Assembly (NCBI RefSeq): GCF_003324185.1
Contig: NZ_PXUP01000005.1
Coordinates: 62,001 to 126,000 of the forward strand
DNA from: Faecalibacterium prausnitzii
Lineage (GTDB): Bacteria; Bacillota; Clostridia; Oscillospirales; Ruminococcaceae
Length of the DNA stretch: 64,000 bases
Direction of reading: 5' to 3'
The notes beneath the pieces were generated by a model. It searched no databases. It was not told the origin of the DNA and worked only from the letters and a program-made list of their open reading frames with translations. Every line of letters begins with the position of its first letter. Position 1 is the stretch's first letter. Positions 1 to 64,000 of this stretch are shown in pieces. Position numbers and translations under genes: made by a program.

Positions 1-2
1 TA

Positions 3-1340
3 TTAAGTTACTTCGACCAGCAGCAGCCCCTTTGCGCAGAGCACGACCGCATCCCCAAGGACCTCTATCGGGAGTTCGGGGTCAAGGCCGGCTTGCGCGA
101 TGAGACTGGCAAGGGCGTGCTGGCAGGTCTGACCAACATCTCGGACATCCGGGCGTTCCAGTATGTGGACGGGGTCAAGCACCCGGCAGACGGTCAGCTG
201 CTGTACCGCGGCTATGACGTAAAAGACCTCATCAACGGCAGCCGCGGCAGCCGCTTTGCCTTTGAGGAGGCGGGATATCTGTTGCTGTTTGGTCAGCTGC
301 CCACCCCGGAGCAGCTGGAACAGTTCTGCGCGGTGCTGGGCGAGTGCCGCACCATGCCCACCAACTTTACCCGCGATGTCATTATGAAGGCACCCAGCCA
401 CGATATCATGAACAGCATGGCGCGCAGCGTGCTGACGCTGGCTTCCTACGACCCCAAGGCGGCAGATTTGGACACCGCCAACGTGCTGCGCCAGAGCATC
501 CAGCTGGCGGGCATCTTCCCCATGCTGGCGGTATACAGCTACCACGCCTATAATCACTACGAAAAAGACGCCAGTATGTATATCCACCGCCCGGACCCCA
601 GCCTTTCCACCGCAGAGAATTTTTTGCGGATGCTGCGCCCGGATATGCAGTACACCCCGCTGGAAGCCCGCGTACTGGACGTGGCGCTGCTGCTGCACGC
701 CGAGCACGGCGGCGGCAACAACTCCACCTTTACCACCCGCGTGGTCACCTCCTCCGGCACCGACACCTACTCGGCCATGGCGGCGGCGCTGTGCTCCCTC
801 AAGGGCCCGCGCCACGGCGGTGCAAACCTGATGGTCATGCACATGATGCAGAACATCCGGGACAACCTCCACGACCTTGAGGACGACGAGGAGCTGGAAG
901 CCTACCTGAAAAAGCTGCTCCACGGTGAGGCCTTTGACCGCAAGGGTCTGATCTATGGTATGGGTCACGCCGTCTACTCCCTCAGCGACCCGCGCGAGGT
1001 GGTGTTCAAGGGCTATGTGGAGCAGCTTGCCCACGAAAAGGGACGGGATAAGGATCTTTCCCTCTATACCCGTATCGAGCGCATGGCACCGCAGCTGATC
1101 GCGCAGGAGCGCAAGATCTTCAAGGGCGTCAGCCCCAACGTGGACTTTTACAGCGGCTTTGTGTACGAGATGCTGGGCATCCCCATGGAGCTGTACACCC
1201 CGCTGTTTGCCGTGGCGCGCGTCATGGGCTGGAGCGCCCACCGCATCGAGGAGCTGCTCAGCGCCAACAAGATCATCCGCCCGGCCTACAAGAGCCTTGG
1301 CGGCACCCACGATTATATCCCGCGCAGCCAGCGGGCATAA
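3..1340 (+). CDS. gltA: Citrate synthase (5' end outside window)
   Basis: Condenses oxaloacetate and acetyl-CoA to citrate, feeding the oxidative branch toward 2-oxoglutarate and glutamate. The frame is open from base 3 and continues the family pattern (REFGVKAGLRDETGKGVLAGLTNIS), so the start lies left of the window. The TTG at 93 is an internal codon, not a real start. Catalytic signatures are all present: GPRHGGAN, GMGHAVY and NVDFYSG supply the two histidines and the aspartate. The C-terminal block ending in GWSAHRIEEL is typical. A MarR-like regulator follows 15 bases downstream and is probably cotranscribed. Confidence 0.95.
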   Translation, partial: LSYFDQQQPLCAEHDRIPKDLYREFGVKAGLRDETGKGVLAGLTNISDIRAFQYVDGVKHPADGQLLYRGYDVKDLINGSRGSRFAFEEAGYLLLFGQLPTPEQLEQFCAVLGECRTMPTNFTRDVIMKAPSHDIMNSMARSVLTLASYDPKAADLDTANVLRQSIQLAGIFPMLAVYSYHAYNHYEKDASMYIHRPDPSLSTAENFLRMLRPDMQYTPLEARVLDVALLLHAEHGGGNNSTFTTRVVTSSGTDTYSAMAAALCSLKGPRHGGANLMVMHMMQNIRDNLHDLEDDEELEAYLKKLLHGEAFDRKGLIYGMGHAVYSLSDPREVVFKGYVEQLAHEKGRDKDLSLYTRIERMAPQLIAQERKIFKGVSPNVDFYSGFVYEMLGIPMELYTPLFAVARVMGWSAHRIEELLSANKIIRPAYKSLGGTHDYIPRSQRA

Positions 1341-1355
1341 AGGGAGGGCATCAGC

Positions 1356-1808
1356 ATGGAAGAGTTACAGCAGCATCAGGGGGAATGGTTCTTCCTCCAC
1401 GAGCTCAACGTGGATAAGGTGTTCAGCACCATCCAGCGGGCAGATTATCTCATCCTGTATTATATCAAGGTAGAGCAGGAGGCACATCCCGGCGAAAAGC
1501 TCTATCTTGCCGACCTTGCCGCCGCCATGGGGCTGCGGGTGACCGAGCTTTCCAAGGGCATCGAGAAGCTGCAGGACAGCGGCTTTGTGACGTGGAAAAC
1601 CGACCGCGAGGCCGGGCGCACCTATGTGGAACTTTCCAGCAAGGCGGTGGAGCTGATGGCGGAGGAGCAGGCGCTTTTGCAGCGCTGCTACCGCCGGATG
1701 CGCACGGAGCTTGGAGACGAAGAGCTGCGCCGCGCCGCTGCCACCATGCAGCGTGCCACTGCCATCCTGAAAGAAGAGCGGGAGAAGGAGTTCCCGGCAG
1801 CGCAGTAA
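1356..1808 (+). CDS. MarR-like winged-helix transcriptional regulator
   Basis: A 150-residue protein with the size and layout of MarR regulators. An N-terminal helix carries RADYLILYYI, a helix-turn-helix spans about residues 50-75 (LYLADLAAAMGLRVTELSKG), a wing follows (TWKTDREAGRTYVELS), and a C-terminal dimerisation helix ends the chain. The start is chosen from the AGGGAGGG-type ribosome site just before ATG 1356. It lies 15 bases after citrate synthase, so it may report on central metabolism, but no ligand or operator can be read. The family assignment rests on pattern, not on a decisive motif. Confidence 0.7.
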   Translation: MEELQQHQGEWFFLHELNVDKVFSTIQRADYLILYYIKVEQEAHPGEKLYLADLAAAMGLRVTELSKGIEKLQDSGFVTWKTDREAGRTYVELSSKAVELMAEEQALLQRCYRRMRTELGDEELRRAAATMQRATAILKEEREKEFPAAQ

Positions 1809-1816
1809 CGATTATG

Positions 1817-1866
1817 AAAGAAAGATACCGGACAGCTTTGTAGGCCGCCCGGTATCTTTCTTTTTA
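1817..1866 (+). terminator. Rho-independent terminator after the gltA-marR unit
   Basis: A 15-base arm (AAAGAAAGATACCGG) pairs with CCGGTATCTTTCTTT across a 17-base loop and is followed by a T-rich tail. The A-rich 5' arm could also serve the convergent gene on the other strand. Confidence 0.85.
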
Positions 1867-1877
1867 TAAAAATATTT

Positions 1878-2993
1878 TTATTTGATGCAGCTTGCGCAGG
1901 GGGTATAGCCTGCGGCAATGGCTTCGTCGTAGCTGGAAAAGAGGACTTGGTTCTTTTCCGCAGGCAGGTTTGCGCAGGTGGGCAGATGGAACTTTTTGCT
2001 GTTCACGTTGCCGATGTAAGCTTGCTGCGCAGTGCTGGAGGACGACGGGTCGGTGGGGTTCAGCTGGCTGTCCGGCACAAAGCGCTCGGTGCCCACGGTG
2101 AAGTTCTGGCCGTCGCTGCCAATGGTGATGGTGCCCTGCAGGTCGGTGCGGTAGACGTCCACCTTTGCGTCCCGCAGGATGCTCAGGGTCTCCTCGTGGG
2201 GATGGCCGTACTTGTTGCCCGTGCCACAGGAGATGACGCCCATTTCCGGCAGAACAGCGTTCAGAAACAGGTAGCCGGTGCTGGTGCTGGAGCCGTGGTG
2301 CCCTACTTGCAGTACATCGGCCTTCAGGTTGGCACCGCTGTTCACAAGGTCGGTCTCGGCGGTCTTTTCCATGTCACCGGTCAGCAGAAAGCTGGTGCTG
2401 CCGTAGTCGATGCGCAGCACCAGAGAGGTGTTGTTGGTCTCGCTGTACTGCGTTACCGGGCCCAGCAGGGTAACGGTGGCGCTGCCCAGCGGCCAGACGG
2501 TGCCCACGGAGGGCACTTCCAGCTGCAAGCCCTGCTGCTGCGTATACTTGACAAAATCGTTGAAGCATTTGGTGCTGCCCTCGGTTACGGGGCTGTAAGC
2601 GTGTCCCGCCGGGAACTTTGCCATTACGGCGGCAAGTCCGCCTACATGGTCCTCGTGGGCATGGGAGCAGAACACATATTGCAGCTGCTCCACCCCCTGC
2701 TTTTGCAGGTAGGAGACCACCAGACTGCCGTCGTCCACGTTGCCGCCGTCGTAGAGCATGAACTGTCCGTCACACTCCACCAATACGCTCAACGCCTGCC
2801 CTACATCAATGAAGTGCATCTCAAAGGGCTGACTTGTCCCGGTGGAGGGCTTGACGATGTGTCCGCCGCTGCCGGGCAGGCTGTCACAGGCGGTAAGCCC
2901 CAGCGCCAGCACAGCGGCCAGCGCCAGCGCAGCCAGCCGCAGGAACAGGCGGCGGGGGAGCAGGGTTATTTTTTCTTCTTTCCAGTTTTCCAC
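1878..2993 (-). CDS. Exported metallo-beta-lactamase-fold lipoprotein (ComEC C-terminal-like)
   Basis: A 371-residue lipoprotein. A hydrophobic segment (about 16-35) ends in LGLTAC, so Cys36 is the likely lipidated residue. Residues 58-300 form a metallo-beta-lactamase fold like the catalytic tail of the competence protein ComEC, with the metal motif HAHEDH (111-116), TGDM and GHHGSS. The last 50 residues contain YIGNVNSKKFHLPTC and CASC, resembling the Ada-type metal-binding module often added to secreted nucleases. Extracellular nuclease or phosphodiesterase activity is inferred. The GTG start overlaps the end of ygiQ by 28 bases, indicating translational coupling; its ribosome site is weak, so the exact start is uncertain. 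Confidence 0.8.
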   Translation of the reverse strand: MENWKEEKITLLPRRLFLRLAALALAAVLALGLTACDSLPGSGGHIVKPSTGTSQPFEMHFIDVGQALSVLVECDGQFMLYDGGNVDDGSLVVSYLQKQGVEQLQYVFCSHAHEDHVGGLAAVMAKFPAGHAYSPVTEGSTKCFNDFVKYTQQQGLQLEVPSVGTVWPLGSATVTLLGPVTQYSETNNTSLVLRIDYGSTSFLLTGDMEKTAETDLVNSGANLKADVLQVGHHGSSTSTGYLFLNAVLPEMGVISCGTGNKYGHPHEETLSILRDAKVDVYRTDLQGTITIGSDGQNFTVGTERFVPDSQLNPTDPSSSSTAQQAYIGNVNSKKFHLPTCANLPAEKNQVLFSSYDEAIAAGYTPCASCIK

Positions 2994-5023
2994 GTTGCGT
3001 TCTCTTTCTGTTGATTATTCTTGGGTTTGTGGCCGGGCGCAGAGTTGGGCGCAAAGCGTGCGCCCGGGCTGGGTTGACGGCCTGCCGGGACAGCAGCGCG
3101 GGCATTTTTGCCGGTACTGCGTCCCTTCTGGCTGGGGTGTACGGTATAAGTGCCATCGTTGTGGATGGTCACCTCGGCGCTCTCTGCCCGGCGGGCGGTG
3201 CGCTGCACGGCGCGGCGGCCGACGGCGGGCACAAGCAGGGGGATCAGGTCCTCCCGGTGGGTCAGCTGCAAGGCCTTGACCACCTTTTCGGCGTTGCGGG
3301 GTTCGTAGTATTGCAGCAGTGCGCGCTGCAATGCCTTGCCCTCGGGGGTCTTTTCCACAAACACCGGCTTGAGGGTGTAGGGGTCAAGCCCAGTATAGAA
3401 CATACAGGTGCTCACGGTGCCGGGGGTGGGGTAGAAGTCCTGCACCTGCTCCGGGCGCATGTGGTTCTTGTAAAGGTACTCGGCCAGATAGACCGCGTCC
3501 TTCAGGGTGCTGCCCGGGTGGCTGGACATGAGGTAGGGCACCAGATACTGTTTTTTGCCCGCCTTCTTGCTCAGCTCGTAGAACTTATCCTTGAACTTGT
3601 TGAAGGTCTCGATGGGCGGCTTACCCATGTAGGCAAGGGTATTGGGGGCGCAGTGCTCCGGGGCGACCTTCAACTGGCCGGATACATGGTATTCTACCAG
3701 CTCCTTGAAGAAGGTATCGTCCGGGTCCGCCATCAGGTAGTCGAACCGGATGCCGCTGCGGATGAACACCTTTTTCACGCCCGGCAGCTCCCGCACCCGG
3801 CGCAGAATTTTAAGGTAGTCGCTGTGATCCACGATCATGTGGGAGCAGGTGGTGGGGGCAAGGCAGTGCTTGCCCCCGGTGCACATGCCGCGCAGCATCT
3901 GCTCGCGGCAGGAGGGGAAGCGGAAGTTTGCGGTAGGGCCGCCCACATCGTGGATGTAGCCCTTGAAGTCCGGCTCGTGGGTCATGCGCTCGGCTTCCTC
4001 CACGATGCTGTCGGCGCTGCGGCTGGTGACCCGCCGCCCCTGATGCAGCTGGATGGCGCAGAAGTTACAGCCGCCGAAGCAGCCGCGGTTCTGGATGATG
4101 GAGAACTGCACCTCGCGGATGGCGGGCACGCCGCCCATGCTCTCGTAGATGGGGTGATAGCGGCGGGTGTAGGGCAGGGCGTACACCTTGTCCAGCTCTC
4201 CGCGCACCAGCGGCTTTGCGGGGATGTTCTGCACCAGATACTTTTCGCTCTGCTTCTGCACGATGATCTGGCCGCTGACCACGTCCTGATTGTCCATCTG
4301 GATGCGGCAGGCCTTGGCGTAGGCGGTTTTATCGCTGGCCACCTTTTTAAAACCGGCGCACTCCACATACCGCTGGGGCAGGTGGTCGAAATCGGTCAGG
4401 TAGCAGGTGCCGTTCACGTCCGTGATGGTCTCCACCGGCTCCCCGGCGGCCAGACGGCGGGCGATCTCCACGGTCTGGTGCTCGCCCATGCCAAAGCTGA
4501 TGAGATCCGCACCGGAGTCCTCGGCAATGCTGGGCAGCACGGTGTCCAGCCAGTAATCGTAGTGGGCAAACCGGCGCAGGCTGGCCTCCAGACCGCCTAA
4601 GATCACCGGCAGGTCGGGGTAAGCCTGCTTGGCAAGTTTTGTGTACACGGTGGCGCTGCGGTCCGGGCGGGCACCGGCCTTGCCGCCGGGAGAGTATTCA
4701 TCCTCGGCGCGGGGGATCTTTGCCACGGAATAGTGGCTGACCATGCTGTCTACGTTGCCGCCGCCAATGAAAAAGCCGTACTTGGGCTTGCCGAACCGCT
4801 TGAAGTCCTCGCAGTCGGTGTAGCGGGGCTGTGCCAGCACGCCCACCTTGTAGCCCTCGGCCTCCAGCAGGCGGCTGATGATGGCGGTGCCAAAGCTGGG
4901 GTGGTCCACATAGGCGTCACCGCCCACCACCACAAAGTCCAGCTGCTCCCAGCCCCGGGCTTCCATGTCCGCCCGGCTGATGGGAAGAAATTCGGTGTAG
5001 ATCTGGGGAGTAGAATGTTCCAT
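2966..5023 (-). CDS. ygiQ: YgiQ-family radical SAM protein
   Basis: A 685-residue member of the uncharacterised YgiQ family. An N-terminal B12-binding-like region (VVVGGDAYVDHPSFG, about 31-90) precedes a radical SAM core with the cluster motif Cys315-x3-Cys319-x2-Cys322 in CFGGCNFC. The C-terminus is a basic tail (KTGKKKK). Length fits the family. The start at 5023 has AAGGAG five bases upstream. It is 12 bases downstream of spoIIIE and overlaps the metallo-beta-lactamase gene, so the three probably form one transcript. The substrate is not known for this family. Confidence 0.93.
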   Translation of the reverse strand: MEHSTPQIYTEFLPISRADMEARGWEQLDFVVVGGDAYVDHPSFGTAIISRLLEAEGYKVGVLAQPRYTDCEDFKRFGKPKYGFFIGGGNVDSMVSHYSVAKIPRAEDEYSPGGKAGARPDRSATVYTKLAKQAYPDLPVILGGLEASLRRFAHYDYWLDTVLPSIAEDSGADLISFGMGEHQTVEIARRLAAGEPVETITDVNGTCYLTDFDHLPQRYVECAGFKKVASDKTAYAKACRIQMDNQDVVSGQIIVQKQSEKYLVQNIPAKPLVRGELDKVYALPYTRRYHPIYESMGGVPAIREVQFSIIQNRGCFGGCNFCAIQLHQGRRVTSRSADSIVEEAERMTHEPDFKGYIHDVGGPTANFRFPSCREQMLRGMCTGGKHCLAPTTCSHMIVDHSDYLKILRRVRELPGVKKVFIRSGIRFDYLMADPDDTFFKELVEYHVSGQLKVAPEHCAPNTLAYMGKPPIETFNKFKDKFYELSKKAGKKQYLVPYLMSSHPGSTLKDAVYLAEYLYKNHMRPEQVQDFYPTPGTVSTCMFYTGLDPYTLKPVFVEKTPEGKALQRALLQYYEPRNAEKVVKALQLTHREDLIPLLVPAVGRRAVQRTARRAESAEVTIHNDGTYTVHPSQKGRSTGKNARAAVPAGRQPSPGARFAPNSAPGHKPKNNQQKENATWKTGKKKK

Positions 5024-5035
5024 AATGCTCCTTTA

Positions 5036-7900
5036 TTATTCCTCCGGTTGGTTCATCTGCATTTCCAGCCACTGCTGGCGGCTGATGAGTACGGCGCGGG
5101 GCTTTGCACCCTCGTAAGGGCCGATGATGCTCTTTTGCTCCATCTCGTCCATGATGCGGGCGGCGCGGGCGTAGCCCAGCTTGCAGCGGCGCTGCAACAG
5201 GCTGGTGGAGGCCTGACCGGCGTCGATGACCACGTCCACGGCCTGCTTGAACATGGGGTCGGAGCCTGCGTCCTCCTCGGCGTCGGCACCGCCGCCGCCC
5301 TTTTTGCCGTCCTGAATGGCGTGCTTTTCCATGGCCTCGATCATGGCCTCGTCGTACTGCACGGTGGCACTGGATTTGATGAAGTCCAGCACACGGCTGA
5401 TCTCCTCATCCCGCACAAAAGTGCCCTGGATGCGGGTGGGCTTGGGTGCGCCCACGGGCATAAAGAGCATATCGCCCTGACCCAGCAGCTTTTCTGCGCC
5501 GGCACCGTCCAGAATGGTGCGGCTGTCCACCTGACTGGACACCGCAAAGGCGATGCGGCTGGGGATGTTGGCCTTGATCAGGCCGGTGATCACGTCCACG
5601 CTGGGGCGCTGGGTGGCAACGATTAGGTGCATACCGGCGGCACGGGCTTTCTGGGCGATGCGGCAGATGGAATCCTCTACGTCCTTGCCCACCACCATCA
5701 TCAGGTCGGCCAACTCGTCGATGATAATGGCGATGTAGGGCATCTTTTCCAGCTCCGGCTGCTCGGCAGCCAGCTTGTTGAAGGACTTGATATCGCGCAC
5801 ATTGTTCTCCGCAAACAGGCGGTAGCGGCGCTCCATCTCCTGCACTGCGCTGCCCAGTGCACCGGCGGCCTTGCGGGGCTCGGTGACAACGGGCATCAGC
5901 AGGTGGGGGATGCCGTTATACTCGGCCAGCTCCACCACCTTGGGGTCGATGAGCAGCAGCTTCACGTCCTCCGGGCTGGAGCGGAACAGCAGGCTCATGA
6001 TGATGCTGTTCACGCACACGGATTTACCGCTGCCGGTGCTGCCCGCGATGAGCAGGTGAGGCATCTTGCACAGGTCGGTCACCTGCGCTACACCGGCAAT
6101 GTCCTTGCCAAGGGCGATGCCCAGCGGCGAGGTCATGCGCAGAAAACTCTGACTCTCAAAGATGCTGCGGATGGAAACGGCGGTCTTTTTGTGGTTGGGC
6201 ACCTCGATGCCCACGGCGGGCTTGCCGGGGATGGGGGCTTCCATACGCACGTCTGCCACCGCGAGGTTCAGGGCGATATCGTCCGCCAGCGAGGTGATAC
6301 GGCTGATCTTCACACCCGCCATGGGCTGCAGTTCGTACCGGGTAACAGAGGGCCCGCGGGAGATATCCAGCACCCGGGTGCGCACGCCGAAGCTTTCCAG
6401 CGTGTCCACCAGCTTCTGGGCGTTGGCCTTCAGCTCCTCCTGTGCGCCGGGGTCGCTTTCCTCCTGCGTTTTTTCAAACAGCTCGATGGGCGGGTACTGG
6501 TACTCGTAGCGGTCCACCGGCTCGGTCTCCTCGGCAGGGGCGGTGGCGGCTGCCTGCTCCGAGACGGCGGGCTTTTCCATGGCTGCTGCCACCAGCGAGT
6601 TGATGTCCTTTTCCTCCACCGGCTCGGCGGTGATGCTGATCCAGCCGTCCTCGTCCGGCGCAGAGCGGAACGCCACGGCGTTCTCGGCACTCACCCGGGG
6701 CACGGCGGGCTGGATGGGCGCAGCTTCCGACGGCTGCGGCATCTGCGGCTGCACCACCGGCGCTGCCGGCTGGACGATGGGAGTATCAAAAGCGGGGGCA
6801 GGGGAAGACTCTTCCGGCTGGGGGGCATCTTTGGCAAAGAAATCTGCCGCAGCGGTGACCACCGGGTCTGCCACGATGGGCGGCGGCGTGGGCTTGGGCG
6901 CAGGGCGCAGCGGGTCCTGCCCGAAGGTGCCGCCCGGCCCGACGATCAGCGGCTCAATGGGCTCGCTGCCGCCCTCGGAGAGAGCGGTGTGGTCGGGGCC
7001 AAGGTCTACGTCAAAGGCCGCGCGGGGATGGGCAACGCTGACCCGTACCGGGGTGATGGACGGCGCGGCAGGCTCCGGCTGGGCAGGGGCGGCGGGAGCG
7101 GCTTCGGTGTCCGCAGCGTCTGCCTCCATCTCCTGCGTTACCTTATGCCCCCAGCGCAGCACGCCGGACATCCAGTCCGGCACCCCCAGATGCAGCCCGG
7201 CGGGCTCGTCCTCCTCGTCCAGCGGCTCGTCCTCGGTTTCGTCGTATTCCTCATCGATCGCCCGCTCTGCCTGCCGGATGGAGGCGCGCTCGGCGCGGCG
7301 GGCAGCGCGCTGCTCTGCAAAGGCAGCGCCGCGGGCGTGGATACCGCCGGTGACGGCACACAGCCAGATCCAGACCTCGGCGGGGGTAATATCAAAAATG
7401 TACAGGCTGCCGCACAGCAAAAGCACGACCATGATGAGATTTGCTGCCGGGCGTCCGCACAGCAAAAGCAGCATGCCGCCCAGCACAAAGCCCATTGCGC
7501 CGCCGGAGAGCCATGCATTGACGCCGTTGGCGTAGCAGGCGGAAAGCATTTGCAGCGCCGACAGCCCCTGCGGCTGGATATCGGAAAACACGATGACCGT
7601 GCCGCAGACAAAGACAAGCCCCAGCACCAGCTTGAGGATGCGGGACAGCAGCTCCTCGCCCCGGGTGTACAAAACGGCCAGACAGCACACGGCTGCACCC
7701 AGCACAAAGCTGCCGCAGCCGAACAGCCCGAACAGCACATCATGGAGCACCCGCCATACGGAATCGCCCCGCACAAAGGCCAGCACGATCAGCAGCAGGC
7801 CGCCGAACAGGGTGCCAAGCCCTGCCGGGAGCCGCTGCTCTGCCTTTTTACGGCGGGCGGCAGTACGCCGTTTCGTTGATTTTCGTTTTTTCGTTGCCAT
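5036..7900 (-). CDS. spoIIIE: DNA translocase SpoIIIE/FtsK
   Basis: A 954-residue septal DNA pump that moves chromosome ends out of the closing division or sporulation septum. It has a basic N-terminus ([11 protein letters not shown]), about four membrane segments (about 25-180), a long Pro/Ala-rich acidic linker (about 200-480) and the motor. The motor carries Walker A GSTGSGKS (620-627) and Walker [14 protein letters not shown]-terminal gamma winged helix ([20 protein letters not shown]) reads polar sequences such as KOPS/SRS. The ATG at 7900 is preferred over the TTG at 7933 because homologues begin at MATKK-like sequence and a GGGGA lies upstream. TepA next to SpoIIIE matches the Bacillus arrangement. 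Confidence 0.95.
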
Positions 7901-8035
7901 TCTACTCTGTTCCCCAACTTCCCATAGACACAATAATTGATTCTACTATTGTACCACGCAAGGGCAAAAATGGCAAACCATAATGTTGTTTTTGTTGGAG
8001 GAAAATGGAACGAACCCAGCCCCTCTCGTGAAAAG

Positions 8036-8069
8036 GCGTTTGGAGCGCTTCGCAGAGCGCGACAAACGC
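8036..8069. other. Intergenic stem-loop with symmetric GA/GA internal loop
   Basis: GCGTTTG and AGCGC-type arms pair around TCGCAG, with GA opposite GA in the middle of the stem. It sits in the 254-base gap between tepA and spoIIIE, about 90 bases after the tepA stop. No strong T-run follows on the minus strand, so it is a poor terminator. It may stabilise the tepA transcript end or be part of an unannotated RNA. Confidence 0.4.
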
Positions 8070-8154
8070 GAAATAAAAAATAATTTTTCCGCTGTTCCTG
8101 CGCAGAGCAACGCGGAGCGCAGTTCAAATCGTCCGGCGGGGGAGACGCAAGGCC

Positions 8155-8838
8155 TTACCCCCGTTCGATCTCCCCGTACAGCCACGCCAGCGCGTCCGAA
8201 AGACCGCCCAGTTCGTCGATGAGCTTTTCCTTTACGGCGCGGCGTCCGTCCAGCACCGTGCCCATGTCCATGACCAGTTCCCCGGTGTGGAGCATCAGCT
8301 GGGTGTAGCGCTTTTCCGGCATGCCGCTGTGGGCGGCCACAAAGCCGGTGATGCGCTGCTGCATCTGCTCAAAGCAGTGCATGGTCTGCGGCACGCCTAA
8401 GATCAGCCCGGAGTGCCGCACCGGGTGCACCGTCATGGTGGCGGTGGGGACGATGAAGCTGTGCCGCGCGCTGACCGCCAGCGGGATGCCGATGGAGTGC
8501 CCGCCGCCCAGCACCAGCGTGGCGCTGGGCTTGGAGATGCTGGCGATCAGCTCTGCCAGCGCAAGGCCGGTCTCCACATCGCCGCCCACCGTGTTCAGCA
8601 GCACCAGCAGCCCCTCGATGCGGGGGTCCTCCTGCACCGCCACCAGCTGGGGGATGACGTGCTCATATTTGGTGGTCTTTTGCCCCTGCGGCGCTTCGGT
8701 ATGCCCTTCGATCTGGCCGATGACGGTCAGGCAGTGGATGACATGACCGCCCCGGCTCAGGGTGACCGTGCCCAGATCCTCGATATCCTCTTTTTCCATC
8801 CGGTGCTGCTCTGCGGGGGTGTCTTTTGCCGTATCCAT
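8155..8838 (-). CDS. tepA: ClpP-fold serine protease TepA (translocation-enhancing protein)
   Basis: A 227-residue ClpP/crotonase-fold protein. LNTVGGDVETGLALAE gives the substrate-clamping strand, GGGHSIGIPLA sits where the nucleophile serine lies, and VHPVRHSG supplies the His region, as in Bacillus TepA/YmfB. Members degrade peptides and are linked to protein secretion and spore-protein cleavage. The start at 8838 has AAGGAG eight bases upstream. It lies upstream of spoIIIE on the same strand, a conserved Firmicute neighbourhood. An acidic N-terminal extension of about 25 residues precedes the fold. Confidence 0.88.
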   Translation of the reverse strand: MDTAKDTPAEQHRMEKEDIEDLGTVTLSRGGHVIHCLTVIGQIEGHTEAPQGQKTTKYEHVIPQLVAVQEDPRIEGLLVLLNTVGGDVETGLALAELIASISKPSATLVLGGGHSIGIPLAVSARHSFIVPTATMTVHPVRHSGLILGVPQTMHCFEQMQQRITGFVAAHSGMPEKRYTQLMLHTGELVMDMGTVLDGRRAVKEKLIDELGGLSDALAWLYGEIERG

Positions 8839-8959
8839 GCGCGTTCTCCTTCCGTAGCAGGGTCTTTGTGGGGTCAGTATCCCCCGGCTGCCGGGGAAGT
8901 ATGCAGGAGCGCGAATACAAAAAACTTTGTGAATTTTTTGCTTTTTTACAAATAGGTAT

Positions 8960-8987
8960 TTGACATTCGCCTTTCATGCTGTATACT
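8960..8987 (+). promoter_or_regulatory. Sigma-A-type promoter of rex
   Basis: TTGACA (8960-8965) and TATACT (8982-8987) are separated by 16 bases, about 105 bases before the rex start. Just upstream, 8927-8933 contains TTGTGAA, which resembles one half of a Rex site, but no matching inverted half follows. Confidence 0.75.
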
Positions 8988-9092
8988 TTAAATAATATAA
9001 CAGGATAAAACGGAACATCTCTCTGCGCGCAAAGAAGCCCCTTGCATGGCGGCAGAAGCTGCAGCGCGTTGGGCAGAAAGGAGAATTTTGCT

Positions 9093-9734
9093 ATGAACAC
9101 CCCCCAGAAAGCATCGATCCCTGTGATCAAGCGTCTCCCCAAATATTACCGGTATCTGCGCTCCCTGCAGGCCGATGGCATTACCAGCATCTCCTCCCGG
9201 GAACTGGCCTCTCAGATGGGCACCACCGCCTCGCAGGTGCGGCAGGACTTCAACTGCATCGGTGACGTGAACGGACGGCAGGGCATCGGCTACTCGGTGG
9301 AGAACCTGCTTTCCATTCTGGAAAGTCTGCTGTTCGGCAACGGCGACCGTCTGCCCACCATTCTGATCGGCTGCGGCCGCTTGGGCAAGGCCGTGAGCCG
9401 CTTTATCACTACCGATACCAACGGCTACAAGCTGATCGCTGCCTTTGATGTGGCTGAAAACGAGGTAGGCAAGGAGATCAGCGGTATCCGCATCCGGCAC
9501 ATTGACGAGCTGGAGGCCTTCTGTGAGGAAAACAAGCCCAAGGTGGCTGTGCTCTGTGTGCCCCGCGATGGTGCACAGCAGGTGAGCGGACGGCTGGTGG
9601 ATCTGGGCATTGAGGGCTTCTGGAACTTCTCCCACTATGACCTGTCGGTGTCGTACCCCAATGTGGTGGTGGAAAACGTCCATCTGGGCGACAGCCTGAT
9701 GAGCTTGGGCTACCGTCTGCGCAATCAGGAGTGA
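9093..9734 (+). CDS. rex: Redox-sensing transcriptional repressor Rex
   Basis: A 213-residue NADH/NAD+ sensor that represses fermentation and respiration genes when the cell is oxidised. The N-terminal winged helix begins IPVIKRLPKYYRYL and contains the recognition helix SQVRQDFNCIG. A Rossmann domain follows with the dinucleotide motif GCGRLG (93-98), then a C-terminal swapped helix (HLGDSLMSLGYRLR). The ATG at 9093 is chosen because AAAGGAGA lies 8 bases upstream and the family begins there. Thymidine kinase starts 4 bases after the stop. Confidence 0.96.
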   Translation: MNTPQKASIPVIKRLPKYYRYLRSLQADGITSISSRELASQMGTTASQVRQDFNCIGDVNGRQGIGYSVENLLSILESLLFGNGDRLPTILIGCGRLGKAVSRFITTDTNGYKLIAAFDVAENEVGKEISGIRIRHIDELEAFCEENKPKVAVLCVPRDGAQQVSGRLVDLGIEGFWNFSHYDLSVSYPNVVVENVHLGDSLMSLGYRLRNQE

Positions 9735-9738
9735 CGGC

Positions 9739-10344
9739 ATGGCAAAATTGTATTTCCGCTACGGTGCCATGAACAGCGGCAAGAGCACAGCGCTGATGCA
9801 GGTGGCACACAACTACGAAGAGCAGGGCATGAAGGTGCTCATTTTAAAGCCGCAGGTGGATACCAAGGGCGGCGGGGAACTGGTGAGCCGTCTGGGCGTG
9901 CGCCGCAAGGCAGACCTGCTGATCCCGCCGGAGCTGGACGTGTTCGAAGCCGTGAAGGCGGCAAACGCTGCCTCCGGGCCGCTGGCCTGTGTGCTGTGCG
10001 ACGAGAGCCAGTTCTTTACCCCGGAGCAGGCCGAGCAGCTGTTTATGATCACGGTAGATCTGAACATCCCGGTGATCTGCTACGGTCTGCGGGCAGATTT
10101 TTCCCTCAAGGGCTTCCCGGGCTCTACCCGTCTGCTGGAGCTGGCGCACACCATCGAGGAGATGAAGACCATCTGCACCTGCGGGCGCAAGGCCATCTGC
10201 AACTGCCGCAAGGTGAACGGACGATTCGTCTTTGAGGGCGAGCAGGTAGCCATCGACCTTGAAAACGATGTGCAGTATGTCAGCATGTGCCCCCAGTGCT
10301 ACTTCAAGGCACGGCGGGCGTTTTACGCTGCAAAGAAAGACTGA
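9739..10344 (+). CDS. tdk: Thymidine kinase
   Basis: Type II thymidine kinase of 201 residues for thymidine salvage. Motifs are the P-loop GAMNSGKST (9-17), the catalytic DESQFF (89-94) and the lasso region after GLRADF. The zinc-binding cysteines lie in CTCGRKAICNC and CPQC. It is probably cotranscribed with rex (4-base spacing), and a terminator follows directly. Confidence 0.96.
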   Translation: MAKLYFRYGAMNSGKSTALMQVAHNYEEQGMKVLILKPQVDTKGGGELVSRLGVRRKADLLIPPELDVFEAVKAANAASGPLACVLCDESQFFTPEQAEQLFMITVDLNIPVICYGLRADFSLKGFPGSTRLLELAHTIEEMKTICTCGRKAICNCRKVNGRFVFEGEQVAIDLENDVQYVSMCPQCYFKARRAFYAAKKD

Positions 10345-10362
10345 GATACTTTTATATTTTAT

Positions 10363-10400
10363 ACAAGCCGCTGTACCGCGCCGGGTGCAGCGGCTTTTTT
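10363..10400 (+). terminator. Terminator after rex-tdk
   Basis: AAGCCGCTG pairs with CAGCGGCTT across a short loop and runs into TTTTTT. Confidence 0.88.
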
Positions 10401-10401
10401 G

Positions 10402-10949
10402 CGTGATTTGCGGAAGAGTTACCCCCTCAGTCTCGCTACACTCGCCATAGTCTCCAACAGGCTGTATACAGACTGATATATCAATTTGTTGCATTTTGTG
10501 AGAGAAACTGATATATCAACCGGACGGAATTCGCACGTTTTTTGCGCTATTGATATATCAGTTCAGACCGGGCAGTTACTTGCCGGAGGGGAGCGGGAAT
10601 GGGAGAAGAAGAGAGCAGCGGGGGCGGCAGAGCATAAAAAATTACAGGCGGAACGGTAAATGTAACAGAAATTATTGAAATTTTTGCCGTTCTTCCCATG
10701 TTGCATCCCAGATTTTTATGCAAGTCATTGAAGTATACAAGTTGCACAGTTTTTCAGCGCAAGTTTATTCATTTCGGCAAGGACGTCGAATTGCACGCGA
10801 AAACAAGGGCAATATTTGTACGTTTTTATCCCGTATCACTGTAATTTACATCTTTCTTTTTTCGGTGGCTTTTGTTATCATAATTGTATACAAGGGGGCA
10901 TGTGCAGGCCCCCTGCATGAAGATGTTTTCTATTAGGAGGAGAACAAAA
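10402..10949. other. Long leader region before the sugar ABC operon (no gene seen)
   Basis: No credible coding frame is present. The region is AT-rich and contains three TGATATATCA palindromes (listed separately). GTATACA-type sequences occur at about 10464, 10733 and 10884. A GC hairpin at 10894-10913 (GGGGGC with GCCCCC) sits about 20 bases before the AGGAGG ribosome site of the binding-protein gene. The hairpin could affect translation or mRNA stability. I see no convincing -35/-10 pair. Confidence 0.5.
10474..10560. repeat. Three copies of palindrome TGATATATCA (candidate operators)
   Basis: The copies are at 10474-10483, 10509-10518 and 10551-10560. Extended, they read ACTGATATATCAA, with the third copy inverted. 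A fourth TGATATATCA lies at 14402-14411, at the end of the araC gene. Clustering before a transporter operon with a linked regulator suggests operator function; which regulator binds is unknown. Confidence 0.6.
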
Positions 10950-12341
10950 ATGAGCAAGGCAATTTCTCGTCGTAACTTCCTGATGGCTACCGGCGCTGTC
11001 GGTGCTGCAGGTCTGCTGGCTGCCTGCGGCAGCAAGCCCGCTGCTTCTTCCACCGCTTCTTCCGCTGCTTCTCAGGCCCCCGCTGCTTCCGCAGACGAGA
11101 GCCTGGCCCTGTCTGACGGCCCCGTCAACCTGAGCATCAGCTGGTGGGGCGGCGACAGCCGTCACGCTGCTTACCAGAGCGCTCTGGAGGCTTTCCAGGC
11201 TGAGCACTCCAACATCACCGTGGAGCCCACCTTCGCCGCATGGTCCGGCTGGGAAGAGAAGATGGCTGCTGCCTTCATCGCGGGCAACGCTCAGGATGTC
11301 TGCCAGGTGAACTGGAACTGGCTGTACAACTACTCTGCCGACGGCAGCAAGTTTGTGGACCTGAACACCACCTCCAAGTTCATCGACCTGACCCAGTGGG
11401 ATTCCGCTGCTATGGACGCCTGCTATGTGGCCAACAGCCAGCAGTGCGTGCCCGTCTCCATGACCGGCCGTATCTTCTACTGGAACATGACCACCTTTAA
11501 TAAGGCTGGCATCACCGAGGTTCCCAAGTCTCTGGACGATCTGATGGCTGCCGGTAAGGCTTTCCAGGAGAAGCTGGGCGACGATTACTACCCCATGCAC
11601 CTGGGCGCATACGACCGTATGATCCTGATGGTGTTCTACCTCGAGTCCAAGTACGGCAAGGACTGGGCAGATCCCGTTACCTCCACCCTGAACTACACTG
11701 AGGAGGAGATCGCTGAGGGTCTGGCCTTCATCAAGAGCCTGGTGGACAACCACGTCATGATGAACCTGAAGACCTACTACTCTGCAAACTCCGATACCGC
11801 TACCCACCAGTCCAACGAGTGGATCACCGGTAAGATCGCAGGCATCTTCGAGTGGGATTCCGCTGCAAGCAAGTACTCCTCCGCTCTGGACGACAGCAAC
11901 AAGGACGGCTTCACCGTCGGCGAGGAGATCAAGTTCGGCGACAACAACGGCGGCTTCTCCAAGGTGTCCATGGGTCTGGCTATCACCAAGACCTGCAAGA
12001 ACGTTGCCGAGGCTGCTACCCTGATCAACTTCCTGCTGAACGAGGAGAAGGGCGCTTCCATCATGGGTTCTGAGTGCGGCATCCCCGCTTCCAAGGCTGG
12101 CCTGAAGTTCGCGCAGGACGCCGGCGCTGTCAAGAGCCTGGTTGCAGAGGCTAACGCCAAGGTCATGGCCTTCACCACCAACAAGCTGGATCCCCTGTTC
12201 GAGAACAACGACCTGAAGGCTTCCGGCACCGGCATCTATCAGGAAGTGTTCGACAACATCGACTACGGCGATCAGACCCCTGAAGAGGCTGTCGAGACTC
12301 TGCTGGACGGCATGGAGTCTGTTGGCTACACCATCGGCTAA
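10950..12341 (+). CDS. Sugar ABC transporter substrate-binding lipoprotein
   Basis: A 463-residue extracellular binding protein of the family 1 (MalE/UgpB) type. The N-terminus has SRRNFLMATGAVGAAGLLAAC: a twin-arginine-like motif and a lipobox ending in LAAC, followed by a Ser/Ala-rich tether. The body has SISWWGGDSRHAAYQSALEAFQAEH, typical of oligosaccharide binders. The ATG at 10950 is chosen for AGGAGG at 10935-10940. Two permeases follow. Linked GH28 and GH105 genes suggest pectin or rhamnogalacturonan oligosaccharides as cargo; this is inference. Confidence 0.92.
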   Translation: MSKAISRRNFLMATGAVGAAGLLAACGSKPAASSTASSAASQAPAASADESLALSDGPVNLSISWWGGDSRHAAYQSALEAFQAEHSNITVEPTFAAWSGWEEKMAAAFIAGNAQDVCQVNWNWLYNYSADGSKFVDLNTTSKFIDLTQWDSAAMDACYVANSQQCVPVSMTGRIFYWNMTTFNKAGITEVPKSLDDLMAAGKAFQEKLGDDYYPMHLGAYDRMILMVFYLESKYGKDWADPVTSTLNYTEEEIAEGLAFIKSLVDNHVMMNLKTYYSANSDTATHQSNEWITGKIAGIFEWDSAASKYSSALDDSNKDGFTVGEEIKFGDNNGGFSKVSMGLAITKTCKNVAEAATLINFLLNEEKGASIMGSECGIPASKAGLKFAQDAGAVKSLVAEANAKVMAFTTNKLDPLFENNDLKASGTGIYQEVFDNIDYGDQTPEEAVETLLDGMESVGYTIG

Positions 12342-12395
12342 GCTTACCTCTCTCTGACAGCGGTCAGAACCGGATATTCAGTATCTGAAATAAAT

Positions 12396-12434
12396 AAGGG
12401 CATCTGCCGCCCGTACGACAGATGCCCTTGTTTT
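12396..12434 (+). terminator. Attenuating terminator between binding protein and permeases
   Basis: AAGGGCATCTG pairs with CAGATGCCCTT and is followed by GTTTT. Its position between the binding-protein gene and the permeases would give excess binding protein, a common arrangement. Confidence 0.75.
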
Positions 12435-12527
12435 ATCGGTGAATGGTTATCAAACCTTGAATGAATTGTTGCCGGTCTGTGACCTGCTGCACTGTCTGCT
12501 TCAAATCCTGTAAAAGGAGGACTTCGG

Positions 12528-13457
12528 ATGAAAAAAAGTAATGCGCCCGCCGGCGCACGAACTCCGTTCCAGAAATGGGTCGATAAATATCAGGGCCTGT
12601 TTTATCTGATCCCCTGGATCATCGGCTTTCTCGTCTTTAAGGCGTTCCCCTTCGGTCAGTCGCTGTATTACAGCTTCACCGATATGAACTTCTTCAAGGA
12701 CGGCACCAACTTTGTTGGTCTGGCCAACTACATTACCGCATTCCACACCAGAAAGATCACCAAGGCGCTGATCATCACCTTCAAGTACGCCTTTATCACC
12801 GTGCCCCTGAAGCTGATCTTCGCACTGTTCATCGCCTACATCCTGAACTTCAAGATCGCCTGCGTCAACCTGTTCCGCACTGTGTACTACATCCCCTCCA
12901 TTCTGGGCGGCTCTGTGGCTATCGCCGTGCTGTGGAAGGCTGTGTTCAGCGTGGACGGTCTGCTGAACACCGTGGTGCGCGCTGTCACCTTTGGTGCGGT
13001 GCAGGGCCCCGAGTGGCTGAGTGACCCCAACTACGCGCTGTGGATCATCTGCTTTTTGCGTATATGGCAGTTCGGTTCCGCCATGGTGCTGTTCCTTGCT
13101 GCACTGAAGGGCGTGCCCGCAGACCTGTACGAGGCTGCTACCATCGACGGTGCCGGCAAGTGGCGTCAGTTCTTCTCCATCACCGTTCCGATGATCACCC
13201 CCATCATCTTCTACAACCTGGTCACTCAGATCTGCCAGGCTTTCCAGGAGTTCAACGGCCCCTACATCATCACCAACGGTGGTCCCCGTGGTTCCACTAC
13301 CCTGATCTCCCTGCTGGTTTACAACTACGCATTCAAGTCCTATGACATGGGCATGGCTTCTGCTCTGGCATGGATCATGTTCATCATCGTCTGCATCCTG
13401 ACGATCATTGCGTTCACCAGCCAGAAGAAGTGGGTCTACTACTCGGATGAAAGGTAA
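12528..13457 (+). CDS. Sugar ABC transporter permease (MalF/UgpA type)
   Basis: A 309-residue inner-membrane permease with about six membrane segments. The cytoplasmic coupling loop is EAA-type (YEAATIDGAGKWRQFFSITVP), which docks on the ATPase. AAAAGGAGG precedes the ATG. It pairs with the next gene to form the channel. No ATPase is encoded in this operon, so a shared MsmK/MsmX-type ATPase elsewhere is expected. Confidence 0.93.
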   Translation: MKKSNAPAGARTPFQKWVDKYQGLFYLIPWIIGFLVFKAFPFGQSLYYSFTDMNFFKDGTNFVGLANYITAFHTRKITKALIITFKYAFITVPLKLIFALFIAYILNFKIACVNLFRTVYYIPSILGGSVAIAVLWKAVFSVDGLLNTVVRAVTFGAVQGPEWLSDPNYALWIICFLRIWQFGSAMVLFLAALKGVPADLYEAATIDGAGKWRQFFSITVPMITPIIFYNLVTQICQAFQEFNGPYIITNGGPRGSTTLISLLVYNYAFKSYDMGMASALAWIMFIIVCILTIIAFTSQKKWVYYSDER

Positions 13458-13467
13458 GGTGGCCAAT

Positions 13468-14325
13468 ATGGGAATGAAAGCATCGAATAAGATCGCAACC
13501 TTCTTTAAGTACTTCGTGCTGATCCTGGTTGGTGTCATCATGATCTATCCTCTGCTGTGGATGATCAGCGCTACCTTCAAGGATAACAGCGAGATCTTTG
13601 CAGGCATCAGCCTGTGGATCAAAAAGCCTACGCTGGATGGCTACCGCAACGCCCTGAACAACTTCGGCGGCTCCATCAACATCCTGCAGGCCATGCTCAA
13701 CACTTACAGCTATGTCATCCCCAAGGTGATCTGCACTGTGGTGTCTGCCTGTATTGCCGCTTACGGCTTTGGCCGTTTCGACTTCCCCGGCCGCAAGCTG
13801 CTGTTCAACATCATGCTGGCCACCCTGTTCCTGCCGCAGGTCGTGCTGAACGTGCCCCAGTACCTGCTGTACAACAAGTTCGGCTGGGTGGACAGCCCCT
13901 TCTATCTGGCCATCTGGGTGCACTGCGCATTTGCTACCGAGACCTACTTCGTGTATCAGCTGGTGCAGTTCATGCGCAACGTCCCGCGTGATCTGGACGA
14001 GGCTGCCGCCATTGACGGCTGCTCCTCCTTCCAGACCCTGTACAAGGTCATCGTGCCCATGCTGGGACCCGCTCTGGTGTCCTGCGCACTGTTCCAGTTC
14101 ATGTGGAGCTGCAACGACTTTATGGGCCCGCTGCTTTACGTCAGCACCCCCGGCAAGTACCCCATGTCCCTGTTCGTCAAGCTGTCTATGGACGGTGATA
14201 CCGGCTTTGCATGGAACAAGATCCTTGCGCTGTCCCTCATCTCCATCCTGCCGCAGCTGATCGTATTCTTCTGTGCACAGGATCAGTTCGTTGAAGGTAT
14301 CTCCGCAGGTGCCGTCAAGGGCTAA
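13468..14325 (+). CDS. Sugar ABC transporter permease (MalG/UgpE type)
   Basis: A 285-residue partner permease with about six membrane segments and an EAA loop (DEAAAIDGCSSFQTLYKVIVPMLGP). The ATG at 13468 is preferred because AAGGTGG lies five bases upstream and just after the preceding stop. An in-frame ATG at 13447 would overlap the upstream gene by 11 bases. It completes the binding-protein/permease set. Confidence 0.92.
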   Translation: MGMKASNKIATFFKYFVLILVGVIMIYPLLWMISATFKDNSEIFAGISLWIKKPTLDGYRNALNNFGGSINILQAMLNTYSYVIPKVICTVVSACIAAYGFGRFDFPGRKLLFNIMLATLFLPQVVLNVPQYLLYNKFGWVDSPFYLAIWVHCAFATETYFVYQLVQFMRNVPRDLDEAAAIDGCSSFQTLYKVIVPMLGPALVSCALFQFMWSCNDFMGPLLYVSTPGKYPMSLFVKLSMDGDTGFAWNKILALSLISILPQLIVFFCAQDQFVEGISAGAVKG

Positions 14326-14353
14326 TGCGCCATAAGAACATCTGACCAAGACC

Positions 14354-14398
14354 AACACCCCCTGTGCTGCTCCCAACGGATGGCACAGGGGGTGTTTT
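14354..14398 (+). terminator. Terminator after the sugar ABC operon
   Basis: A 14-base stem (AACACCCCCTGTGC with GCACAGGGGGTGTT) ends in TTTT, immediately before the convergent araC stop. Confidence 0.85.
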
Positions 14399-14408
14399 GG
14401 TTGATATA

Positions 14409-15227
14409 TCATTTCGTCTGCTTCTTGCGGTACTGCAAAGGACTGATATCCATTACCTCGCGGAACACGCGGCGGAAGTGGGCTGCGCTGGCAAAACCGG
14501 TCTGCTCGGCAATAGCGCTGATGGAAAGCTCGGTGGTCTCCAGCAGCTTCTGCGCAGCCTCGATGCGGCGGTTGTTCAGGTAGTCCACGATGGACTGCCC
14601 GGTCACCCGCCGGAACAGGCGGCTGAGATAGTAGGGGGAGAGGTAGAACCGCGCCGCCACCTCGGTAAGGGAGAACTTTTGCCGGTAGTTGGCGGCAAGG
14701 TAGGCACACACCTGCTCAATGGTCTCGTTGCGGGGGCGCGCTGCGGCGCTGCTCTCGGCAAGGCACTCCTGCTCGACATAGTGCAGGATGAGCAGCAGGT
14801 ACAGCCCGCCGGGGTAGTCCTGCTCCGGCATGGCAGCGCGCATCATCTCCAGCAGGGTGCGCAGGCGGCGAACCCACGGCACCGGGCCGTACAGCACCGT
14901 TACCTCGCCGGGCAAAAACAGCCGGGCAAAATCCCGCTGGGTGGCACTGCGCAGCTCGTGCAGGGCGCTGAGCGGGAACCGGCAGCCCACCAGTTCCGGT
15001 ACGGCTGCACCGGCGGCAGAGAGCACCGCATCCCCTGCGCCCAGCAGCAGCGCGCTGCCGGGGTTTACCAGCAGGCTGTTTTCTCCCATTTGCAGGGTGC
15101 AGCTGCCCTCGCTTACCAGCAGAAAGGTGCACGTCTCCTCGTCTGCCGTCAGCTCCAGCTTGCTGCCGTTCAGCCGCACGGTGTCCGCTTTTACCTTTGC
15201 ATGGATCTTTTCCCGTTCCGCTTTCAT
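14409..15227 (-). CDS. AraC-family transcriptional regulator
   Basis: About 272 residues. An N-terminal cupin-like sensor (SEGSCTLQMGENSLLVNPGSALLLG) precedes a C-terminal AraC pair of helix-turn-helices (EVAARFYLSPYYLSRLFRRVTGQS and ISAIAEQTGFASAAHFRRVFRE). The ATG at 15227 is preferred over 15236 because AAAGGA lies about 8 bases upstream. It lies between the transporter and the divergent GH28/GH105 genes, so it probably activates them in response to a pectin-derived sugar. A TGATATATCA copy overlaps its last codons. Confidence 0.9.
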   Translation of the reverse strand: MKAEREKIHAKVKADTVRLNGSKLELTADEETCTFLLVSEGSCTLQMGENSLLVNPGSALLLGAGDAVLSAAGAAVPELVGCRFPLSALHELRSATQRDFARLFLPGEVTVLYGPVPWVRRLRTLLEMMRAAMPEQDYPGGLYLLLILHYVEQECLAESSAAARPRNETIEQVCAYLAANYRQKFSLTEVAARFYLSPYYLSRLFRRVTGQSIVDYLNNRRIEAAQKLLETTELSISAIAEQTGFASAAHFRRVFREVMDISPLQYRKKQTK

Positions 15228-15338
15228 CTTGCGCATCCTTTCCGGAAACAGCCCTCCCGGTAGCCGGGAGAGCGCTTTTCCTCATGATACCACGTCTGCC
15301 CCGTGGGGGCAAGACAAACTCACAGGAGGTTATTTCGC

Positions 15339-16895
15339 ATGAATCTGACCCTGATCCGTTCCATGACCCGCAGCGCCGTTTTTGAGCTGGAAAACGAGCT
15401 GTGCTACCGTCCGGCACACCCCTTTACCGTTGCCCTGAACGGCAAAACGGTGTATGAGGCCTGCAACACCAACGTGTTCTCCCTGTTCTCCCTGCTGCCC
15501 GGCACCACCTATACGGTGGAGGTGCAGGCCGAGGACGAGACCCTGAAGCTGGATTTCACCACCGAGGCCGAGACCTTCTTTGTGGATGCTGCCCGCTATG
15601 GTCTGGTGGCTGACGGCGAGACCGACAACACCGTGCGGCTGCAGGCGGCGCTGTCCACCTGCCCCAAGGGCGGCACGGTGTATGTGCCCGCCGGCCGTTA
15701 CCGCACCGCCAGCCTGTTCATGAAGAGCAACACCACCCTGTATCTGGAAAAGGGCGCGGTGCTGCTGGGCGATAACGACCGCACCCACTACCCCATCCTG
15801 CCCGGCGTGCTGCCCAGCGAGAACGAGGTGGACGAGTACTACCTGACCGGCTGGGAGGGCAACCCGCTGGACAGCTTTGCAGGTCTTTTGAACATTACGC
15901 AGGTGCATGACGTAGTGGTGACCGGCGAGGGCACGCTGGACTGCGATGCCGAAAACGGCGACTGGTGGGTGAACCCCAAGGTCAAGCGCATCGCATGGCG
16001 TCCCCGGGCCGTGGCTGCGGTGGACAGCGAGAACGTCTGCCTGCACGGCATCACGGTGCAGAACAGCTATTCGTGGACCATCCACCCCATCTTTGTCAAG
16101 CACCTCGACCTGCTCAACTTCAACATCAACAACCCCTACAACGCCCCCAACACGGACGGCATCGACCCCGAGAGCTGCGAGTATATCCGCATCATCGGCA
16201 TGAACATCCATGTGGGCGACGACTGCATCGCCATGAAGGCCAGCAAGGTCTTTCTGGGCATGAAGCTGAAGCGCAGCTGTGAGCATACCGTCATCCGCAA
16301 CTGCCTGCTGGACAAGGGCCATGGCGGCATCGTCATTGGCAGCGAGATGAGTGGCGGCGTGAAGGACATGGTGGTGACCCAGTGCCTGATGGACCACACC
16401 GACCGCGGTCTGCGCGTCAAGACCCGCCGGGGCCGCGGCAACACTGCCGTCATTGACGGGCTGGTGTTCCGCAACGTGGAGATGCGGGGCGTCAAGGCAC
16501 CCTTTGTCATCAATATGTTCTACTTCTGCGACCCGGACGGCCACGGCCCCTATGTGCAGTGCCGCGAGCCGATGCCGGTGGACGAGTACACCCCCAAGCT
16601 GGGCAGCCTGACCATGGAGAACATCGTGGCTACCGATGCCCAGTTTGCAGGCTGCTATTTCGATGGCCTGCCGGAGCAGCCCATCGAGCGGGTGACCATG
16701 CGGGATGTGAGCATCACCTTCGACCCCAACGCCAAGGAGGGACAGGCTGCCATGGCCGATAACCGTCCGCTGGTGAAAAAGCTGGCCATCTATGCCGAGA
16801 ACGTCAAGGAGATCGACCTGCACAACGTGAAGATCGAGGGCTACGAGGGCGAGCGGCTGCACTTTGCCAACGTAGGACATTTTGAGGAGGACTGA
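15339..16895 (+). CDS. Glycoside hydrolase family 28 (polygalacturonase-like), cytosolic
   Basis: A 518-residue right-handed beta-helix hydrolase acting on galacturonide linkages. All four GH28 signatures are present: NTDG (271-274), GDDC (293-296), GHG (327-329) and RVK (359-361). There is no signal peptide, so it should work on imported oligosaccharides. An N-terminal fibronectin-like strand region (about 1-80) precedes the helix, as in many gut-bacterial GH28 enzymes. The start is fixed by CAGGAGG about ten bases before ATG 15339. The GH105 gene follows 3 bases after the stop. Confidence 0.93.
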   Translation: MNLTLIRSMTRSAVFELENELCYRPAHPFTVALNGKTVYEACNTNVFSLFSLLPGTTYTVEVQAEDETLKLDFTTEAETFFVDAARYGLVADGETDNTVRLQAALSTCPKGGTVYVPAGRYRTASLFMKSNTTLYLEKGAVLLGDNDRTHYPILPGVLPSENEVDEYYLTGWEGNPLDSFAGLLNITQVHDVVVTGEGTLDCDAENGDWWVNPKVKRIAWRPRAVAAVDSENVCLHGITVQNSYSWTIHPIFVKHLDLLNFNINNPYNAPNTDGIDPESCEYIRIIGMNIHVGDDCIAMKASKVFLGMKLKRSCEHTVIRNCLLDKGHGGIVIGSEMSGGVKDMVVTQCLMDHTDRGLRVKTRRGRGNTAVIDGLVFRNVEMRGVKAPFVINMFYFCDPDGHGPYVQCREPMPVDEYTPKLGSLTMENIVATDAQFAGCYFDGLPEQPIERVTMRDVSITFDPNAKEGQAAMADNRPLVKKLAIYAENVKEIDLHNVKIEGYEGERLHFANVGHFEED

Positions 16896-16898
16896 CCC

Positions 16899-18044
16899 AT
16901 GACCCATGAAGAGATCCTGTCCATGCTGGGCGACTATGTGGACTACCTGATCGCCAATTCCAGCGCCGAGGCACCGATGTGGAACATCGAGAAGGTGCGC
17001 AGCGGCAAACCCAATAAGTGGAACTACATCGACGGCTGCATGATCACCGCCTGCCTGAGCCTGTACAAGACCACTGGTGACGAGAAGTATCTGGAGTTTT
17101 CCAAGGAGTTTATCGACTACTTTGTGCAGCCGGACGGCGCTATCAAGACTTACGACCCCAAGGAGTACAATCTGGACAACGTGAATCAGGGCAAGAACCT
17201 GTTCATCCTGTATGATATCTACGGGGACGAGAAGTACCGCAAGGCCATCGACACTATCCGCAGCCAGCTGCTCACCCAGCCCCGCACCAAGGAGGGCAAC
17301 TTCTGGCACAAGGACATCTATCCGTGGCAGGTGTGGCTGGACGGCACCTATATGGCGCAGCCCTTCTACATGGAGTACGAGACCCGCTTCAACAAGATGC
17401 AGGGCTGCATCGACAGCTACAAGCAGTTCATGAACATCAAAAAGCACATGCGGGACGAAAAAACCGGCCTGTACTACCACGGCTACGACGAGAGCCGCCA
17501 GATGTACTGGGCAGACCCCGAGACCGGTTGCAGCCCCAACTTCTGGCTGCGCGCCATGGGCTGGTTCCTTGTGGCAATGGTGGATGTGCTGGAACGCATG
17601 GACGAGCAGCTGTACAACGAATACCGCGGCATCATGGCCATGCTCAAACAGGCTGTGGAGGACATGCACAAGTTCCAGGACGAGCAGACCGGGATGTTCT
17701 GGCAGGTCATCGACCACCCGGAGGCCGAGGGCAACTATCTGGAAACCAGCGGCACCGCCCTGTTCGCCTACGCCGTGCTCAAGGGCGTGCGTCTGGGCTA
17801 TCTGCCCAAACGCATGGCTGCATGGGCGGAGAAGGCTTTCTACGGCACCTGCGACCGGTATCTGTCCAAGAACCCGGACGGCAGCTTGCAACTGGACGGC
17901 ATCTGCCTTGTGGCGGGTCTGGGCGGCAAGGATCACCGTGACGGCTCTCTGGCCTACTACTTCAGCGAGCCGGTGGTCTGCAACGATGCCAAGGGCGTAG
18001 GCCCGCTGGTGCTGGCTTATACCGAAATGATCGCACGCAAGTAA
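16899..18044 (+). CDS. Glycoside hydrolase family 105 (unsaturated rhamnogalacturonyl hydrolase)
   Basis: A 381-residue (alpha/alpha)6-barrel enzyme of the YteR/YesR type. It hydrates and releases the unsaturated uronic acid that pectate or rhamnogalacturonan lyases leave at chain ends. WQVWLDGTYMAQPF carries the expected catalytic aspartate (Asp148). HRDGSLAYYFSEPVV and NDAKGVGPL are family blocks. It has no signal peptide. GAGGAGG lies about 10 bases upstream of the start. With GH28 it forms a two-step intracellular degradation pair. Confidence 0.93.
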   Translation: MTHEEILSMLGDYVDYLIANSSAEAPMWNIEKVRSGKPNKWNYIDGCMITACLSLYKTTGDEKYLEFSKEFIDYFVQPDGAIKTYDPKEYNLDNVNQGKNLFILYDIYGDEKYRKAIDTIRSQLLTQPRTKEGNFWHKDIYPWQVWLDGTYMAQPFYMEYETRFNKMQGCIDSYKQFMNIKKHMRDEKTGLYYHGYDESRQMYWADPETGCSPNFWLRAMGWFLVAMVDVLERMDEQLYNEYRGIMAMLKQAVEDMHKFQDEQTGMFWQVIDHPEAEGNYLETSGTALFAYAVLKGVRLGYLPKRMAAWAEKAFYGTCDRYLSKNPDGSLQLDGICLVAGLGGKDHRDGSLAYYFSEPVVCNDAKGVGPLVLAYTEMIARK

Positions 18045-18064
18045 CCAAAAACGGGATACAGCAG

Positions 18065-18103
18065 GGCTGAGCAGCTGCAAAAAAGCGGTTGCTCAGCCTT
18101 TTT
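18065..18103 (+). terminator. Terminator after GH28-GH105
   Basis: GGCTGAGCAGCTGC pairs with GCGGTTGCTCAGCC across AAAAAA and ends in TTTTT. Confidence 0.85.
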
Positions 18104-18203
18104 GCGTGTCTTTTTTGCCCCCTTGCATAAACCGCCCACCGCTGTCCCACACTAAGCCCAGAAAAGTTCCCGTACACAAAACGGACAGATGGGAGTAACA
18201 AGC

Positions 18204-18968
18204 ATGGAGCAGATCAAAAAATTTCTGCACGGCAAGGGCTTTGCTCTGCTGCTGACCGCAAGCCTGCTGGCTGCGGCTGCGGCGGGGGTGTGGGCGGTGC
18301 GCGCCCTGCGGGCAGAACTGCAAAAAAGTCTGGAGGGGTTGGACACCCCTGGCACCACCCAACAGACCACCCCGGAAACAGAACCGGACTGGGACGCACA
18401 GGAGGACACCACATGGCAGCAGCCCGTGACCGACGTTGCAAACAGCAAGGCAGATGTGCCGCAGCAGACGCCCTCTGGGGCGTCCTCTGGTGCGCAGTCT
18501 GGCTCTGGTTCGCTGCGCGAACCCTCGGCACTGCAAGGCGCATCCTCGCCTGCCAGCAGTTCGGCACAGCCTGCCGCCGCGCCCTCTATGCCGGGGCGCG
18601 TGCTCAACGCCTTCAGCGGCGATGAGCTGGTGTATAACAAGACCCTTGGGGACTGGCGCACCCACAACGGTGTGGACTATGCCTGCACGCAGGGCGCTGC
18701 GGTAGCGGCGCCTGTGGCGGGCAAGGTAGTCTCTGCCGGGGCAGAGGGCAACTGGGGCACTGTGGTGGTGCTGGAAGATGCCGCTGGCCGCAGTTGGCGG
18801 CTGTGCGGTGTGGCTGACCCCGCCGTAAAGGCAGGCGACACCGTGACCGCCGGGCAGAAGATTGGTGCGGTGGGCACGGTCGGCTGCGAGTGCGCCGAGG
18901 AGAGCCACATCCATGTGGAGGTAAAGCAGGGCGAAGCTTACCTCGACCCGGCAAAGCTGCCGGAGTAA
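18204..18968 (+). CDS. M23-family peptidase with N-terminal membrane anchor (SpoIIQ-like)
   Basis: A 254-residue protein. One N-terminal membrane helix (about 13-33) leads to a long Ser/Ala/Pro/Gln-rich linker (about 45-130) and a LytM/M23 domain. The zinc ligands appear intact: HNGVD supplies His154 and Asp158, and HIH supplies His235 and His237. Size and layout resemble the sporulation engulfment protein SpoIIQ, but a general cell-wall hydrolase is equally possible. The ATG at 18204 is chosen because GGGAG lies eight bases upstream; ATG 18189 lacks a site. The gene is flanked by terminators, so it is transcribed alone. Confidence 0.82.
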   Translation: MEQIKKFLHGKGFALLLTASLLAAAAAGVWAVRALRAELQKSLEGLDTPGTTQQTTPETEPDWDAQEDTTWQQPVTDVANSKADVPQQTPSGASSGAQSGSGSLREPSALQGASSPASSSAQPAAAPSMPGRVLNAFSGDELVYNKTLGDWRTHNGVDYACTQGAAVAAPVAGKVVSAGAEGNWGTVVVLEDAAGRSWRLCGVADPAVKAGDTVTAGQKIGAVGTVGCECAEESHIHVEVKQGEAYLDPAKLPE

Positions 18969-18977
18969 GCATACCAT

Positions 18978-19008
18978 AAAAGGGGCTGCAACAGCGGCTC
19001 CTTTTTTT
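18978..19008 (+). terminator. Terminator after the M23 peptidase gene
   Basis: AAAAGGGGCTGC pairs with GCGGCTCCTTTT (two G-U pairs) around a 4-base loop, followed by further Ts. The A-rich left arm could also stop the convergent MFS transcript. Confidence 0.75.
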
Positions 19009-19014
19009 GCTGCG

Positions 19015-20208
19015 TCAGGCGGTACGGCGCGTTTGCAGCAGCCAGAGAACCAGCGCCGAAAGCACCCCGGCTGCCAGCAGTACATCTGCCGGGTGCGCAG
19101 CCCAGTGCTGGAAGGCACTGCCATAGGCTGCCTGCCCGATGGGCTGGGTCAGGCAGGCCAGCACGGAGATGCAGGCGGTCGTCTTGCCCAGCTGTGCCTG
19201 CGGTACTAGCATTTGCAGCTGCGCAAAGAACCACACGTTGAACAGTGCCGCCACGGCCATAAACACGGCTCCCAGCACCAGAATGCTGCCGAACTGCAGC
19301 ACTGACACCCGGAGGGCAAGACCCAGCGCGGCGCACACGCCGCTGAGCGCCAGCAAAAGACCTGTGCCGCTGCGGATGGGATGCCGGACAAAGACGGTTC
19401 CCGCCAGCACGCCGCCTAAAATGCCGCCCGCGCTCAGCACCGCCTGCACAAGACCAAGGGAGGCATCACTTTTCTGCAAAGTCTGCACCACCAGCACCGG
19501 AACACCCACGGTGAGGGCAGGGACTTCCAGCAGGTTTACAGCTGCCATGGCAGCAGCTAACCGCAGCACCGTAGCCTGCCCGGTGAGAAACCGCGCACTT
19601 TCCCGCAGGTCGGTCCACAGAGAACGGACGGAGAGCTTTGTGTCCCGGGGGACATCCTGTGGGATGCGCAGGCAGAGCTCCATCCCGGCGGAAAGTGCAA
19701 AGCAGCCGCCGCAGAGCGCCAGCAGACCACGGATGCCGAGGTGCTCCAGCAGAACAGCACCCAGCAAAGGGCCGAGAAGTTCGTCCACGGTATCCACCAG
19801 CTGAATGACTGCGTTGCCGCGCAGCAGCTGGGTGCCGTTCAGTAGCAGAGGCAGGCAGGCGCGTACCACGGGCTGGTAAAGCCCCTGAATGGCGTACAGA
19901 CTGCCCAGCACTGTCAGGACCAGCGGAAGCAGGGGCAGATGCGGCAACCCAGCAGCGGCTGCCGCCGAAATACCGGCGGTCACCAGATCCAGCAGTGCCA
20001 TCAGGCGGGCTTTACGGCAGCGGTCTGCCAGCGCGCCGCCGGTCAGCATTCCAGCAAGGGCGGGCAGCATGGCCAGAGCGGTGATGCCGCCGTACAGCGC
20101 GGCAGAACCAGTCTGCCGCAGCAGATACAGCGGCAGCGCAAACCGCAGGGCGGCATTGCCGAACAGGGAGACGATCTGTCCGAGGACGATAAGGACAAAA
20201 GTGTTCAT
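19015..20208 (-). CDS. MFS transporter (macrolide-efflux-like)
   Basis: A 397-residue protein with about 12 membrane segments and the MFS loop motif GGALADRCRKARLM between segments 2 and 3. Sequence style (LIVLGQIVSLFGNAALRFALPLYLL) matches the MefA/enterobactin-exporter branch, which exports drugs or small hydrophobic compounds. CAGGAGG precedes the start. It lies downstream of a TetR gene on the same strand and has its own copy of the TetR operator, so it is probably induced when the regulator binds its ligand. The substrate is unknown. Confidence 0.87.
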   Translation of the reverse strand: MNTFVLIVLGQIVSLFGNAALRFALPLYLLRQTGSAALYGGITALAMLPALAGMLTGGALADRCRKARLMALLDLVTAGISAAAAAGLPHLPLLPLVLTVLGSLYAIQGLYQPVVRACLPLLLNGTQLLRGNAVIQLVDTVDELLGPLLGAVLLEHLGIRGLLALCGGCFALSAGMELCLRIPQDVPRDTKLSVRSLWTDLRESARFLTGQATVLRLAAAMAAVNLLEVPALTVGVPVLVVQTLQKSDASLGLVQAVLSAGGILGGVLAGTVFVRHPIRSGTGLLLALSGVCAALGLALRVSVLQFGSILVLGAVFMAVAALFNVWFFAQLQMLVPQAQLGKTTACISVLACLTQPIGQAAYGSAFQHWAAHPADVLLAAGVLSALVLWLLQTRRTA

Positions 20209-20230
20209 GGAAACCTCCTGCTTTTTTATT

Positions 20231-20249
20231 TACAGACTGTTGGTCTGTA
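20231..20249. promoter_or_regulatory. TetR-type operator before the MFS gene
   Basis: The 19-base near-palindrome TACAGACTGTTGGTCTGTA lies 22 bases before the MFS start. It matches the site before the tetR gene. Confidence 0.78.
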
Positions 20250-20258
20250 TTTACATAC

Positions 20259-20281
20259 AAAAAAAGGCGGAGCGTTCCGCC
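20259..20281 (-). terminator. Terminator after tetR (minus strand)
   Basis: Read on the minus strand, GGCGGA-ACGC-TCCGCC runs into seven Ts. It separates tetR from the MFS gene. Confidence 0.75.
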
Positions 20282-20289
20282 CGGGAAAT

Positions 20290-20934
20290 TCAGTCTTTGA
20301 CCGGTGTGCACAGCTGCACCAGCTGCTCGGCCTGCGCATCCGTCAAAAGGTCCAGCCCAAGTGCATGGGTCATTTGCTGAAACACGAGGTTCCGCGCCCG
20401 CTGCTCGGTCGGTGTGGTGGGGCGCGTCTGGGGAGAAAGCCAGATGTCTGCCAGTACGAACAGCGCTTCGGCCAGCGCATTGGCATCGGCGGTGTGGATG
20501 GAGCCGTCCGCCATGCCCTGCCGGATCATGGGTGCAATGCACTCCGGGGCCAGATGCGCTTCAATGTTGGTCAGCTCCATGGCAAGGAACTGCGGGTTGC
20601 TGCACAGGTGCGGCAAAGTCTGCGCGATCTGCTGCTGCCGCTGCCCGGCAAAGGAAACTGCAAACACCGCCTGCAGCTTCTGCAGCCCGGTCAGGGCCGG
20701 GTCGTCCCGGATATGGCGCAGCGGCTCCCACATCTGGTCGCCCAGACGGTCACCGACTCGCTGCGCGATCTCCTCCTTGGAGCGGAAGTGATGGTACACC
20801 GCCCCTTTGGAAAGCTTTGTGGCATCAATGATGTCCTGCAGGGTGGTATTCTGGTAGCCCTTCTGGAGGAAGAGCAGGGCGGCGGCGTCCAGGATCTTTT
20901 CAACGGTCTGTTCCGGGTATTTGTTGCGCGGCAT
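20290..20934 (-). CDS. TetR-family transcriptional regulator
   Basis: A 214-residue repressor. The N-terminal TetR helix-turn-helix (ILDAAALLFLQKGYQNTTLQDIIDATKLSKGAVYHHF split across about 12-50) is canonical; the ligand domain follows. The ATG at 20934 is chosen for GGAG upstream and because the conserved domain starts just after it. It probably represses itself and the MFS pump through two matching TACAGAC...GTCTGTA sites. Confidence 0.9.
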   Translation of the reverse strand: MPRNKYPEQTVEKILDAAALLFLQKGYQNTTLQDIIDATKLSKGAVYHHFRSKEEIAQRVGDRLGDQMWEPLRHIRDDPALTGLQKLQAVFAVSFAGQRQQQIAQTLPHLCSNPQFLAMELTNIEAHLAPECIAPMIRQGMADGSIHTADANALAEALFVLADIWLSPQTRPTTPTEQRARNLVFQQMTHALGLDLLTDAQAEQLVQLCTPVKD

Positions 20935-20951
20935 GGCGGATGCTCCTTTTT

Positions 20952-20970
20952 TACAAACTATCGGTCTGTA
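20952..20970. promoter_or_regulatory. TetR-type operator before tetR
   Basis: TACAAACTATCGGTCTGTA is the second copy of the operator. It lies just downstream of the -10 box of the tetR promoter, where a repressor would block transcription. Confidence 0.78.
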
Positions 20971-20973
20971 AAA

Positions 20974-21002
20974 AGAATACAGCAGCCCGGCGGCTTTGTC
21001 AA
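20974..21002 (-). promoter_or_regulatory. tetR promoter (minus strand)
   Basis: On the minus strand, TTGACA (20997-21002) and TATTCT (20974-20979) are 17 bases apart, next to the operator at 20952-20970. Confidence 0.8.
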
Positions 21003-21046
21003 GAGAGTGTGGAACCGAAAATCCATTCATTTCCTGCGGCGCTGCA

Positions 21047-21075
21047 TTGCTTTTGCGCGGGGTTTCTGGTATGAT
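21047..21075 (+). promoter_or_regulatory. Promoter of the flavoprotein-cmk-plsC-ispH/rpsA cluster
   Basis: TTGCTT (21047-21052) and TATGAT (21070-21075) are 17 bases apart and end 38 bases before the flavoprotein start. Confidence 0.65.
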
Positions 21076-21112
21076 ACAATAGAATCAACAGGCGATTTTG
21101 GGAGGATGACAG

Positions 21113-22405
21113 ATGGCAAGGGTTTTGATCGTGGGAGCCGGGGCAGCCGGACTGATGGCGGCGGGTGCTGCCGTGCGGCAGGGACATCAGGTGACGGTGC
21201 TGGAGCATACCGAGAAGCCCGGGCAGAAGATCCTTGTCACCGGCAAAGGGCGCTGCAATGTGACCAACGACTGCCCGGCAGAGGAGTTTTTGCGCCATGT
21301 GCGCACGAACCCGCGCTTTTTGTACTCCTCGCTGGGGGCGTTCCCCCCGGCAAAGACCATGGAACTGTTCGAAGGCCTTGGCGTGGAGCTGAAGGTGGAG
21401 CGCGGCCGCCGGGTGTTCCCGGTATCGGATAAGGCCGAGGAGATCCGGCAGGCATTGCTGCGCTATGCGCAGGACGCCGACATCGTCTACGACGGCGCAA
21501 AAAAGCTGCTGCTGGAGGACATCGTGCCGGAGGCAGAACCCGCCCCGGCGGCAGCGGAAAACCCGCGCCACCCCAAAAAGAAAAAGGCTGGCCCGGCGCG
21601 GCGCTGCGTGGGAGTGCGGGGCACTTCCGGCCGGGAATACCGGGCAGACGCTGTGCTGGTGGCCACCGGCGGCGTAAGCTACCCCACCACCGGTTCTACC
21701 GGCGACGGCTACAAGCTGGCGCAGCAGGCGGGGCACACCCTTGTGGAGCCGGTGCCCAGTCTGGTCAGCCTTGTCAGCTGCGACCCGGACTGCAAAAAGA
21801 TGATGGGTCTGGCGCTGAAAAACGTTACCCTGACCCTGCTGGAGGACGGCAAGGCTATCTTTGACGAACAGGGCGAGATGCTGTTTACCCACTTTGGCAT
21901 CAGCGGGCCGCTGACCCTGAGCGCGTCCAGCCATCTGGGGGATATGAAAAAGCACAGATACATCGCGGAGATCGACCTGAAGCCTGCCCTGAGCGAGGAG
22001 CAGCTGTACGACCGCATCACCCGGGACTTTGCTCTGCTGGCAAACCACGCGGCGCAGGGCGCGCTGGTCAAGCTGCTGCCTTCCAGTATGCAGCCGGTCA
22101 TGGTGGCGCGCTGGGGCATCGACCCCGCCACCAAGGCAAACCAGATCACCCGGGAGCAGAAGCGGGAGCTGGTGCAGCTGGTCAAGCACTGGCAGGTGTC
22201 CATTGACGCCCGGGGCGACCTTGCCCACGCAGTCATCACCAGCGGCGGCGTATCGGTGCGGGAGGTGGACCCCAAGACCATGCAGAGCAAAAAGGCGCTG
22301 GGACTGTACTTCGCGGGCGAGGTGCTGGACGTGGACGCCTACACCGGCGGCTACAATCTGCAGATCGCTTTCTGCACCGCACAAAGCTTTGCGAATAACC
22401 TGTAA
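21113..22405 (+). CDS. HI0933/YhiN-family FAD-dependent oxidoreductase
   Basis: A 430-residue flavoprotein of the BaiN/HI0933 family. The N-terminal dinucleotide motif VGAGAAGLMAAGAA (about 7-20) is followed by KILVTGKGRCNVTN, the family signature. The C-terminus has the second FAD block GLYFAGEVLDVDAYTGGYNLQIA. A short basic insert (NPRHPKKKKAGPARR, about 147-161) looks lineage-specific. Related BaiN enzymes reduce bile-acid intermediates, but most members are uncharacterised. It leads a cluster with cmk, plsC and ispH/rpsA. Confidence 0.9.
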   Translation: MARVLIVGAGAAGLMAAGAAVRQGHQVTVLEHTEKPGQKILVTGKGRCNVTNDCPAEEFLRHVRTNPRFLYSSLGAFPPAKTMELFEGLGVELKVERGRRVFPVSDKAEEIRQALLRYAQDADIVYDGAKKLLLEDIVPEAEPAPAAAENPRHPKKKKAGPARRCVGVRGTSGREYRADAVLVATGGVSYPTTGSTGDGYKLAQQAGHTLVEPVPSLVSLVSCDPDCKKMMGLALKNVTLTLLEDGKAIFDEQGEMLFTHFGISGPLTLSASSHLGDMKKHRYIAEIDLKPALSEEQLYDRITRDFALLANHAAQGALVKLLPSSMQPVMVARWGIDPATKANQITREQKRELVQLVKHWQVSIDARGDLAHAVITSGGVSVREVDPKTMQSKKALGLYFAGEVLDVDAYTGGYNLQIAFCTAQSFANNL

Positions 22406-22457
22406 AAACAGTGCAGTCAATTTCCTGTGTACTATATATAAATAAGGAGAACATATC

Positions 22458-23126
22458 ATGGTATCTGTTGCAATTGATGGGCCTGCGGGTGCAGGCAAAT
22501 CCACTCTGGCACGCCGTCTGGCGGCAGAGCTGGGCTATATCTATGTGGACACCGGTGCAATGTACCGCGCCATCGGCCTGTACGCCCTGCGCGCGGGCAA
22601 GGACCCCAAGGACAACGCAGCGGTGGATGCTCTGCTGCCCCAGATCGAGCTGCGGCTGGCCTCCATTGCGGGCGAGCAGCACATTTACTTGAAGGACGAG
22701 GATGTGAGCACCGCCATCCGCACCGAAGCCGCGGGCATGGCAGCCTCTGCCGTGGGCGCAAACCCCGCGGTGCGGGCATTTCTGCTGGAGCTGCAGCGCA
22801 GCATGGCAAAAAAGCAGGATGTGCTGATGGACGGCCGGGATATCGGCACGGTGGTGCTGCCGGACGCTACGGTGAAGATCTTCCTGACCGCCAGCCCGGA
22901 GGCACGCGCCACCCGCCGCTGGAAGGAGTATCAGGCCAAGGGCATCGACACCCCCTACGAGGAAGTGCTGGCAGACGTGAAGCAGCGGGACTATCAGGAC
23001 ACCCACCGCGCCGCTGCTCCGCTGAAACAGGCAGAGGACGCCGTGCTGCTGGATACCTCGGAACTGGATTTTGAGCAGAGCCTTGACGCTATGAAGCAGA
23101 TCATTGCCAAAAAGATCGGCGGATAA
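22458..23126 (+). CDS. cmk: Cytidylate kinase
   Basis: A 222-residue kinase phosphorylating CMP and dCMP. P-loop GPAGAGKST (8-16), DTGAMYRA, the RDIGTVVLPDA block and the lid segment (ATRRWKEYQ) are present. AAGGAG precedes the ATG. The order cmk-plsC-ispH-rpsA is conserved in Clostridia. Confidence 0.96.
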   Translation: MVSVAIDGPAGAGKSTLARRLAAELGYIYVDTGAMYRAIGLYALRAGKDPKDNAAVDALLPQIELRLASIAGEQHIYLKDEDVSTAIRTEAAGMAASAVGANPAVRAFLLELQRSMAKKQDVLMDGRDIGTVVLPDATVKIFLTASPEARATRRWKEYQAKGIDTPYEEVLADVKQRDYQDTHRAAAPLKQAEDAVLLDTSELDFEQSLDAMKQIIAKKIGG

Positions 23127-23149
23127 AACAAACAGGACAGGAATAGAAA

Positions 23150-23761
23150 ATGGTACTATATTATATTCTGGTGCCCCTTGCATGGCTTGTGTGGCACATC
23201 GGTTTCCGCATCCGGGTGGAGGGGCGTGAAAACCTGAAAAAGGTGCAGACGAAGGGCTATATCCTTGCGCCCACCCATGTGTCTGCCATCGACCCGGTGT
23301 TCATCGTTGTCACCCGGTGGGGCAGGCGGATGGTGGTGTTTGCCAAAAAGGAACTGTTCGAGATCAACGCCTTCCTGACGTGGTTCTTCCGCTGCTGCGG
23401 CGGCGTGTGCGTCCGCGGCACCAAGGACGAGATGGCGGTCATTTCCCAGACGGTGGAGGCCTGTAAGCAGGGCAAGACCCTGCTCATCTTCCCGGAGGGC
23501 ACCCGCGAAAAGGAGGGCAAGCTTCTGCCCCCCAAGAGCGGCCTTTTCGTCATTGCCGCCGAGGCGGGGGTGGACGTTGTGCCCTGCCGCATCCTGTACG
23601 ACACCCCGGACGGAAGAATGCACCTGTTCTGCAAAGTGCGGGTGATCTACGGCGAGCCGATGCCCGCAGTGCAGTTTGCCATGGAGGGCCGCCGGGACAC
23701 CAAAAAGCTCCGTGCCAACAAGCAGGCACTGCTGGAAGCATGGGAAAAGATGGGGGCGTAA
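23150..23761 (+). CDS. plsC: 1-acyl-sn-glycerol-3-phosphate acyltransferase
   Basis: A 203-residue membrane-associated acyltransferase for phosphatidate synthesis. The catalytic HX4D motif is HVSAID, and the second motif FPEGTRE binds glycerol phosphate. An N-terminal hydrophobic segment anchors it. It ends 3 bases before ispH/rpsA. Confidence 0.93.
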   Translation: MVLYYILVPLAWLVWHIGFRIRVEGRENLKKVQTKGYILAPTHVSAIDPVFIVVTRWGRRMVVFAKKELFEINAFLTWFFRCCGGVCVRGTKDEMAVISQTVEACKQGKTLLIFPEGTREKEGKLLPPKSGLFVIAAEAGVDVVPCRILYDTPDGRMHLFCKVRVIYGEPMPAVQFAMEGRRDTKKLRANKQALLEAWEKMGA

Positions 23762-23764
23762 GAG

Positions 23765-25675
23765 ATGGAGATCCGTTTGGCAAAAACGGCGGGGTTCTGC
23801 TTTGGTGTGAACCGTGCCGTGGAACTGACCTACGGCCTGCTGGCCGAGGGGCATAAGGTGGCAACGCTGGGCCCGCTGATCCACAACCCGCAGGCGGTGG
23901 AGGATATGCGGCGCAAGGGTGCACAGGTAGTGGACACCGTGCAGGATGTGCCCGCCGGGTGCGAGGTGGTCATCCGCAGCCACGGGGTGCCCCGCAGCGT
24001 TTACGATGAACTGGAAGCGCGCGGCATCCCGTACCATGACGCCACCTGCCCCTTTGTGCAGAAGATCCAGCGCATTGCCGCCGAGGCCGAAAAAGAGGGT
24101 GCGGTGCTGCTGGTGGCGGGCGATAAGACCCACCCGGAGGTGCAGGGCATCGTGGGGCACACCCGGGGCGAGGTGTTCGTTTTTGCCGATTTAGCCGAGT
24201 TAGAGGCGTGGAACGGCCCTTCTGACCCCCAAAAACCCCTTTTTGCAGTTGCACAGACCACATTTCAGGTTACAAAATGGAAAGAAAGTTCGGAGTTTCT
24301 CAAAAAAGCCTATACAAACGCCCGAATTTTTGATACAATATGTAATGCGACGTGGGCGAGGCAACAGGAAGCGGAAGACCTCAGCCAAAAATGCGACATT
24401 GTTGTTGTCATTGGCGGTCATCATTCTTCCAATACCCAAAAGCTGGTACAGGTCGCCGCAAAACACACGCGTGCCGTAACGGTCGAAACAGCGAGCGAAC
24501 TTCGGCCGGAATGGTTTGCAGATGTTAAAGTGGCGGGCGTGACAGCCGGGGCTTCAACGCCATCGTCTATTATTGAGGAGGTACTTAACAGTATGAGCGC
24601 AGAAATCAATGACAACATGAGCTTTGAGGAGATGCTGAACGCATCCGAAGAAAAGCGAGTTCATGCAGGCAGTATTGTGAAAGGAATCGTGACCAGCATC
24701 TCTGCCAACGAGATCCAGGTGGATATCGGTGCGAAGCAGACCGGCTTTGTCAAGCTGAGCGAGCTGACCGATGATTCCTCCGCCAAGGTCGAAGACCTGG
24801 TGAAGGTTGGCGATGAGCTGGACCTCATCGTCGAGAAGGTTATGGATCAGGATGGCGTCATCCAGCTCTCCCGCAAGAAGCTCGCATCTCGCAAGGGCAT
24901 GGAAGAGATCGCCAAGGCAGCAGAATCCGGTGAAGTCGTCGAGGGCGATGTTACCGAGTTCAATAAGGGCGGCGTTGTCGTCAACGTCAAGGGCGTCAAG
25001 GTGTTCGTTCCCCGTTCTCAGGCCACTATGCGCCGCGACGAGGACTACACTGCTCTGGTCGGCCAGCACGTTCAGCTGGTCGTCACCGAGTGCTCCGGCC
25101 GCAAGATCGTGGGCAGCATCAACAAGGTGACCGCTGAGCAGAACAAGGCAAAGCGCGAGGAGTTCTGGGCAAACGTTGAAGTGGGCAAGACCTACACCGG
25201 CGTTGTCAAGAGCCTGACCTCTTATGGTGCATTCGTTGACATCGGTGGTGTTGACGGCCTGTGCCACATCAGCGAGCTGAGCTGGAACCGCATCAAGCAC
25301 CCCTCCGAGGTCGTCTCCGTTGGCGACACCATCGAAGTGTATGTCAAGGACATCGACACCGAGAACCACAAGGTTTCTCTGGGCTACAAGAAGTCCGAGG
25401 ACAACCCCTGGGAGCAGCTGAAGAACAACTACCCCATCGGCAGCACCTTCCATGCTCCGGTCGTTTCTCTGACCAAGTTTGGTGCATTCGTCCGCATCCT
25501 GCCGGGTGTTGACGGTCTGGTCCACATCAGCGAGATCAGCAATGACCGCGTTGAGAAGGTCTCTGACGCACTGAAGGTCGGCGATATGGTCGATGTGAAG
25601 CTGCTGGATGTTGACTTCGACAAGAAGCGCATCAGCCTGTCCATGAAGGCTCTGCTGAACGACGACGCTGAGTAA
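23765..25675 (+). CDS. ispH-rpsA: IspH-ribosomal protein S1 fusion
   Basis: A 636-residue bifunctional protein. Residues 1-275 are HMBPP reductase, the last step of the MEP isoprenoid pathway, with the three [4Fe-4S] ligands Cys12, Cys95 and Cys193. Residues 300-630 hold four S1 RNA-binding repeats (about 300-370, 388-456, 472-542, 557-628), the S1-like ribosomal protein. The fusion is known in Clostridia. Codons in the second half of the IspH part (about 24200-24620) are AT-richer than either side. An internal GAGGAGG with ATG 24593 (Met277) lies exactly at the domain junction. Confidence 0.95.
24575..24595 (+). promoter_or_regulatory. Internal ribosome binding site and start at the IspH/S1 junction
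   Basis: GAGGAGG (24575-24581) lies 11 bases before the in-frame ATG 24593 (Met277), between the reductase and the first S1 repeat. It could allow separate production of the S1 part. The motif also encodes Glu-Glu-Val, so chance is possible. Confidence 0.5.
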
Positions 25676-25720
25676 TCAGCCTTTCGTGCAAAAGCATAGC
25701 TTCTGACACAATGCGATCTG

Positions 25721-25759
25721 CAGCCCCGTTGCCGGGAAAACGGCGGCGGGGCTGTTTTT
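25721..25759 (+). terminator. Terminator after ispH/rpsA
   Basis: CAGCCCCG pairs with CGGGGCTG and is followed by TTTTT, ending 12 bases before the GtrA-like gene. Confidence 0.82.
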
Positions 25760-25771
25760 GTTAACAAAGCC

Positions 25772-26392
25772 ATGATAAAATTTTTCAAAAAGCACTGGGA
25801 AGTGCTCAGTTATCTGATCTTCGGCGTGCTGACCACCCTGCTGAATATTGTGCTGTATGCGCTGTTCAGCCGGCTGTTCGGCTACACCGCCGCCAACAGC
25901 TGGGGCAATGTGCTGGATAACGCTTTGTGCATCCTGTTTGCCTACTGCACCAACCGGGCGTTCGTGTTCCGCAGCAAGACCACCGGCAAAGCCATGGCAA
26001 AAGAGTTTGGCACCTTTGTCACCTGCCGTCTGGGCACCATGGTGCTGGATGCCGTGATCATGATGGTGGGGGGCAACCTTTTTGCCGCACAGGGGGCGGC
26101 GCTGGTGGACACCGCCATGCAGGGTCTGCTGGGCGCCGTGGCGGGCTGGCTGGGTCCGGATACTACCCTCTACATGGCAAACAGCTTTGCCGGGAGCCAT
26201 GCCGCCGTGGCAGATGGCTCCGCTGCCATTGCCGTCATCGGCGGGGCGGACGGCCCCACAGCCATCTTCGTCACCAGCGCCTACGATGCTCAGGCAATAT
26301 GGGGCCTTGCCGTGAAGGTCTTTTCCAATGTACTGGTGATCTTGCTGAACTATGTGTTCAGCAAGCTCATTATCTTTAAAAAGAAACAATAA
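25772..26392 (+). CDS. GtrA-like membrane protein with embedded IGGADGPTAI motif
   Basis: A 206-residue membrane protein. Residues 8-95 match the GtrA family (SYLIFGVLTTLLNIVLYALF, YCTNRAFVFRSK), which moves lipid-linked sugars. The C-terminus (VKVFSNVLVILLNYVFSKLIIFKKK) is the usual last helix. Between them, about residues 105-172 form an unusual insertion containing AIAVIGGADGPTAIFV (153-168), the sodium-site motif of OadB-type decarboxylase beta subunits. No ribosome site is obvious, and the terminator directly upstream makes its promoter unclear. Confidence 0.78.
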   Translation: MIKFFKKHWEVLSYLIFGVLTTLLNIVLYALFSRLFGYTAANSWGNVLDNALCILFAYCTNRAFVFRSKTTGKAMAKEFGTFVTCRLGTMVLDAVIMMVGGNLFAAQGAALVDTAMQGLLGAVAGWLGPDTTLYMANSFAGSHAAVADGSAAIAVIGGADGPTAIFVTSAYDAQAIWGLAVKVFSNVLVILLNYVFSKLIIFKKKQ

Positions 26393-26412
26393 TTTTCAGG
26401 AGGTACGGTATT

Positions 26413-26547
26413 ATGAAACGTGGTCTGAAAGGGTTTGCATTCCTGGTTTCCGGTCTGGTGCTGGGCATCATTGGTGCAACGGCATCGGTGACTGCGATCG
26501 CACTGAGCGCTGTGGGCATGGCAAAGGTGCGCCGTGCCAGCAAGTAA
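26413..26547 (+). CDS. Small single-span membrane protein (44 aa)
   Basis: A 44-residue frame with a strong AGGAGG (26399-26404) before the ATG. A basic start (MKRGLKGF) leads into a hydrophobic helix (AFLVSGLVLGIIGATASVTAIAL split over about 9-31) and a basic end (KVRRASK). It lies between the GtrA-like gene and deoC, 18 bases before the deoC start, and is probably cotranscribed with deoC. No homologue is recognised. Confidence 0.65.
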   Translation: MKRGLKGFAFLVSGLVLGIIGATASVTAIALSAVGMAKVRRASK

Positions 26548-26565
26548 AACAACGGAGGAACGAAC

Positions 26566-27231
26566 ATGAACCGCGAAGAGATCCTGTCCCATGTCGATCA
26601 TACCCTGCTGAAGCCGGAGGCCACTTGGCCCCAGATCCAGCAGCTGTGTGACGAAGCCATTGCAAACCACACCGCATCCGTCTGCATCAACACTTGCTAC
26701 GTCAAACAGGCTGTGGAGTATATGGCAGGCCGCATCCCCGTGTGCTGCGTGGTGGGCTTCCCTCTGGGTGCCATGGATACCGCCAGCAAGGCCTTTGAAG
26801 CCAAGACTGCCATCGCCAACGGCGCAGCCGAGGTGGATATGGTCATCAACATTGGCCGCCTGAAGAACAAGGAGTACGATGCTGTCCGTGAGGACATCCG
26901 TGCCGTGAAGCAGGCTGTGGGCGATAAGATTCTGAAGGTCATCATTGAGACCTGCCTGCTGACCGAGGAAGAAAAGGAAAAGATGTGCGACATCGTCTGC
27001 GAGGCCGGTGCCGACTACATCAAGACCAGCACCGGCTTCTCTACCGCAGGTGCAAACTTCCATGATGTGGAGCTGATGGTCAAGGGCGTGCGTGGCCGCT
27101 GCAAGGTCAAGGCTGCCGGCGGCATTTCCACCGTGGAGGATATGGAGACTTTCCTTGCACTGGGCGCTGACCGTCTGGGCACCTCCCGCGCTGTCAAGAT
27201 CCTGAACGGCGAGCAGGCAAAGGGCTATTAA
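26566..27231 (+). CDS. deoC: Deoxyribose-phosphate aldolase
   Basis: A 221-residue class I aldolase splitting 2-deoxyribose 5-phosphate into glyceraldehyde 3-phosphate and acetaldehyde. Lys153 in YIKTSTGF forms the Schiff base, Lys182 in VKAAGG and Asp91 form the proton relay. GGAGG precedes the ATG. It may recycle deoxyribose from nucleoside breakdown. Confidence 0.95.
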   Translation: MNREEILSHVDHTLLKPEATWPQIQQLCDEAIANHTASVCINTCYVKQAVEYMAGRIPVCCVVGFPLGAMDTASKAFEAKTAIANGAAEVDMVINIGRLKNKEYDAVREDIRAVKQAVGDKILKVIIETCLLTEEEKEKMCDIVCEAGADYIKTSTGFSTAGANFHDVELMVKGVRGRCKVKAAGGISTVEDMETFLALGADRLGTSRAVKILNGEQAKGY

Positions 27232-27299
27232 GTTTTCTGCAAAAAATGTATTTCGGCAAAGCTCTGGGCTTGGCTGAACTGCAAAGGATGATTTCTCAA

Positions 27300-27335
27300 G
27301 GGCTGCTGCACAAATTGCTGTGCAGCGGCCTTTTT
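27300..27335 (+). terminator. Terminator after deoC
   Basis: GGCTGCTGCACA pairs with TGTGCAGCGGCC around AATTGC, then TTTTT. Confidence 0.87.
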
Positions 27336-27347
27336 CGCGCCCAAGCC

Positions 27348-27377
27348 TTGCAAGCAGGGCGCGGCAGGGTGTATAAT
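27348..27377 (+). promoter_or_regulatory. Promoter of the GGDEF gene
   Basis: TTGCAA (27348-27353) and TATAAT (27372-27377) are 18 bases apart, 69 bases before the start. Confidence 0.7.
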
Positions 27378-27446
27378 ACAGATAGGTACTGTATAAAATA
27401 GGGGCTGTTCGCCTTGTGGGGCAAGGCGGGCAGAGGAGGAAATGCA

Positions 27447-28616
27447 ATGAATATACCCGAGATCCTTGTGGCCAATGGCACAGGGGCGGTGCTGGTAAGC
27501 TTTCTGCTTTTATTGCGGGTGCGCGGCGAGAGTAAAAACAGCGTGGGAACAGCGCTGTTTTGCCGGATTCTGGTGGTGACGCTGCTGGCACAGGTCACAG
27601 AGACGATCAGCTTTCTGCTGGACGGCGTGCCCGGCGCGGCAAGCCGGTTCTGGCTGTACCTGACCAACACCGTCTGCACCGGCGCTACCGTGTGCGTGGG
27701 CTATGCGTGGTGCTTGTATGTGGACTTCCGGGTCTACCGCAGCATTGGACGCCTGCGCAGAAGGCATCTGCTGCTGGGTGCGCCGCTGCTGGCGCTTTTG
27801 GTGCTGCTGGTGGCAAACCTTTTTGGCACGGGGTGGATCTTTTCCATTTCGGCAGACAACGTTTACCATCGGGGCCCACTGAACATTTTGCTGTATCTGC
27901 TGCTGTTCGGCTATTATGCCGAGAGCGTGTGGCAGGTGCATAAGGCCAAGCACGATGGCATTACGGTAGAGTTTTTTCCGGTGTACTACTTTGTGGTCAC
28001 CTGTGCGGTGGGCACGCTGCTGCAGGGCGCATTCTACGGCATGGCCTTCGGCTGGCTGTCGGTGTCCATCGCCTTTGTGCTTGTGGACAGCCAGACCCGC
28101 AGCCTGCGCGGCTATACCGATGAGTTGTCCGGCCTGTTTGGGCGCAAGTACATGAACTACTGTCTGGACCGCATCCACGCCACGCAGGAGAAGGACGTTT
28201 ACGGCATCATGATGGACGTGAACTGCTTCAAGGAGATCAACGACACCTACGGGCACGCCGAGGGCGACCGCGCCATTCAGGAGATCGGGCACATCCTGTC
28301 CGGGGCGCTGGTGGCAAACTCGGTAGCCATCCGCATGAGCGGCGATGAGTTCATGGTGCTGATCCGTCACGGCTCGGAGGAGCTGCTGGACGAGATCTGC
28401 ACCGCCATCGAGCAGCGGGTGCAGCACTATAACGCCACCGCTCCGGCGGGCAGCTTTCAGCTGTCCTTCTCCACCGGTGTGGCAAAGTACGAGGGCGGCA
28501 GCGTGGAGAAGTTTCTGGTGGAGCTGGATCAGCGGATGTATGCGGAAAAGCGCGCTTTCCACGCCGCCCGGGACGGCCACGCCGTACCGGAGCAGGGAAA
28601 TGCTCCATCAATTTAA
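27447..28616 (+). CDS. Membrane GGDEF-domain protein (SGDEF active site)
   Basis: A 389-residue protein with about seven N-terminal membrane segments (about 7-215) and a C-terminal GGDEF domain (about 225-380). The active-site loop reads RMSGDEF (SGDEF at 298-302), one residue off GGDEF. The metal-binding DVNCFKEINDTYGHAEGD is conserved, so cyclic-di-GMP synthesis remains plausible. The ATG at 27447 is chosen for GAGGAGGAA upstream. The membrane part resembles a 7TM-type sensor. Confidence 0.85.
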   Translation: MNIPEILVANGTGAVLVSFLLLLRVRGESKNSVGTALFCRILVVTLLAQVTETISFLLDGVPGAASRFWLYLTNTVCTGATVCVGYAWCLYVDFRVYRSIGRLRRRHLLLGAPLLALLVLLVANLFGTGWIFSISADNVYHRGPLNILLYLLLFGYYAESVWQVHKAKHDGITVEFFPVYYFVVTCAVGTLLQGAFYGMAFGWLSVSIAFVLVDSQTRSLRGYTDELSGLFGRKYMNYCLDRIHATQEKDVYGIMMDVNCFKEINDTYGHAEGDRAIQEIGHILSGALVANSVAIRMSGDEFMVLIRHGSEELLDEICTAIEQRVQHYNATAPAGSFQLSFSTGVAKYEGGSVEKFLVELDQRMYAEKRAFHAARDGHAVPEQGNAPSI

Positions 28617-28630
28617 AAGGAATGTCTAAA

Positions 28631-28645
28631 ATAAGTGCGACTTAT
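28631..28645. promoter_or_regulatory. Palindrome ATAAGT-N3-ACTTAT at the metK promoter
   Basis: The site abuts the -35 box of the metK promoter (28647). An identical palindrome lies upstream of the purine permease at 37275-37289, with shared flanks (AAATAAGT and GACTTATCTT). It is a candidate operator of an unknown regulator. Confidence 0.6.
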
Positions 28646-28646
28646 C

Positions 28647-28675
28647 TTGACAATCTGACGCTGCAATGATAGAAT
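28647..28675 (+). promoter_or_regulatory. metK promoter
   Basis: TTGACA (28647-28652) and TAGAAT (28670-28675) are 17 bases apart, about 25 bases before the SAM riboswitch. Confidence 0.85.
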
Positions 28676-28699
28676 ATGTGGCGTACCAATTGAATACCG

Positions 28700-28838
28700 A
28701 CTTATCAAGAGCGGCTGAGGGGACAGGCCCTGTGAAGCCCGACAACCTGCGCGAGAGCGTAAGGTGCCAAATCCTGCGGGAAACCGGAAGATAAGAGTGC
28801 AACGCTCAGAGCTTTCGGCTCTGGGCGCTTTTATTTTT
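28700..28838 (+). ncRNA. SAM-I (S-box) riboswitch with terminator
   Basis: The aptamer (about 28700-28798) opens with CTTATCAAGAG and has the core elements GAGGGACAGGCCC-like, GAAGCCCGACAACC, AAGGTGCCAAATCC and the closing GATAAGAG. This is the classic S-box pattern. A terminator hairpin (CGCTCAGAGC with GCTCTGGGCG, 28803-28827) and T-run follow. High S-adenosylmethionine should stop transcription before metK. Confidence 0.95.
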
Positions 28839-28896
28839 CAGAACAAACTTGATGGAATGGTAAATACACGCAACTGCAACATTTAGGAGGCAAAAA

Positions 28897-30051
28897 ATGG
28901 CTAGACACCTGTTTACTTCGGAGTCCGTCACCGAGGGACATCCCGACAAGATCTGCGACCAGATCTCGGATGCAATTCTGGACGAGATCCTGACCCACGA
29001 CCCCAACGCCCGCGTGGCCTGCGAGACCTGCGCATCCACCGGCCTTGTGCACATTATGGGCGAGATCACCACCAGCTGCTATGTGGACTTCCAGAAGGTC
29101 GTCCGCGAGGTGGTGGCAGATATCGGCTACACCCGCGCAAAGTTCGGCTTTGACGCCGACACCTGCGCCGTCATCTCCAACATTGACGGCCAGAGCCCCG
29201 ATATTGCACTGGGCACCAACGATCAGGTAGGCGGTGCAGGCGATCAGGGCATGATGTTCGGTTATGCCTGTGACGAGACCCCCGAGCTGATGCCCATGCC
29301 CATCAGCCTTGCCCACAAGCTGGCAAAGCGCCTGACCGAAGTGCGCAAGAGCGGCGAGATGGATTACCTGCGCCCGGACGGCAAGAGTCAGGTGACCGTG
29401 GAGTACGACGAGAACAACAAGCCCGTGCGCGTGGACGCCGTGGTCATCTCCAGCCAGCACAGCGAGAGCGTGAGCATGGAGCAGCTGCGGGCAGATGTGA
29501 TGGAAAAGGTCATTAAGGCCACCATCCCCGCCGAGCTGCTGGACGAGAACACCAAGTACTACATCAACCCCACCGGCCGCTTTGTTGTGGGCGGCCCGCA
29601 GGGCGATACCGGCCTGACCGGCCGTAAGATCATCGTGGACACCTACGGCGGCTATGCACGCCACGGCGGCGGTGCCTTCTCCGGCAAGGACCCCAGCAAG
29701 GTGGACCGCAGCGCAGCCTACGCTACCCGCTGGGTGGCCAAGAACATCGTGGCTGCGGGTCTGGCAAAGCAGTGCGAGGTACAGGTGGCCTACGCCATCG
29801 GCGTGGCAAAGCCTGTGTCCATCATGGTGGATACCTTCGGCACCGGCACGGTGGCAGACGAAAAGATCGAGCAGGCTGTGGAGAAGGTGTTTGACCTGAC
29901 CCCCGCCGCCATCATCCGTGACCTCGACCTGCGCAAGCCCATCTACCGTCAGCTGGCCGCTTATGGCCACATGGGCCGCGAGGATCTGGGCGTGAAGTGG
30001 GAGAACACCGACCGCGTGGATGCCCTGAAGGCTGCCGTGGCTGCCCTGTAA
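28897..30051 (+). CDS. metK: S-adenosylmethionine synthetase
   Basis: A 384-residue enzyme making S-adenosylmethionine from methionine and ATP. N-terminal [21 protein letters not shown], the [12 protein letters not shown] loop and the P-loop-like [16 protein letters not shown] are family hallmarks. AGGAGG precedes the ATG. Control is by the SAM riboswitch directly upstream and possibly by the palindrome at 28631. Confidence 0.97.
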
Positions 30052-30084
30052 AAAGCGTTTTACCCTGATAGAAGGTAAGTGAAG

Positions 30085-30120
30085 AGAGACCGCTGCACCC
30101 GACCGTGCAGCGGCTCTTTT
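30085..30120 (+). terminator. Terminator after metK
   Basis: CGCTGCAC pairs with GTGCAGCG (stem extended by GA/TC) followed by TTTT. The next 270 bases to prs are AT-rich and hold no gene or clear promoter. Confidence 0.83.
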
Positions 30121-30393
30121 GCGTCACAGGGAAAAGAAAATGGTATGGCAAAAAGTATTACTTTTTCTCAAAAATCAGATAAACTTTGCGAAACGGTAAA
30201 GATTTGGTCGCGTTTTTGTAAGAAACACACATTCTCTTGAAGGAAAAGGAAAAACAGCTGTGCAAGGCGCAGAAAATCGATACATGAAACAAATTGATAT
30301 GGAACAATCGACAAAATGTGATAAAATAAAACTAGATATGCGCACTTGTGTGCATGGTACGGATGGTAAACAGCAATAAGGAGTTATGTGACT

Positions 30394-31536
30394 ATGTCTA
30401 TTGAAATTTCCCCTAAGTCCTTCTTTGAGCAGCCCAGTGTGGCGGATATGCGGCTGATCGCCTGCCCCGGTGCAGAGGAGCTGACCGGCCTGATCGACAA
30501 GCACCTTGTCCGTTGGGCAAAGGCTGCCGGAATTGAAAAAGACACCTTCATTATTTCCTGCGACTGCCCCCGCTTCCAGAGCGGCGACGCCAAGGGTCTG
30601 GTCAAGGAGTCTGTCCGCGGCGACGATATCTTTATCGTGGTGGACCCGGGCAATTACAGCGTCACCTACAAGCTGTTCAACTACGAGAACCACATGTCCC
30701 CGGACGACCACTTTGCAAACCTGAAGCGTCTGATCCAGGCTGTGGCCGGTAAGGCACACCGCGTTTCCGTCATCATGCCCAGCCTGTACGGCGGCCGTCA
30801 GCACCGCCGCGTGGTGCGCGAGAGTTTGGACTGCGCTGTGGCCCTGCAGGAGCTGCAGACCATGGGCGTGCGCAACATCATCACCTTTGACGCACACGAC
30901 CCCCGCGTGCAGAACGCAGTGCCCCTGATGAGCTTTGATAACGCCATGCCCACCTATCAGGTGCTCAAGAGCCTGCTGAAGAAGGATCCCACCCTGTCCT
31001 TCGACAAGGAGAAGTTCACCGTGGTCAGCCCGGACGAGGGCGCTATGAACCGCAATATGTATTTCTCCAGCGTGCTGGGCTGCAACCTGGGTATGTTCTA
31101 CAAGCGCCGCGATTACACCCGCGTGGTGAACGGCCGCAACCCCATCGTTGCCCATGAGTATCTGGGCGAGAGCGTGGAGGGCAAGACCGTCTTTATCGCA
31201 GACGATATCATTGCTTCCGGCGAGAGCATGCTGGAGGTTGCCAGCAACCTGAAGGAGCGCGGCGCTGCCAACATCATTGCCAACGCCACCTTCCCCCTGT
31301 TCACCAGCGGTCTGGAGAAGTTCGACAAGGCTGTGGCAAACGGCACCCTGACCTACGTTGTGGGCACCAACCTGACCTACCGTATGCCCGAGCTGCTGAC
31401 CCGCGACTGGTATGTGGACGTGGACGTTTCCAAGTACGCTGCCTACTTTGTGGTGGCACTGAACCACGATATGTCCGTTTCCAGCATCATCGACCCCCTG
31501 AAGAAGATCGAGAGCCTGCTGGCAAACCGCAAGTAA
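30394..31536 (+). CDS. prs: Ribose-phosphate pyrophosphokinase, long clostridial form
   Basis: Makes PRPP from ribose 5-phosphate and ATP for nucleotide, histidine and tryptophan synthesis. The PRPP-binding loop ADDIIASGES (269-278) and SLYGGRQHRR are present. At 380 residues it is about 65 longer than classical enzymes, with an extended N-terminus and a C-terminal block, a form seen in other Clostridia. The ATG at 30394 lies 10 bases after AAGGAG; an in-frame GTG at 30388 is the alternative. Confidence 0.9.
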   Translation: MSIEISPKSFFEQPSVADMRLIACPGAEELTGLIDKHLVRWAKAAGIEKDTFIISCDCPRFQSGDAKGLVKESVRGDDIFIVVDPGNYSVTYKLFNYENHMSPDDHFANLKRLIQAVAGKAHRVSVIMPSLYGGRQHRRVVRESLDCAVALQELQTMGVRNIITFDAHDPRVQNAVPLMSFDNAMPTYQVLKSLLKKDPTLSFDKEKFTVVSPDEGAMNRNMYFSSVLGCNLGMFYKRRDYTRVVNGRNPIVAHEYLGESVEGKTVFIADDIIASGESMLEVASNLKERGAANIIANATFPLFTSGLEKFDKAVANGTLTYVVGTNLTYRMPELLTRDWYVDVDVSKYAAYFVVALNHDMSVSSIIDPLKKIESLLANRK

Positions 31537-31548
31537 GATCGCTTTCCA

Positions 31549-31581
31549 AAGCCCCTGCACCCTGCGTGCAGGGGCTTTTTG
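31549..31581 (+). terminator. Terminator after prs
   Basis: AAGCCCCTGCAC pairs with GTGCAGGGGCTT and is followed by further Ts. Confidence 0.87.
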
Positions 31582-31630
31582 CGTTTTATGAAAACTTCTG
31601 TTAAGTTTTTGAAAATTCGTGCCGGGGGCT

Positions 31631-31660
31631 TTGCAAATCCCGGTGGGTTTATGCTATATT
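31631..31660 (+). promoter_or_regulatory. Promoter of the ABC exporter pair
   Basis: TTGCAA (31631-31636) and TATATT (31655-31660) are 18 bases apart, 42 bases before the ATPase start. Confidence 0.65.
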
Positions 31661-31702
31661 TAAGTTGAAATACTTTGCATTCTGACAGAAAGGAAAAACG
31701 CC

Positions 31703-32407
31703 ATGGAGCATTTTGTGGAGTTTGAAGATGTCTGTAAATATTACCAGACCGGCAGTGTGAAGATCGCTGCCGCAGACCACCTGAATTTCTATGTGGACAA
31801 GGGCGAGTTCTGCATCATCGTGGGGCCCTCCGGTGCGGGCAAGACCACCCTGCTGAATATTCTGGGCGGCATGGACAACTGCGACGAGGGCAACGTCTGG
31901 CTGGACGGCCGCAACGTGAGCCGCTTTTCCGCCCGGGAGCTGACCACCTACCGCCGGTATGACGTGGGCTTTGTGTTCCAGTTCTACAACTTGGTGCAGA
32001 ACCTGACCGCGCTGGAAAACGTGGAGCTTGCCAGTGAGATCTGCCGCGACCCGCTGGACCCCGCCGAGACCTTGCGCAGCGTGGGGCTGGGCGAGCGGCT
32101 GAACAACTTCCCGGCGCAGCTTTCCGGCGGCGAGCAGCAGCGGGTGTCCATTGCCCGCGCACTGGCCAAAAACCCCAAGCTGCTGCTCTGCGACGAGCCC
32201 ACCGGTGCGCTGGACTACCGCACCGGCAAGCAGGTGCTGGGCCTTTTGCAGGATACCTGCCGCAAGACCGGACGCACCGTCATTGTTATTACCCACAACA
32301 CGGCACTGACCGGTATGGCTGACCGCATTATTCAGGTGCGCAGCGGCCGCATCGTGTCCAATCAGGTCAACGAGCACCCGGTGCCGGTGGAACAGATCGA
32401 GTGGTGA
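31703..32407 (+). CDS. ABC transporter ATPase (LolD/MacB type)
   Basis: A 234-residue ATPase. Walker [10 protein letters not shown] (41-49), signature LSGGEQQR (141-148), Walker B LLLCDEP and the switch histidine in VITHN are present. The style matches ATPases paired with FtsX-type permeases. Its stop overlaps the start of the permease, so the two form one exporter. Confidence 0.93.
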
Positions 32408-35400
32408 GTACTGTGCAGAAAAGTTACCGCAAAAATATCCTGCGCGAGATGAAAAGCAGCATCAGCCGGGTGGTGTCCCTGTTTGGCATCGTGGCGCTGG
32501 GGGTGATGATGCTCACCGGCCTGATGTGCATTGCCCCCGATATGCGCACCGCTGCCCAGAAGTACTATGTGCAGCAGAATGTGTTCGACCTGCGGGTGCT
32601 GTCCACCCTTGGCCTCAGTCAGAGCGATATCAGCGCGATTGCCGCTGTGGACGGGGTGGACGCCGTGCAGGCGGTGAAGTATCAGGACGTAGAAGGCCAC
32701 TGGACAGGGGACGACCAGACCACGGTGGCGCGGCTGTATCAGCTGCCTGCCGACCCGCAGGCCGATACGCCGGAGAACATGAACCGCCCGGTGCTGCTGT
32801 CCGGCCGGATGCCGGAAGCTGCCGGGGAGTGCGTGGTGCACGTGATGGGCCACGGCAGCCCGGTGGAACTGGGCACCCAGCTGACCCTGCCGGAAGAGAC
32901 CGAGGGGGTCAGCGGGCAGGTGTTCACGGTGGTGGGCACGGTGCAGGACCCGCTGCATTTTTCCTCCGATTCCGAGAGCAGCACCGTGGGCGATGGCCAG
33001 CTGGACTGCATCCTGTTTGTGCCGGAGGGCACTTTGACCGCAGATTATTATACGGTGTGCTATATCAAGGCAAAAAACGCCGGATTGTATGATAATTATT
33101 CCGATGAATATCAGGCGGCAGTGGATGCCGTAGCGGAAAAGCTCAAGGCCATCCAGAGCGTGCAGTGCACCGCCCGGCGGGAAGAGCTGATGGACACCGC
33201 CAACGACAAGCTGACCGAAGCGCGCACGGAGTACGACAGCCAGAAGGCCGAAGCCGAACGTCAGTTTGCCGAGGCGGAGGCAAAGCTTGCGGACGCACAG
33301 GCACAGCTGGATGCCGCCAAGGCGCAGCTGGAGGCCGGTGAAAAGGAGCTTGCCGCCCAGAAGGCTGCGCTGCCGGACACCATGCAAAGCGGTGCCGACA
33401 AGCTGGTGAGCAGCGAAGCGCAGGTGCTGGAATTTGAGGAACAGTTACAGCAAATCGAGCTGCTGGTCAACCTGAAAAAGGTGGCCGACCCCCTGCTGAC
33501 CTACGCGGAAACCGCCCTGCGCAACGCCGAAAAGGCGCTGGACGAAGCCGAGCCGGAGAACGAGGATTACATTGAACTGCGGGATGCGCTGGCCAAGGCG
33601 CAGGCCGCTTACGACAATATCTATAACCAGCTGCAGGGCTATCAGCAGCAGCTGGACGCGGGCAAGCGGCAGATGTACAAGCAGGGGCTTATCTCCTCGC
33701 CGAACCTCTCCAACGACCAGCTGGTGACCGAGGCCAAGGCTGCGCTGCGCAAGATGAAATTGCAGCTTTTGCAGGGGCAGTTGCAGCTGACCACCGGCAC
33801 AGCCAGCGCCTACACCCAGTTCGATGCCGCACAAAAGCAGCTGGAAGAGGGCTGGGCAGAATACAACGCCGGGCAGACCCAGCTGGAAGAATCCCGCACC
33901 GAGTACGAGAGCCGGAAAGCCGAGGCAGAGCAGAAGCTGGCGGACGGCCTTGCCCAGCTGAACGATGCCGAGGAGCAGGTGAGCCAGATCAAAAAGGGCG
34001 AGTGGTATGTGCTGGACCGCACCTCCACCATGAGCTGCGTCACCTTTGCCCAGTACGCCGACCGCATGGACGCCATTGCCCGGGTGTTCCCGGTGTTCTT
34101 CTTCCTTGTGGCGGCGCTGGTGGCTACCACCACCATGACCCGCATGGTGGACGAGAACCGCCTGCAGATGGGCACCTTAAAGGCGCTGGGCTATTCCAAT
34201 TTCAGCATCGCGGGCAAGTATTTGTTCTACGCGATGCTGGCCACCATTCTGGGCAGTATCGTCGGCATGGTGGTGGGCTTTGTGGTGTTCCCTATCATTA
34301 TCTGGAACGCCTATCAGCTGGTGTTCAGCCTGCCCACCTTCACCCTGCACTTCTACCCGAGCATGGCAGCTGCCAGTGTGGGCATCAGCGCCGCCGTCAT
34401 CGGCTTTGCCACATGGTACGCCTGCCGTTCCAGTCTGGCCGAAAAGACCGCAGCTTTGCTGCTGCCCCGGGCTCCCGTGGCGGGCAAGCGCATCCTGATG
34501 GAGCGCATCACCCCGCTGTGGTCCCGGATGTCCTTCTCCCAAAAGACCACCGCCCGCAACCTGTTCCGGTATAAAAAGCGGTTCTTCATGACCGTGCTGG
34601 GCGTGGCGGGCTGTACCGCGCTGCTGCTTATCGGCTTCGGCATACAGGATTCCCTGCTGCCCATCGTCACAAAGCAGTCTACGGAGCTGACCCACAACGA
34701 TATGTCCATCACCCTCAGCGACCCCAAAGCCCTGACCATGGAGCAGGGGCTGGCAGAGGAGCTGGACAGCAACAGCGCTGTGCAGAACTGGGGCGCGGTG
34801 TATACCAAATCCACCACCATCTACAATGCCGAAGGCGAGAGTGCAAGCGTGAGCATCGTGGCTGCGGCAAAGGACAGCGACCTGACCCGCTATGTTACCT
34901 TCCGCACCCGCAAGGGGCACAAGGCCATCAGCTTTGACAGCGGCAGCGCCATCCTGACCGAAAAGACCGCCGAGAACTTGGGCCTGCACACCGGCGATAC
35001 CTTCTGGGTGGAGAACACCGAGGGTGCCCGGGTGGAGCTGACCCTGACCGGCATCACGGAAAACTATATGTTCACCCGGCTGTACCTCCCCCGCGCACAG
35101 CTGGAAAGCCTGCTGGGCACGGCAGAGATCCCGTGGAACACGGTCTACGGGCAGACCACCTGCACCGATGCTGCCGGGTACAACGCCCTGCGTACCGACC
35201 TGCTGGACTGCAACTATGTCAGCGGCATCAGCTTTACCGAGGACACCACCGAGCTGTTCGATAACCTCATCGTCAGTCTGGGCTATGTGGTGGTGCTGAT
35301 CATCATCTGTGCGGCGGCTCTGGCGGCTGTGGTGCTGTATAACCTCATCAGCGTCAACCTTGGAGAGCGCAAAAAGGAGCTGGCGACCATCAAGGTGCTG

Positions 35401-35679
35401 GGCTTTTACGATCAGGAGGTGTACCGCTACATCTTCCGCGAGATCGAGCTGCTGGCGCTCATCGGCTCCGGCGTGGGTCTGGCGCTGGGTGTGCCGCTGC
35501 ACAAGTTCATTGTGTTGACCGTGGAGATGGATCAGCTCATGTTCATCCGCACCATCGCCCTCCGCAGCTACCTGCTGGCGGTGGCGCTGACCATGGTGTT
35601 TACCGTGGTGGTCTGCTTTGTCATGCGGCGGCACGTCCGACGCATCAGCATGGTGGAAAGCATGAAGGCTCCGGAGTAA
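32401..35679 (+). CDS. FtsX-type ABC permease with long extracytoplasmic coiled coil
   Basis: A 1092-residue permease. A first membrane helix (about 20-42) is followed by a large outer domain. It includes a Glu/Gln/Ala-rich coiled coil from about 265 to 545 (repeats like AEAKLADAQAQLDAAKAQLEAG). FtsX modules lie at about 555-690 and 955-1085 (KALGYSNFSIAGKYLFYA; ERKKELATIKVLGFYDQEV). The start is one of three GTG codons (32401, 32404, 32413) overlapping the ATPase stop. Similar clostridial proteins are annotated as exporters of unknown substrate. Confidence 0.88.
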   Translation: MVSTVQKSYRKNILREMKSSISRVVSLFGIVALGVMMLTGLMCIAPDMRTAAQKYYVQQNVFDLRVLSTLGLSQSDISAIAAVDGVDAVQAVKYQDVEGHWTGDDQTTVARLYQLPADPQADTPENMNRPVLLSGRMPEAAGECVVHVMGHGSPVELGTQLTLPEETEGVSGQVFTVVGTVQDPLHFSSDSESSTVGDGQLDCILFVPEGTLTADYYTVCYIKAKNAGLYDNYSDEYQAAVDAVAEKLKAIQSVQCTARREELMDTANDKLTEARTEYDSQKAEAERQFAEAEAKLADAQAQLDAAKAQLEAGEKELAAQKAALPDTMQSGADKLVSSEAQVLEFEEQLQQIELLVNLKKVADPLLTYAETALRNAEKALDEAEPENEDYIELRDALAKAQAAYDNIYNQLQGYQQQLDAGKRQMYKQGLISSPNLSNDQLVTEAKAALRKMKLQLLQGQLQLTTGTASAYTQFDAAQKQLEEGWAEYNAGQTQLEESRTEYESRKAEAEQKLADGLAQLNDAEEQVSQIKKGEWYVLDRTSTMSCVTFAQYADRMDAIARVFPVFFFLVAALVATTTMTRMVDENRLQMGTLKALGYSNFSIAGKYLFYAMLATILGSIVGMVVGFVVFPIIIWNAYQLVFSLPTFTLHFYPSMAAASVGISAAVIGFATWYACRSSLAEKTAALLLPRAPVAGKRILMERITPLWSRMSFSQKTTARNLFRYKKRFFMTVLGVAGCTALLLIGFGIQDSLLPIVTKQSTELTHNDMSITLSDPKALTMEQGLAEELDSNSAVQNWGAVYTKSTTIYNAEGESASVSIVAAAKDSDLTRYVTFRTRKGHKAISFDSGSAILTEKTAENLGLHTGDTFWVENTEGARVELTLTGITENYMFTRLYLPRAQLESLLGTAEIPWNTVYGQTTCTDAAGYNALRTDLLDCNYVSGISFTEDTTELFDNLIVSLGYVVVLIIICAAALAAVVLYNLISVNLGERKKELATIKVLGFYDQEVYRYIFREIELLALIGSGVGLALGVPLHKFIVLTVEMDQLMFIRTIALRSYLLAVALTMVFTVVVCFVMRRHVRRISMVESMKAPE

Positions 35680-35699
35680 TTACAAAGCAAAACCATAAA

Positions 35700-35752
35700 A
35701 AGCACCCCCTGCAGTCTGTACGGGCAGACCGCAGGGGGTGCTTGGCTTTTTA
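35700..35752 (+). terminator. Terminator after the ABC exporter
   Basis: AGCACCCCCTGC pairs with GCAGGGGGTGCT, and a T-run follows shortly. It also separates the convergent purine permease. Confidence 0.75.
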
Positions 35753-35765
35753 TACGCTCAGGGAA

Positions 35766-37136
35766 TCAGAGGAACACATACTTGAGGATGAACAGCACGG
35801 TGAGCACATACATCAGCGGGCTGATCTTCTTCTCCTTGGCCTTGCCGGTGATCACATTGATGATGGTCCAGGAGATGATGCCGATGGCGATACCCTCGGA
35901 GATGCTGTAAGCGGTGGGCATAGCCAGAATGGTCAGGAAGGCGGGGATGCCCTCGCTGGGATCATTGAAGTCGATCTTGATGGCAGAACCCATCATGTAG
36001 AAGCCCACGATGATCAGAGCCGGAGCGGTAGCAAAGCTGGGGATGGTGAGGAACAGCGGGCTGAAGATGGTAGCCAGCAGGAACAGCACGCCGGTGGTCA
36101 TAGCGGTCAGACCGGTGCGGCCGCCCTCGGTAACGCCGGAGGCGCTCTCCACGAAAGTAGTGGTGGTGGAAGTACCCAGCACAGCGCCCACGCAGGTGCC
36201 GATGGAGTCTGCCATCAGTGCGCCCTTGATGTTGGGCAGACGGCCGTCCTCGTCCAGCATATCAGCCTTGGAGGCCACGCCAATCAGGGTGCCCAGCGTG
36301 TCGAACAGGTCCACGAAGAGGAAGGAGAACATCACGGCGAAGAAGTTCAGCAGACCAACACCGGAGAAGTCGGTCTTGAACACCTGACCAAAGGTCTCGC
36401 CCAGTGCGGAGAAGTCAAAGCTGACAAAGGCGGTGGGGATGACGGAGTACATGCCGGCATCCACATCGGGGACGTAGATACCGGTCAGCTCGCACACGAT
36501 GCCCAGCAGCCAAGTGATCAGGATGCCGTACAGGATGCCGCCCTTGACCCTTTTGACCAGCAGAATGGCGGTGATGACCACGCCCAGCAGAGCCAGAATA
36601 GCGCCCACGCCCACGCTGTGGAAGGTTGCGCCCTTGAAGTGCTGGTAGGTGACCAGCGTGGAATCGCTGTTGACGATCAGCTTGGCGTTCTGCAGGCCGA
36701 CAAAGGCCACGAACAGGCCAATGCCCACGCTGACGGCGCTCTTCAGGGTCATGGGAATGGCGTTGAAGATGCCCTCGCGCACATTGGTCAGGGACAGTGC
36801 AATGAAGATGACGCCCTCAACAAAGACGGCCATCAGAGCCAGCTGCCAGCTGTAACCCATGGTCAGCACGACCGTGTAGGCAAAATAGGCGTTCAGGCCC
36901 ATGCCGGGAGCTAGGGCAAAGGGATAGTTGGCCAACACAGCCATCAGTGCGGTGGCAATGAAGGATGCCAGCGCAGTGGCGATCAGCACAGCCTTGGAAT
37001 CCATGCCCGCTGCGGACAGGATGTTGGGGTTGACGGCAAGGATGTAGGCCATGGTCATGAAGGTAGTGATACCGGCCATGATCTCGGTCTTTACATCGGT
37101 GTGGTTTTCTTTCAGGTGAAAGAACTTTTCTAACAT
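35766..37136 (-). CDS. NCS2-family purine permease (AzgA/PbuG type)
   Basis: A 456-residue permease with about 13 membrane segments, probably for hypoxanthine, guanine or adenine. The family opening (EIMAGITTFMTMAYIL), GLNAYFAYTVV, DTLGTLIGVASKADMLDEDG and TSTTTTFVESASGV are the AzgA/PbuG signatures. The ATG at 37136 is chosen for AGGAGG about eight bases upstream. No purine riboswitch is seen in the leader; the ATAAGT-N3-ACTTAT palindrome lies 140 bases upstream. Confidence 0.93.
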   Translation of the reverse strand: MLEKFFHLKENHTDVKTEIMAGITTFMTMAYILAVNPNILSAAGMDSKAVLIATALASFIATALMAVLANYPFALAPGMGLNAYFAYTVVLTMGYSWQLALMAVFVEGVIFIALSLTNVREGIFNAIPMTLKSAVSVGIGLFVAFVGLQNAKLIVNSDSTLVTYQHFKGATFHSVGVGAILALLGVVITAILLVKRVKGGILYGILITWLLGIVCELTGIYVPDVDAGMYSVIPTAFVSFDFSALGETFGQVFKTDFSGVGLLNFFAVMFSFLFVDLFDTLGTLIGVASKADMLDEDGRLPNIKGALMADSIGTCVGAVLGTSTTTTFVESASGVTEGGRTGLTAMTTGVLFLLATIFSPLFLTIPSFATAPALIIVGFYMMGSAIKIDFNDPSEGIPAFLTILAMPTAYSISEGIAIGIISWTIINVITGKAKEKKISPLMYVLTVLFILKYVFL

Positions 37137-37274
37137 GAGAAACCTCCTGCTTCCAATAAAACACTCCGCCGGTTGCGGACGGCGGAGAAAGAACAGCTCC
37201 CATTCTATCAGCTGAAAACGTTTTTGTCCACACCAGAAACACACAAATTTCGCAATTTGTTCAAATTTTCTTAA

Positions 37275-37289
37275 ATAAGTATGACTTAT
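37275..37289. promoter_or_regulatory. Palindrome ATAAGT-N3-ACTTAT before the purine permease
   Basis: Second copy of the palindrome at the metK promoter. On the minus strand it sits between TTGTAA and TAAGAA, a weak possible -35/-10 pair 17 bases apart, so a bound protein would block initiation. Confidence 0.55.
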
Positions 37290-37361
37290 CTTACAAAAAA
37301 TCTAGCATATTTTAGTAATTTGGACGGAATGCAGGCACCTTGTGCAGAAAAAATGTCCGCG

Positions 37362-37405
37362 GAAAAAAGTAGTTCCGAAACACCCTGCGGGTGTTTCGGA
37401 ACTAC
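37362..37405 (-). terminator. Terminator of the M16C peptidase gene (minus strand)
   Basis: A perfect 17-base stem (37369-37385 with 37389-37405) has a 3-base loop and a T-run on the minus strand. Confidence 0.9.
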
Positions 37406-37436
37406 AAATAAAATATTTTTTACAAATGACCGGCGC

Positions 37437-40190
37437 TTACAGCGTCTCTACCCGGTCGAACAGATCCTTTGCGGCTTCCACGGCGTCCTTGCTGCCAAAG
37501 GCTACCCGCACGCCGCCGGACAGCACATCAGACAGGGCAGCGGCCTGTGCTTTGAGCAGGGCAGCGTCCACGCTGCACAGCGCCTTGCGGTCGGCGGCGA
37601 GCATCTCGTCCGTGATGCCGCAGAAATACCGGTGATCCAGCTCCCGGGCGGCGGCACGCGCCTTGCGGGGCGTGTCCAGCTTGGCGGCGGTGCCCACGAT
37701 GAATTCGTCCAGATCCCGGGCGGTGTAGTCCCGTGCGGCAAGGGCGGCGGGGGCGTGTGTAAAGGTATCGTAGCTTTCCCGCAGGTGGGGGTCCCGGTAG
37801 GTGTACAAAAACTCGATGCCGTCGGCACAGAGCATTCCGGTGCCGTAGGCACCGCCCACCTCCCGGATGGTGTGCCACAGGTATTCGTAGCTCATCACCC
37901 GCGCCAGCACCCGGCGGCGGCTGTCCAGGGGCATGGGCCAAGCCAACACATCGTAGTTCACGCCGCCGTCAATGATAAAGGCTTCGTTCACCGGGGGCGT
38001 CAGGGGCTGGGTGTAGGGCTGCGCCGGGGCGCGCCGGGCGGCGGCAAAGCGGCTTTCCGGCAGCAGGGTGCGCAGCTTTTCCAGTGCGTCCTCGGTGCCG
38101 TGCAGGCTGACGGTCAGGGCGGCAGTCTGCAGCACCCGGCTGCGCACAGCATCCAGTTTTGCGCCCAGTGCCGCCCAGTCGGCCTTTTCCAGCAGATTGC
38201 ACAGGAAGTGGTAATAACTCACGCCGGTGCAGGCTTCGTCCGCAGCGCCCTCTACATAATAATGGGCGCGGGCACGGGTGGAGGCAAACTCGTTGCCCTG
38301 CTGGATAAACAGCTGTTCCATGCGCAATTTCAGCTGGCTGACCACCCGGGCATAGGCGGCTTCGGCGGCAGCGCCGGTAAGGACGGTATCGTACAGCCAC
38401 TCGCCGCCGATCTCCACCGCCTTTTCCAGGCTGCGTTCCAGCAGGCTTAGGCAGAGGGTGAGTTTTGCGTGGCAGGGAGCGCCCTCCTGCCGCCCGGTCC
38501 AGAGATCCAGCTGGGCGCGGCTGTCGCCCAGCCATGTGCTGCGCAGGGTGTTCAGCTGCTGGGCGGTGTGGGCGGGGGTGTCCAGCTCGTCCAGCACATC
38601 GGTGAGCAGGTTCAGGTATTGCAGCTCCTCCGGGGTGACAGTGCCAAGATCATAGTAGAAATTCAGGTACAGGCTGCCGGCAGAGGGGTGGCGCAGCAGG
38701 GTGGCACCGGCCAGCTGCTCGGCGCTGCCCTGCGGGGTGGCATCGCCCGCGCCAAGGTCGGCGGCGGTGAGGGGGTGCTCCAGCACCAGCTTGCCATCGG
38801 TGCGCACCGGGGCGGCGGCTTCCTCGGTTTTGGGCGCGGTGGGAATTTGCAGCACCTGCACCGGGGCGGGGGCAAACAGCTCCCGCAGCAGGGTGTCGAA
38901 CCATCCCTCTTCCAGCTTGCTGCGCAGGGCGGCGAAAAGCTTGTTCGTGTGCAGCAGCAGGGCGGCATTGCCGGTGTGCAGCCAGCCGGTAGCGGCGTTG
39001 ATGGCATCCAGCACGCCGTCCGGCAGACTGCCCGGGCGCTCCAGCGAGGCAAACTCGGCCTCGTTCAAAGCGGCCAGCAGCAGGTCGTGAGGAATGCCGG
39101 TCTTTAGCAGCTCGTCCACGGCCTTGCGCACAGCGGGGGCAAACTTGCGGGCAGAATCCACCGTAGCGCCGCGCAGCAGCAGCTCCAAGGTGGGCTGCAG
39201 GGTGCTGTCGTCAAAGCCGATGTCGATATCTGCGCCCAGCTGCTCGGCCAGCAGCGCGGCCTTGAGGGGAGAACTGTTGGTGCTCAGCAGCGCACCCAGC
39301 AAAATCTCCACACCCAGCTGCCGCTCACGGTCGGCAAATGCGCCGGTGTACCATGCCAGTGCGCACTGCACCTCATCCGGCTTGGGTTGGTCGGTGTAGT
39401 AGGGCAGCTCCACGAATGCGCCGGGCTGCTCGTCCTGCATGGTCAGGCGGGGACGGGCAGCGGCCTTGGGCATCTTGGACAGGTAGTCCTTATCCAGCCG
39501 TGCCAGCTTATCGGCCATATCCATCTTGCCGTACAGGGTGATGCAGCAGTTGTCGGCGCTGTAATGGCGGCGGTACACCCGCTGGTATTTCTCATAGGTC
39601 AGAGCGGGGATGGACGCCGGGTCGCCGCCGGACACAAAGCCGTAAGCGGTATCCGGGAACATCGCCCGCTGCAGGGCGTTTTGCAGCTGAGCATCCGGGG
39701 AGGCCAGCGCACCCTGCATCTCGTTGTAGACCACACCGCTGACCGTGCCGTCTGCATCCCGGTGCCAGCCCTCCTGCTCGAACACCGCAGAGTCCACCAT
39801 AGCCAGCGGGCAGAACACCGCGTTCAGGTAAACGTCCATCAGGTTGCAGAAATCGGTCTCGTTGGGGGTAGCAAAGGGGTAGACCGTCTTGTCCGGGAAG
39901 GTCATCGCATTGAGGAAGGAAGCCATGCTGCTTTTGAGCAGCTGCACGAAGGGGGAGCTGACCGGGTATTTTTCGCTGCCCGCCAGCACGGAGTGCTCCA
40001 GAATGTGGAACACGCCGGTGTCATCGGAGGGGAAGGTGCCGAAGCCGATGCCAAAGGCCTTGTTGACGTCCTCGTTCTCCACCAGCAGCACGGCTGCGCC
40101 GCTGACGTCATGGGTGAGCAGGGTCAAAGTACCGTGCTGCTCGGGGCAGTCCTCGGTGCGCAGGACGGTATAACCGGGATAGTGTGCCAT
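37437..40190 (-). CDS. M16C-family zinc peptidase (presequence-protease-like)
   Basis: A 917-residue cytosolic peptidase of the insulinase family. The inverted zinc motif HILEH (His62, Glu65, His66) is near the N-terminus, with the third ligand expected in the helix AMVDSAVFEQEGW. Two M16 halves are joined by a helical hinge, as in PreP/Cym1, which degrade peptides. AAGGAG-type sequence precedes the start. A small membrane-protein gene lies 48 bases upstream on the same strand. Confidence 0.92.
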   Translation of the reverse strand: MAHYPGYTVLRTEDCPEQHGTLTLLTHDVSGAAVLLVENEDVNKAFGIGFGTFPSDDTGVFHILEHSVLAGSEKYPVSSPFVQLLKSSMASFLNAMTFPDKTVYPFATPNETDFCNLMDVYLNAVFCPLAMVDSAVFEQEGWHRDADGTVSGVVYNEMQGALASPDAQLQNALQRAMFPDTAYGFVSGGDPASIPALTYEKYQRVYRRHYSADNCCITLYGKMDMADKLARLDKDYLSKMPKAAARPRLTMQDEQPGAFVELPYYTDQPKPDEVQCALAWYTGAFADRERQLGVEILLGALLSTNSSPLKAALLAEQLGADIDIGFDDSTLQPTLELLLRGATVDSARKFAPAVRKAVDELLKTGIPHDLLLAALNEAEFASLERPGSLPDGVLDAINAATGWLHTGNAALLLHTNKLFAALRSKLEEGWFDTLLRELFAPAPVQVLQIPTAPKTEEAAAPVRTDGKLVLEHPLTAADLGAGDATPQGSAEQLAGATLLRHPSAGSLYLNFYYDLGTVTPEELQYLNLLTDVLDELDTPAHTAQQLNTLRSTWLGDSRAQLDLWTGRQEGAPCHAKLTLCLSLLERSLEKAVEIGGEWLYDTVLTGAAAEAAYARVVSQLKLRMEQLFIQQGNEFASTRARAHYYVEGAADEACTGVSYYHFLCNLLEKADWAALGAKLDAVRSRVLQTAALTVSLHGTEDALEKLRTLLPESRFAAARRAPAQPYTQPLTPPVNEAFIIDGGVNYDVLAWPMPLDSRRRVLARVMSYEYLWHTIREVGGAYGTGMLCADGIEFLYTYRDPHLRESYDTFTHAPAALAARDYTARDLDEFIVGTAAKLDTPRKARAAARELDHRYFCGITDEMLAADRKALCSVDAALLKAQAAALSDVLSGGVRVAFGSKDAVEAAKDLFDRVETL

Positions 40191-40238
40191 TTTTATTCTC
40201 CTTTACGGAATGTTTTTCACAGAGGATGCGCCTGCGGC

Positions 40239-40550
40239 TCAGCCGCCGAACAGGCCGAAAAAGCTGGTGTGGGTCACGCCCAGCACAAGGAAAAGAGCAA
40301 TCAGGGCGAACAGCACGCCGATGATGATGTCCATCTGGTGCACCGTGAGCGGAAATTTATCGTAAAGCTTTTCCTTGGGGTTTACAAAGTCCTTGCGGCC
40401 GTTGTCCAGCAGGCGCTTTTTGCCCTGCTCAAAATCGGCCTTCTGCGCCTGCAATTCTGCCTGCTGGCGGGCAAGTTCTGCCTCGCGGGCGGCCAGTGCG
40501 GCCTCGCGGCGTTCAAGCTCGGTCTGGGTATCCGGGGTGAGCTGTGCCAT
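40239..40550 (-). CDS. Small coiled-coil membrane protein
   Basis: A 103-residue protein. Residues about 8-45 form a strong coiled coil (ERREAALAAREAELARQQAELQ), and a C-terminal helix (IIIGVLFALIALFLVLGV) spans the membrane. The start is fixed by AGGAGGG eight bases upstream. It is probably cotranscribed with the M16C peptidase. No family is recognised. Confidence 0.75.
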   Translation of the reverse strand: MAQLTPDTQTELERREAALAAREAELARQQAELQAQKADFEQGKKRLLDNGRKDFVNPKEKLYDKFPLTVHQMDIIIGVLFALIALFLVLGVTHTSFFGLFGG

Positions 40551-40608
40551 GGAAAGTCCCTCCTGTAAGCATAAGATGTTTTCCTTATGATACCACAAAA
40601 ATGTGGAC

Positions 40609-40643
40609 AAAAAAAGCACCCGCAGTACAAAGACTGCGGGTGC
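40609..40643 (-). terminator. Terminator of the mgl operon (minus strand)
   Basis: GCACCCGCAGT and ACTGCGGGTGC pair around six bases, with seven Ts following on the minus strand. Confidence 0.87.
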
Positions 40644-40663
40644 AAAGGGGGATGATGAGGAGA

Positions 40664-41662
40664 TTACTTCTTAGCCAGATACTTGCGGATATCAATGGCG
40701 ACAGCCACGATAATGACAAGGCCCTGAACGATGTAGGTGTAGGAGGAGTTGACGTTCATGAACTGCAGAGCGACCTTCATCAGCTCAAAGACCAGAACGC
40801 CGACCAGAACGCCGGGCACGGTGCCGACGCCGCCGGTGGTGGAAACACCGCCGATGGTGCAGGCTGCGATGGCGTCCAGCTCATAGCCCTGTGCGGTGTT
40901 GACGGATGCGCCGCCGGACTTTGCAGCCAGCAGGCAGCCGGCCAGACCGAACATGCAGGAAGCCAGAATGTAGATGCGGATCTTGGTAGCGTTGACGTTG
41001 ACACCGGCCACCTCAGCAGCAGCCTCGTTGCCGCCGATGGCGTACATATACTTGCCGTGACGGGTCTTATTATACAGGAACCAGAAGCAGAAGGCCACGA
41101 TCAGGGCGAACCAGATCAGCACGGGAATGGCAAGGAAGGTATCCTTTGCCAGTGCGGTGAAGTTGGAGTTCAGAGAGCCGATGGGGGTACCGCCGGTGTA
41201 CACAAGGCAGATACCGTAGACCACCTGCTGCATACCCAAGGTAGCAATGAAGGGCTGCACCTTCAGGTAGCTGACCACCAGACCGTTGCACAGACCCACG
41301 ATGGCGCAGATGGCAATGACCAGAATGAACACCACGGGGGTGGACAGGGTGGGCATATTGGGATAGAACTTGCCGGAAGCGCCTTCGGTCTGCGCAAAAA
41401 TGCAGGCAAGGCAGGCGGCAAAACCAGCCAGACGGCCAGCGGACAGGTCGTTACCGGTGGTGATCAGGCAGCCGGAAATGCCCAGCGCAATGATGTAGCG
41501 GATGGACACGTTCTTGAACAGGTTGATCATGTTGGTGCCGGAGAAGAAGTTGGGGTGAATGATGCCAACGATCAGGGTGACGGCCAGCATCATCATGATA
41601 ATGGCGTTGTTGCTGAGCCACTTGCCCACAGCCTTGCCATTCAATTTTTTGGTAGCTTCCAC
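40664..41662 (-). CDS. mglC: Galactose/methyl-galactoside ABC permease
   Basis: A 332-residue membrane permease with about nine to ten segments. GISGCLITTGNDLSAGRLAGFAA and GGTPIGSLN are close to known MglC. It ends the mglBAC operon and starts 18 bases after mglA. It forms the channel of the galactose importer with MglA and MglB. Confidence 0.92.
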   Translation of the reverse strand: MEATKKLNGKAVGKWLSNNAIIMMMLAVTLIVGIIHPNFFSGTNMINLFKNVSIRYIIALGISGCLITTGNDLSAGRLAGFAACLACIFAQTEGASGKFYPNMPTLSTPVVFILVIAICAIVGLCNGLVVSYLKVQPFIATLGMQQVVYGICLVYTGGTPIGSLNSNFTALAKDTFLAIPVLIWFALIVAFCFWFLYNKTRHGKYMYAIGGNEAAAEVAGVNVNATKIRIYILASCMFGLAGCLLAAKSGGASVNTAQGYELDAIAACTIGGVSTTGGVGTVPGVLVGVLVFELMKVALQFMNVNSSYTYIVQGLVIIVAVAIDIRKYLAKK

Positions 41663-41680
41663 GATAGACAGCCTCCTTAA

Positions 41681-43222
41681 TTACTGATTTGCCGCAGCTG
41701 CGTCAGGTGCGGTCTCGAACTGGGTAGCCAGCGCCATGATGTTCTCCTGCGTGGCATCCTTACCGTTGATAAAGCCGGTGATACGGCCATCGCACATGAC
41801 CATGACACGGTTGGACATACCGATGATCTCGCTCATTTCAGAGGAGATCATGATAATGCTCTTGCCCTGCTTGGCCAGATCGGCGATGATGCAGTAAATT
41901 TCATACTTTGCACCGACGTCGATGCCGCGGGTAGGCTCGTCCAGAATGAGCACATCGGGGTTGTTGGCCAGCCAGCGGGCGATCAGCACCTTCTGCTGGT
42001 TGCCGCCGGAAAGGCTCTTGATCTGGGTCTTGGGGCTGGGCACCTTGATGGCCATCTTTTCCTTGTTGGTAGCCACCAGATCCAAAATCTTCTGGTTGTC
42101 CAGCATGATGGGGCCCTTGCGCAGGGCGTCCAGAGAAGCGATGGAGATGTTATCGGCAACGCTCAGCACGCCCAGAATGCCGGTAGCACGGCGGTCCTCG
42201 GTCAGCAGAGCAACGCTCTTGCGGATGGCATCGCGGGGCTGCTTGATGTTGACCTCTTCGCCCTTGATCCACACCTTACCGGAGGTATGGGCACGCAGGC
42301 CGAAGATGCCTTCCATCAGCTCGGTACGCTGTGCGCCCACCAGACCGGCAACGCCCAGGATCTCGCCCTTTTTCAGCTCAAAGCTGCAATGGCGGAAGGA
42401 GCGGGGATGGATGGAGGTGAAGTCCTCCACCTTCATCATGACCTCGTCCGAGGGCACGTTCTCCAGCGGGGGGAACAGGTTGGACAGCTCACGGCCGACC
42501 ATCTTTGCAATGATCTCTTCCTTGGTCATGCTGGCAACGTCCCACTTGCCGATGTACTGGCCATCGCGCATGATGGTAACTTCGTCTGCGATGACCTTGA
42601 TCTCGTCCATCTTGTGGCTGATGTAGACCAGAGCAACGCCCTGCTCCTTCAGCTCCCGCATGATGCGGAACAGGCTCTCGACCTCGTTTGCGGTCAGAGA
42701 GGAGGTGGGCTCGTCCAGGATCAGCACCTTGCAGTTGGCGGAAACGGCCTTGGCGATTTCCACCATCTGCATCTGGGCGATGCTCAAAGAGCCCAGCTTT
42801 GCATGGGGGTCGATGTCCAGCTTCAGTTTCTTCAGCAGTTCATCGGTATCTTTGTACATTTTGGCATGGTCCACAACAGTGACGATGCCGTATTTCTTAG
42901 TGGGGTAGCGTCCCAGCCAGATATTCTCGGCCACGGTACGAGCCGGAATGGGCTGCAGCTCCTGATGCACCATGGCGATGCCGCGGTCCAGTGCATCCAG
43001 CGGGGTGGGGATGGTTACCTTCTGCCCCTCGTATTCGATCTCGCCCTCGTCCATCTTGTAAATGCCGAACATACATTTCATCAGAGTGGACTTACCGGCG
43101 CCGTTTTCGCCCATCAGAGCCATGACTTTGCCGGGACGGAGCTCCAGCTGAGCATGATCCAGGGCTTTGACACCGGGGAAGGTCTTGACCACGCCTTTCA
43201 TTACCAGACGGTATTCTGACAT
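41681..43222 (-). CDS. mglA: Galactose/methyl-galactoside ABC ATPase (two ATPase domains)
   Basis: A 513-residue tandem ATPase. The first domain has Walker A GENGAGKST (38-46) and LSIAQMQMVEIAKAV. The second has the degenerate first motif typical of sugar ATPases (GVAGLVGAQRTEL) and LSGGNQQKVLIARWL. The ATG at 43222 is preferred, with AAAGGAGG upstream. It energises MglC. Confidence 0.94.
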   Translation of the reverse strand: MSEYRLVMKGVVKTFPGVKALDHAQLELRPGKVMALMGENGAGKSTLMKCMFGIYKMDEGEIEYEGQKVTIPTPLDALDRGIAMVHQELQPIPARTVAENIWLGRYPTKKYGIVTVVDHAKMYKDTDELLKKLKLDIDPHAKLGSLSIAQMQMVEIAKAVSANCKVLILDEPTSSLTANEVESLFRIMRELKEQGVALVYISHKMDEIKVIADEVTIMRDGQYIGKWDVASMTKEEIIAKMVGRELSNLFPPLENVPSDEVMMKVEDFTSIHPRSFRHCSFELKKGEILGVAGLVGAQRTELMEGIFGLRAHTSGKVWIKGEEVNIKQPRDAIRKSVALLTEDRRATGILGVLSVADNISIASLDALRKGPIMLDNQKILDLVATNKEKMAIKVPSPKTQIKSLSGGNQQKVLIARWLANNPDVLILDEPTRGIDVGAKYEIYCIIADLAKQGKSIIMISSEMSEIIGMSNRVMVMCDGRITGFINGKDATQENIMALATQFETAPDAAAANQ

Positions 43223-43278
43223 TCCGCAAAAGCCTCCTTTATGGTTGTTTACAGGCGGGCAGCTTTTTCTAAAATAAG

Positions 43279-43314
43279 GCGCGTGCGCGGAGAAGATTTC
43301 TCGCACGCACGCGC
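43279..43314. terminator. Stem-loop in the mglB-mglA spacer
   Basis: GCGCGTGCG and CGCACGCGC form a stem with an inner GAGAA/TTCTC pairing. On the minus strand only CTTATTTTAG follows, so it is probably a partial terminator or mRNA stabiliser keeping mglB expression above mglA and mglC. Confidence 0.6.
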
Positions 43315-43376
43315 TTTTTAGCTTTCGTTCAAGCCGTTAAGGCCTGCTGCGCACCTTGCATTGGTTCCGGGAAACT

Positions 43377-44429
43377 TTAGTCTTCCTTCAGGTACTGAGA
43401 AGCGTTGTCCTTGGTGACCTTGACGTAGTCGACCCAGTAGTACTTCTCAACATCCTTGCCCTCGACGAACAGCTTGGTAGCCTCGGCAGCCTTGGTAGCC
43501 TGACCCACGTCGTCGTTCAGAACGGTACCGGTCATGTTGCCATCGACAACGTTCTGCACAGCCTCTACCAGAGCATCGACGCCGACCAGGTAGACGTCCT
43601 TGCCAACGGTGCGGCCAGCCTGCTGGATGGACTGCAGAGCGCCCAGTGCCATTGCGTCGTTGTTGCAGAACACAACTTCGATCTTGTCGCCGTACTGAGA
43701 CAGAGCGTTTGCAACGTCCTGCTGAGCGGTGGTCTGATCCCAGTTGTCCAGATACTCGTACAGGCACTCGACTTCCTTGTTGGCGTCGGTCAGAGCCTTG
43801 ATGGAGTACTCGGTGCGGTACTGAGCATCGATGTTCTCGGGGTCGCCCTTGCACATGATGTAGGTGATCTTGCCGTCGCCGTTGATATCGCCCTGAGTCT
43901 CGGTCTCGAGGATCAACTCGCCCTGATAAGTACCGGACTGACGAGCGTCAGCACCGACGTAGCAGCACTTGCCCTTGTAGGAATCCAGAACGCTCTCCTC
44001 GGGCTCACGGTTGATGAACACGATGGGGGTGCCGGAGGGAGAAACAGTATCAACGATGGTCTGAGCGGAAGTGGTCTGGACGGGGTTGATGACCAGCACG
44101 TCCACGCCCTGCTGCAGGAAGGTGTTGATCTGCTCGGTCTGGGTGTTCTGGTCGTTCTTGCCGTCCATGATGGTGACGGAGTAGCCCATGTCCTTCAGGT
44201 AGCCTTCCAGATCAGCGCGGTACAGGGTCATGAAGTTATCAGCAAACTGATAGATGCAGACGCCGATGTTGGCAGAGCCGTTGGTAGCAGCGGCAGAAGC
44301 AGCGGTGGAAGAAGCAACGCTGGAAGCAGCGGTGCTGGTGGAGGAAGAGCCGCCGCAAGCGGTCATAGCAGCGGTAGCGCCCACAACAGCGGAAGCCTTC
44401 AGGAAGTCGCGACGAGAAATCATTTTCAT
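43377..44429 (-). CDS. mglB: Galactose/glucose-binding lipoprotein
   Basis: A 350-residue binding protein. The N-terminus has SRRDFLKASAVVGATAAMTAC with a twin-arginine-like motif and a lipobox. The body keeps the calcium loop DINGDGKIT, typical of galactose/glucose-binding protein, plus FADNFM and NNDAMALGA. The ATG at 44429 has GAAGGAG about nine bases upstream. It feeds MglA/MglC. Confidence 0.93.
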   Translation of the reverse strand: MKMISRRDFLKASAVVGATAAMTACGGSSSTSTAASSVASSTAASAAATNGSANIGVCIYQFADNFMTLYRADLEGYLKDMGYSVTIMDGKNDQNTQTEQINTFLQQGVDVLVINPVQTTSAQTIVDTVSPSGTPIVFINREPEESVLDSYKGKCCYVGADARQSGTYQGELILETETQGDINGDGKITYIMCKGDPENIDAQYRTEYSIKALTDANKEVECLYEYLDNWDQTTAQQDVANALSQYGDKIEVVFCNNDAMALGALQSIQQAGRTVGKDVYLVGVDALVEAVQNVVDGNMTGTVLNDDVGQATKAAEATKLFVEGKDVEKYYWVDYVKVTKDNASQYLKED

Positions 44430-44507
44430 AATAGTAATCTCCTTCATTTGTGTGTCACAGCATATTCACAGACGCATTTGTCGCATGCATCCGTAATCCC
44501 TGACAGT

Positions 44508-44537
44508 ATTATACCCTTGTATGGGGGTGTTCCGCAA
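44508..44537 (-). promoter_or_regulatory. mglB promoter (minus strand)
   Basis: On the minus strand, TTGCGG (44532-44537) and TATAAT (44508-44513) are 18 bases apart, about 80 bases before the mglB start. Confidence 0.75.
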
Positions 44538-45140
44538 GAGAATAAGTTCACAAGATTGGTGCAAATGTTTTGTTACGTTTCTACAAAAGCGGACCAAAGG
44601 TTACAAAATCTTTTCGCGAATTATCACAACTTTTCATGCCGATGCAACCAACATACAAATATGATGAAGGTATGTAAAAAAACATGCTTGAACATGACTG
44701 AATGTTGCATGACTGCTAAAAAACCGCGAAAAGGGGCGATACATTTTTTGAAAGATATTTTCAGGGATACTACACAGCGGAAAGAAAACGCCTTTTATAC
44801 ACTCTTACCGGAAGGGAAAAACAACACGGGTCGAGAAAAATGTTTACTCCCCGGGTGGGGCGGCACTGTACCTTTATAGTGATAGGGCAGGCAGTGCGCA
44901 GCGAACGTTTTTGGTGGCAGTGCCCGAAATACGAGCGGCCATTTTTTGCGCGCCGCGCCAGTCGGGATAACAAAACTGACGAAACTGCGTTGTGTTTTGA
45001 AAGCGTAAAATATACAATGAGGAAAACAACCGCGCAAAAATACCCGCTGGCCCTGCAAAAGTGCACACTGTCGGGCACGGCGGGCGGGTGATATCCTGTG
45101 TACAGAGCCCGGGACACCGGACGAAAGGAGGAAGAACATC
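44538..45140. other. AT-rich gap between mglB and the phage-like module (no gene seen)
   Basis: No credible gene is present. TTGTGT (44990-44995) and TACAAT (45013-45018), 17 bases apart on the plus strand, are a weak candidate promoter for the phage-like module. A run of repeated ACATG-type words lies near 44690. The change from AT-rich to GC-rich at about 45050 marks the module's left edge. Confidence 0.45.
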
Positions 45141-45428
45141 ATGGGGCAGACAAAGCCCGCCGCCGGGCTGAAGAGCCTGAACCGCGCCGCCGACACCCTG
45201 AGCACCCTGCTGGCGCAGGAGGTGAAGGAGCTGAACGAGCGGCAGAAGGCCGCCCGGCGGGAAAACACCCCCGACCCCGGGATGATGAAGGGGCTGAAGG
45301 AGGCTACCGCCGTACTCAAGGATCTGGCGGGTGTGGTAAAGACCCTGAACGATCAGGGCACAGAGCTGGAAGGGACAGAGTGCGGCGTGGTGCTGCTGCC
45401 GCCGGTGGAACAGGAGGAGAAGGAATGA
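45141..45428 (+). CDS. Phage-like small helical protein before terminase
   Basis: A 95-residue helical, charged protein (KSLNRAADTLSTLLAQEVKELNERQKAA). Position and size suggest a small terminase subunit or related packaging factor, but no DNA-binding motif is evident. AAAGGAGG gives a strong ribosome site, and its stop overlaps the terminase start (ATGA). Confidence 0.6.
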   Translation: MGQTKPAAGLKSLNRAADTLSTLLAQEVKELNERQKAARRENTPDPGMMKGLKEATAVLKDLAGVVKTLNDQGTELEGTECGVVLLPPVEQEEKE

Positions 45429-46870
45429 ACAGAACCGAGCGGGCAGTCATTGTGTGGAAGCCGCAGCCCCGGCAGCTGGAATTTATGCGCAGACCGGAGC
45501 CGGAGGCACTGTACGGCGGCGCGGCGGGCGGCGGCAAGAGCGATGCACTGCTCATCGAAGCGCTGCGGCAGGTGCACATCCCGCATTACCGGGCGCTGAT
45601 CCTGCGCAAGACCTACCCACAGCTTTCCGACCTTGTGGATAAGAGCCAGATGTACTACCGCCGGGCTTTCCCGGAGGCGCAGTACAACGCTACCTCCCAT
45701 GTATGGGTCTTTCCCAGCGGGGCAAAGATCTGGTTTGGCTCCATGCAGTACACCAAGGACCGCACCAACTATCAGGGCAAAGCCTACGATTTTATCGGCT
45801 TTGACGAGCTGACCCACTTTGAGTGGGACGAGTACAGCTACATGATGAGCCGCAACCGCCCCACCGGGCCGGGCACCCGGGTGTATATGCGTGCCACCAC
45901 CAACCCCGGCGGCATCGGCCACGGCTGGGTGAAGGCACGGTTCATCACCCCCGCCCCGCCCGGCACGCCCATTGTGGAAACCGTCACGGTGCGCCTGCCG
46001 GACGGCACCGACCAGCAGATGGAGCGGGCGCGGGTATTCATCCCGTCCAGCGTGTTCGATAACCCTGCCCTGCTGGCCAACGACCCCGGGTATCTGGCAA
46101 GCCTTGCCAGCCTGCCGGAGGCGGAAAAGCAGGCGCTGCTCTACGGCAGCTGGGACAGCTTTTCCGGGCAGGTGTTCACCGAATGGCGCAACGACCCGGC
46201 GCATTATCAGGATCAGCGCTGGACTCATGTCATCGCGCCCTTTGCCATCCCCAAGCACTGGCCCATCTGGCGCGGGTACGACTTCGGTTTTTCCAAGCCC
46301 TTTTCGGTGGGGTGGTATGCAGTGGACGAGGAAGGGCGGCTGTACCGCATCAAGGAGCTGTACGGCTGCACCGGACGCCCCAACGAGGGGCTGCGCATCG
46401 ACCCGGTGGAGCAGGCAAAGCGCATCCGGGAAGCCGAGCAGAACGACCCGCTGCTGCGGGGCAGGGTGATCCACGGGGTGGCAGACCCCGCCATCTTTGA
46501 CGAGAGCCGTGGCGAGAGCATTGCAGCCATGATGGAGCGCAGCCCGCATTTTCTGCGCTGGCAGCCCGGGGACCACACCCGGCTGGCGGGCAAGATGCAG
46601 TTCCACTACCGGCTGCGGTTCGCGCCGGACGGGCGGCCGATGCTGCAGGTGTTCAGCAGCTGCAAGCACTTCATCCGTACTCTGCCGAACCTTGTGTACG
46701 ACGAGAGCAATGTGGAGGATATCGATACCCGGCAGGAGGATCACATCTACGATGAGTGCCGCTATGTGCTGATGGAGCATCCCATCAGCCCGCCCGAGGC
46801 TTCTGCCGCGCCGCCAAGGCCGGACGACCCGCTGGAGCTGCACCGGCAGGCGCGGTTCTACCGCATCTGA
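45425..46870 (+). CDS. Phage terminase large subunit
   Basis: A 481-residue packaging motor and nuclease. Walker A is GGAAGGGKS (31-39) and Walker B is FIGFDELTHF (Asp127-Glu128). The C-terminal RNase H-like nuclease includes WRGYDFGFSKPFSVGWYAVD and HGVADPAIFDES. The start is fixed by overlap with the previous gene. Portal follows 25 bases downstream. Confidence 0.93.
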   Translation: MNRTERAVIVWKPQPRQLEFMRRPEPEALYGGAAGGGKSDALLIEALRQVHIPHYRALILRKTYPQLSDLVDKSQMYYRRAFPEAQYNATSHVWVFPSGAKIWFGSMQYTKDRTNYQGKAYDFIGFDELTHFEWDEYSYMMSRNRPTGPGTRVYMRATTNPGGIGHGWVKARFITPAPPGTPIVETVTVRLPDGTDQQMERARVFIPSSVFDNPALLANDPGYLASLASLPEAEKQALLYGSWDSFSGQVFTEWRNDPAHYQDQRWTHVIAPFAIPKHWPIWRGYDFGFSKPFSVGWYAVDEEGRLYRIKELYGCTGRPNEGLRIDPVEQAKRIREAEQNDPLLRGRVIHGVADPAIFDESRGESIAAMMERSPHFLRWQPGDHTRLAGKMQFHYRLRFAPDGRPMLQVFSSCKHFIRTLPNLVYDESNVEDIDTRQEDHIYDECRYVLMEHPISPPEASAAPPRPDDPLELHRQARFYRI

Positions 46871-46895
46871 AAAAACAGGACAGAAAGGAAAGATT

Positions 46896-48680
46896 ATGGA
46901 AGATACAAGAGCAGAAGCCCTGCCCATCGGCGCGGCAGAGGCGGCGGCTGCGCTGCAGACGCTGCAGCGCTACAAGGCGGGCAAGGCGGCGCTGGACAAG
47001 CGCCTGATCGACAACGAGTTGTGGTTCCGCATGGGACACTGGAAAAACTACCGCGACCCGCTGATGCCCGGCAAGGCGCAGCCCTCCAGCGGATGGCTGT
47101 TCAACAGCATCGCCAACAAGCACGCCGACGCCATGGACAACTACCCCGAGCCCATGGTGCTGCCCCGGGCGGCAGACGATCAGGCCACGGCGCAGGCGCT
47201 TTCCAGCGTGCTGCCGGTGGTGCTGGAACAGGCAGATTACGAGCAGGTGTACAGCGATGTCTGGTGGCGCAAGCTCAAGCAGGGCACCGGTGTTACCGGC
47301 ATCTTCTGGGACCCGGCGGCGCGCGGCGGGCTGGGTGACATTGCGGTGCGCAGCGTCAACCTGCTCATGCTCTACTGGGAGCCGGGCGTGCAGGATATTC
47401 AGGACTCGCCGGACTTGTTCCACCTCAGTCTTGAGGACACCGCCCGGCTGACCGCGCAGTATCCGCAGCTGGCAGGGCACGCCGCCGGGGTGGTGGACGT
47501 GCCCCGGTACATCCACGAGGACGGCCAGGCCACCGCCAACAAGAGCGTGGTGGTGGACTGGTACTATAAGCGCCCGGACGAGAACGGCAAATTGCGTCTG
47601 CACTACTGCAAGCTGTGCAACGGCGTGGTGCTGTATGCCAGCCAGAACGACCCGGCGCTGGCGGCGCGCGGGCTGTACGACCACGGCAAGTACCCCTTTG
47701 TGTTCGACCCGTTGTTCGTGGAGGAGGATTCCCCTGCCGGGTTCGGCTACATCGACGTGATGAAGGACTGCCAGAATGCCATTGATAAGATGAACCACGC
47801 CATGGACGAGAACGTGCTGCTGGCCTCCCGCCAGCGGTATGTGCTCAGCGATACCGCCGGGGTAAACGAGGAGGAGCTTGCCGACCTGAGCCGGGACATT
47901 GTGCACGTTGTGGGACGCCTGAACGAAGATTCCTTCCGTCCGCTGCAAACGGCGGGCCTGCAGGGCAACAGCCTGAGCTACCGCAACAGCCGCATCGAGG
48001 AGCTGAAGGAGATCAGCGGCAACCGTGACCTGACGCAGGGCGGCACCACCGGCGGCGTGACCGCTGCCAGTGCCATCGCTGCCTTGCAGGAGGCGGGCAG
48101 CAAGCTGAGCCGGGATATGCTCAAGAGCGCCTACCGCGCCTTTGCAAGGCAGTGCTACCTCATTATTGAGCTGATGCGGCAGTTCTACGACGAGCAGCGG
48201 GTGTTCCGCATCACCGGCCAGCGCGGCGAGAGCGAATTCGTGCCCTTCTCGGCGCAGGGGCTGCGCGCAAAGCCTGTGCCCGCCGTGGGCGGGGTGGAGC
48301 TGGGCAGCCGGGAGCCTGTCTTTGATATCGTGGTCAGCGCCGCCAAAAAGAGCACCTTCAGCCGCCTGTCCCAAAACGAGACCGCCAAGGAGTGCTACAA
48401 GCTGGGCTTCTTTGACCCCGCCAACGCGGATGCTGCCCTTGCGGCGCTGGAAATGATGGACTTTGAAGGGGTGGAAAAGGTGCGCGCCCGGGTGCGGCAG
48501 AACGGCACGCTGGCGCAGCAGCTGTTGCAGCTGCAAGGGCAGATGGCAAGACTGTCTGCCGCTCTTGCGCAGCAGCCCGGCGGCACCCAAACGGCGCAGG
48601 ACACCGCCGGTCTGACGGCACAGCTGCCGGTGGCGGCGGCTGCCCGTGCCATGAACTGGAACGGAAAGGAGGTGAAGTGA
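46896..48680 (+). CDS. Phage portal protein
   Basis: A 594-residue protein placed between terminase and scaffold, matching portal position and length. It has the conserved portal-like stretch WLFNSIANKHADAMDN and a C-terminal helical tail ending in Gln/Ala-rich repeats. The DNA-entry ring of the capsid is the inferred role. Confidence 0.82.
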   Translation: MEDTRAEALPIGAAEAAAALQTLQRYKAGKAALDKRLIDNELWFRMGHWKNYRDPLMPGKAQPSSGWLFNSIANKHADAMDNYPEPMVLPRAADDQATAQALSSVLPVVLEQADYEQVYSDVWWRKLKQGTGVTGIFWDPAARGGLGDIAVRSVNLLMLYWEPGVQDIQDSPDLFHLSLEDTARLTAQYPQLAGHAAGVVDVPRYIHEDGQATANKSVVVDWYYKRPDENGKLRLHYCKLCNGVVLYASQNDPALAARGLYDHGKYPFVFDPLFVEEDSPAGFGYIDVMKDCQNAIDKMNHAMDENVLLASRQRYVLSDTAGVNEEELADLSRDIVHVVGRLNEDSFRPLQTAGLQGNSLSYRNSRIEELKEISGNRDLTQGGTTGGVTAASAIAALQEAGSKLSRDMLKSAYRAFARQCYLIIELMRQFYDEQRVFRITGQRGESEFVPFSAQGLRAKPVPAVGGVELGSREPVFDIVVSAAKKSTFSRLSQNETAKECYKLGFFDPANADAALAALEMMDFEGVEKVRARVRQNGTLAQQLLQLQGQMARLSAALAQQPGGTQTAQDTAGLTAQLPVAAAARAMNWNGKEVK

Positions 48681-48681
48681 G

Positions 48682-49608
48682 ATGATCAAGGTATGTTACA
48701 GCGAGCTGGACGGACCCAAGGGGCTGAGCCTGCGGCTGGAAGCCGCCGGTCACGCGGGCTACGCGCCCGCCGGGCAGGATATCGTATGCGCTGGCGCAAG
48801 CACCCTGATGCAGGCGCTGGTGTACCTGCTGGCAGGGGAGGAGAGCGCCCGCAGCGATGCCTGGGACGAGCCGGAGGGCCCGCGCCTTGCCGTGGCGGCA
48901 CAGGCACCGGTAGCGCCGTGGGTGCAGGGTGCATTTGAACTGGCCAAGGCAGGCTTTACCCTGCTGGCAGAACGTTACCCGGACAATCTGCGCTTTGCGG
49001 ATGTGAGCCGCAGCGGACAGCAGAGCATGATGGACTTGCAGCTGTTTGCGGAAGGTGAAGCCGCCCCCGCGTTGAGCCCGGAGCAGACCCGGCAGGCGGT
49101 GGCTGCGGGCACCCTGAAGCCGGAAGCCCCCGCCGCGCAGCCGGAAGTACCGCCGCAGACCCCGGCAGAGCCGGAGCCGCAGCCGGAAACACCCGCACAG
49201 CCGGAGCGCCCGATGCTGCCGCCTCTGCCGCTGCCGGTGCAGAACACGGTGCGCAGCCTGCACGCCCGCTGGGCGGCAGAGGAGGCCGCCATGCGCCGCA
49301 GCCAGCCGGGCTTTGACCTGAAGGCAGAGCTGAAGAACCCGGAAATGCGCCGCCTGATGCAGCTGCCCGGCATGCGGGTGCAGGACGCCTACCGCCTTGC
49401 CCACTACGAGGATGCCCTGCGCACCACGGCACAGACCGTGGAGCAGGGGGTAGTGGAGCGGGTGCAGCAGCGCGCTGCGCGTCCGCTGGAAAACGGCCTG
49501 CGCCCCGGCGCTGCCGCCTCGGTACGGCCGGACGTAGCCGCCATGACCCGCGCCCAGCGGGAGGCCTTGGAGCGCCGTGTGCTGCACGGTGCACAAATTG
49601 AACTTTAA
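48682..49608 (+). CDS. Prp-type cysteine protease fused to capsid scaffold
   Basis: A 308-residue two-part protein. Residues 1-105 match Prp, the cysteine protease that trims ribosomal protein L27 in Firmicutes. The catalytic pair is His24 in GHAGYAPAG and Cys36 in DIVCAGAS. Residues 116-123 read MMDLQLFA, like the L27 cleavage motif (LQ[FL]FA). A Pro/Glu-rich linker (125-185) then leads to a charged helical scaffold (190-308) with FDLKAELKNPEMRRLMQ and a basic end. The fused scaffold would free itself by cleavage after Ala123; this is inferred. The capsid gene follows 24 bases on and carries the same motif. Confidence 0.85.
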   Translation: MIKVCYSELDGPKGLSLRLEAAGHAGYAPAGQDIVCAGASTLMQALVYLLAGEESARSDAWDEPEGPRLAVAAQAPVAPWVQGAFELAKAGFTLLAERYPDNLRFADVSRSGQQSMMDLQLFAEGEAAPALSPEQTRQAVAAGTLKPEAPAAQPEVPPQTPAEPEPQPETPAQPERPMLPPLPLPVQNTVRSLHARWAAEEAAMRRSQPGFDLKAELKNPEMRRLMQLPGMRVQDAYRLAHYEDALRTTAQTVEQGVVERVQQRAARPLENGLRPGAAASVRPDVAAMTRAQREALERRVLHGAQIEL

Positions 49609-49632
49609 CCTGACAGGAGAAAGGAAAAAAGC

Positions 49633-50631
49633 ATGATGAATTTTAACATCCAGCTGTTTGCGGACGCGCAGACCAACACCACCGGCACCATGTCGGTGGA
49701 GATGAAGACCTTTTACGAGAAGCGCCTGATCGATCAGGCGGAGCCGCGCCTTGTGCACGACCAGTTTGCGGATTACTACCCTGTGCCCCAGAACGGCGGC
49801 AAGACCATCGAGTTCCGCAAGTATGACAGCCTGCCCAAGGCCAGCACTCCGCTGACCGAGGGCGTTACCCCCAACGGTCAGGCCCTGAACGTGACCAGCA
49901 TCACCAGCGACCTGCACCAGTACGGTGGCTGGACCCCGCTGACCGATGTGCTGCAGATGACCGCCATCGACAACAACGTGGTGCAGGCCACCCGCGTGCT
50001 GGCAAGTCAGGCCGGCCGCACCATGGACAGCATCACCCGCGATGTGCTGGCGGGCGGCACCAATGTCATCTATGCCCCCAAGCTGGGCGCAGACGGTGCC
50101 GAGACCGCCGTTACCAGCCGCAAGGCGCTGGACAAGAGCTGCACCCTGACCCCGAAGCTGTTCTTTCAGGCAGCGGCGCAGCTGGGCGCAATGAACGCTG
50201 ACCCCATCGGTGACAGCTACGTTGCCATCATCCACCCCTATGCGGCCTATGACCTCAAGACCTGCAAGGAGTTTATGGAGGTGCACAAGTACGCCGACCC
50301 CGACACCATGTTCCGCGGCGAGATCGGCAAGCTGGGCAACATCCGCTTTATCGAGACCAGCGAGGCCAAAATCTGGAAGGACGACACCTGCCCGACGGGT
50401 CTTGCGGTGTTCGGTACGCTGGTGCTGGGTGCCCACGCCTACGGCGTGACCGAGCTGGAGGGCGGCGGCCTGGAGCACATCGTCAAGCAGCTGGGCTACG
50501 GCGACGACCCGCTGAACCAGCGCGCCTCTGTGGGCTGGAAGGGTATGCGCGCCGCCGAGCGTCTGGTGGAGCAGTACATGGTGCGCATCGAGAGCGTGTC
50601 CAGCTACTCTGCCACCGCTGCCGCCAACTAA
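49633..50631 (+). CDS. Major capsid protein, N4-gp56 type
   Basis: A 332-residue shell protein of the N4-gp56 family (FYEKRLIDQAEPRLVHDQFAD, YPVPQNGGKTIEFRKY, AGRTMDSITRDVLAGGTN). The N-terminus MMNFNIQLFA repeats the motif of the upstream protease-scaffold, so maturation by cleavage after Ala10 is likely. AAAGGA lies upstream. Confidence 0.92.
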   Translation: MMNFNIQLFADAQTNTTGTMSVEMKTFYEKRLIDQAEPRLVHDQFADYYPVPQNGGKTIEFRKYDSLPKASTPLTEGVTPNGQALNVTSITSDLHQYGGWTPLTDVLQMTAIDNNVVQATRVLASQAGRTMDSITRDVLAGGTNVIYAPKLGADGAETAVTSRKALDKSCTLTPKLFFQAAAQLGAMNADPIGDSYVAIIHPYAAYDLKTCKEFMEVHKYADPDTMFRGEIGKLGNIRFIETSEAKIWKDDTCPTGLAVFGTLVLGAHAYGVTELEGGGLEHIVKQLGYGDDPLNQRASVGWKGMRAAERLVEQYMVRIESVSSYSATAAAN

Positions 50632-50641
50632 GGAGGTGCCC

Positions 50642-50854
50642 ATGGCTGAAAAGAATGTGCGCATCCGGCTGTTCAAGGACAACAGCCGCTACAAGGGCGA
50701 TCTGTTCGTCAGTGTCAACGGCGTGAACTACAAGATCCGCCGTGGCGTGGAAGTGGAGGTGCCGCCCGCTGTGGCCGAGGTACTGGAGCACAGCCAGCGT
50801 CAGGACGAGCTGACCGCTGCCCGCATTGCCGCTGCGGAGAACGCGGCGCAGTAA
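50642..50854 (+). CDS. Small phage head protein
   Basis: A 70-residue protein beginning AEKNVRIRLFKDNSRYKGDLFV, beta-strand-like then helical. AGGAGG overlaps the previous stop; the ATG at 50642 is preferred over GTG 50636. It may be a capsid decoration or head-completion protein. No specific family is recognised. Confidence 0.7.
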   Translation: MAEKNVRIRLFKDNSRYKGDLFVSVNGVNYKIRRGVEVEVPPAVAEVLEHSQRQDELTAARIAAAENAAQ

Positions 50855-50863
50855 AATAAGCGC

Positions 50864-50900
50864 TGCCCGGCTGGGAGAAATGCCCCCGGCCGGGCTTTTT
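50864..50900 (+). terminator. Terminator after the capsid genes
   Basis: GCCCGGCTGGG pairs with CCCCGGCCGGGC, followed by TTTTT. It divides the module into head genes and downstream genes. Confidence 0.75.
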
Positions 50901-50919
50901 ATAAAAAGGATGTGATGAG

Positions 50920-51303
50920 ATGACCATAGGAGAGGCTTTGGAGCGTGCCGAACAGCTGCGCCCAAACTGCCGCATTGAAACCGAGACCCGGCTGCAATGG
51001 CTGCGGGAGGCAGACGCATTGCTGCGCACAAAGCTGTTTGACCGCACCGCCGCCGGGGCGTTTGACGCCGTGGGCGCAGACCGTCCGTGGGAGCAGCCGG
51101 TACAGGATGACCAGACGCTGCTGGCACCGCCGCCCTTTGATGCCCTGTACCCGCACCTGCTGTGTGCGCAGATGGATGCCGCCTTGGGCGAGACCGACCG
51201 CTACGCCGGGGAGCAGGCACAGTACAACGCTCTGTACGCAGAGTTGGCGGTCTGGCTGCGGCAGAACTACCCGCCCCGCAGCCGGGCGCAGTGGCGCTGG
51301 TAA
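50920..51303 (+). CDS. Phage-like hypothetical protein (possible head-tail connector)
   Basis: A 127-residue helical protein (MTIGEALERAEQLRPNCRIE). Size and position after the capsid fit an adaptor or connector, but no motif proves it. Weak ribosome site GGATGTGATGAG. Confidence 0.55.
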   Translation: MTIGEALERAEQLRPNCRIETETRLQWLREADALLRTKLFDRTAAGAFDAVGADRPWEQPVQDDQTLLAPPPFDALYPHLLCAQMDAALGETDRYAGEQAQYNALYAELAVWLRQNYPPRSRAQWRW

Positions 51304-51315
51304 GGGGGTGAAGCG

Positions 51316-53196
51316 ATGGTACTGGCAGACAGAATACGGCTTGCCAACACCCGGCAGCTGCTGCGGGCCTTTGGTGGCCTGAACGAGACCTACGGCTGCT
51401 CGGAGGCAGAGTACAGCGCCGGAGTGAACTTTTCCACCCGGGATTTCCCCGCACTGAGCACCCGCACCCCGCGCCGCAGACTGCGGGCATTGACCGGGCT
51501 GAACGGGATGTACCACCTGAACGGTCTGCTGACCGTCTGCGGACGGGATATCACCTATACCCCGGACGATGCCGCCGCCCCGGCGGTGACGAAGCTGGAC
51601 GCTGTGACCGACGGCCGCAAGGCGCTGGTGGGCATCGGCACAAAAATTTTGATCTTCCCGGACAAGCTGGCCTTTGATACGGCAGACGGCAGCGTTGCCG
51701 CACTGGGGGCACTGTGGACGGCAGCGGGCAAAAGCGTGACCTTTGCCCCCTGCGATGCCGCAGGCAAGACCTATCAGGTGGAGGCCTTTGGCCGGGAGGA
51801 GCCCGCCGAACCGGCAGACGGACAGCTGTTTTTAAGGGTAGAGGATGCCGACCATCCGTGGCGGTACGACAGCACGCTGGAGATGTACAGCAAAAACTCC
51901 GGCAGCTGGACGGCCATCCCGCTGGAATACTGCCGCATCACGGCGGCAGGGCTGGGCAAGCTGTTCCGGCAGTGGGACACCGTGACCGTGCAGGGCGCAG
52001 CCGCCGAGGCGGCGGGACAGAGCCCGGAGCTGAACGGAGACCAAATCGTGTATGACGTGGGCGAGGACTGGCTGCGGGTGCGCTGCACCCCACAGGGCGA
52101 GTATTTTTACGGCACACTGGTGCAGAACGCCGCCGCCGCCCAGTGGCAGAGCATGGACGGCAAACAGCACCGCAGCGTGGAAGCCGCCCAGACGGTATCC
52201 ATGGAGCGCCGGGTGCCGGAACTGGATTTTGTGACCGAGTGTGACAACCGGGTGTGGGGCTGCAACAGCAGGGAGAACGTTATCTACGGCTGCAAGCTGG
52301 GCGACCCCACCAACTGGTTCAGCTACCGGGGCATTGCCGCAGACAGCTACGCCGTCACTGTGGGCAGCGATGGCGCTTTTACCGGGGCGGCTTCCTGCAT
52401 GGGCTATGCGCTGTTTTTTAAGGAGAACACCCTGCACAAGCTGTACGGCTCCAAGCCTTCGGATTTTCAGCTTTCCAGCCTGCGCTGCCGTGGCGTTGCC
52501 AAAAACGCCGCCCGCAGCCTGTGCGTGCTGAACGAGACGCTGTATTATCTCTCGCCGGACGGCGTCATGGCGTGGGACGGCAGTCTGCCCACCAAGGTGT
52601 CCGGTGCGCTGGACGCTGCAAAGCTTGCCAACGTGCAAAGCGCCGTGGGCGGTGCGCTGGATGGTCGGTACTACCTGCACATCTCCCGGGAGAGTGCGCG
52701 TCTGTTGGTCTACGATACCGAGAAGGGGCTGTGGAGCGAGGAGGACGTCTGCTCCTGCGATATGACCAGCACCGGCGGGCAGCTTTATCTGTGGGACGGA
52801 CAGGCGCTGTGGGCAGCAGACCCCACCCGCGAGCCGGACTGGCAGAGCACCGACGGTGTGGAAACGGACATCCCCTTTGAACTGGTCACAGGCGATGTGG
52901 GACTGGACGGCACCGAGCAGCGGTACCTCTCCCGGCTGACTTTGCGGCTGGACGCTGAATGCACCAGCACAGTAGAAGTGGCGGTGAGCTATGACGGCGG
53001 CGCGTGGGAGACGGTGGCCGCCCTTGCCGCCCAAGGCCGCCGCCGCAGCTTTGACCTGCCCTTTGTACCCCGGCGGTGCGGGTCGCTGCGGCTGCGGCTG
53101 CGCGGCAAAGGGCAGATCACCCTGCGCAGTCTTGTGCGCACCATTGCCCCGGCAAAGGGAAAATTATGGGAGGAGGATGCCTCATGGCAAGCATGA
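51316..53196 (+). CDS. Phage-like large beta-rich structural protein
   Basis: A 626-residue protein with many short repeats typical of beta-propeller or beta-sandwich tail hubs (GLNGMYHLNGLLTVCGRDIT, NRVWGCNSRENVIYGCKLGD). GGGGGTG precedes the start. A role as tail or neck hub is inferred from position and beta-rich composition. The next gene overlaps its end by 13 bases. Confidence 0.65.
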   Translation: MVLADRIRLANTRQLLRAFGGLNETYGCSEAEYSAGVNFSTRDFPALSTRTPRRRLRALTGLNGMYHLNGLLTVCGRDITYTPDDAAAPAVTKLDAVTDGRKALVGIGTKILIFPDKLAFDTADGSVAALGALWTAAGKSVTFAPCDAAGKTYQVEAFGREEPAEPADGQLFLRVEDADHPWRYDSTLEMYSKNSGSWTAIPLEYCRITAAGLGKLFRQWDTVTVQGAAAEAAGQSPELNGDQIVYDVGEDWLRVRCTPQGEYFYGTLVQNAAAAQWQSMDGKQHRSVEAAQTVSMERRVPELDFVTECDNRVWGCNSRENVIYGCKLGDPTNWFSYRGIAADSYAVTVGSDGAFTGAASCMGYALFFKENTLHKLYGSKPSDFQLSSLRCRGVAKNAARSLCVLNETLYYLSPDGVMAWDGSLPTKVSGALDAAKLANVQSAVGGALDGRYYLHISRESARLLVYDTEKGLWSEEDVCSCDMTSTGGQLYLWDGQALWAADPTREPDWQSTDGVETDIPFELVTGDVGLDGTEQRYLSRLTLRLDAECTSTVEVAVSYDGGAWETVAALAAQGRRRSFDLPFVPRRCGSLRLRLRGKGQITLRSLVRTIAPAKGKLWEEDASWQA

Positions 53197-53369
53197 ACGG
53201 CCTGAGCAAGCTGGGCCTGCCCAAGTTCAGCGATAACATGGACCCGGAGGATGCCCGGGCACTGCGCAGCTATCTGTACCAGATGCAGGAGCAGCTGCAG
53301 TATGTACTGACCAATCTGGATACGGAAAATATGTCCGACACCCTGCGCAGCAAGCTGCAGGGATTATAA
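53184..53369 (+). CDS. Small phage-like helical protein (61 aa)
   Basis: A 61-residue protein. The ATG at 53184 lies after AGGAGG (53171). It is acidic and helical (DPEDARALRSYLYQMQEQLQYVL) and starts inside the preceding gene, so the two are translationally coupled. No function is recognised. Confidence 0.65.
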   Translation: MASMNGLSKLGLPKFSDNMDPEDARALRSYLYQMQEQLQYVLTNLDTENMSDTLRSKLQGL

Positions 53370-53387
53370 GAACGAAAGGAGAATTAC

Positions 53388-54728
53388 ATGGCATCCAAAA
53401 AGAAGGAGGAACTGCTGCAGCCGGAGATGCAAACGCAGGCACAGCCCGCCGCGCAGTCCACTTACAGCGCCGAGGGGCTGAACAGCCGCGCCGATGTGGA
53501 AAAGGCCATGGCAAACGTCAGCTACCGCCCCGGTCAGCAGGTGACCGATGCGGCCGACGCCCTGAAGCAGTGGCAGCAGAACCGCCCCGCAGACTACCAG
53601 AGCAGCTATCAGGATAAGATCAACAGCCTGCTGGGGCAGCTGCTGGAGCGGGAGAATTTTCAGTACAGCTACACCCGCGACCCGCTTTACCGCCAGTACG
53701 AGCAGCTGTATACCCAGAACGCCCACAACGCCAGCGCGGACGCGGCGGCACAGGCTGCTGCCCTGACCGGCGGATATGGTTCCAGCTATGCCACCAGTGC
53801 GGCGCAGCAGGCCTATCAGCAGCAGATCGGCGGGCTGGCCAGCGCCATCCCCACCCTGTACAATCTGGCGCTGGATACCTACCAGAGCGGCGGCGAGGAG
53901 CTGGTGAACCGGCTGGACCAACTGAACGGACAGGAGCAGAACGCCCAGACCCTGTACGACCGTCAGCTGCAGGACTACTACACCCAATTGCAGCAGAAAG
54001 GCGAGGCTTACAACGACGCCTATGCCAAGGACTACGGCCAGTATCAGGAGCACCTGAACCGGCTGGACACCCTGCACGGCTACTACACCGCGCAGGAGCA
54101 GGCGGAAATCAGCCAGCGCCAGCAGACTTTCAATAACATCATGACGGTGCTGGGCGTCATCGGGGACGTGGTGCAGCTGGCCATTACCGGCACCACCGGT
54201 CTGGGCACGTTGGCGGGCAGCCTGCTGAACACCGGGTACAACATCTACTCCGGCAACCGCGCCTACGAGGCCGAGCGCGCCGACACCCAGTGGAGCCAGC
54301 AGATGCAGGAAAAGCAGCGGCAGGACGCACTGACCCAGCAGCAGTACGATAACACCGCCAGCGAGCGCGCCTATCAGGACGCGCTGAAACAGCAGGCCTT
54401 CAACAACAATGTGACTACCCAGAAGCTGAATATCGCCAAGGGCGAGTGGGCGCTGAAGCAGGCTAACGCCCAGCAGAAGGCCGCACAGGCCGCCAGCAAG
54501 GCAGCGGCTGCGAGGACAAAGTCCGGCAGCTCCAGCAGCGGAAAGGCCACCGGCAGCAGCGGTTCTGCCTCCGGCGGCAGCCGCAGCGCCGTCAGCGCCG
54601 GGGTGCCCTACACGGCAGCGCTGCTGCGCAGTCAGGGCAAGAACGATGTAGCCATCACCTCCGCTCTGCGGCAGGAGGGCTATACCCCCGCCCAGATCGC
54701 AAAGATCCTGCAGGAGATGAATAAATAA
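53388..54728 (+). CDS. Phage-like glutamine-rich internal/ejection-type protein
   Basis: A 446-residue protein of low-complexity Gln/Ala/Tyr coiled segments. A central hydrophobic stretch (IMTVLGVIGDVVQLAITGTTGLGTLAGSLL split, about 247-280) could enter a membrane. The Ser/Gly-rich linker (about 375-405) and small C-terminal helical domain complete it. The layout resembles internal virion or DNA-ejection proteins of podoviruses; this is inference. Confidence 0.6.
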   Translation: MASKKKEELLQPEMQTQAQPAAQSTYSAEGLNSRADVEKAMANVSYRPGQQVTDAADALKQWQQNRPADYQSSYQDKINSLLGQLLERENFQYSYTRDPLYRQYEQLYTQNAHNASADAAAQAAALTGGYGSSYATSAAQQAYQQQIGGLASAIPTLYNLALDTYQSGGEELVNRLDQLNGQEQNAQTLYDRQLQDYYTQLQQKGEAYNDAYAKDYGQYQEHLNRLDTLHGYYTAQEQAEISQRQQTFNNIMTVLGVIGDVVQLAITGTTGLGTLAGSLLNTGYNIYSGNRAYEAERADTQWSQQMQEKQRQDALTQQQYDNTASERAYQDALKQQAFNNNVTTQKLNIAKGEWALKQANAQQKAAQAASKAAAARTKSGSSSSGKATGSSGSASGGSRSAVSAGVPYTAALLRSQGKNDVAITSALRQEGYTPAQIAKILQEMNK

Positions 54729-54735
54729 GAGAAAA

Positions 54736-54780
54736 GGCACCCCGGCAAAGCAGCTGCTTTGCCGGGGTGCCGTACTTTTT
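54736..54780 (+). terminator. Terminator of the phage-like module
   Basis: A perfect 18-base inverted repeat with no loop spacer (54736-54753 with 54754-54771) is followed by GTACTTTTT. Confidence 0.87.
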
Positions 54781-54800
54781 GTAGTATCCTGCCAAAAAGA

Positions 54801-54832
54801 AAAAGTCCGCTGTTCAAAACAGCGGACTTTTT
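54801..54832 (-). terminator. Terminator of the tRNA unit (minus strand)
   Basis: AAAAGTCCGCTGTT and AACAGCGGACTTTT form a stem. On the minus strand a T-rich tract follows, just after tRNA-His. Confidence 0.83.
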
Positions 54833-54834
54833 GG

Positions 54835-54912
54835 TGGGGTGCCCAGTGGGACTCGAACCCACGGTCTCCAGATCCACAATCTGGCGCGTTAACCGACTAC
54901 GCTATGGGCACC
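54835..54912 (-). tRNA. tRNA-His (anticodon GTG)
   Basis: The cloverleaf is complete, with GTGCCCA/TGGGCAC acceptor arms, anticodon loop TTGTGGA and GGTTCGAGTCC in the T arm. The extra 5' G and discriminator C typical of tRNA-His are present. CCA is encoded. Confidence 0.95.
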
Positions 54913-54919
54913 ACATAGA

Positions 54920-54993
<74 letters not shown>

Positions 54994-55057
54994 ACGTTGT
55001 TATCCCAATGGGTTCCATTATGGCGGCAGTTCTGTGTCGGCACAGGCTGCGAGAGAA

Positions 55058-55086
55058 ATAATACCATACCCATCGCATTCTGTCAA
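55058..55086 (-). promoter_or_regulatory. Promoter of the tRNA pair (minus strand)
   Basis: TTGACA (55081-55086) and TATTAT (55058-55063) are 17 bases apart on the minus strand, 65 bases before tRNA-Arg. Confidence 0.83.
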
Positions 55087-55159
55087 GGAAAATCTGAAAA
55101 AAGTTTCAACTTTTTTGCGCTGCGGGCAAAAATGGCCGTTCCAGCGTGTAGGAATGGCC

Positions 55160-55696
55160 TTACAGCAGCCACATTCCGGCACAGCCCAGCGCAAAGCCCA
55201 GTGCAAAGCCGCACACCACGTCCCGCACATGATGCACCCCGGTAAGCACCCGCAGGCAGCAGATGAGCAGGGCAACGCCCACCATCACGCAGCCCGCGGC
55301 AGGGTAGAAATACAGCCACACCGCCGCCAGCACGGCGGCGCTCAGCGCGTGACGGGAGGGCATGGAATGCCCACGGCTCTCCTTTGCCACCAGCGGGGTA
55401 AAGCCGGGCTGCTCGTAGGGGCGGGGGAAGTGCAGCCGACTGCGCAGCAGCGTGCCGCCCCAGAACACCAGCCCCGGTACAAAGACGGAGCGGGCGATGA
55501 GCACCATAAAGTCCAGCGCGGCCTGCTTCTGGGTGAGGAACAGCCGCGAGAGCCGGACGTTCAGCAGGCACAGCAGCACCGGGTAGCACACAAAGGGCAC
55601 CAGCGGCAGCCACCGGTCCAGAAAAACGACCAGCCGCTTTACAGTCGGGTGGGCGCTGAACCAGTGATAGATGGGCTTATACTGTTCTGCGGTCAA
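55160..55696 (-). CDS. PAP2-family membrane phosphatase
   Basis: About 178 residues with five to six membrane segments. The PAP2 signatures are R-rich HFPRP, PSRH (PSGH variant) and RVLTGVHHVRD. It probably dephosphorylates a lipid phosphate such as undecaprenyl pyrophosphate or phosphatidate. The TTG at 55696 is chosen because AGGAGGAG lies about seven bases upstream. Longer starts would overlap the DUF1643 gene. Confidence 0.82.
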   Translation of the reverse strand: MTAEQYKPIYHWFSAHPTVKRLVVFLDRWLPLVPFVCYPVLLCLLNVRLSRLFLTQKQAALDFMVLIARSVFVPGLVFWGGTLLRSRLHFPRPYEQPGFTPLVAKESRGHSMPSRHALSAAVLAAVWLYFYPAAGCVMVGVALLICCLRVLTGVHHVRDVVCGFALGFALGCAGMWLL

Positions 55697-55724
55697 AGCA
55701 GCTCTCCTCCTGTCGGGGCGGACA

Positions 55725-56288
55725 TCAGAAACAGGTGTCCAGATAGTTTTCCACATCAAAGGGCTCCGGAGTGGAATCCTTGCGCAGATACAGCGGGTGG
55801 TGCGGGTGTCCCTTTTTGCTGCGCTTGCCAAAGGTGACCCACGGGATCTCCCGCTCCCGCGTCAGAGCCACCATCTCCCGCATCAGACCGGGCAGGTAGT
55901 CCCGCTTTTCGATCAGGGTGCCCCATGCCGCCCACATGGTGGGCTCGGTCTGGGCCAGAACGGCCTGCAGCCAGCGCAGGTTTTCATCGCACAGGGCGCG
56001 GTCGGGTACTTTGTCCATATCGTTGGGGTCGGTGGCGCGCTGGGGGTAGACGTTGAACATGATCCAGCTGTCAAAGCCGTTGGCGGCGGCCAGCCGCTCC
56101 ACACTTTTTAAGGTGGGGTCCAGCGCACCGGGCTGGGCGGTACTGGGGTTGATGCCGATGCACACCAACGGGTGCTTGCCCACCCGCCCCAGAACGTAAC
56201 GGTAGCTTTGGTAGGTGTGGGGCTCGTAATACCAGATGCCGCCGGCGTATTCGCCCGCCTCGAGCACGGGCAGAGAAATGGTCTGCAT
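55725..56288 (-). CDS. DUF1643-family protein
   Basis: A 187-residue cytosolic protein of the DUF1643 family. It has GINPSTAQPGALDPTL, MFNVYPQRATDP and HPLYLRKD, the conserved blocks. The function is unknown. AGGAG lies upstream of the ATG at 56288, and the PAP2 gene follows in the same direction. Confidence 0.85.
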   Translation of the reverse strand: MQTISLPVLEAGEYAGGIWYYEPHTYQSYRYVLGRVGKHPLVCIGINPSTAQPGALDPTLKSVERLAAANGFDSWIMFNVYPQRATDPNDMDKVPDRALCDENLRWLQAVLAQTEPTMWAAWGTLIEKRDYLPGLMREMVALTREREIPWVTFGKRSKKGHPHHPLYLRKDSTPEPFDVENYLDTCF

Positions 56289-56467
56289 GATCGTAAACTC
56301 CTGTCGGTTTTGAATATCATTCTTATCGTACCTGAAACCACCGGGAAAATCAACCGTTTTAGCCCTAAAATACTGCCTTATTTCTGTTTTTGTGGTATAC
56401 TGGAGGTGTTCCGGTGCGGCAGGGGGACTGCGGCACCGCGCTTCGCTTACAGAAAAAAGGAGTTCTT

Positions 56468-58399
56468 ATGCTGGAAGATTATAAAAGTGCACTGCGCGCA
56501 GGGCAGCGCGCCTATCGTGCCCGCATATCCCGCGGCCAGTCGCCCTATCTGGCTGTTCTGGACGATGTGCTCAAGGGCGTGGATATCGTGGCGCAGGAGC
56601 CGCTGGGGCTGGTGGAGATCCCGTCGGACAGTCTTGTGGGCACCAAGACCAGCGGACGGCACACTGCCTTTTCGTATGACTTTATGCCCTTGCTGGAGCC
56701 GGATACCGAGTTTGCTGCCAAGTGGTCGAACCTGTGTGACGCGCACTTGGAAGAGGGCATCCATACTCCCATCATCGCCTTTGAGTACATGAACCGGTTC
56801 TATGTGCAGGAGGGCAACAAGCGGGTCTCGGTGCTCAAGTATTACGGCGCCGTCAAGATCCCGGGCACGGTCACCCGGCTCATCCCCGCCCGCACCGAGG
56901 ATCTGGAAAATAAGATCTACTACGAGTTTCTGGATTTCTATAAGCTGTCCAAGGTGAACTATGTGCATTTCTCCAAGCTGGGCGGCTACAGCAAGCTGCA
57001 GACGCTGGTGTGCAAGGCCAGCGGCGAGGCATGGTCGGAGGATGACCGGCTGAACTTTGCCGCCTTCTACACCATGTTCCACCAGCAGTTCGAAGCCTTG
57101 GGCGGCAGATCCCTGGGGCTGACCACCGGTGATGCGCTGCTGGTGTACCTGTCGGTGTACCGCTACTCCGACACCTACGACGCCACCCCGGCGCAGGTAC
57201 GGCAGAACCTGGAAAAGCTGTGGAACGAGGTGAAGGTGCTCACCGAGCCCCATGGCGTGGAGCTTTCGCTGGAACCGCCCAAGAGCCCCGCAGAGCCGCT
57301 GCTGTCCAAGCTGAATATCTTCAGCCCCAGCAAGCAGCCCAGTGAGCTGCGGGTGGTGTTTCTCCACGAGTACAACGCCAAGATCAGCGCATGGGTGCGT
57401 GCGCATGACGAGGGGCGCGATGCGCTGGCCAAGGTCTTCCCGGACAAGGTGTATATCAGCTGCTACGAGGATGTGAACCCGGAGGTGGACGCGGAGCAGA
57501 TATTGGAGGAAGTAGCCCACAACAATGCGGACGTGGTGTTCGCCACCAGCGTGCGGATGTACAACGCCTGCCTGAAGGTGGCGGCGCAGCACCCCAAGAC
57601 CCGCATCCTGAACTGCTCGCTGAACGCGCCGCACCCGCTGGTGCGCACCTACTACCCCCGCACCTATGAAGTGACCTATCTGCTGGGGATGCTGGCCGGT
57701 ATCATGACCAAGACCGGGCACATCGGCTATGTGGCGGCAAACCCCGTGTACGGCGTGCCCGCTGCGATCAACGCCTTTGCGCAGGGGCTGAAGAGCGTGC
57801 GCCCGGCAGGCCGTATCTGGCTGCGCTGGGCCTGCCAGCCCGATGCCGCCCATCCGCTGGATTTTGCCGACTGCCCGGAGATCGACATGGTCTACGCCCG
57901 GGACAGTCGGGAGCCTGCCAACACCAACCGGGACTACGGCCTGTGCCGCAAACTGCCGGACGGCAGCTTACAGCCGCTGGGTCTGCCGATCTGGCGGTGG
58001 GATACCTTTTATGTGCAAATCGTGCGCTCCATTTTTGACGGCAGCTGGGACAATGCAGCCACCACCCGCGCAGTGAACTACTGGTGGGGTCTGCGCAGCG
58101 GCGCAGAGGATCTGGAGTATCAGGAAGCGCTGCCCAGCGGTACGCGGCAGCTGCTGGATCTGCTGGAAACGCTGCAGGGCTCGGATAATGTGCACATCTT
58201 CCCGGAAAAGCTGTATGATAACGAGGACAACCTGCACTCCCCGGAGAATAGAGTTTACAGCCCCAAAGAGCTGATGGAGATGGATTGGCTGGATGCCTGT
58301 GTACACGGCAAGCTGCCCCATTACGATGAATTGGACGTCAAGACTCGTACCGTGCTGGCGATCAACGGACTGGACAACGTAAAGGGTCTGGAGAAATGA
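56468..58399 (+). CDS. Cytosolic BMP-type sensor with N-terminal ParB-like region
   Basis: A 643-residue protein. Residues about 98-140 contain IIAFEYMNRFYVQEGNKRVSVLK, resembling the ParB/sulfiredoxin-like nucleotide-binding motif. Residues about 290-560 match BMP-family binding proteins (LRVVFLHEYNAKISAWVRAHDEG, YLLGMLAGIMTKTGHIGYVA), which bind nucleosides. There is no signal peptide or lipobox, so it should act inside the cell as a sensor, not a transporter component. GGAG lies upstream of the ATG at 56468. A phosphoesterase follows. Confidence 0.78.
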   Translation: MLEDYKSALRAGQRAYRARISRGQSPYLAVLDDVLKGVDIVAQEPLGLVEIPSDSLVGTKTSGRHTAFSYDFMPLLEPDTEFAAKWSNLCDAHLEEGIHTPIIAFEYMNRFYVQEGNKRVSVLKYYGAVKIPGTVTRLIPARTEDLENKIYYEFLDFYKLSKVNYVHFSKLGGYSKLQTLVCKASGEAWSEDDRLNFAAFYTMFHQQFEALGGRSLGLTTGDALLVYLSVYRYSDTYDATPAQVRQNLEKLWNEVKVLTEPHGVELSLEPPKSPAEPLLSKLNIFSPSKQPSELRVVFLHEYNAKISAWVRAHDEGRDALAKVFPDKVYISCYEDVNPEVDAEQILEEVAHNNADVVFATSVRMYNACLKVAAQHPKTRILNCSLNAPHPLVRTYYPRTYEVTYLLGMLAGIMTKTGHIGYVAANPVYGVPAAINAFAQGLKSVRPAGRIWLRWACQPDAAHPLDFADCPEIDMVYARDSREPANTNRDYGLCRKLPDGSLQPLGLPIWRWDTFYVQIVRSIFDGSWDNAATTRAVNYWWGLRSGAEDLEYQEALPSGTRQLLDLLETLQGSDNVHIFPEKLYDNEDNLHSPENRVYSPKELMEMDWLDACVHGKLPHYDELDVKTRTVLAINGLDNVKGLEK

Positions 58400-58435
58400 G
58401 CCGGCCTGACCGGAAACAGAATGGAGCATACGAAC

Positions 58436-59086
58436 GTGAAGATTCTTGCCATTTCAGATGTCCCGTCCAAGGCGCTGTGGGACTATGACACCCGCGCCCG
58501 GCTGGAAGGCATCGACCTGATCCTCTCCTGCGGGGATCTGCCCAAAAAGTATCTGGAATATCTCACAAACTTTACCGCTGCACCCATCCTGTATGTGCAC
58601 GGCAACCACGATGGCAGCTACCAGACTCAGGGGGAACCCGGCGGCTGCATCTGCGTGGACGATCAGGTGTACACATGGAAGGGGCTGCGCATCATGGGGC
58701 TGGGGGGCTGTCAGCGCTATAATAAAGAGGATACCTACCAGTACACCGAGAAAGCCATGCGCCGCCGTGTGCACAAGCTGAAGCATCAGGCGCACAAAAG
58801 GGGCGGCATCGACCTGCTGCTGACCCACGCCCCGGCCAAGGGACTGAACGATGGGGACGACTGTGCCCACAGGGGCTTTGAGTGCTTCAACGAGATTTTG
58901 GACGAGTACCAGCCTAAATGGTTCATCCACGGGCATATACACCTGAATTACGATGCAAAGCTGCCTCGGGTATGCACCCGCGGCAACACCACCGTTATTA
59001 ACGCCACCGAGCGCTATGTGTTCGAGATCCCGGACCCGACACCGACCGAGGAGCGTAAGACCCTTTGGCGGATGCTGGGGTTCTGA
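58436..59086 (+). CDS. Calcineurin-type metallophosphoesterase
   Basis: About 216 residues. Metal-site blocks are LAISDVPSK, LSCGDLP, VHGNHDG, LLLTHAPA and IHGHIH, so the family fold is sure. The first block lacks the usual second histidine (D-x-H). The GTG at 58436 (reading VKILAISD) is preferred, with GGAG 9 bases upstream; an in-frame ATG at 58421 has a weaker site. Substrate unknown. It probably shares a transcript with the BMP-type gene. Confidence 0.85.
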   Translation: MKILAISDVPSKALWDYDTRARLEGIDLILSCGDLPKKYLEYLTNFTAAPILYVHGNHDGSYQTQGEPGGCICVDDQVYTWKGLRIMGLGGCQRYNKEDTYQYTEKAMRRRVHKLKHQAHKRGGIDLLLTHAPAKGLNDGDDCAHRGFECFNEILDEYQPKWFIHGHIHLNYDAKLPRVCTRGNTTVINATERYVFEIPDPTPTEERKTLWRMLGF

Positions 59087-59100
59087 GCCGCTGCCTATGC

Positions 59101-59137
59101 AAAAAAGACACCGCACAGCTGTGCGGTGTCTTTTTTT
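59101..59137. terminator. Bidirectional terminator
   Basis: GACACCGCACAG and CTGTGCGGTGTC form a perfect stem flanked by A-run and T-run, serving both the phosphoesterase and the convergent DUF6465 gene. Confidence 0.9.
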
Positions 59138-59207
59138 GTTGGTGGAGCCGTATTGTGGGAATAGCGGGCGCGGCAACAGTGCGGTGCTGCCTGTGACCCT
59201 GTAAAAG

Positions 59208-59498
59208 TTACAGTTCCAGCTTGCCGGAGAACTTATTGATGACGTAGTAGGCTGCGCCTTCTTCGGGCTTGACGTATACCTTGCAGGACTGTACGCCGAC
59301 CTTGTGGGTGGTGCGGTAGTCTGCCTTGGCGCGGTCAATGATGTCGGTGATGTTGTACTGCTCACCGCCCATCTCTACATACAGCTCGGGGGCCAGCGGC
59401 GGGCGGCCGCGGCGGGCGGGAGCCTTGGTGGATTTGCGGGTCTTGCCCTCGGCAGCCGGAGCATCGGCTGCGGGAGTAGAAACTTTCTTTTCAGGCAT
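59208..59498 (-). CDS. DUF6465-like small basic protein
   Basis: A 96-residue protein. An Ala/Lys-rich N-terminus ends in an AT-hook-like RRGRPP, and the C-terminal fold (ELYVEMGGEQYNITDIIDRAKADY, CKVYVKPEEGAAYYVINKFSG) matches DUF6465 from memory. AAGGAAGG precedes the ATG at 59498. A DNA-associated role is possible from the hook only. Confidence 0.7.
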   Translation of the reverse strand: MPEKKVSTPAADAPAAEGKTRKSTKAPARRGRPPLAPELYVEMGGEQYNITDIIDRAKADYRTTHKVGVQSCKVYVKPEEGAAYYVINKFSGKLEL

Positions 59499-59924
59499 GA
59501 TGCATAACCTTCCTTCTGTATTTGATCTGGTGCAGCGGGGCTGCACCGGCGGGCTCCAATGATCTATCGTAAGGCAGAAGCAGTGCAAAAAGCACAGATC
59601 CGGCTGCCCCATACGAACCGGTACGAAACTATTTGCGTAAAGAAGTTGAACCTATAATTATATAATATGTTTTTGAAATTCATTTGTAAAGCCTTTTTTG
59701 CAAAAAACATTGTAAAATCGGTAAGAAACGGCGGAATAAATGGCCGAAGCAGTCTTCCGGTGCTTTTTCCCGGGCAGAGTACGACTTTTCGGCAAAACAG
59801 GCAGCCATTCTCGGGAAAGCCGGGCGGCCCTACGGGTACAAATACGGCGGGCAAAAACGACCTTTCGCAGGGGAGGAATAAGGCGGAACGAAACTGTCGG
59901 CACGCGCAGGGGACGCAGCAGATA

Positions 59925-59973
59925 AAAAGCAGAAGCTGCCGCACCGTATTTTTGTGCGGCAGCTTCTGCTTTT
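59925..59973. repeat. 20-base perfect inverted repeat
   Basis: AAAAGCAGAAGCTGCCGCAC (59925-59944) is the complement of 59954-59973, with a 9-base loop. It has terminator-like A and T flanks. Confidence 0.8.
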
Positions 59974-59980
59974 CGGTTTT

Positions 59981-60026
59981 GATATGTACCCCCAATACTG
60001 GGTGTCCAGTATTGGGGGTACATATC
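59981..60026. repeat. 21-base perfect inverted repeat
   Basis: 59981-60001 is the complement of 60006-60026 with a 4-base loop; the arms contain TGTACCCCCAATACTGG. It begins eight bases after the previous repeat and ends 16 bases before the stop of the NADAR-nuclease gene. A plus-strand T-run follows. Confidence 0.8.
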
Positions 60027-60041
60027 ATTTTTGCTTATTGC

Positions 60042-61922
60042 TCAGTCTGTACTCAGAACAGCATTTCCGGTGCTTTCAATTTGTTTGGCAATCATGCTTT
60101 CCAGTTCCTGCGTGATCGTTGCACAATTTGCAACACGGTAATTCCAGAAATAAGAAACACCTTCGCACTCTTCCACGGACAAATCGCTGTTGACCAAAAG
60201 CAAGCTTTCTGGTGTCACATTCAGCTTTTCGCACAGAGAAGCATATTTTCCATAATCAATGCTTCGGCTGGAGGATTTGGCTTCTACCCAGAAAAATTTT
60301 CCATTGATGGAGAACACGACATCCAGCTCATGCGTGCTCCCTACGGATGCCGTTTCTGAAAGGACCACATTGGAGCAAACCGAAACTTCAGCGCCCTGCT
60401 CCTCCCGATAGTGGTTCAGGATCTGCTGAACCTGATGCTCTACAAAAAGCTCCAGCCACTTTCCGCTCAAAAAATGCCGGACGGTTTCATTTTGCGCAAG
60501 TTCATAGACGATATTCTGCGGATAAATCACAATGGCTGCAAAAAGTCCCATTTTGTCCCACGTCTGAGCAATCTCTGAAAGTGTGGCAAACGATTTTTTG
60601 GACGCACCCTTTGGAATACGGAACGAAAAAGAGCCGTCGCTCTGCATATGTGTTCGGATAAACTGCAAGAAATCCACCACCACCGGGTCGCAAAGAGCCT
60701 CGCCTGTTTTCCATGCCATCCGCTGAACAGCAATCGGTGGGAGTTTTTCCGGCACGACCTGCTGAACGATTTTATACCCACAGCGTTCCAGATGCTCCAA
60801 TGCGGTCAAAGGCTTCTGGATTTTTGCTTTGACTTCGGGCTTTTCTGCTCCGGGTGTATTCTCGGCCAGATAGTTGAACTTCCATCCGTATTCCCAAGCA
60901 GGCGAACGGGTCAGTACTCCGACCGCATGAAATCCGCTGTCATGCTCCTCCATCGGAAAAGTAATCTTGTTCTTATGAATATTGATTTGGAGCGTTTTGT
61001 TTTTTAGTGCTTTCTGATAAGCGGCAAGAAAAAATTCCTTTCCCTTATACGCCAGCTCACTGGAATTGTTTGCAGAAAGACCAGCATTTTTTGCCAAAGA
61101 GAGGAGCAGACAGGTCGCTTTGGGCAGCTCAAGGATCTGCTCCATCTGTGCACCGTCCGGAATATTTGCATTATCGGACTGCGACGATTCGTCTACCGGA
61201 ATCTCCTTTGCTGGTGCAGAAACCTCGGGTGTCTTTTTTGAAGCAGTCTCAGATTTTCCAGACTTGGGCAAGGGCTTTGGCTCCGTGTAAACTTCCGCAA
61301 TGAATGATTCATAGGAATCGATGCACGGAAGTTTTCCTGCCGCTGCAAGTCCTACATAGATTGCAGCTGCCCGCGAGGAATCGCCATAATATTTTTTAGA
61401 ATCCGCTGCGGCAGCAATATCAGAAAAGGCATTATATCTGCTCAGCTGCGCAGCCTTTTCAGGGAACTGCTTCAACGCACGGCAGTAGAGCCACTCAAAA
61501 AATGAATCCGGGTACGGCTCTATCGGATACTCACTTCCTTCCAAAGAGTAGCGCAGCAGCTTTCCATTGGTTCGCAGCCGAGTGTCCTTATGGACTTTGG
61601 ATGGCGCACAGGTCAGAAGGTCAGCGAATGGCCCACCATGTTCAAATACCTTGGCGGCTTCAAAAACCGTGCTGATGGGCACATCCTGCGCAACAGAATC
61701 CAGACGCAGCAGAAGCCGCAGAGATGAAACAGCCTCACCCTCCGGCTGAACGGATGCAGAGCTGATTTCCAGAATGGAAACATCCGGGTCTGTTGTATGG
61801 ACGGCATCATGGACGGCACGGATATTCTGCCGCTTGCTACCGTTTAGCCATGTGAATGTCACCGGCTGTTCTTTGCAATAGGGGTAGCCGGATATGGGAA
61901 AACAAATGGTTCGTGTAGCCAT
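60042..61922 (-). CDS. NADAR-like domain fused to PD-(D/E)XK nuclease (candidate defence protein)
   Basis: A 626-residue protein. Residues 1-200 recall the NADAR antitoxin family linked to DarT1, which removes ADP-ribose from guanosine. Shared blocks are VFEAAKVFEHGGPFADLL, TRLRTNGKLLRYSLEG and RYNAFSDIA. A charged linker (about 215-260) and a middle region follow. Residues about 480-610 resemble the nuclease half of Card1/DUF1887 proteins: FLSGKWLE, then HELDVVFSINGKFFWVEAKS with Asp534, Glu547 and Lys549 as the PD-(D/E)XK triad. The ATG at 61922 has GGAGG six bases upstream. No DarT toxin is beside it. Domain calls are from pattern memory. Confidence 0.68.
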   Translation of the reverse strand: MATRTICFPISGYPYCKEQPVTFTWLNGSKRQNIRAVHDAVHTTDPDVSILEISSASVQPEGEAVSSLRLLLRLDSVAQDVPISTVFEAAKVFEHGGPFADLLTCAPSKVHKDTRLRTNGKLLRYSLEGSEYPIEPYPDSFFEWLYCRALKQFPEKAAQLSRYNAFSDIAAAADSKKYYGDSSRAAAIYVGLAAAGKLPCIDSYESFIAEVYTEPKPLPKSGKSETASKKTPEVSAPAKEIPVDESSQSDNANIPDGAQMEQILELPKATCLLLSLAKNAGLSANNSSELAYKGKEFFLAAYQKALKNKTLQINIHKNKITFPMEEHDSGFHAVGVLTRSPAWEYGWKFNYLAENTPGAEKPEVKAKIQKPLTALEHLERCGYKIVQQVVPEKLPPIAVQRMAWKTGEALCDPVVVDFLQFIRTHMQSDGSFSFRIPKGASKKSFATLSEIAQTWDKMGLFAAIVIYPQNIVYELAQNETVRHFLSGKWLELFVEHQVQQILNHYREEQGAEVSVCSNVVLSETASVGSTHELDVVFSINGKFFWVEAKSSSRSIDYGKYASLCEKLNVTPESLLLVNSDLSVEECEGVSYFWNYRVANCATITQELESMIAKQIESTGNAVLSTD

Positions 61923-61965
61923 GAACACCTCCAACTTTTTAGGGCAAACAGGTTTATGTAAATCA

Positions 61966-61974
61966 AGTATAGCA
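61966..61974 (-). promoter_or_regulatory. Extended -10 promoter of the NADAR-nuclease gene
   Basis: On the minus strand TGCTATACT is an extended -10 box, 44 bases before the start. No clear -35 is seen. Confidence 0.5.
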
Positions 61975-62027
61975 CAATCCCGGATGTGCTGCATAGCACT
62001 ATTTTCTGCTTCCCGGAATCCATCTGT

Positions 62028-62060
62028 GCAAAAAGTGCCGATACCACAGGCATCGGCACT
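62028..62060 (-). terminator. Terminator of the small coiled-coil gene (minus strand)
   Basis: GTGCCGATGCC and GGTATCGGCAC pair around three bases and run into TTTTT on the minus strand. The 333-base gap 61923-62255 holds this and the promoter, with no gene. Confidence 0.8.
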
Positions 62061-62255
62061 CAGATCAAAAAAGCGTTTTGCAAAAATGCGCAGCCTGCAT
62101 CCACCGGACGCAGAACACAAGGGGTTTGGGCACAGCCCAACAAGCATTTTGAATTTGGATTTTGAAAAATCCGATTCAAAAATCGCAAGTTGGTACCAAG
62201 TTGCACTGCTTGCGACGTAGATGTTTCCGTCAACTGCTGCGTCAGAAATTTTAAA

Positions 62256-62591
62256 TCACTTCAGCTTTGCGAGGATATCGTCTGCACTCACGCCGCTTGC
62301 CAGCAGCTTTTTCAGCACGTCCTCTGCTTCAGCTTTCTTTGCGGATTCCGCTGCTTTGGTTTCAGCCTTGACCTTTTTAGCCTCGATTCTGGCGATTTCC
62401 TTGTCGATAGATTTCAGCTCGGATTTCTTGGCTTTCAGGTCAGCTTTCAGCGCATCGATGTTCGCAGTGATGGATGCGATTTCGGCAGCAGCGGCTTCCT
62501 TTGCGGACTGCTTTTCGGCAATCTGCGCAGCAAAGTCAACGGTTGCTTTTACGGTCTTGGTCTTGTTCTTGCTTCCTTTGGGACGGGGCAT
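62256..62591 (-). CDS. Small coiled-coil protein with AT-hook-like start
   Basis: A 111-residue protein. PRPKGSKNKTK at the N-terminus resembles an AT-hook, followed by a Lys/Ala/Glu coiled coil (KADLKAKKSELKSIDKEIARIEAKK) and a short C-terminal helix (AEDVLKKLLASGVSADDILAKL). GGAGG precedes the ATG at 62591. Such proteins occur on mobile elements, and function is unknown. Confidence 0.72.
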   Translation of the reverse strand: MPRPKGSKNKTKTVKATVDFAAQIAEKQSAKEAAAAEIASITANIDALKADLKAKKSELKSIDKEIARIEAKKVKAETKAAESAKKAEAEDVLKKLLASGVSADDILAKLK

Positions 62592-62623
62592 AGGGGACAC
62601 CTCCAATGTTTTTTGATGGCTTC

Positions 62624-62652
62624 AGTATAACACGCGTTTTTTGTGTTCGCAA
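62624..62652 (-). promoter_or_regulatory. Promoter of the coiled-coil gene (minus strand)
   Basis: TTGCGA (62647-62652) and TATACT (62624-62629) are 17 bases apart on the minus strand, 33 bases before the start. Confidence 0.75.
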
Positions 62653-62681
62653 GAGGTGCAGTTTGTAGAATAAAAATATAT

Positions 62682-62807
62682 CTATGAGTAAAACAATAAA
62701 TCGATTTTGGAATATGCACCGGCGCGGGTCGCCAATTCGTTGGGACATATCCCCCGTTGATCGCAGAGCTGTTCAAAGCGTTTGGCAACGGCATCTTTTA
62801 CAGTCAT
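62682..62807 (-). pseudogene. Truncated XRE-family regulator
   Basis: A 41-codon frame begins MTVKDAVAKRFEQLCDQRGI and continues CPNELATRAG, the start of a typical XRE helix-turn-helix. After residue 30 (about 62717) the expected recognition helix is replaced by AYSKIDLLFYS and a stop. GAGGTG lies upstream of the ATG at 62807. The break looks like a deletion or rearrangement junction. Confidence 0.7.
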
Positions 62808-62856
62808 GATAAAGTTCACCTCAATATGATGGTACAGAAGTTCGTGCGGTTTTGTA

Positions 62857-62914
62857 TACGCAGCTGCGTATACTGCAAAAGTATTTTATGATATGGCCAT
62901 TACGCGGCTGCGTA
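62857..62914. repeat. Twin palindromes TACGCRGCTGCGTA
   Basis: TACGCAGCTGCGTA (62857-62870) lies inside a perfect 20-base palindrome (62854-62873). TACGCGGCTGCGTA (62901-62914) lies inside CCATTACGC...GCGTAATGG. They are 44 bases apart, upstream of the broken XRE gene and between it and the integrase. Confidence 0.7.
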
Positions 62915-62944
62915 ATGGTGAGTAAAGATTTTTTTAACAAAAAA

Positions 62945-62973
62945 GTATCCTCCACAGTGATAATGGAGGATAC
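62945..62973 (-). terminator. Hairpin with minus-strand T-run
   Basis: GTATCCTCCA and TGGAGGATAC pair around nine bases, with TTTTTTG following on the minus strand. No complete minus-strand gene lies upstream, so it may be a remnant. The stretch 62974-63198 holds no gene. Confidence 0.6.
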
Positions 62974-63198
62974 CGATCTTTCGACATCGTTGTTTGAATT
63001 CTCCTATTATTTTATCATGGTTATATCTGGGAATCAATAGAAAACCATACAAATGTATCCCACCTGACCTTAGAAAAAAACTCGCAGAAGCTGAAAGTTT
63101 ATTGCACATTGCCCATTTTTGCATGAAAAACCCAGCTATAAACGATGGTGGACAAAATAAGTGGTCAGGTGGGTGTCCAAGCCGCAGGAGGAAACAAA

Positions 63199-64000
63199 AT
63201 GGCACGACGGGGAGAAAACATTCACAAACGCAAGGATGGTCGGTGGGAAGGCCGGTACATCAAGGCGCGCACGCCGGAGGGCAAAATCCAGTGGGGTTAC
63301 GTCTACGGCATAGTCTATGCAGAGGTCAAACGGGTGCTGATCCAGAAAAAAGCCGAGGCGGGCTTCTACAACCTGAAAAGAACCGACCTGACCTTTGAAG
63401 CACTGGCTGAAGTATGGCTGCACTCCCTGCGGAACAGTATAAAAGAATCCACCTATGCGCATTATTCGTACACCCTGCACAAGTATCTTCTTCCTGTTTT
63501 GAGCAAAGTGCCCGTTGCGTCCCTTGAGGAAAGCTTTCTGGAACAGGCCATGCAGCAGATCATCACGCCTATGGATGCTGCACACAAGCCACTGGGGAAA
63601 TCCTCTGCCCGGGAATGCCTCTCGATGCTGCGACGCATCTGCAAATATGCCGCGCATTTACGCCTGATCCGTCCGATGGAGCTGGAAGTAGCACTGCCAA
63701 AAGCTGTTGATAAAATTTCTGAGCCACTCTCCCCCACGGAACAGCAACGGCTTTATCAATATGTGCAGGAGAATCCAACAGCGCGCAAGATTGGGCTACT
63801 ATTGGGGCTTGAATTAGGTCTGCGTATTGGTGAGATTTGCGGCCTGCAATGGGGTGATTTTGACCTAAAACTTGGAATACTGAAAATCAATCGGACGGTC
63901 TGTCGAATTTCCTGTGGAAACGGTCATACAAAGGTAGTCATCCAAACGCCGAAAACCCGCACCTCGCGCCGGGAAATTCCAATCCCGAGACAACTGCTTG
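63199..64000 (+). CDS. Tyrosine integrase (3' end outside window)
   Basis: The frame is open from ATG 63199 (CAGGAGG upstream) to the window end, 267 residues so far. The N-terminus (MARRGENIHKRKDGRWEGRY) is the arm-binding start of Tn916/phage-type integrases. A core-binding domain follows (LTFEALAEVWLHSL...YTLHKYLLPVL). The catalytic domain includes the first active arginine (Arg209 in LELGLRIGEICGLQW) and the active lysine region (QTPKTRTSRREIPIP). The rest of the enzyme, with the HxxR and tyrosine, lies to the right. It suggests a mobile element extending beyond this window. Confidence 0.93.
   Translation, partial: MARRGENIHKRKDGRWEGRYIKARTPEGKIQWGYVYGIVYAEVKRVLIQKKAEAGFYNLKRTDLTFEALAEVWLHSLRNSIKESTYAHYSYTLHKYLLPVLSKVPVASLEESFLEQAMQQIITPMDAAHKPLGKSSARECLSMLRRICKYAAHLRLIRPMELEVALPKAVDKISEPLSPTEQQRLYQYVQENPTARKIGLLLGLELGLRIGEICGLQWGDFDLKLGILKINRTVCRISCGNGHTKVVIQTPKTRTSRREIPIPRQLL

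Follow-up and report, generated by a model that had tools for sequence, protein, structure and literature searches.

Our results indicate that the fourth gene of FpGTA I, a gene-transfer-agent operon of Faecalibacterium, encodes the head-maturation protease of this element, a reading to which we give a probability of about 0.8. In this reading, a Prp-type cysteine protease is joined to the scaffold through an LQLF↓A site (the arrow marks the predicted cut) and would cut both itself and the capsid protein. The gene lies in a stretch of 64,000 nucleotides from F. prausnitzii (contig NZ_PXUP01000005.1), here called the window, to which all positions refer. That the element has a protease of its own is based on its domains, conserved residues and paired sites, the fold, purifying selection, a host genome with no other Prp match and no long L27, and phage kin that bear a Prp.

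Gene 4 is the fourth of the ten genes of the operon at 45141-54728 (Table 1). A first-pass annotation of the window had spoken of a phage module; the cassette is instead the published FpGTA I (Borodovich et al., January 2026, PMC12946183), with which it shares, in the text of that report, the genus, the ten-gene operon of about 10 kb, and the TerS, TerL, portal, scaffold and capsid genes. Gene 1, without significant PHROG match, is conserved at the head of the cassette in most of the genus loci fetched. Among the ten operon ORFs scanned against PHROGs, no integrase or replication gene was found. In the case of gene 2, phrog_979 covers residues 114-354 of a longer ORF (45098-46870), and the start was set by eye at the ATGA overlap. 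The closest named matches are F. prausnitzii APC923/51-1 (98%) and Faecalibacterium sp. I4-1-79 (96%), all others reaching at most 75%; in the genus comparison, the queries for terL and the 61-aa gene were shifted by one base and their identities are rough.

Table 1. Features of the FpGTA I operon and of its gene 4, in window coordinates.
Feature	Position	Strand	Basis
Gene 1: putative terminase small subunit, 95 aa	45141..45428	+	overlaps terL by ATGA; named after the operon in PMC12946183
Gene 2: terminase large subunit	45425..46870	+	phrog_979 E 3.6e-62
Gene 3: portal protein, P22 type, 594 aa	46896..48680	+	PF16510 E 3.3e-32; phrog_156 E 5.6e-79
Gene 4: Prp-type cysteine protease fused to scaffold, 308 aa	48682..49608	+	PF04327, phrog_13908, model and Foldseek
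Gene 4, catalytic stretch His24...Asp33..Cys36 (HAGYAPAGQDIVC)	48751..48789	+	phmmer alignment with SaPrp 4peo
Gene 4, predicted internal cut site MMDLQLF↓A, residues 116-123, protease-scaffold junction	49027..49050	+	strict motif, 39/39 fused loci
Gene 4, variable Pro/Glu-rich linker, about residues 125-183	49054..49230	+	dN/dS, low pLDDT
Gene 4, helical scaffold domain, residues 184-308	49231..49605	+	model helices, phrog_13908, 'head scaffolding' of FpGTA I (PMC12946183)
Gene 5: major capsid protein, 332 aa	49633..50631	+	phrog_1357 major head protein E 2.4e-84; PF25209 E 4.4e-11
Gene 5, predicted cut site NIQLF↓A, capsid leader residues 5-10	49645..49662	+	Q7, F9, A10 invariant
Gene 6: conserved 72-aa protein	50636..50854	+	phrog_15239 E 7.9e-23; cassette conservation
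Gene 7: 127-aa protein	50920..51303	+	phrog_12105 E 1.7e-23
Gene 8: 626-aa protein	51316..53196	+	phrog_511 'internal virion protein' E 5.7e-48
Gene 9: 61-aa protein	53184..53369	+	something conserved at the same place in most loci
Gene 10: 446-aa protein	53388..54728	+	cassette conservation; no significant family match

Sequence searches confirm that gene 4 joins a Prp-type cysteine protease to a phage scaffold. Residues 13-103 match the Pfam family Peptidase_Prp (PF04327; E 1.4e-11, 44.9 bits against a curated cut-off of 27; 47.4 bits in the genome-wide profile search), and residues 190-308 match phrog_13908 in the PHROG search (E 1.1e-18), a phage family without assigned function. Pfam, PHROG and the ORF thus bear out the 308-residue Prp-protease/scaffold gene with His24 and Cys36 that had been proposed on first pass, and the junction motif MMDLQLFA (residues 116-123) and the N-terminal MMNFNIQLFA of the capsid protein are present as claimed. 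In a phmmer search of PDB sequences, His24, Asp33 and Cys36 correspond to His22, Asp31 and Cys34 of the Staphylococcus aureus enzyme (SaPrp, 4peo), of which the histidine and cysteine are given as catalytic and the aspartate as structural in the text of PMC9405229. These three residues are invariant in an alignment of 20 sequences of the genus; His24 and Cys36 are also invariant, together with L119, Q120 and F122 of the junction site, in 15 aligned genus members and again in 20.

An AlphaFold2 model of gene 4, built from 20 sequences, agrees with this assignment: its N-terminal part is predicted to have the Prp fold. The Prp domain is modelled confidently except for the active-site loop at residues 21-30 (mean pLDDT 67). 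The pLDDT falls below 50 in residues 114-126, the stretch that holds the junction cut site, and the block means stay below 60 over residues 121-180, so that the junction and linker appear disordered and the scaffold helical. Foldseek placed the model with 14 PDB chains at E <1e-3 (TM by target 0.72-0.82), including the S. aureus Prp entries 7kld, 7jvs and 4peo and, with them, substrate-bound Prp structures. Together with the SaPrp alignment, these matches answer indirectly the condition set on first pass that a structure prediction should bring His24 and Cys36 together. Two further matches, 2g0i/2g0j and 2idl, are streptococcal 'hypothetical' proteins that also match the Prp sequence profile, and 1s12 (TM1457) is presumably a Prp homologue as well. 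Over 10 close pairs, dN/dS in gene 4 is lowest in the Prp domain (0.057), followed by the junction (0.07), the scaffold (0.10) and the linker (0.27).

Sites of the L27 type (LQ.F↓A) occur at both the fusion junction of gene 4 and the N-terminus of the capsid protein. In 11 capsid proteins of the genus, Q7, F9 and A10 are invariant, and the leader varies otherwise in length and sequence. The coding pattern RAYNTNCARYTNTTYGCN has three matches in the 3.03-Mb genome against none for a reversed control, and two of the three are the junction and capsid leader sites. Across 22 genus genomes the pattern has 82 matches and the control nine. By hand count, 39 pattern matches fall inside cassettes, and the 43 outside exceed the control, so the pattern alone is not specific. 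In five genus loci the Prp is a separate ORF (L007, L008, L026, L029, L032). Four of these five unfused scaffolds have a leader of their own ending in DLQLF↓G, ELQQF↓A, ELQLF↓G or NLQLF↓G, and the fifth, in L032, has a weak form only (WLHRF↓G), which indicates that the same kind of site is found near the scaffold N-terminus whether the Prp is fused or not. Separately, the ORF of gene 4 is broken after the junction in one genome of the genus (G028).

The same arrangement extends to viral relatives. In IMG/VR, 268 stretches encode a relative of the capsid protein, and the best 80 of them were kept, at least nine of which (L174-L182) look like FpGTA loci. A strict [LIV]Q.F[AGS] site stands at the capsid N-terminus in 62 of these best 80 of 268; by eye, the remaining 18 comprise 16 with variant sites (for example NLQLLA, NLRLFD or NLQWFT) and two with none. 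Within the same best 80 of 268, 62 loci were testable for a nearby protease, that is, had at least 2.5 kb of upstream sequence, and 58 of them have a Prp gene no more than 2.6 kb upstream of the capsid gene (51 of 55 if the seven FpGTA-like loci are left aside). In one of the four others, L207, a Prp is found farther upstream, at about 6 kb.

Prp-scaffold fusions numbered 39, all with the strict site at the protease-scaffold junction. They are made up of 20 loci from Faecalibacterium genomes, eight FpGTA-like viral contigs and 11 other viral contigs, and belong to a set of 89 loci with a Prp near the capsid gene, in the other 50 of which protease and scaffold are split. Viral loci with a Prp divide into 19 fused and 47 split. 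Near the scaffold start of the split loci, the site is strict in 33 of 50 and, by eye, variant in 12 more, and none is visible in five of the 50 (L163, L171, L218, L219, L250). On the capsid tree, at least three changes between the fused and split states are required.

In the stretches fetched from Bacillus phage Page and Paenibacillus phage API480, whose capsid proteins are related (about 31-33%), there is no match to Prp, and no LQ.F-type site was found at the N-terminus of scaffold or capsid protein. In MT835662, a Prp-like ORF is accompanied by the capsid leader NLF↓D, and no clear scaffold site is seen. Four siphophages picked from 30 matching records (phiFL3A, PLgT-1, Krappator149 and BL3) have a Prp gene adjoining the portal gene, and all four have LQ.FA on both scaffold and capsid protein. 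In contrast to FpGTA I, their Prp is unfused and the head module runs in the order portal, Prp, minor head protein, scaffold, capsid; the four are absent among the organisms listed in the search for relatives of the FpGTA head. In their GenBank records the Prp is called 'peptidase' or 'ribosomal protein', or is unnamed.

Three genomes (G225, G227 and G229; completeness and contamination not given) have Prp-bearing related prophages together with a host Prp beside a long L27. These genomes lead us to reject the general rule that phages keep a Prp of their own only in hosts lacking one, so loss from the host is no general explanation of phage Prp. A fourth genome, G226, has a host Prp and a prophage (locus L164) with both sites and no recognisable Prp; a 103-aa ORF at the Prp position of this prophage gave an hhalign probability of 13.6 against Prp, which does not establish it as a decayed Prp. 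In a Prp tree with few columns and most forks unresolved, the Prp of FpGTA groups with phage rather than host enzymes, which does not favour an origin from a host prp gene.

The nearest worked-out parallel is staphylococcal phage 80alpha, whose capsid and scaffold proteins have L27-like leaders that are cut by the host Prp at F↓A, as described in PMC5744158. Both 80alpha and FpGTA I have such sites on the two proteins. They differ in the origin of the enzyme. Phage 80alpha encodes none and relies on that of the host; the FpGTA I cassette supplies its Prp itself, joined to the scaffold, and the search showed no Prp elsewhere in the host genome, so that a dependence on host Prp of the 80alpha type does not apply. 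Scaffold release and capsid trimming would follow from this anatomy and from the 80alpha example. We infer that the protease cuts, as well as the mode (in cis or in trans), timing and place of its action. The scaffold part would co-assemble with the capsid protein, which would place many copies of Prp inside or beside the procapsid. Prp would then cut at F122↓A123, detaching itself from the scaffold, and at F9↓A10 of the capsid protein, removing the leader, and the scaffold would be expelled by DNA packaging. With its own protease carried by the scaffold, the particle probably matures without help from the host. Thus, of the self-contained maturation system first proposed for the window, the encoded Prp-type protease, the scaffold and the two matching sites in one operon stand, and the phage module and the role in L27 processing do not.

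Proteases made with or as part of the scaffold, which act inside the procapsid, are familiar from the assemblin-scaffold of herpesviruses and from C/Nu3 of phage lambda. Those enzymes are of the serine type and unrelated to the Prp fold.

An alternative that we regard as unlikely, and which fares best among those considered, is that the Prp domain is kept for a role in assembly or as a chaperone and need not cut, the LQ.F leader serving in folding or in contact with the capsid. It draws on 80alpha itself, where, in the account of PMC5744158, the scaffold N-terminus is needed for assembly and its cleavage is not: removal of the scaffold leader is not tolerated, unlike a block of either cut, and phage with an uncleavable capsid or scaffold protein is still viable. 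Given this tolerance, the cut in FpGTA I may likewise be dispensable or subtle in function. Hotinger et al. also devote a section to Prp as a chaperone of ribosomal proteins. However, the His and Cys, which would be superfluous in a pure chaperone, are present in all 97 Prp profile matches at E <1e-3 (the Asp in 94 of 97), a set that takes in phage, cassette and some host Prps and in which the profile favours matches bearing His and Cys; moreover, it is the Prp domain that is under the strongest constraint within gene 4. The two sites also covary. In 32 pairs of capsid and scaffold sites, taken at capsid identity below 80% from a set with two mis-extracted scaffold sites (L171, L209), 138 identities were counted against 117.1 in shuffled pairs (sd 3.3), a value reached by none of 5000 shuffles, which ignore relatedness. 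At the same 80% cut, P3, P2 and P1' stand out singly and P1, P4 and P5 do not; P3 and P1' were matched in two and six of 2000 shuffles, respectively. Covariation at these two positions is as expected of shared substrates.

A further alternative is that the cassette is an ordinary or decaying prophage fragment and not a maintained gene-transfer-agent operon. Seven of its ten genes match phage families and some related viral contigs reach about 50 kb, both as a prophage remnant would have it. Against this, the full set of ten genes is present in 16 of 20 genus loci, fetched around Prp matches from 32 matches in other genomes, with the same downstream chromosomal neighbours in 12 of the 20. Gene 4 is under strong purifying selection, and no flanking phage genes were recognised by eye on either side in the window. 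Several lines of published evidence, as given in PMC12946183, point the same way: particles and proteomics are reported for FpGTA, random host DNA of 8.4-8.9 kb was found packaged for Faecalibacterium in faecal viromes, and particles of F. prausnitzii ATCC 27766, a strain other than that of the window, gave a band of about 9 kb. The prophage-fragment reading had thus largely been refuted by that report, and we consider it very improbable.

The host L27 offers no task for this enzyme. Prp of bacteria (MEROPS C108 / PF04327) shares with gene 4 the fold, the His, Cys and Asp residues and the site preference, and is, according to PMC9405229, a stand-alone protein of about 105 aa whose gene lies between those of L21 and L27 and which acts in ribosome maturation. 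The Prp of gene 4, unlike that host enzyme, lies in a gene-transfer-agent cassette and is without an L27 substrate, and it does not qualify as a ribosomal, L27-processing Prp. In the host genome there is no prp between rplU and rpmA, and L27 begins with MAHKKG directly behind rplU, without a leader; L27 is equally leaderless in all 24 readable genus loci of the 27 fetched. The idea that the protease could also process host L27 thus fails for this host, and L27 is rejected as a substrate. A Prp match is found in 30 of 31 genus genomes, including 22 of 22 of high quality, and none was seen outside cassettes of this kind; among the control genomes of the profile search, E. coli gave no match. In the wider GTDB family, 30 L27 loci were examined out of 195 genomes with a match: where the genome had a Prp match, L27 was long (19 of 19), and where it had none, L27 was short (11 of 11).

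Slightly less probable still than a prophage remnant is a protease that acts on the host in place of the missing Prp, on L27 or another protein: gene 4 is the sole Prp match of the profile search in the host genome and is kept genus-wide, and the excess of the site pattern outside cassettes (43 against nine in 22 genomes) might reflect host targets, but L27 has no leader, the protease is fused to the scaffold within a head module, the third match in the genome lies antisense to a 488-aa ORF that is helicase-like by eye, and none of the 13 non-cassette matches examined of the 43, this third match included, is a convincing N-terminal leader, most being buried deep within a frame, lacking a start close by or lying antisense to a longer one.

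FpGTA I, Prp, and phage Prp genes annotated as 'peptidase' or 'ribosomal protein' in GenBank were all known before. The main text of PMC12946183 names a 'head scaffolding' product and contains no match for protease, Prp or cleav, and its passages on LC-MS do not discuss N-termini. The element is therefore known and its protease is the new part; what is added here to the published operon is the protease domain, the cut sites and a Prp-less host with a short L27. Among the matches listed in our literature search, of limited coverage and with subscription journals mostly outside it, none was found to describe a Prp-scaffold fusion, or head proteins processed by a Prp that a phage or GTA encodes. 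On balance, we favour the view that phage-encoded Prp represents a distinct and widespread class of head-maturation protease among Bacillota phages, with paired LQ.F↓A sites on scaffold and capsid, at least two head modules of different organisation, repeated fusion to the scaffold, and retention by a GTA in Prp-less Faecalibacterium.

Prp had been described as a host enzyme borrowed by a staphylococcal phage; in FpGTA I the particle's own operon encodes it, as a fusion with the scaffold that would take it into the procapsid. If this is true, the Prp-scaffold fusion would be a cysteine-protease counterpart of the protease-scaffold of herpesviruses. Read across phages, the paired sites form a natural archive of Prp specificity and are relevant to this enzyme as an antibiotic target, and a genus with short L27 and no other Prp separates the phage job of this enzyme from its ribosome job. 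FpGTA belongs to one of the commonest genera of the human gut, and its scaffold gene now gains a candidate activity, a predicted cut site and a mutation that might shut down particle production, which makes the role of the particles testable.

Two genomes of the genus Faecalibacterium (G012 and G015) each carry one additional, divergent cassette (loci L039 and L044), whose capsids show 68–72% identity and whose Prp-type protease and scaffold are fused in a longer protein of 450–472 aa. In searches with the cassette genes, terS was not found in either of these second cassettes, nor was the 61-aa gene, for which the query was shifted by one base and is approximate. In the capsid tree the same two loci, entered as L162 (L039) and L161 (L044), were placed among phage sequences. 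They may be prophage relatives of FpGTA. A number of human faecal entries named 'Bacteriophage sp.' (H1–H6, H8–H11) and IMG/VR contigs of 4–15 kb (L174–L182) resemble pieces of the FpGTA locus, and look like such pieces catalogued as viruses.

The prophage at L164 has both L27-type cut sites, and its host genome encodes Prp and a long L27. The ORF at the position expected for Prp had no significant similarity to Prp. In genome G028, the Prp-scaffold ORF stops at 177 aa and the rest of the scaffold lies in a different frame, which reflects either a gene truly split in this genome or a mistake in the assembly. Among named phages, the Prp genes of PLgT-1, phiFL3A and phiFL3B (H90, H101, H103) are labelled 'ribosomal protein' in GenBank, which obscures their protease nature. 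In Oenococcus phage Krappator149 the annotation 'major head protein' is given to two genes, of which only the second has the cut site at its start. Outside the cassettes, the site match MQDLQLFAEKGREKFV (L287, G021:C8:20240) sits in a 70-aa frame, with a 592-aa frame on the opposite side, and is probably due to chance.

Positions of ORFs and hairpins (window coordinates where no locus is named)
Feature	Position	Remark
103-aa ORF, prophage	L164:5179-5487	occupies position expected for Prp
Interrupted Prp-scaffold ORF	L051:10444-10974	G028
Krappator149	L302:6158-7606	major head protein genes
Hairpin, 16 pairs, GC-rich	54736-54771	immediately 3' of last cassette gene
Second hairpin	54800-54832	precedes tRNA-His/tRNA-Arg pair

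Both hairpins are likely terminators, in a scan where hairpin number was about that of shuffled sequences.

Within the family, the presence of Prp matches that of long L27 without exception in the 30 L27 loci examined (19 with both, 11 with neither). This agreement points to Prp and long L27 having been lost or gained jointly in the family.
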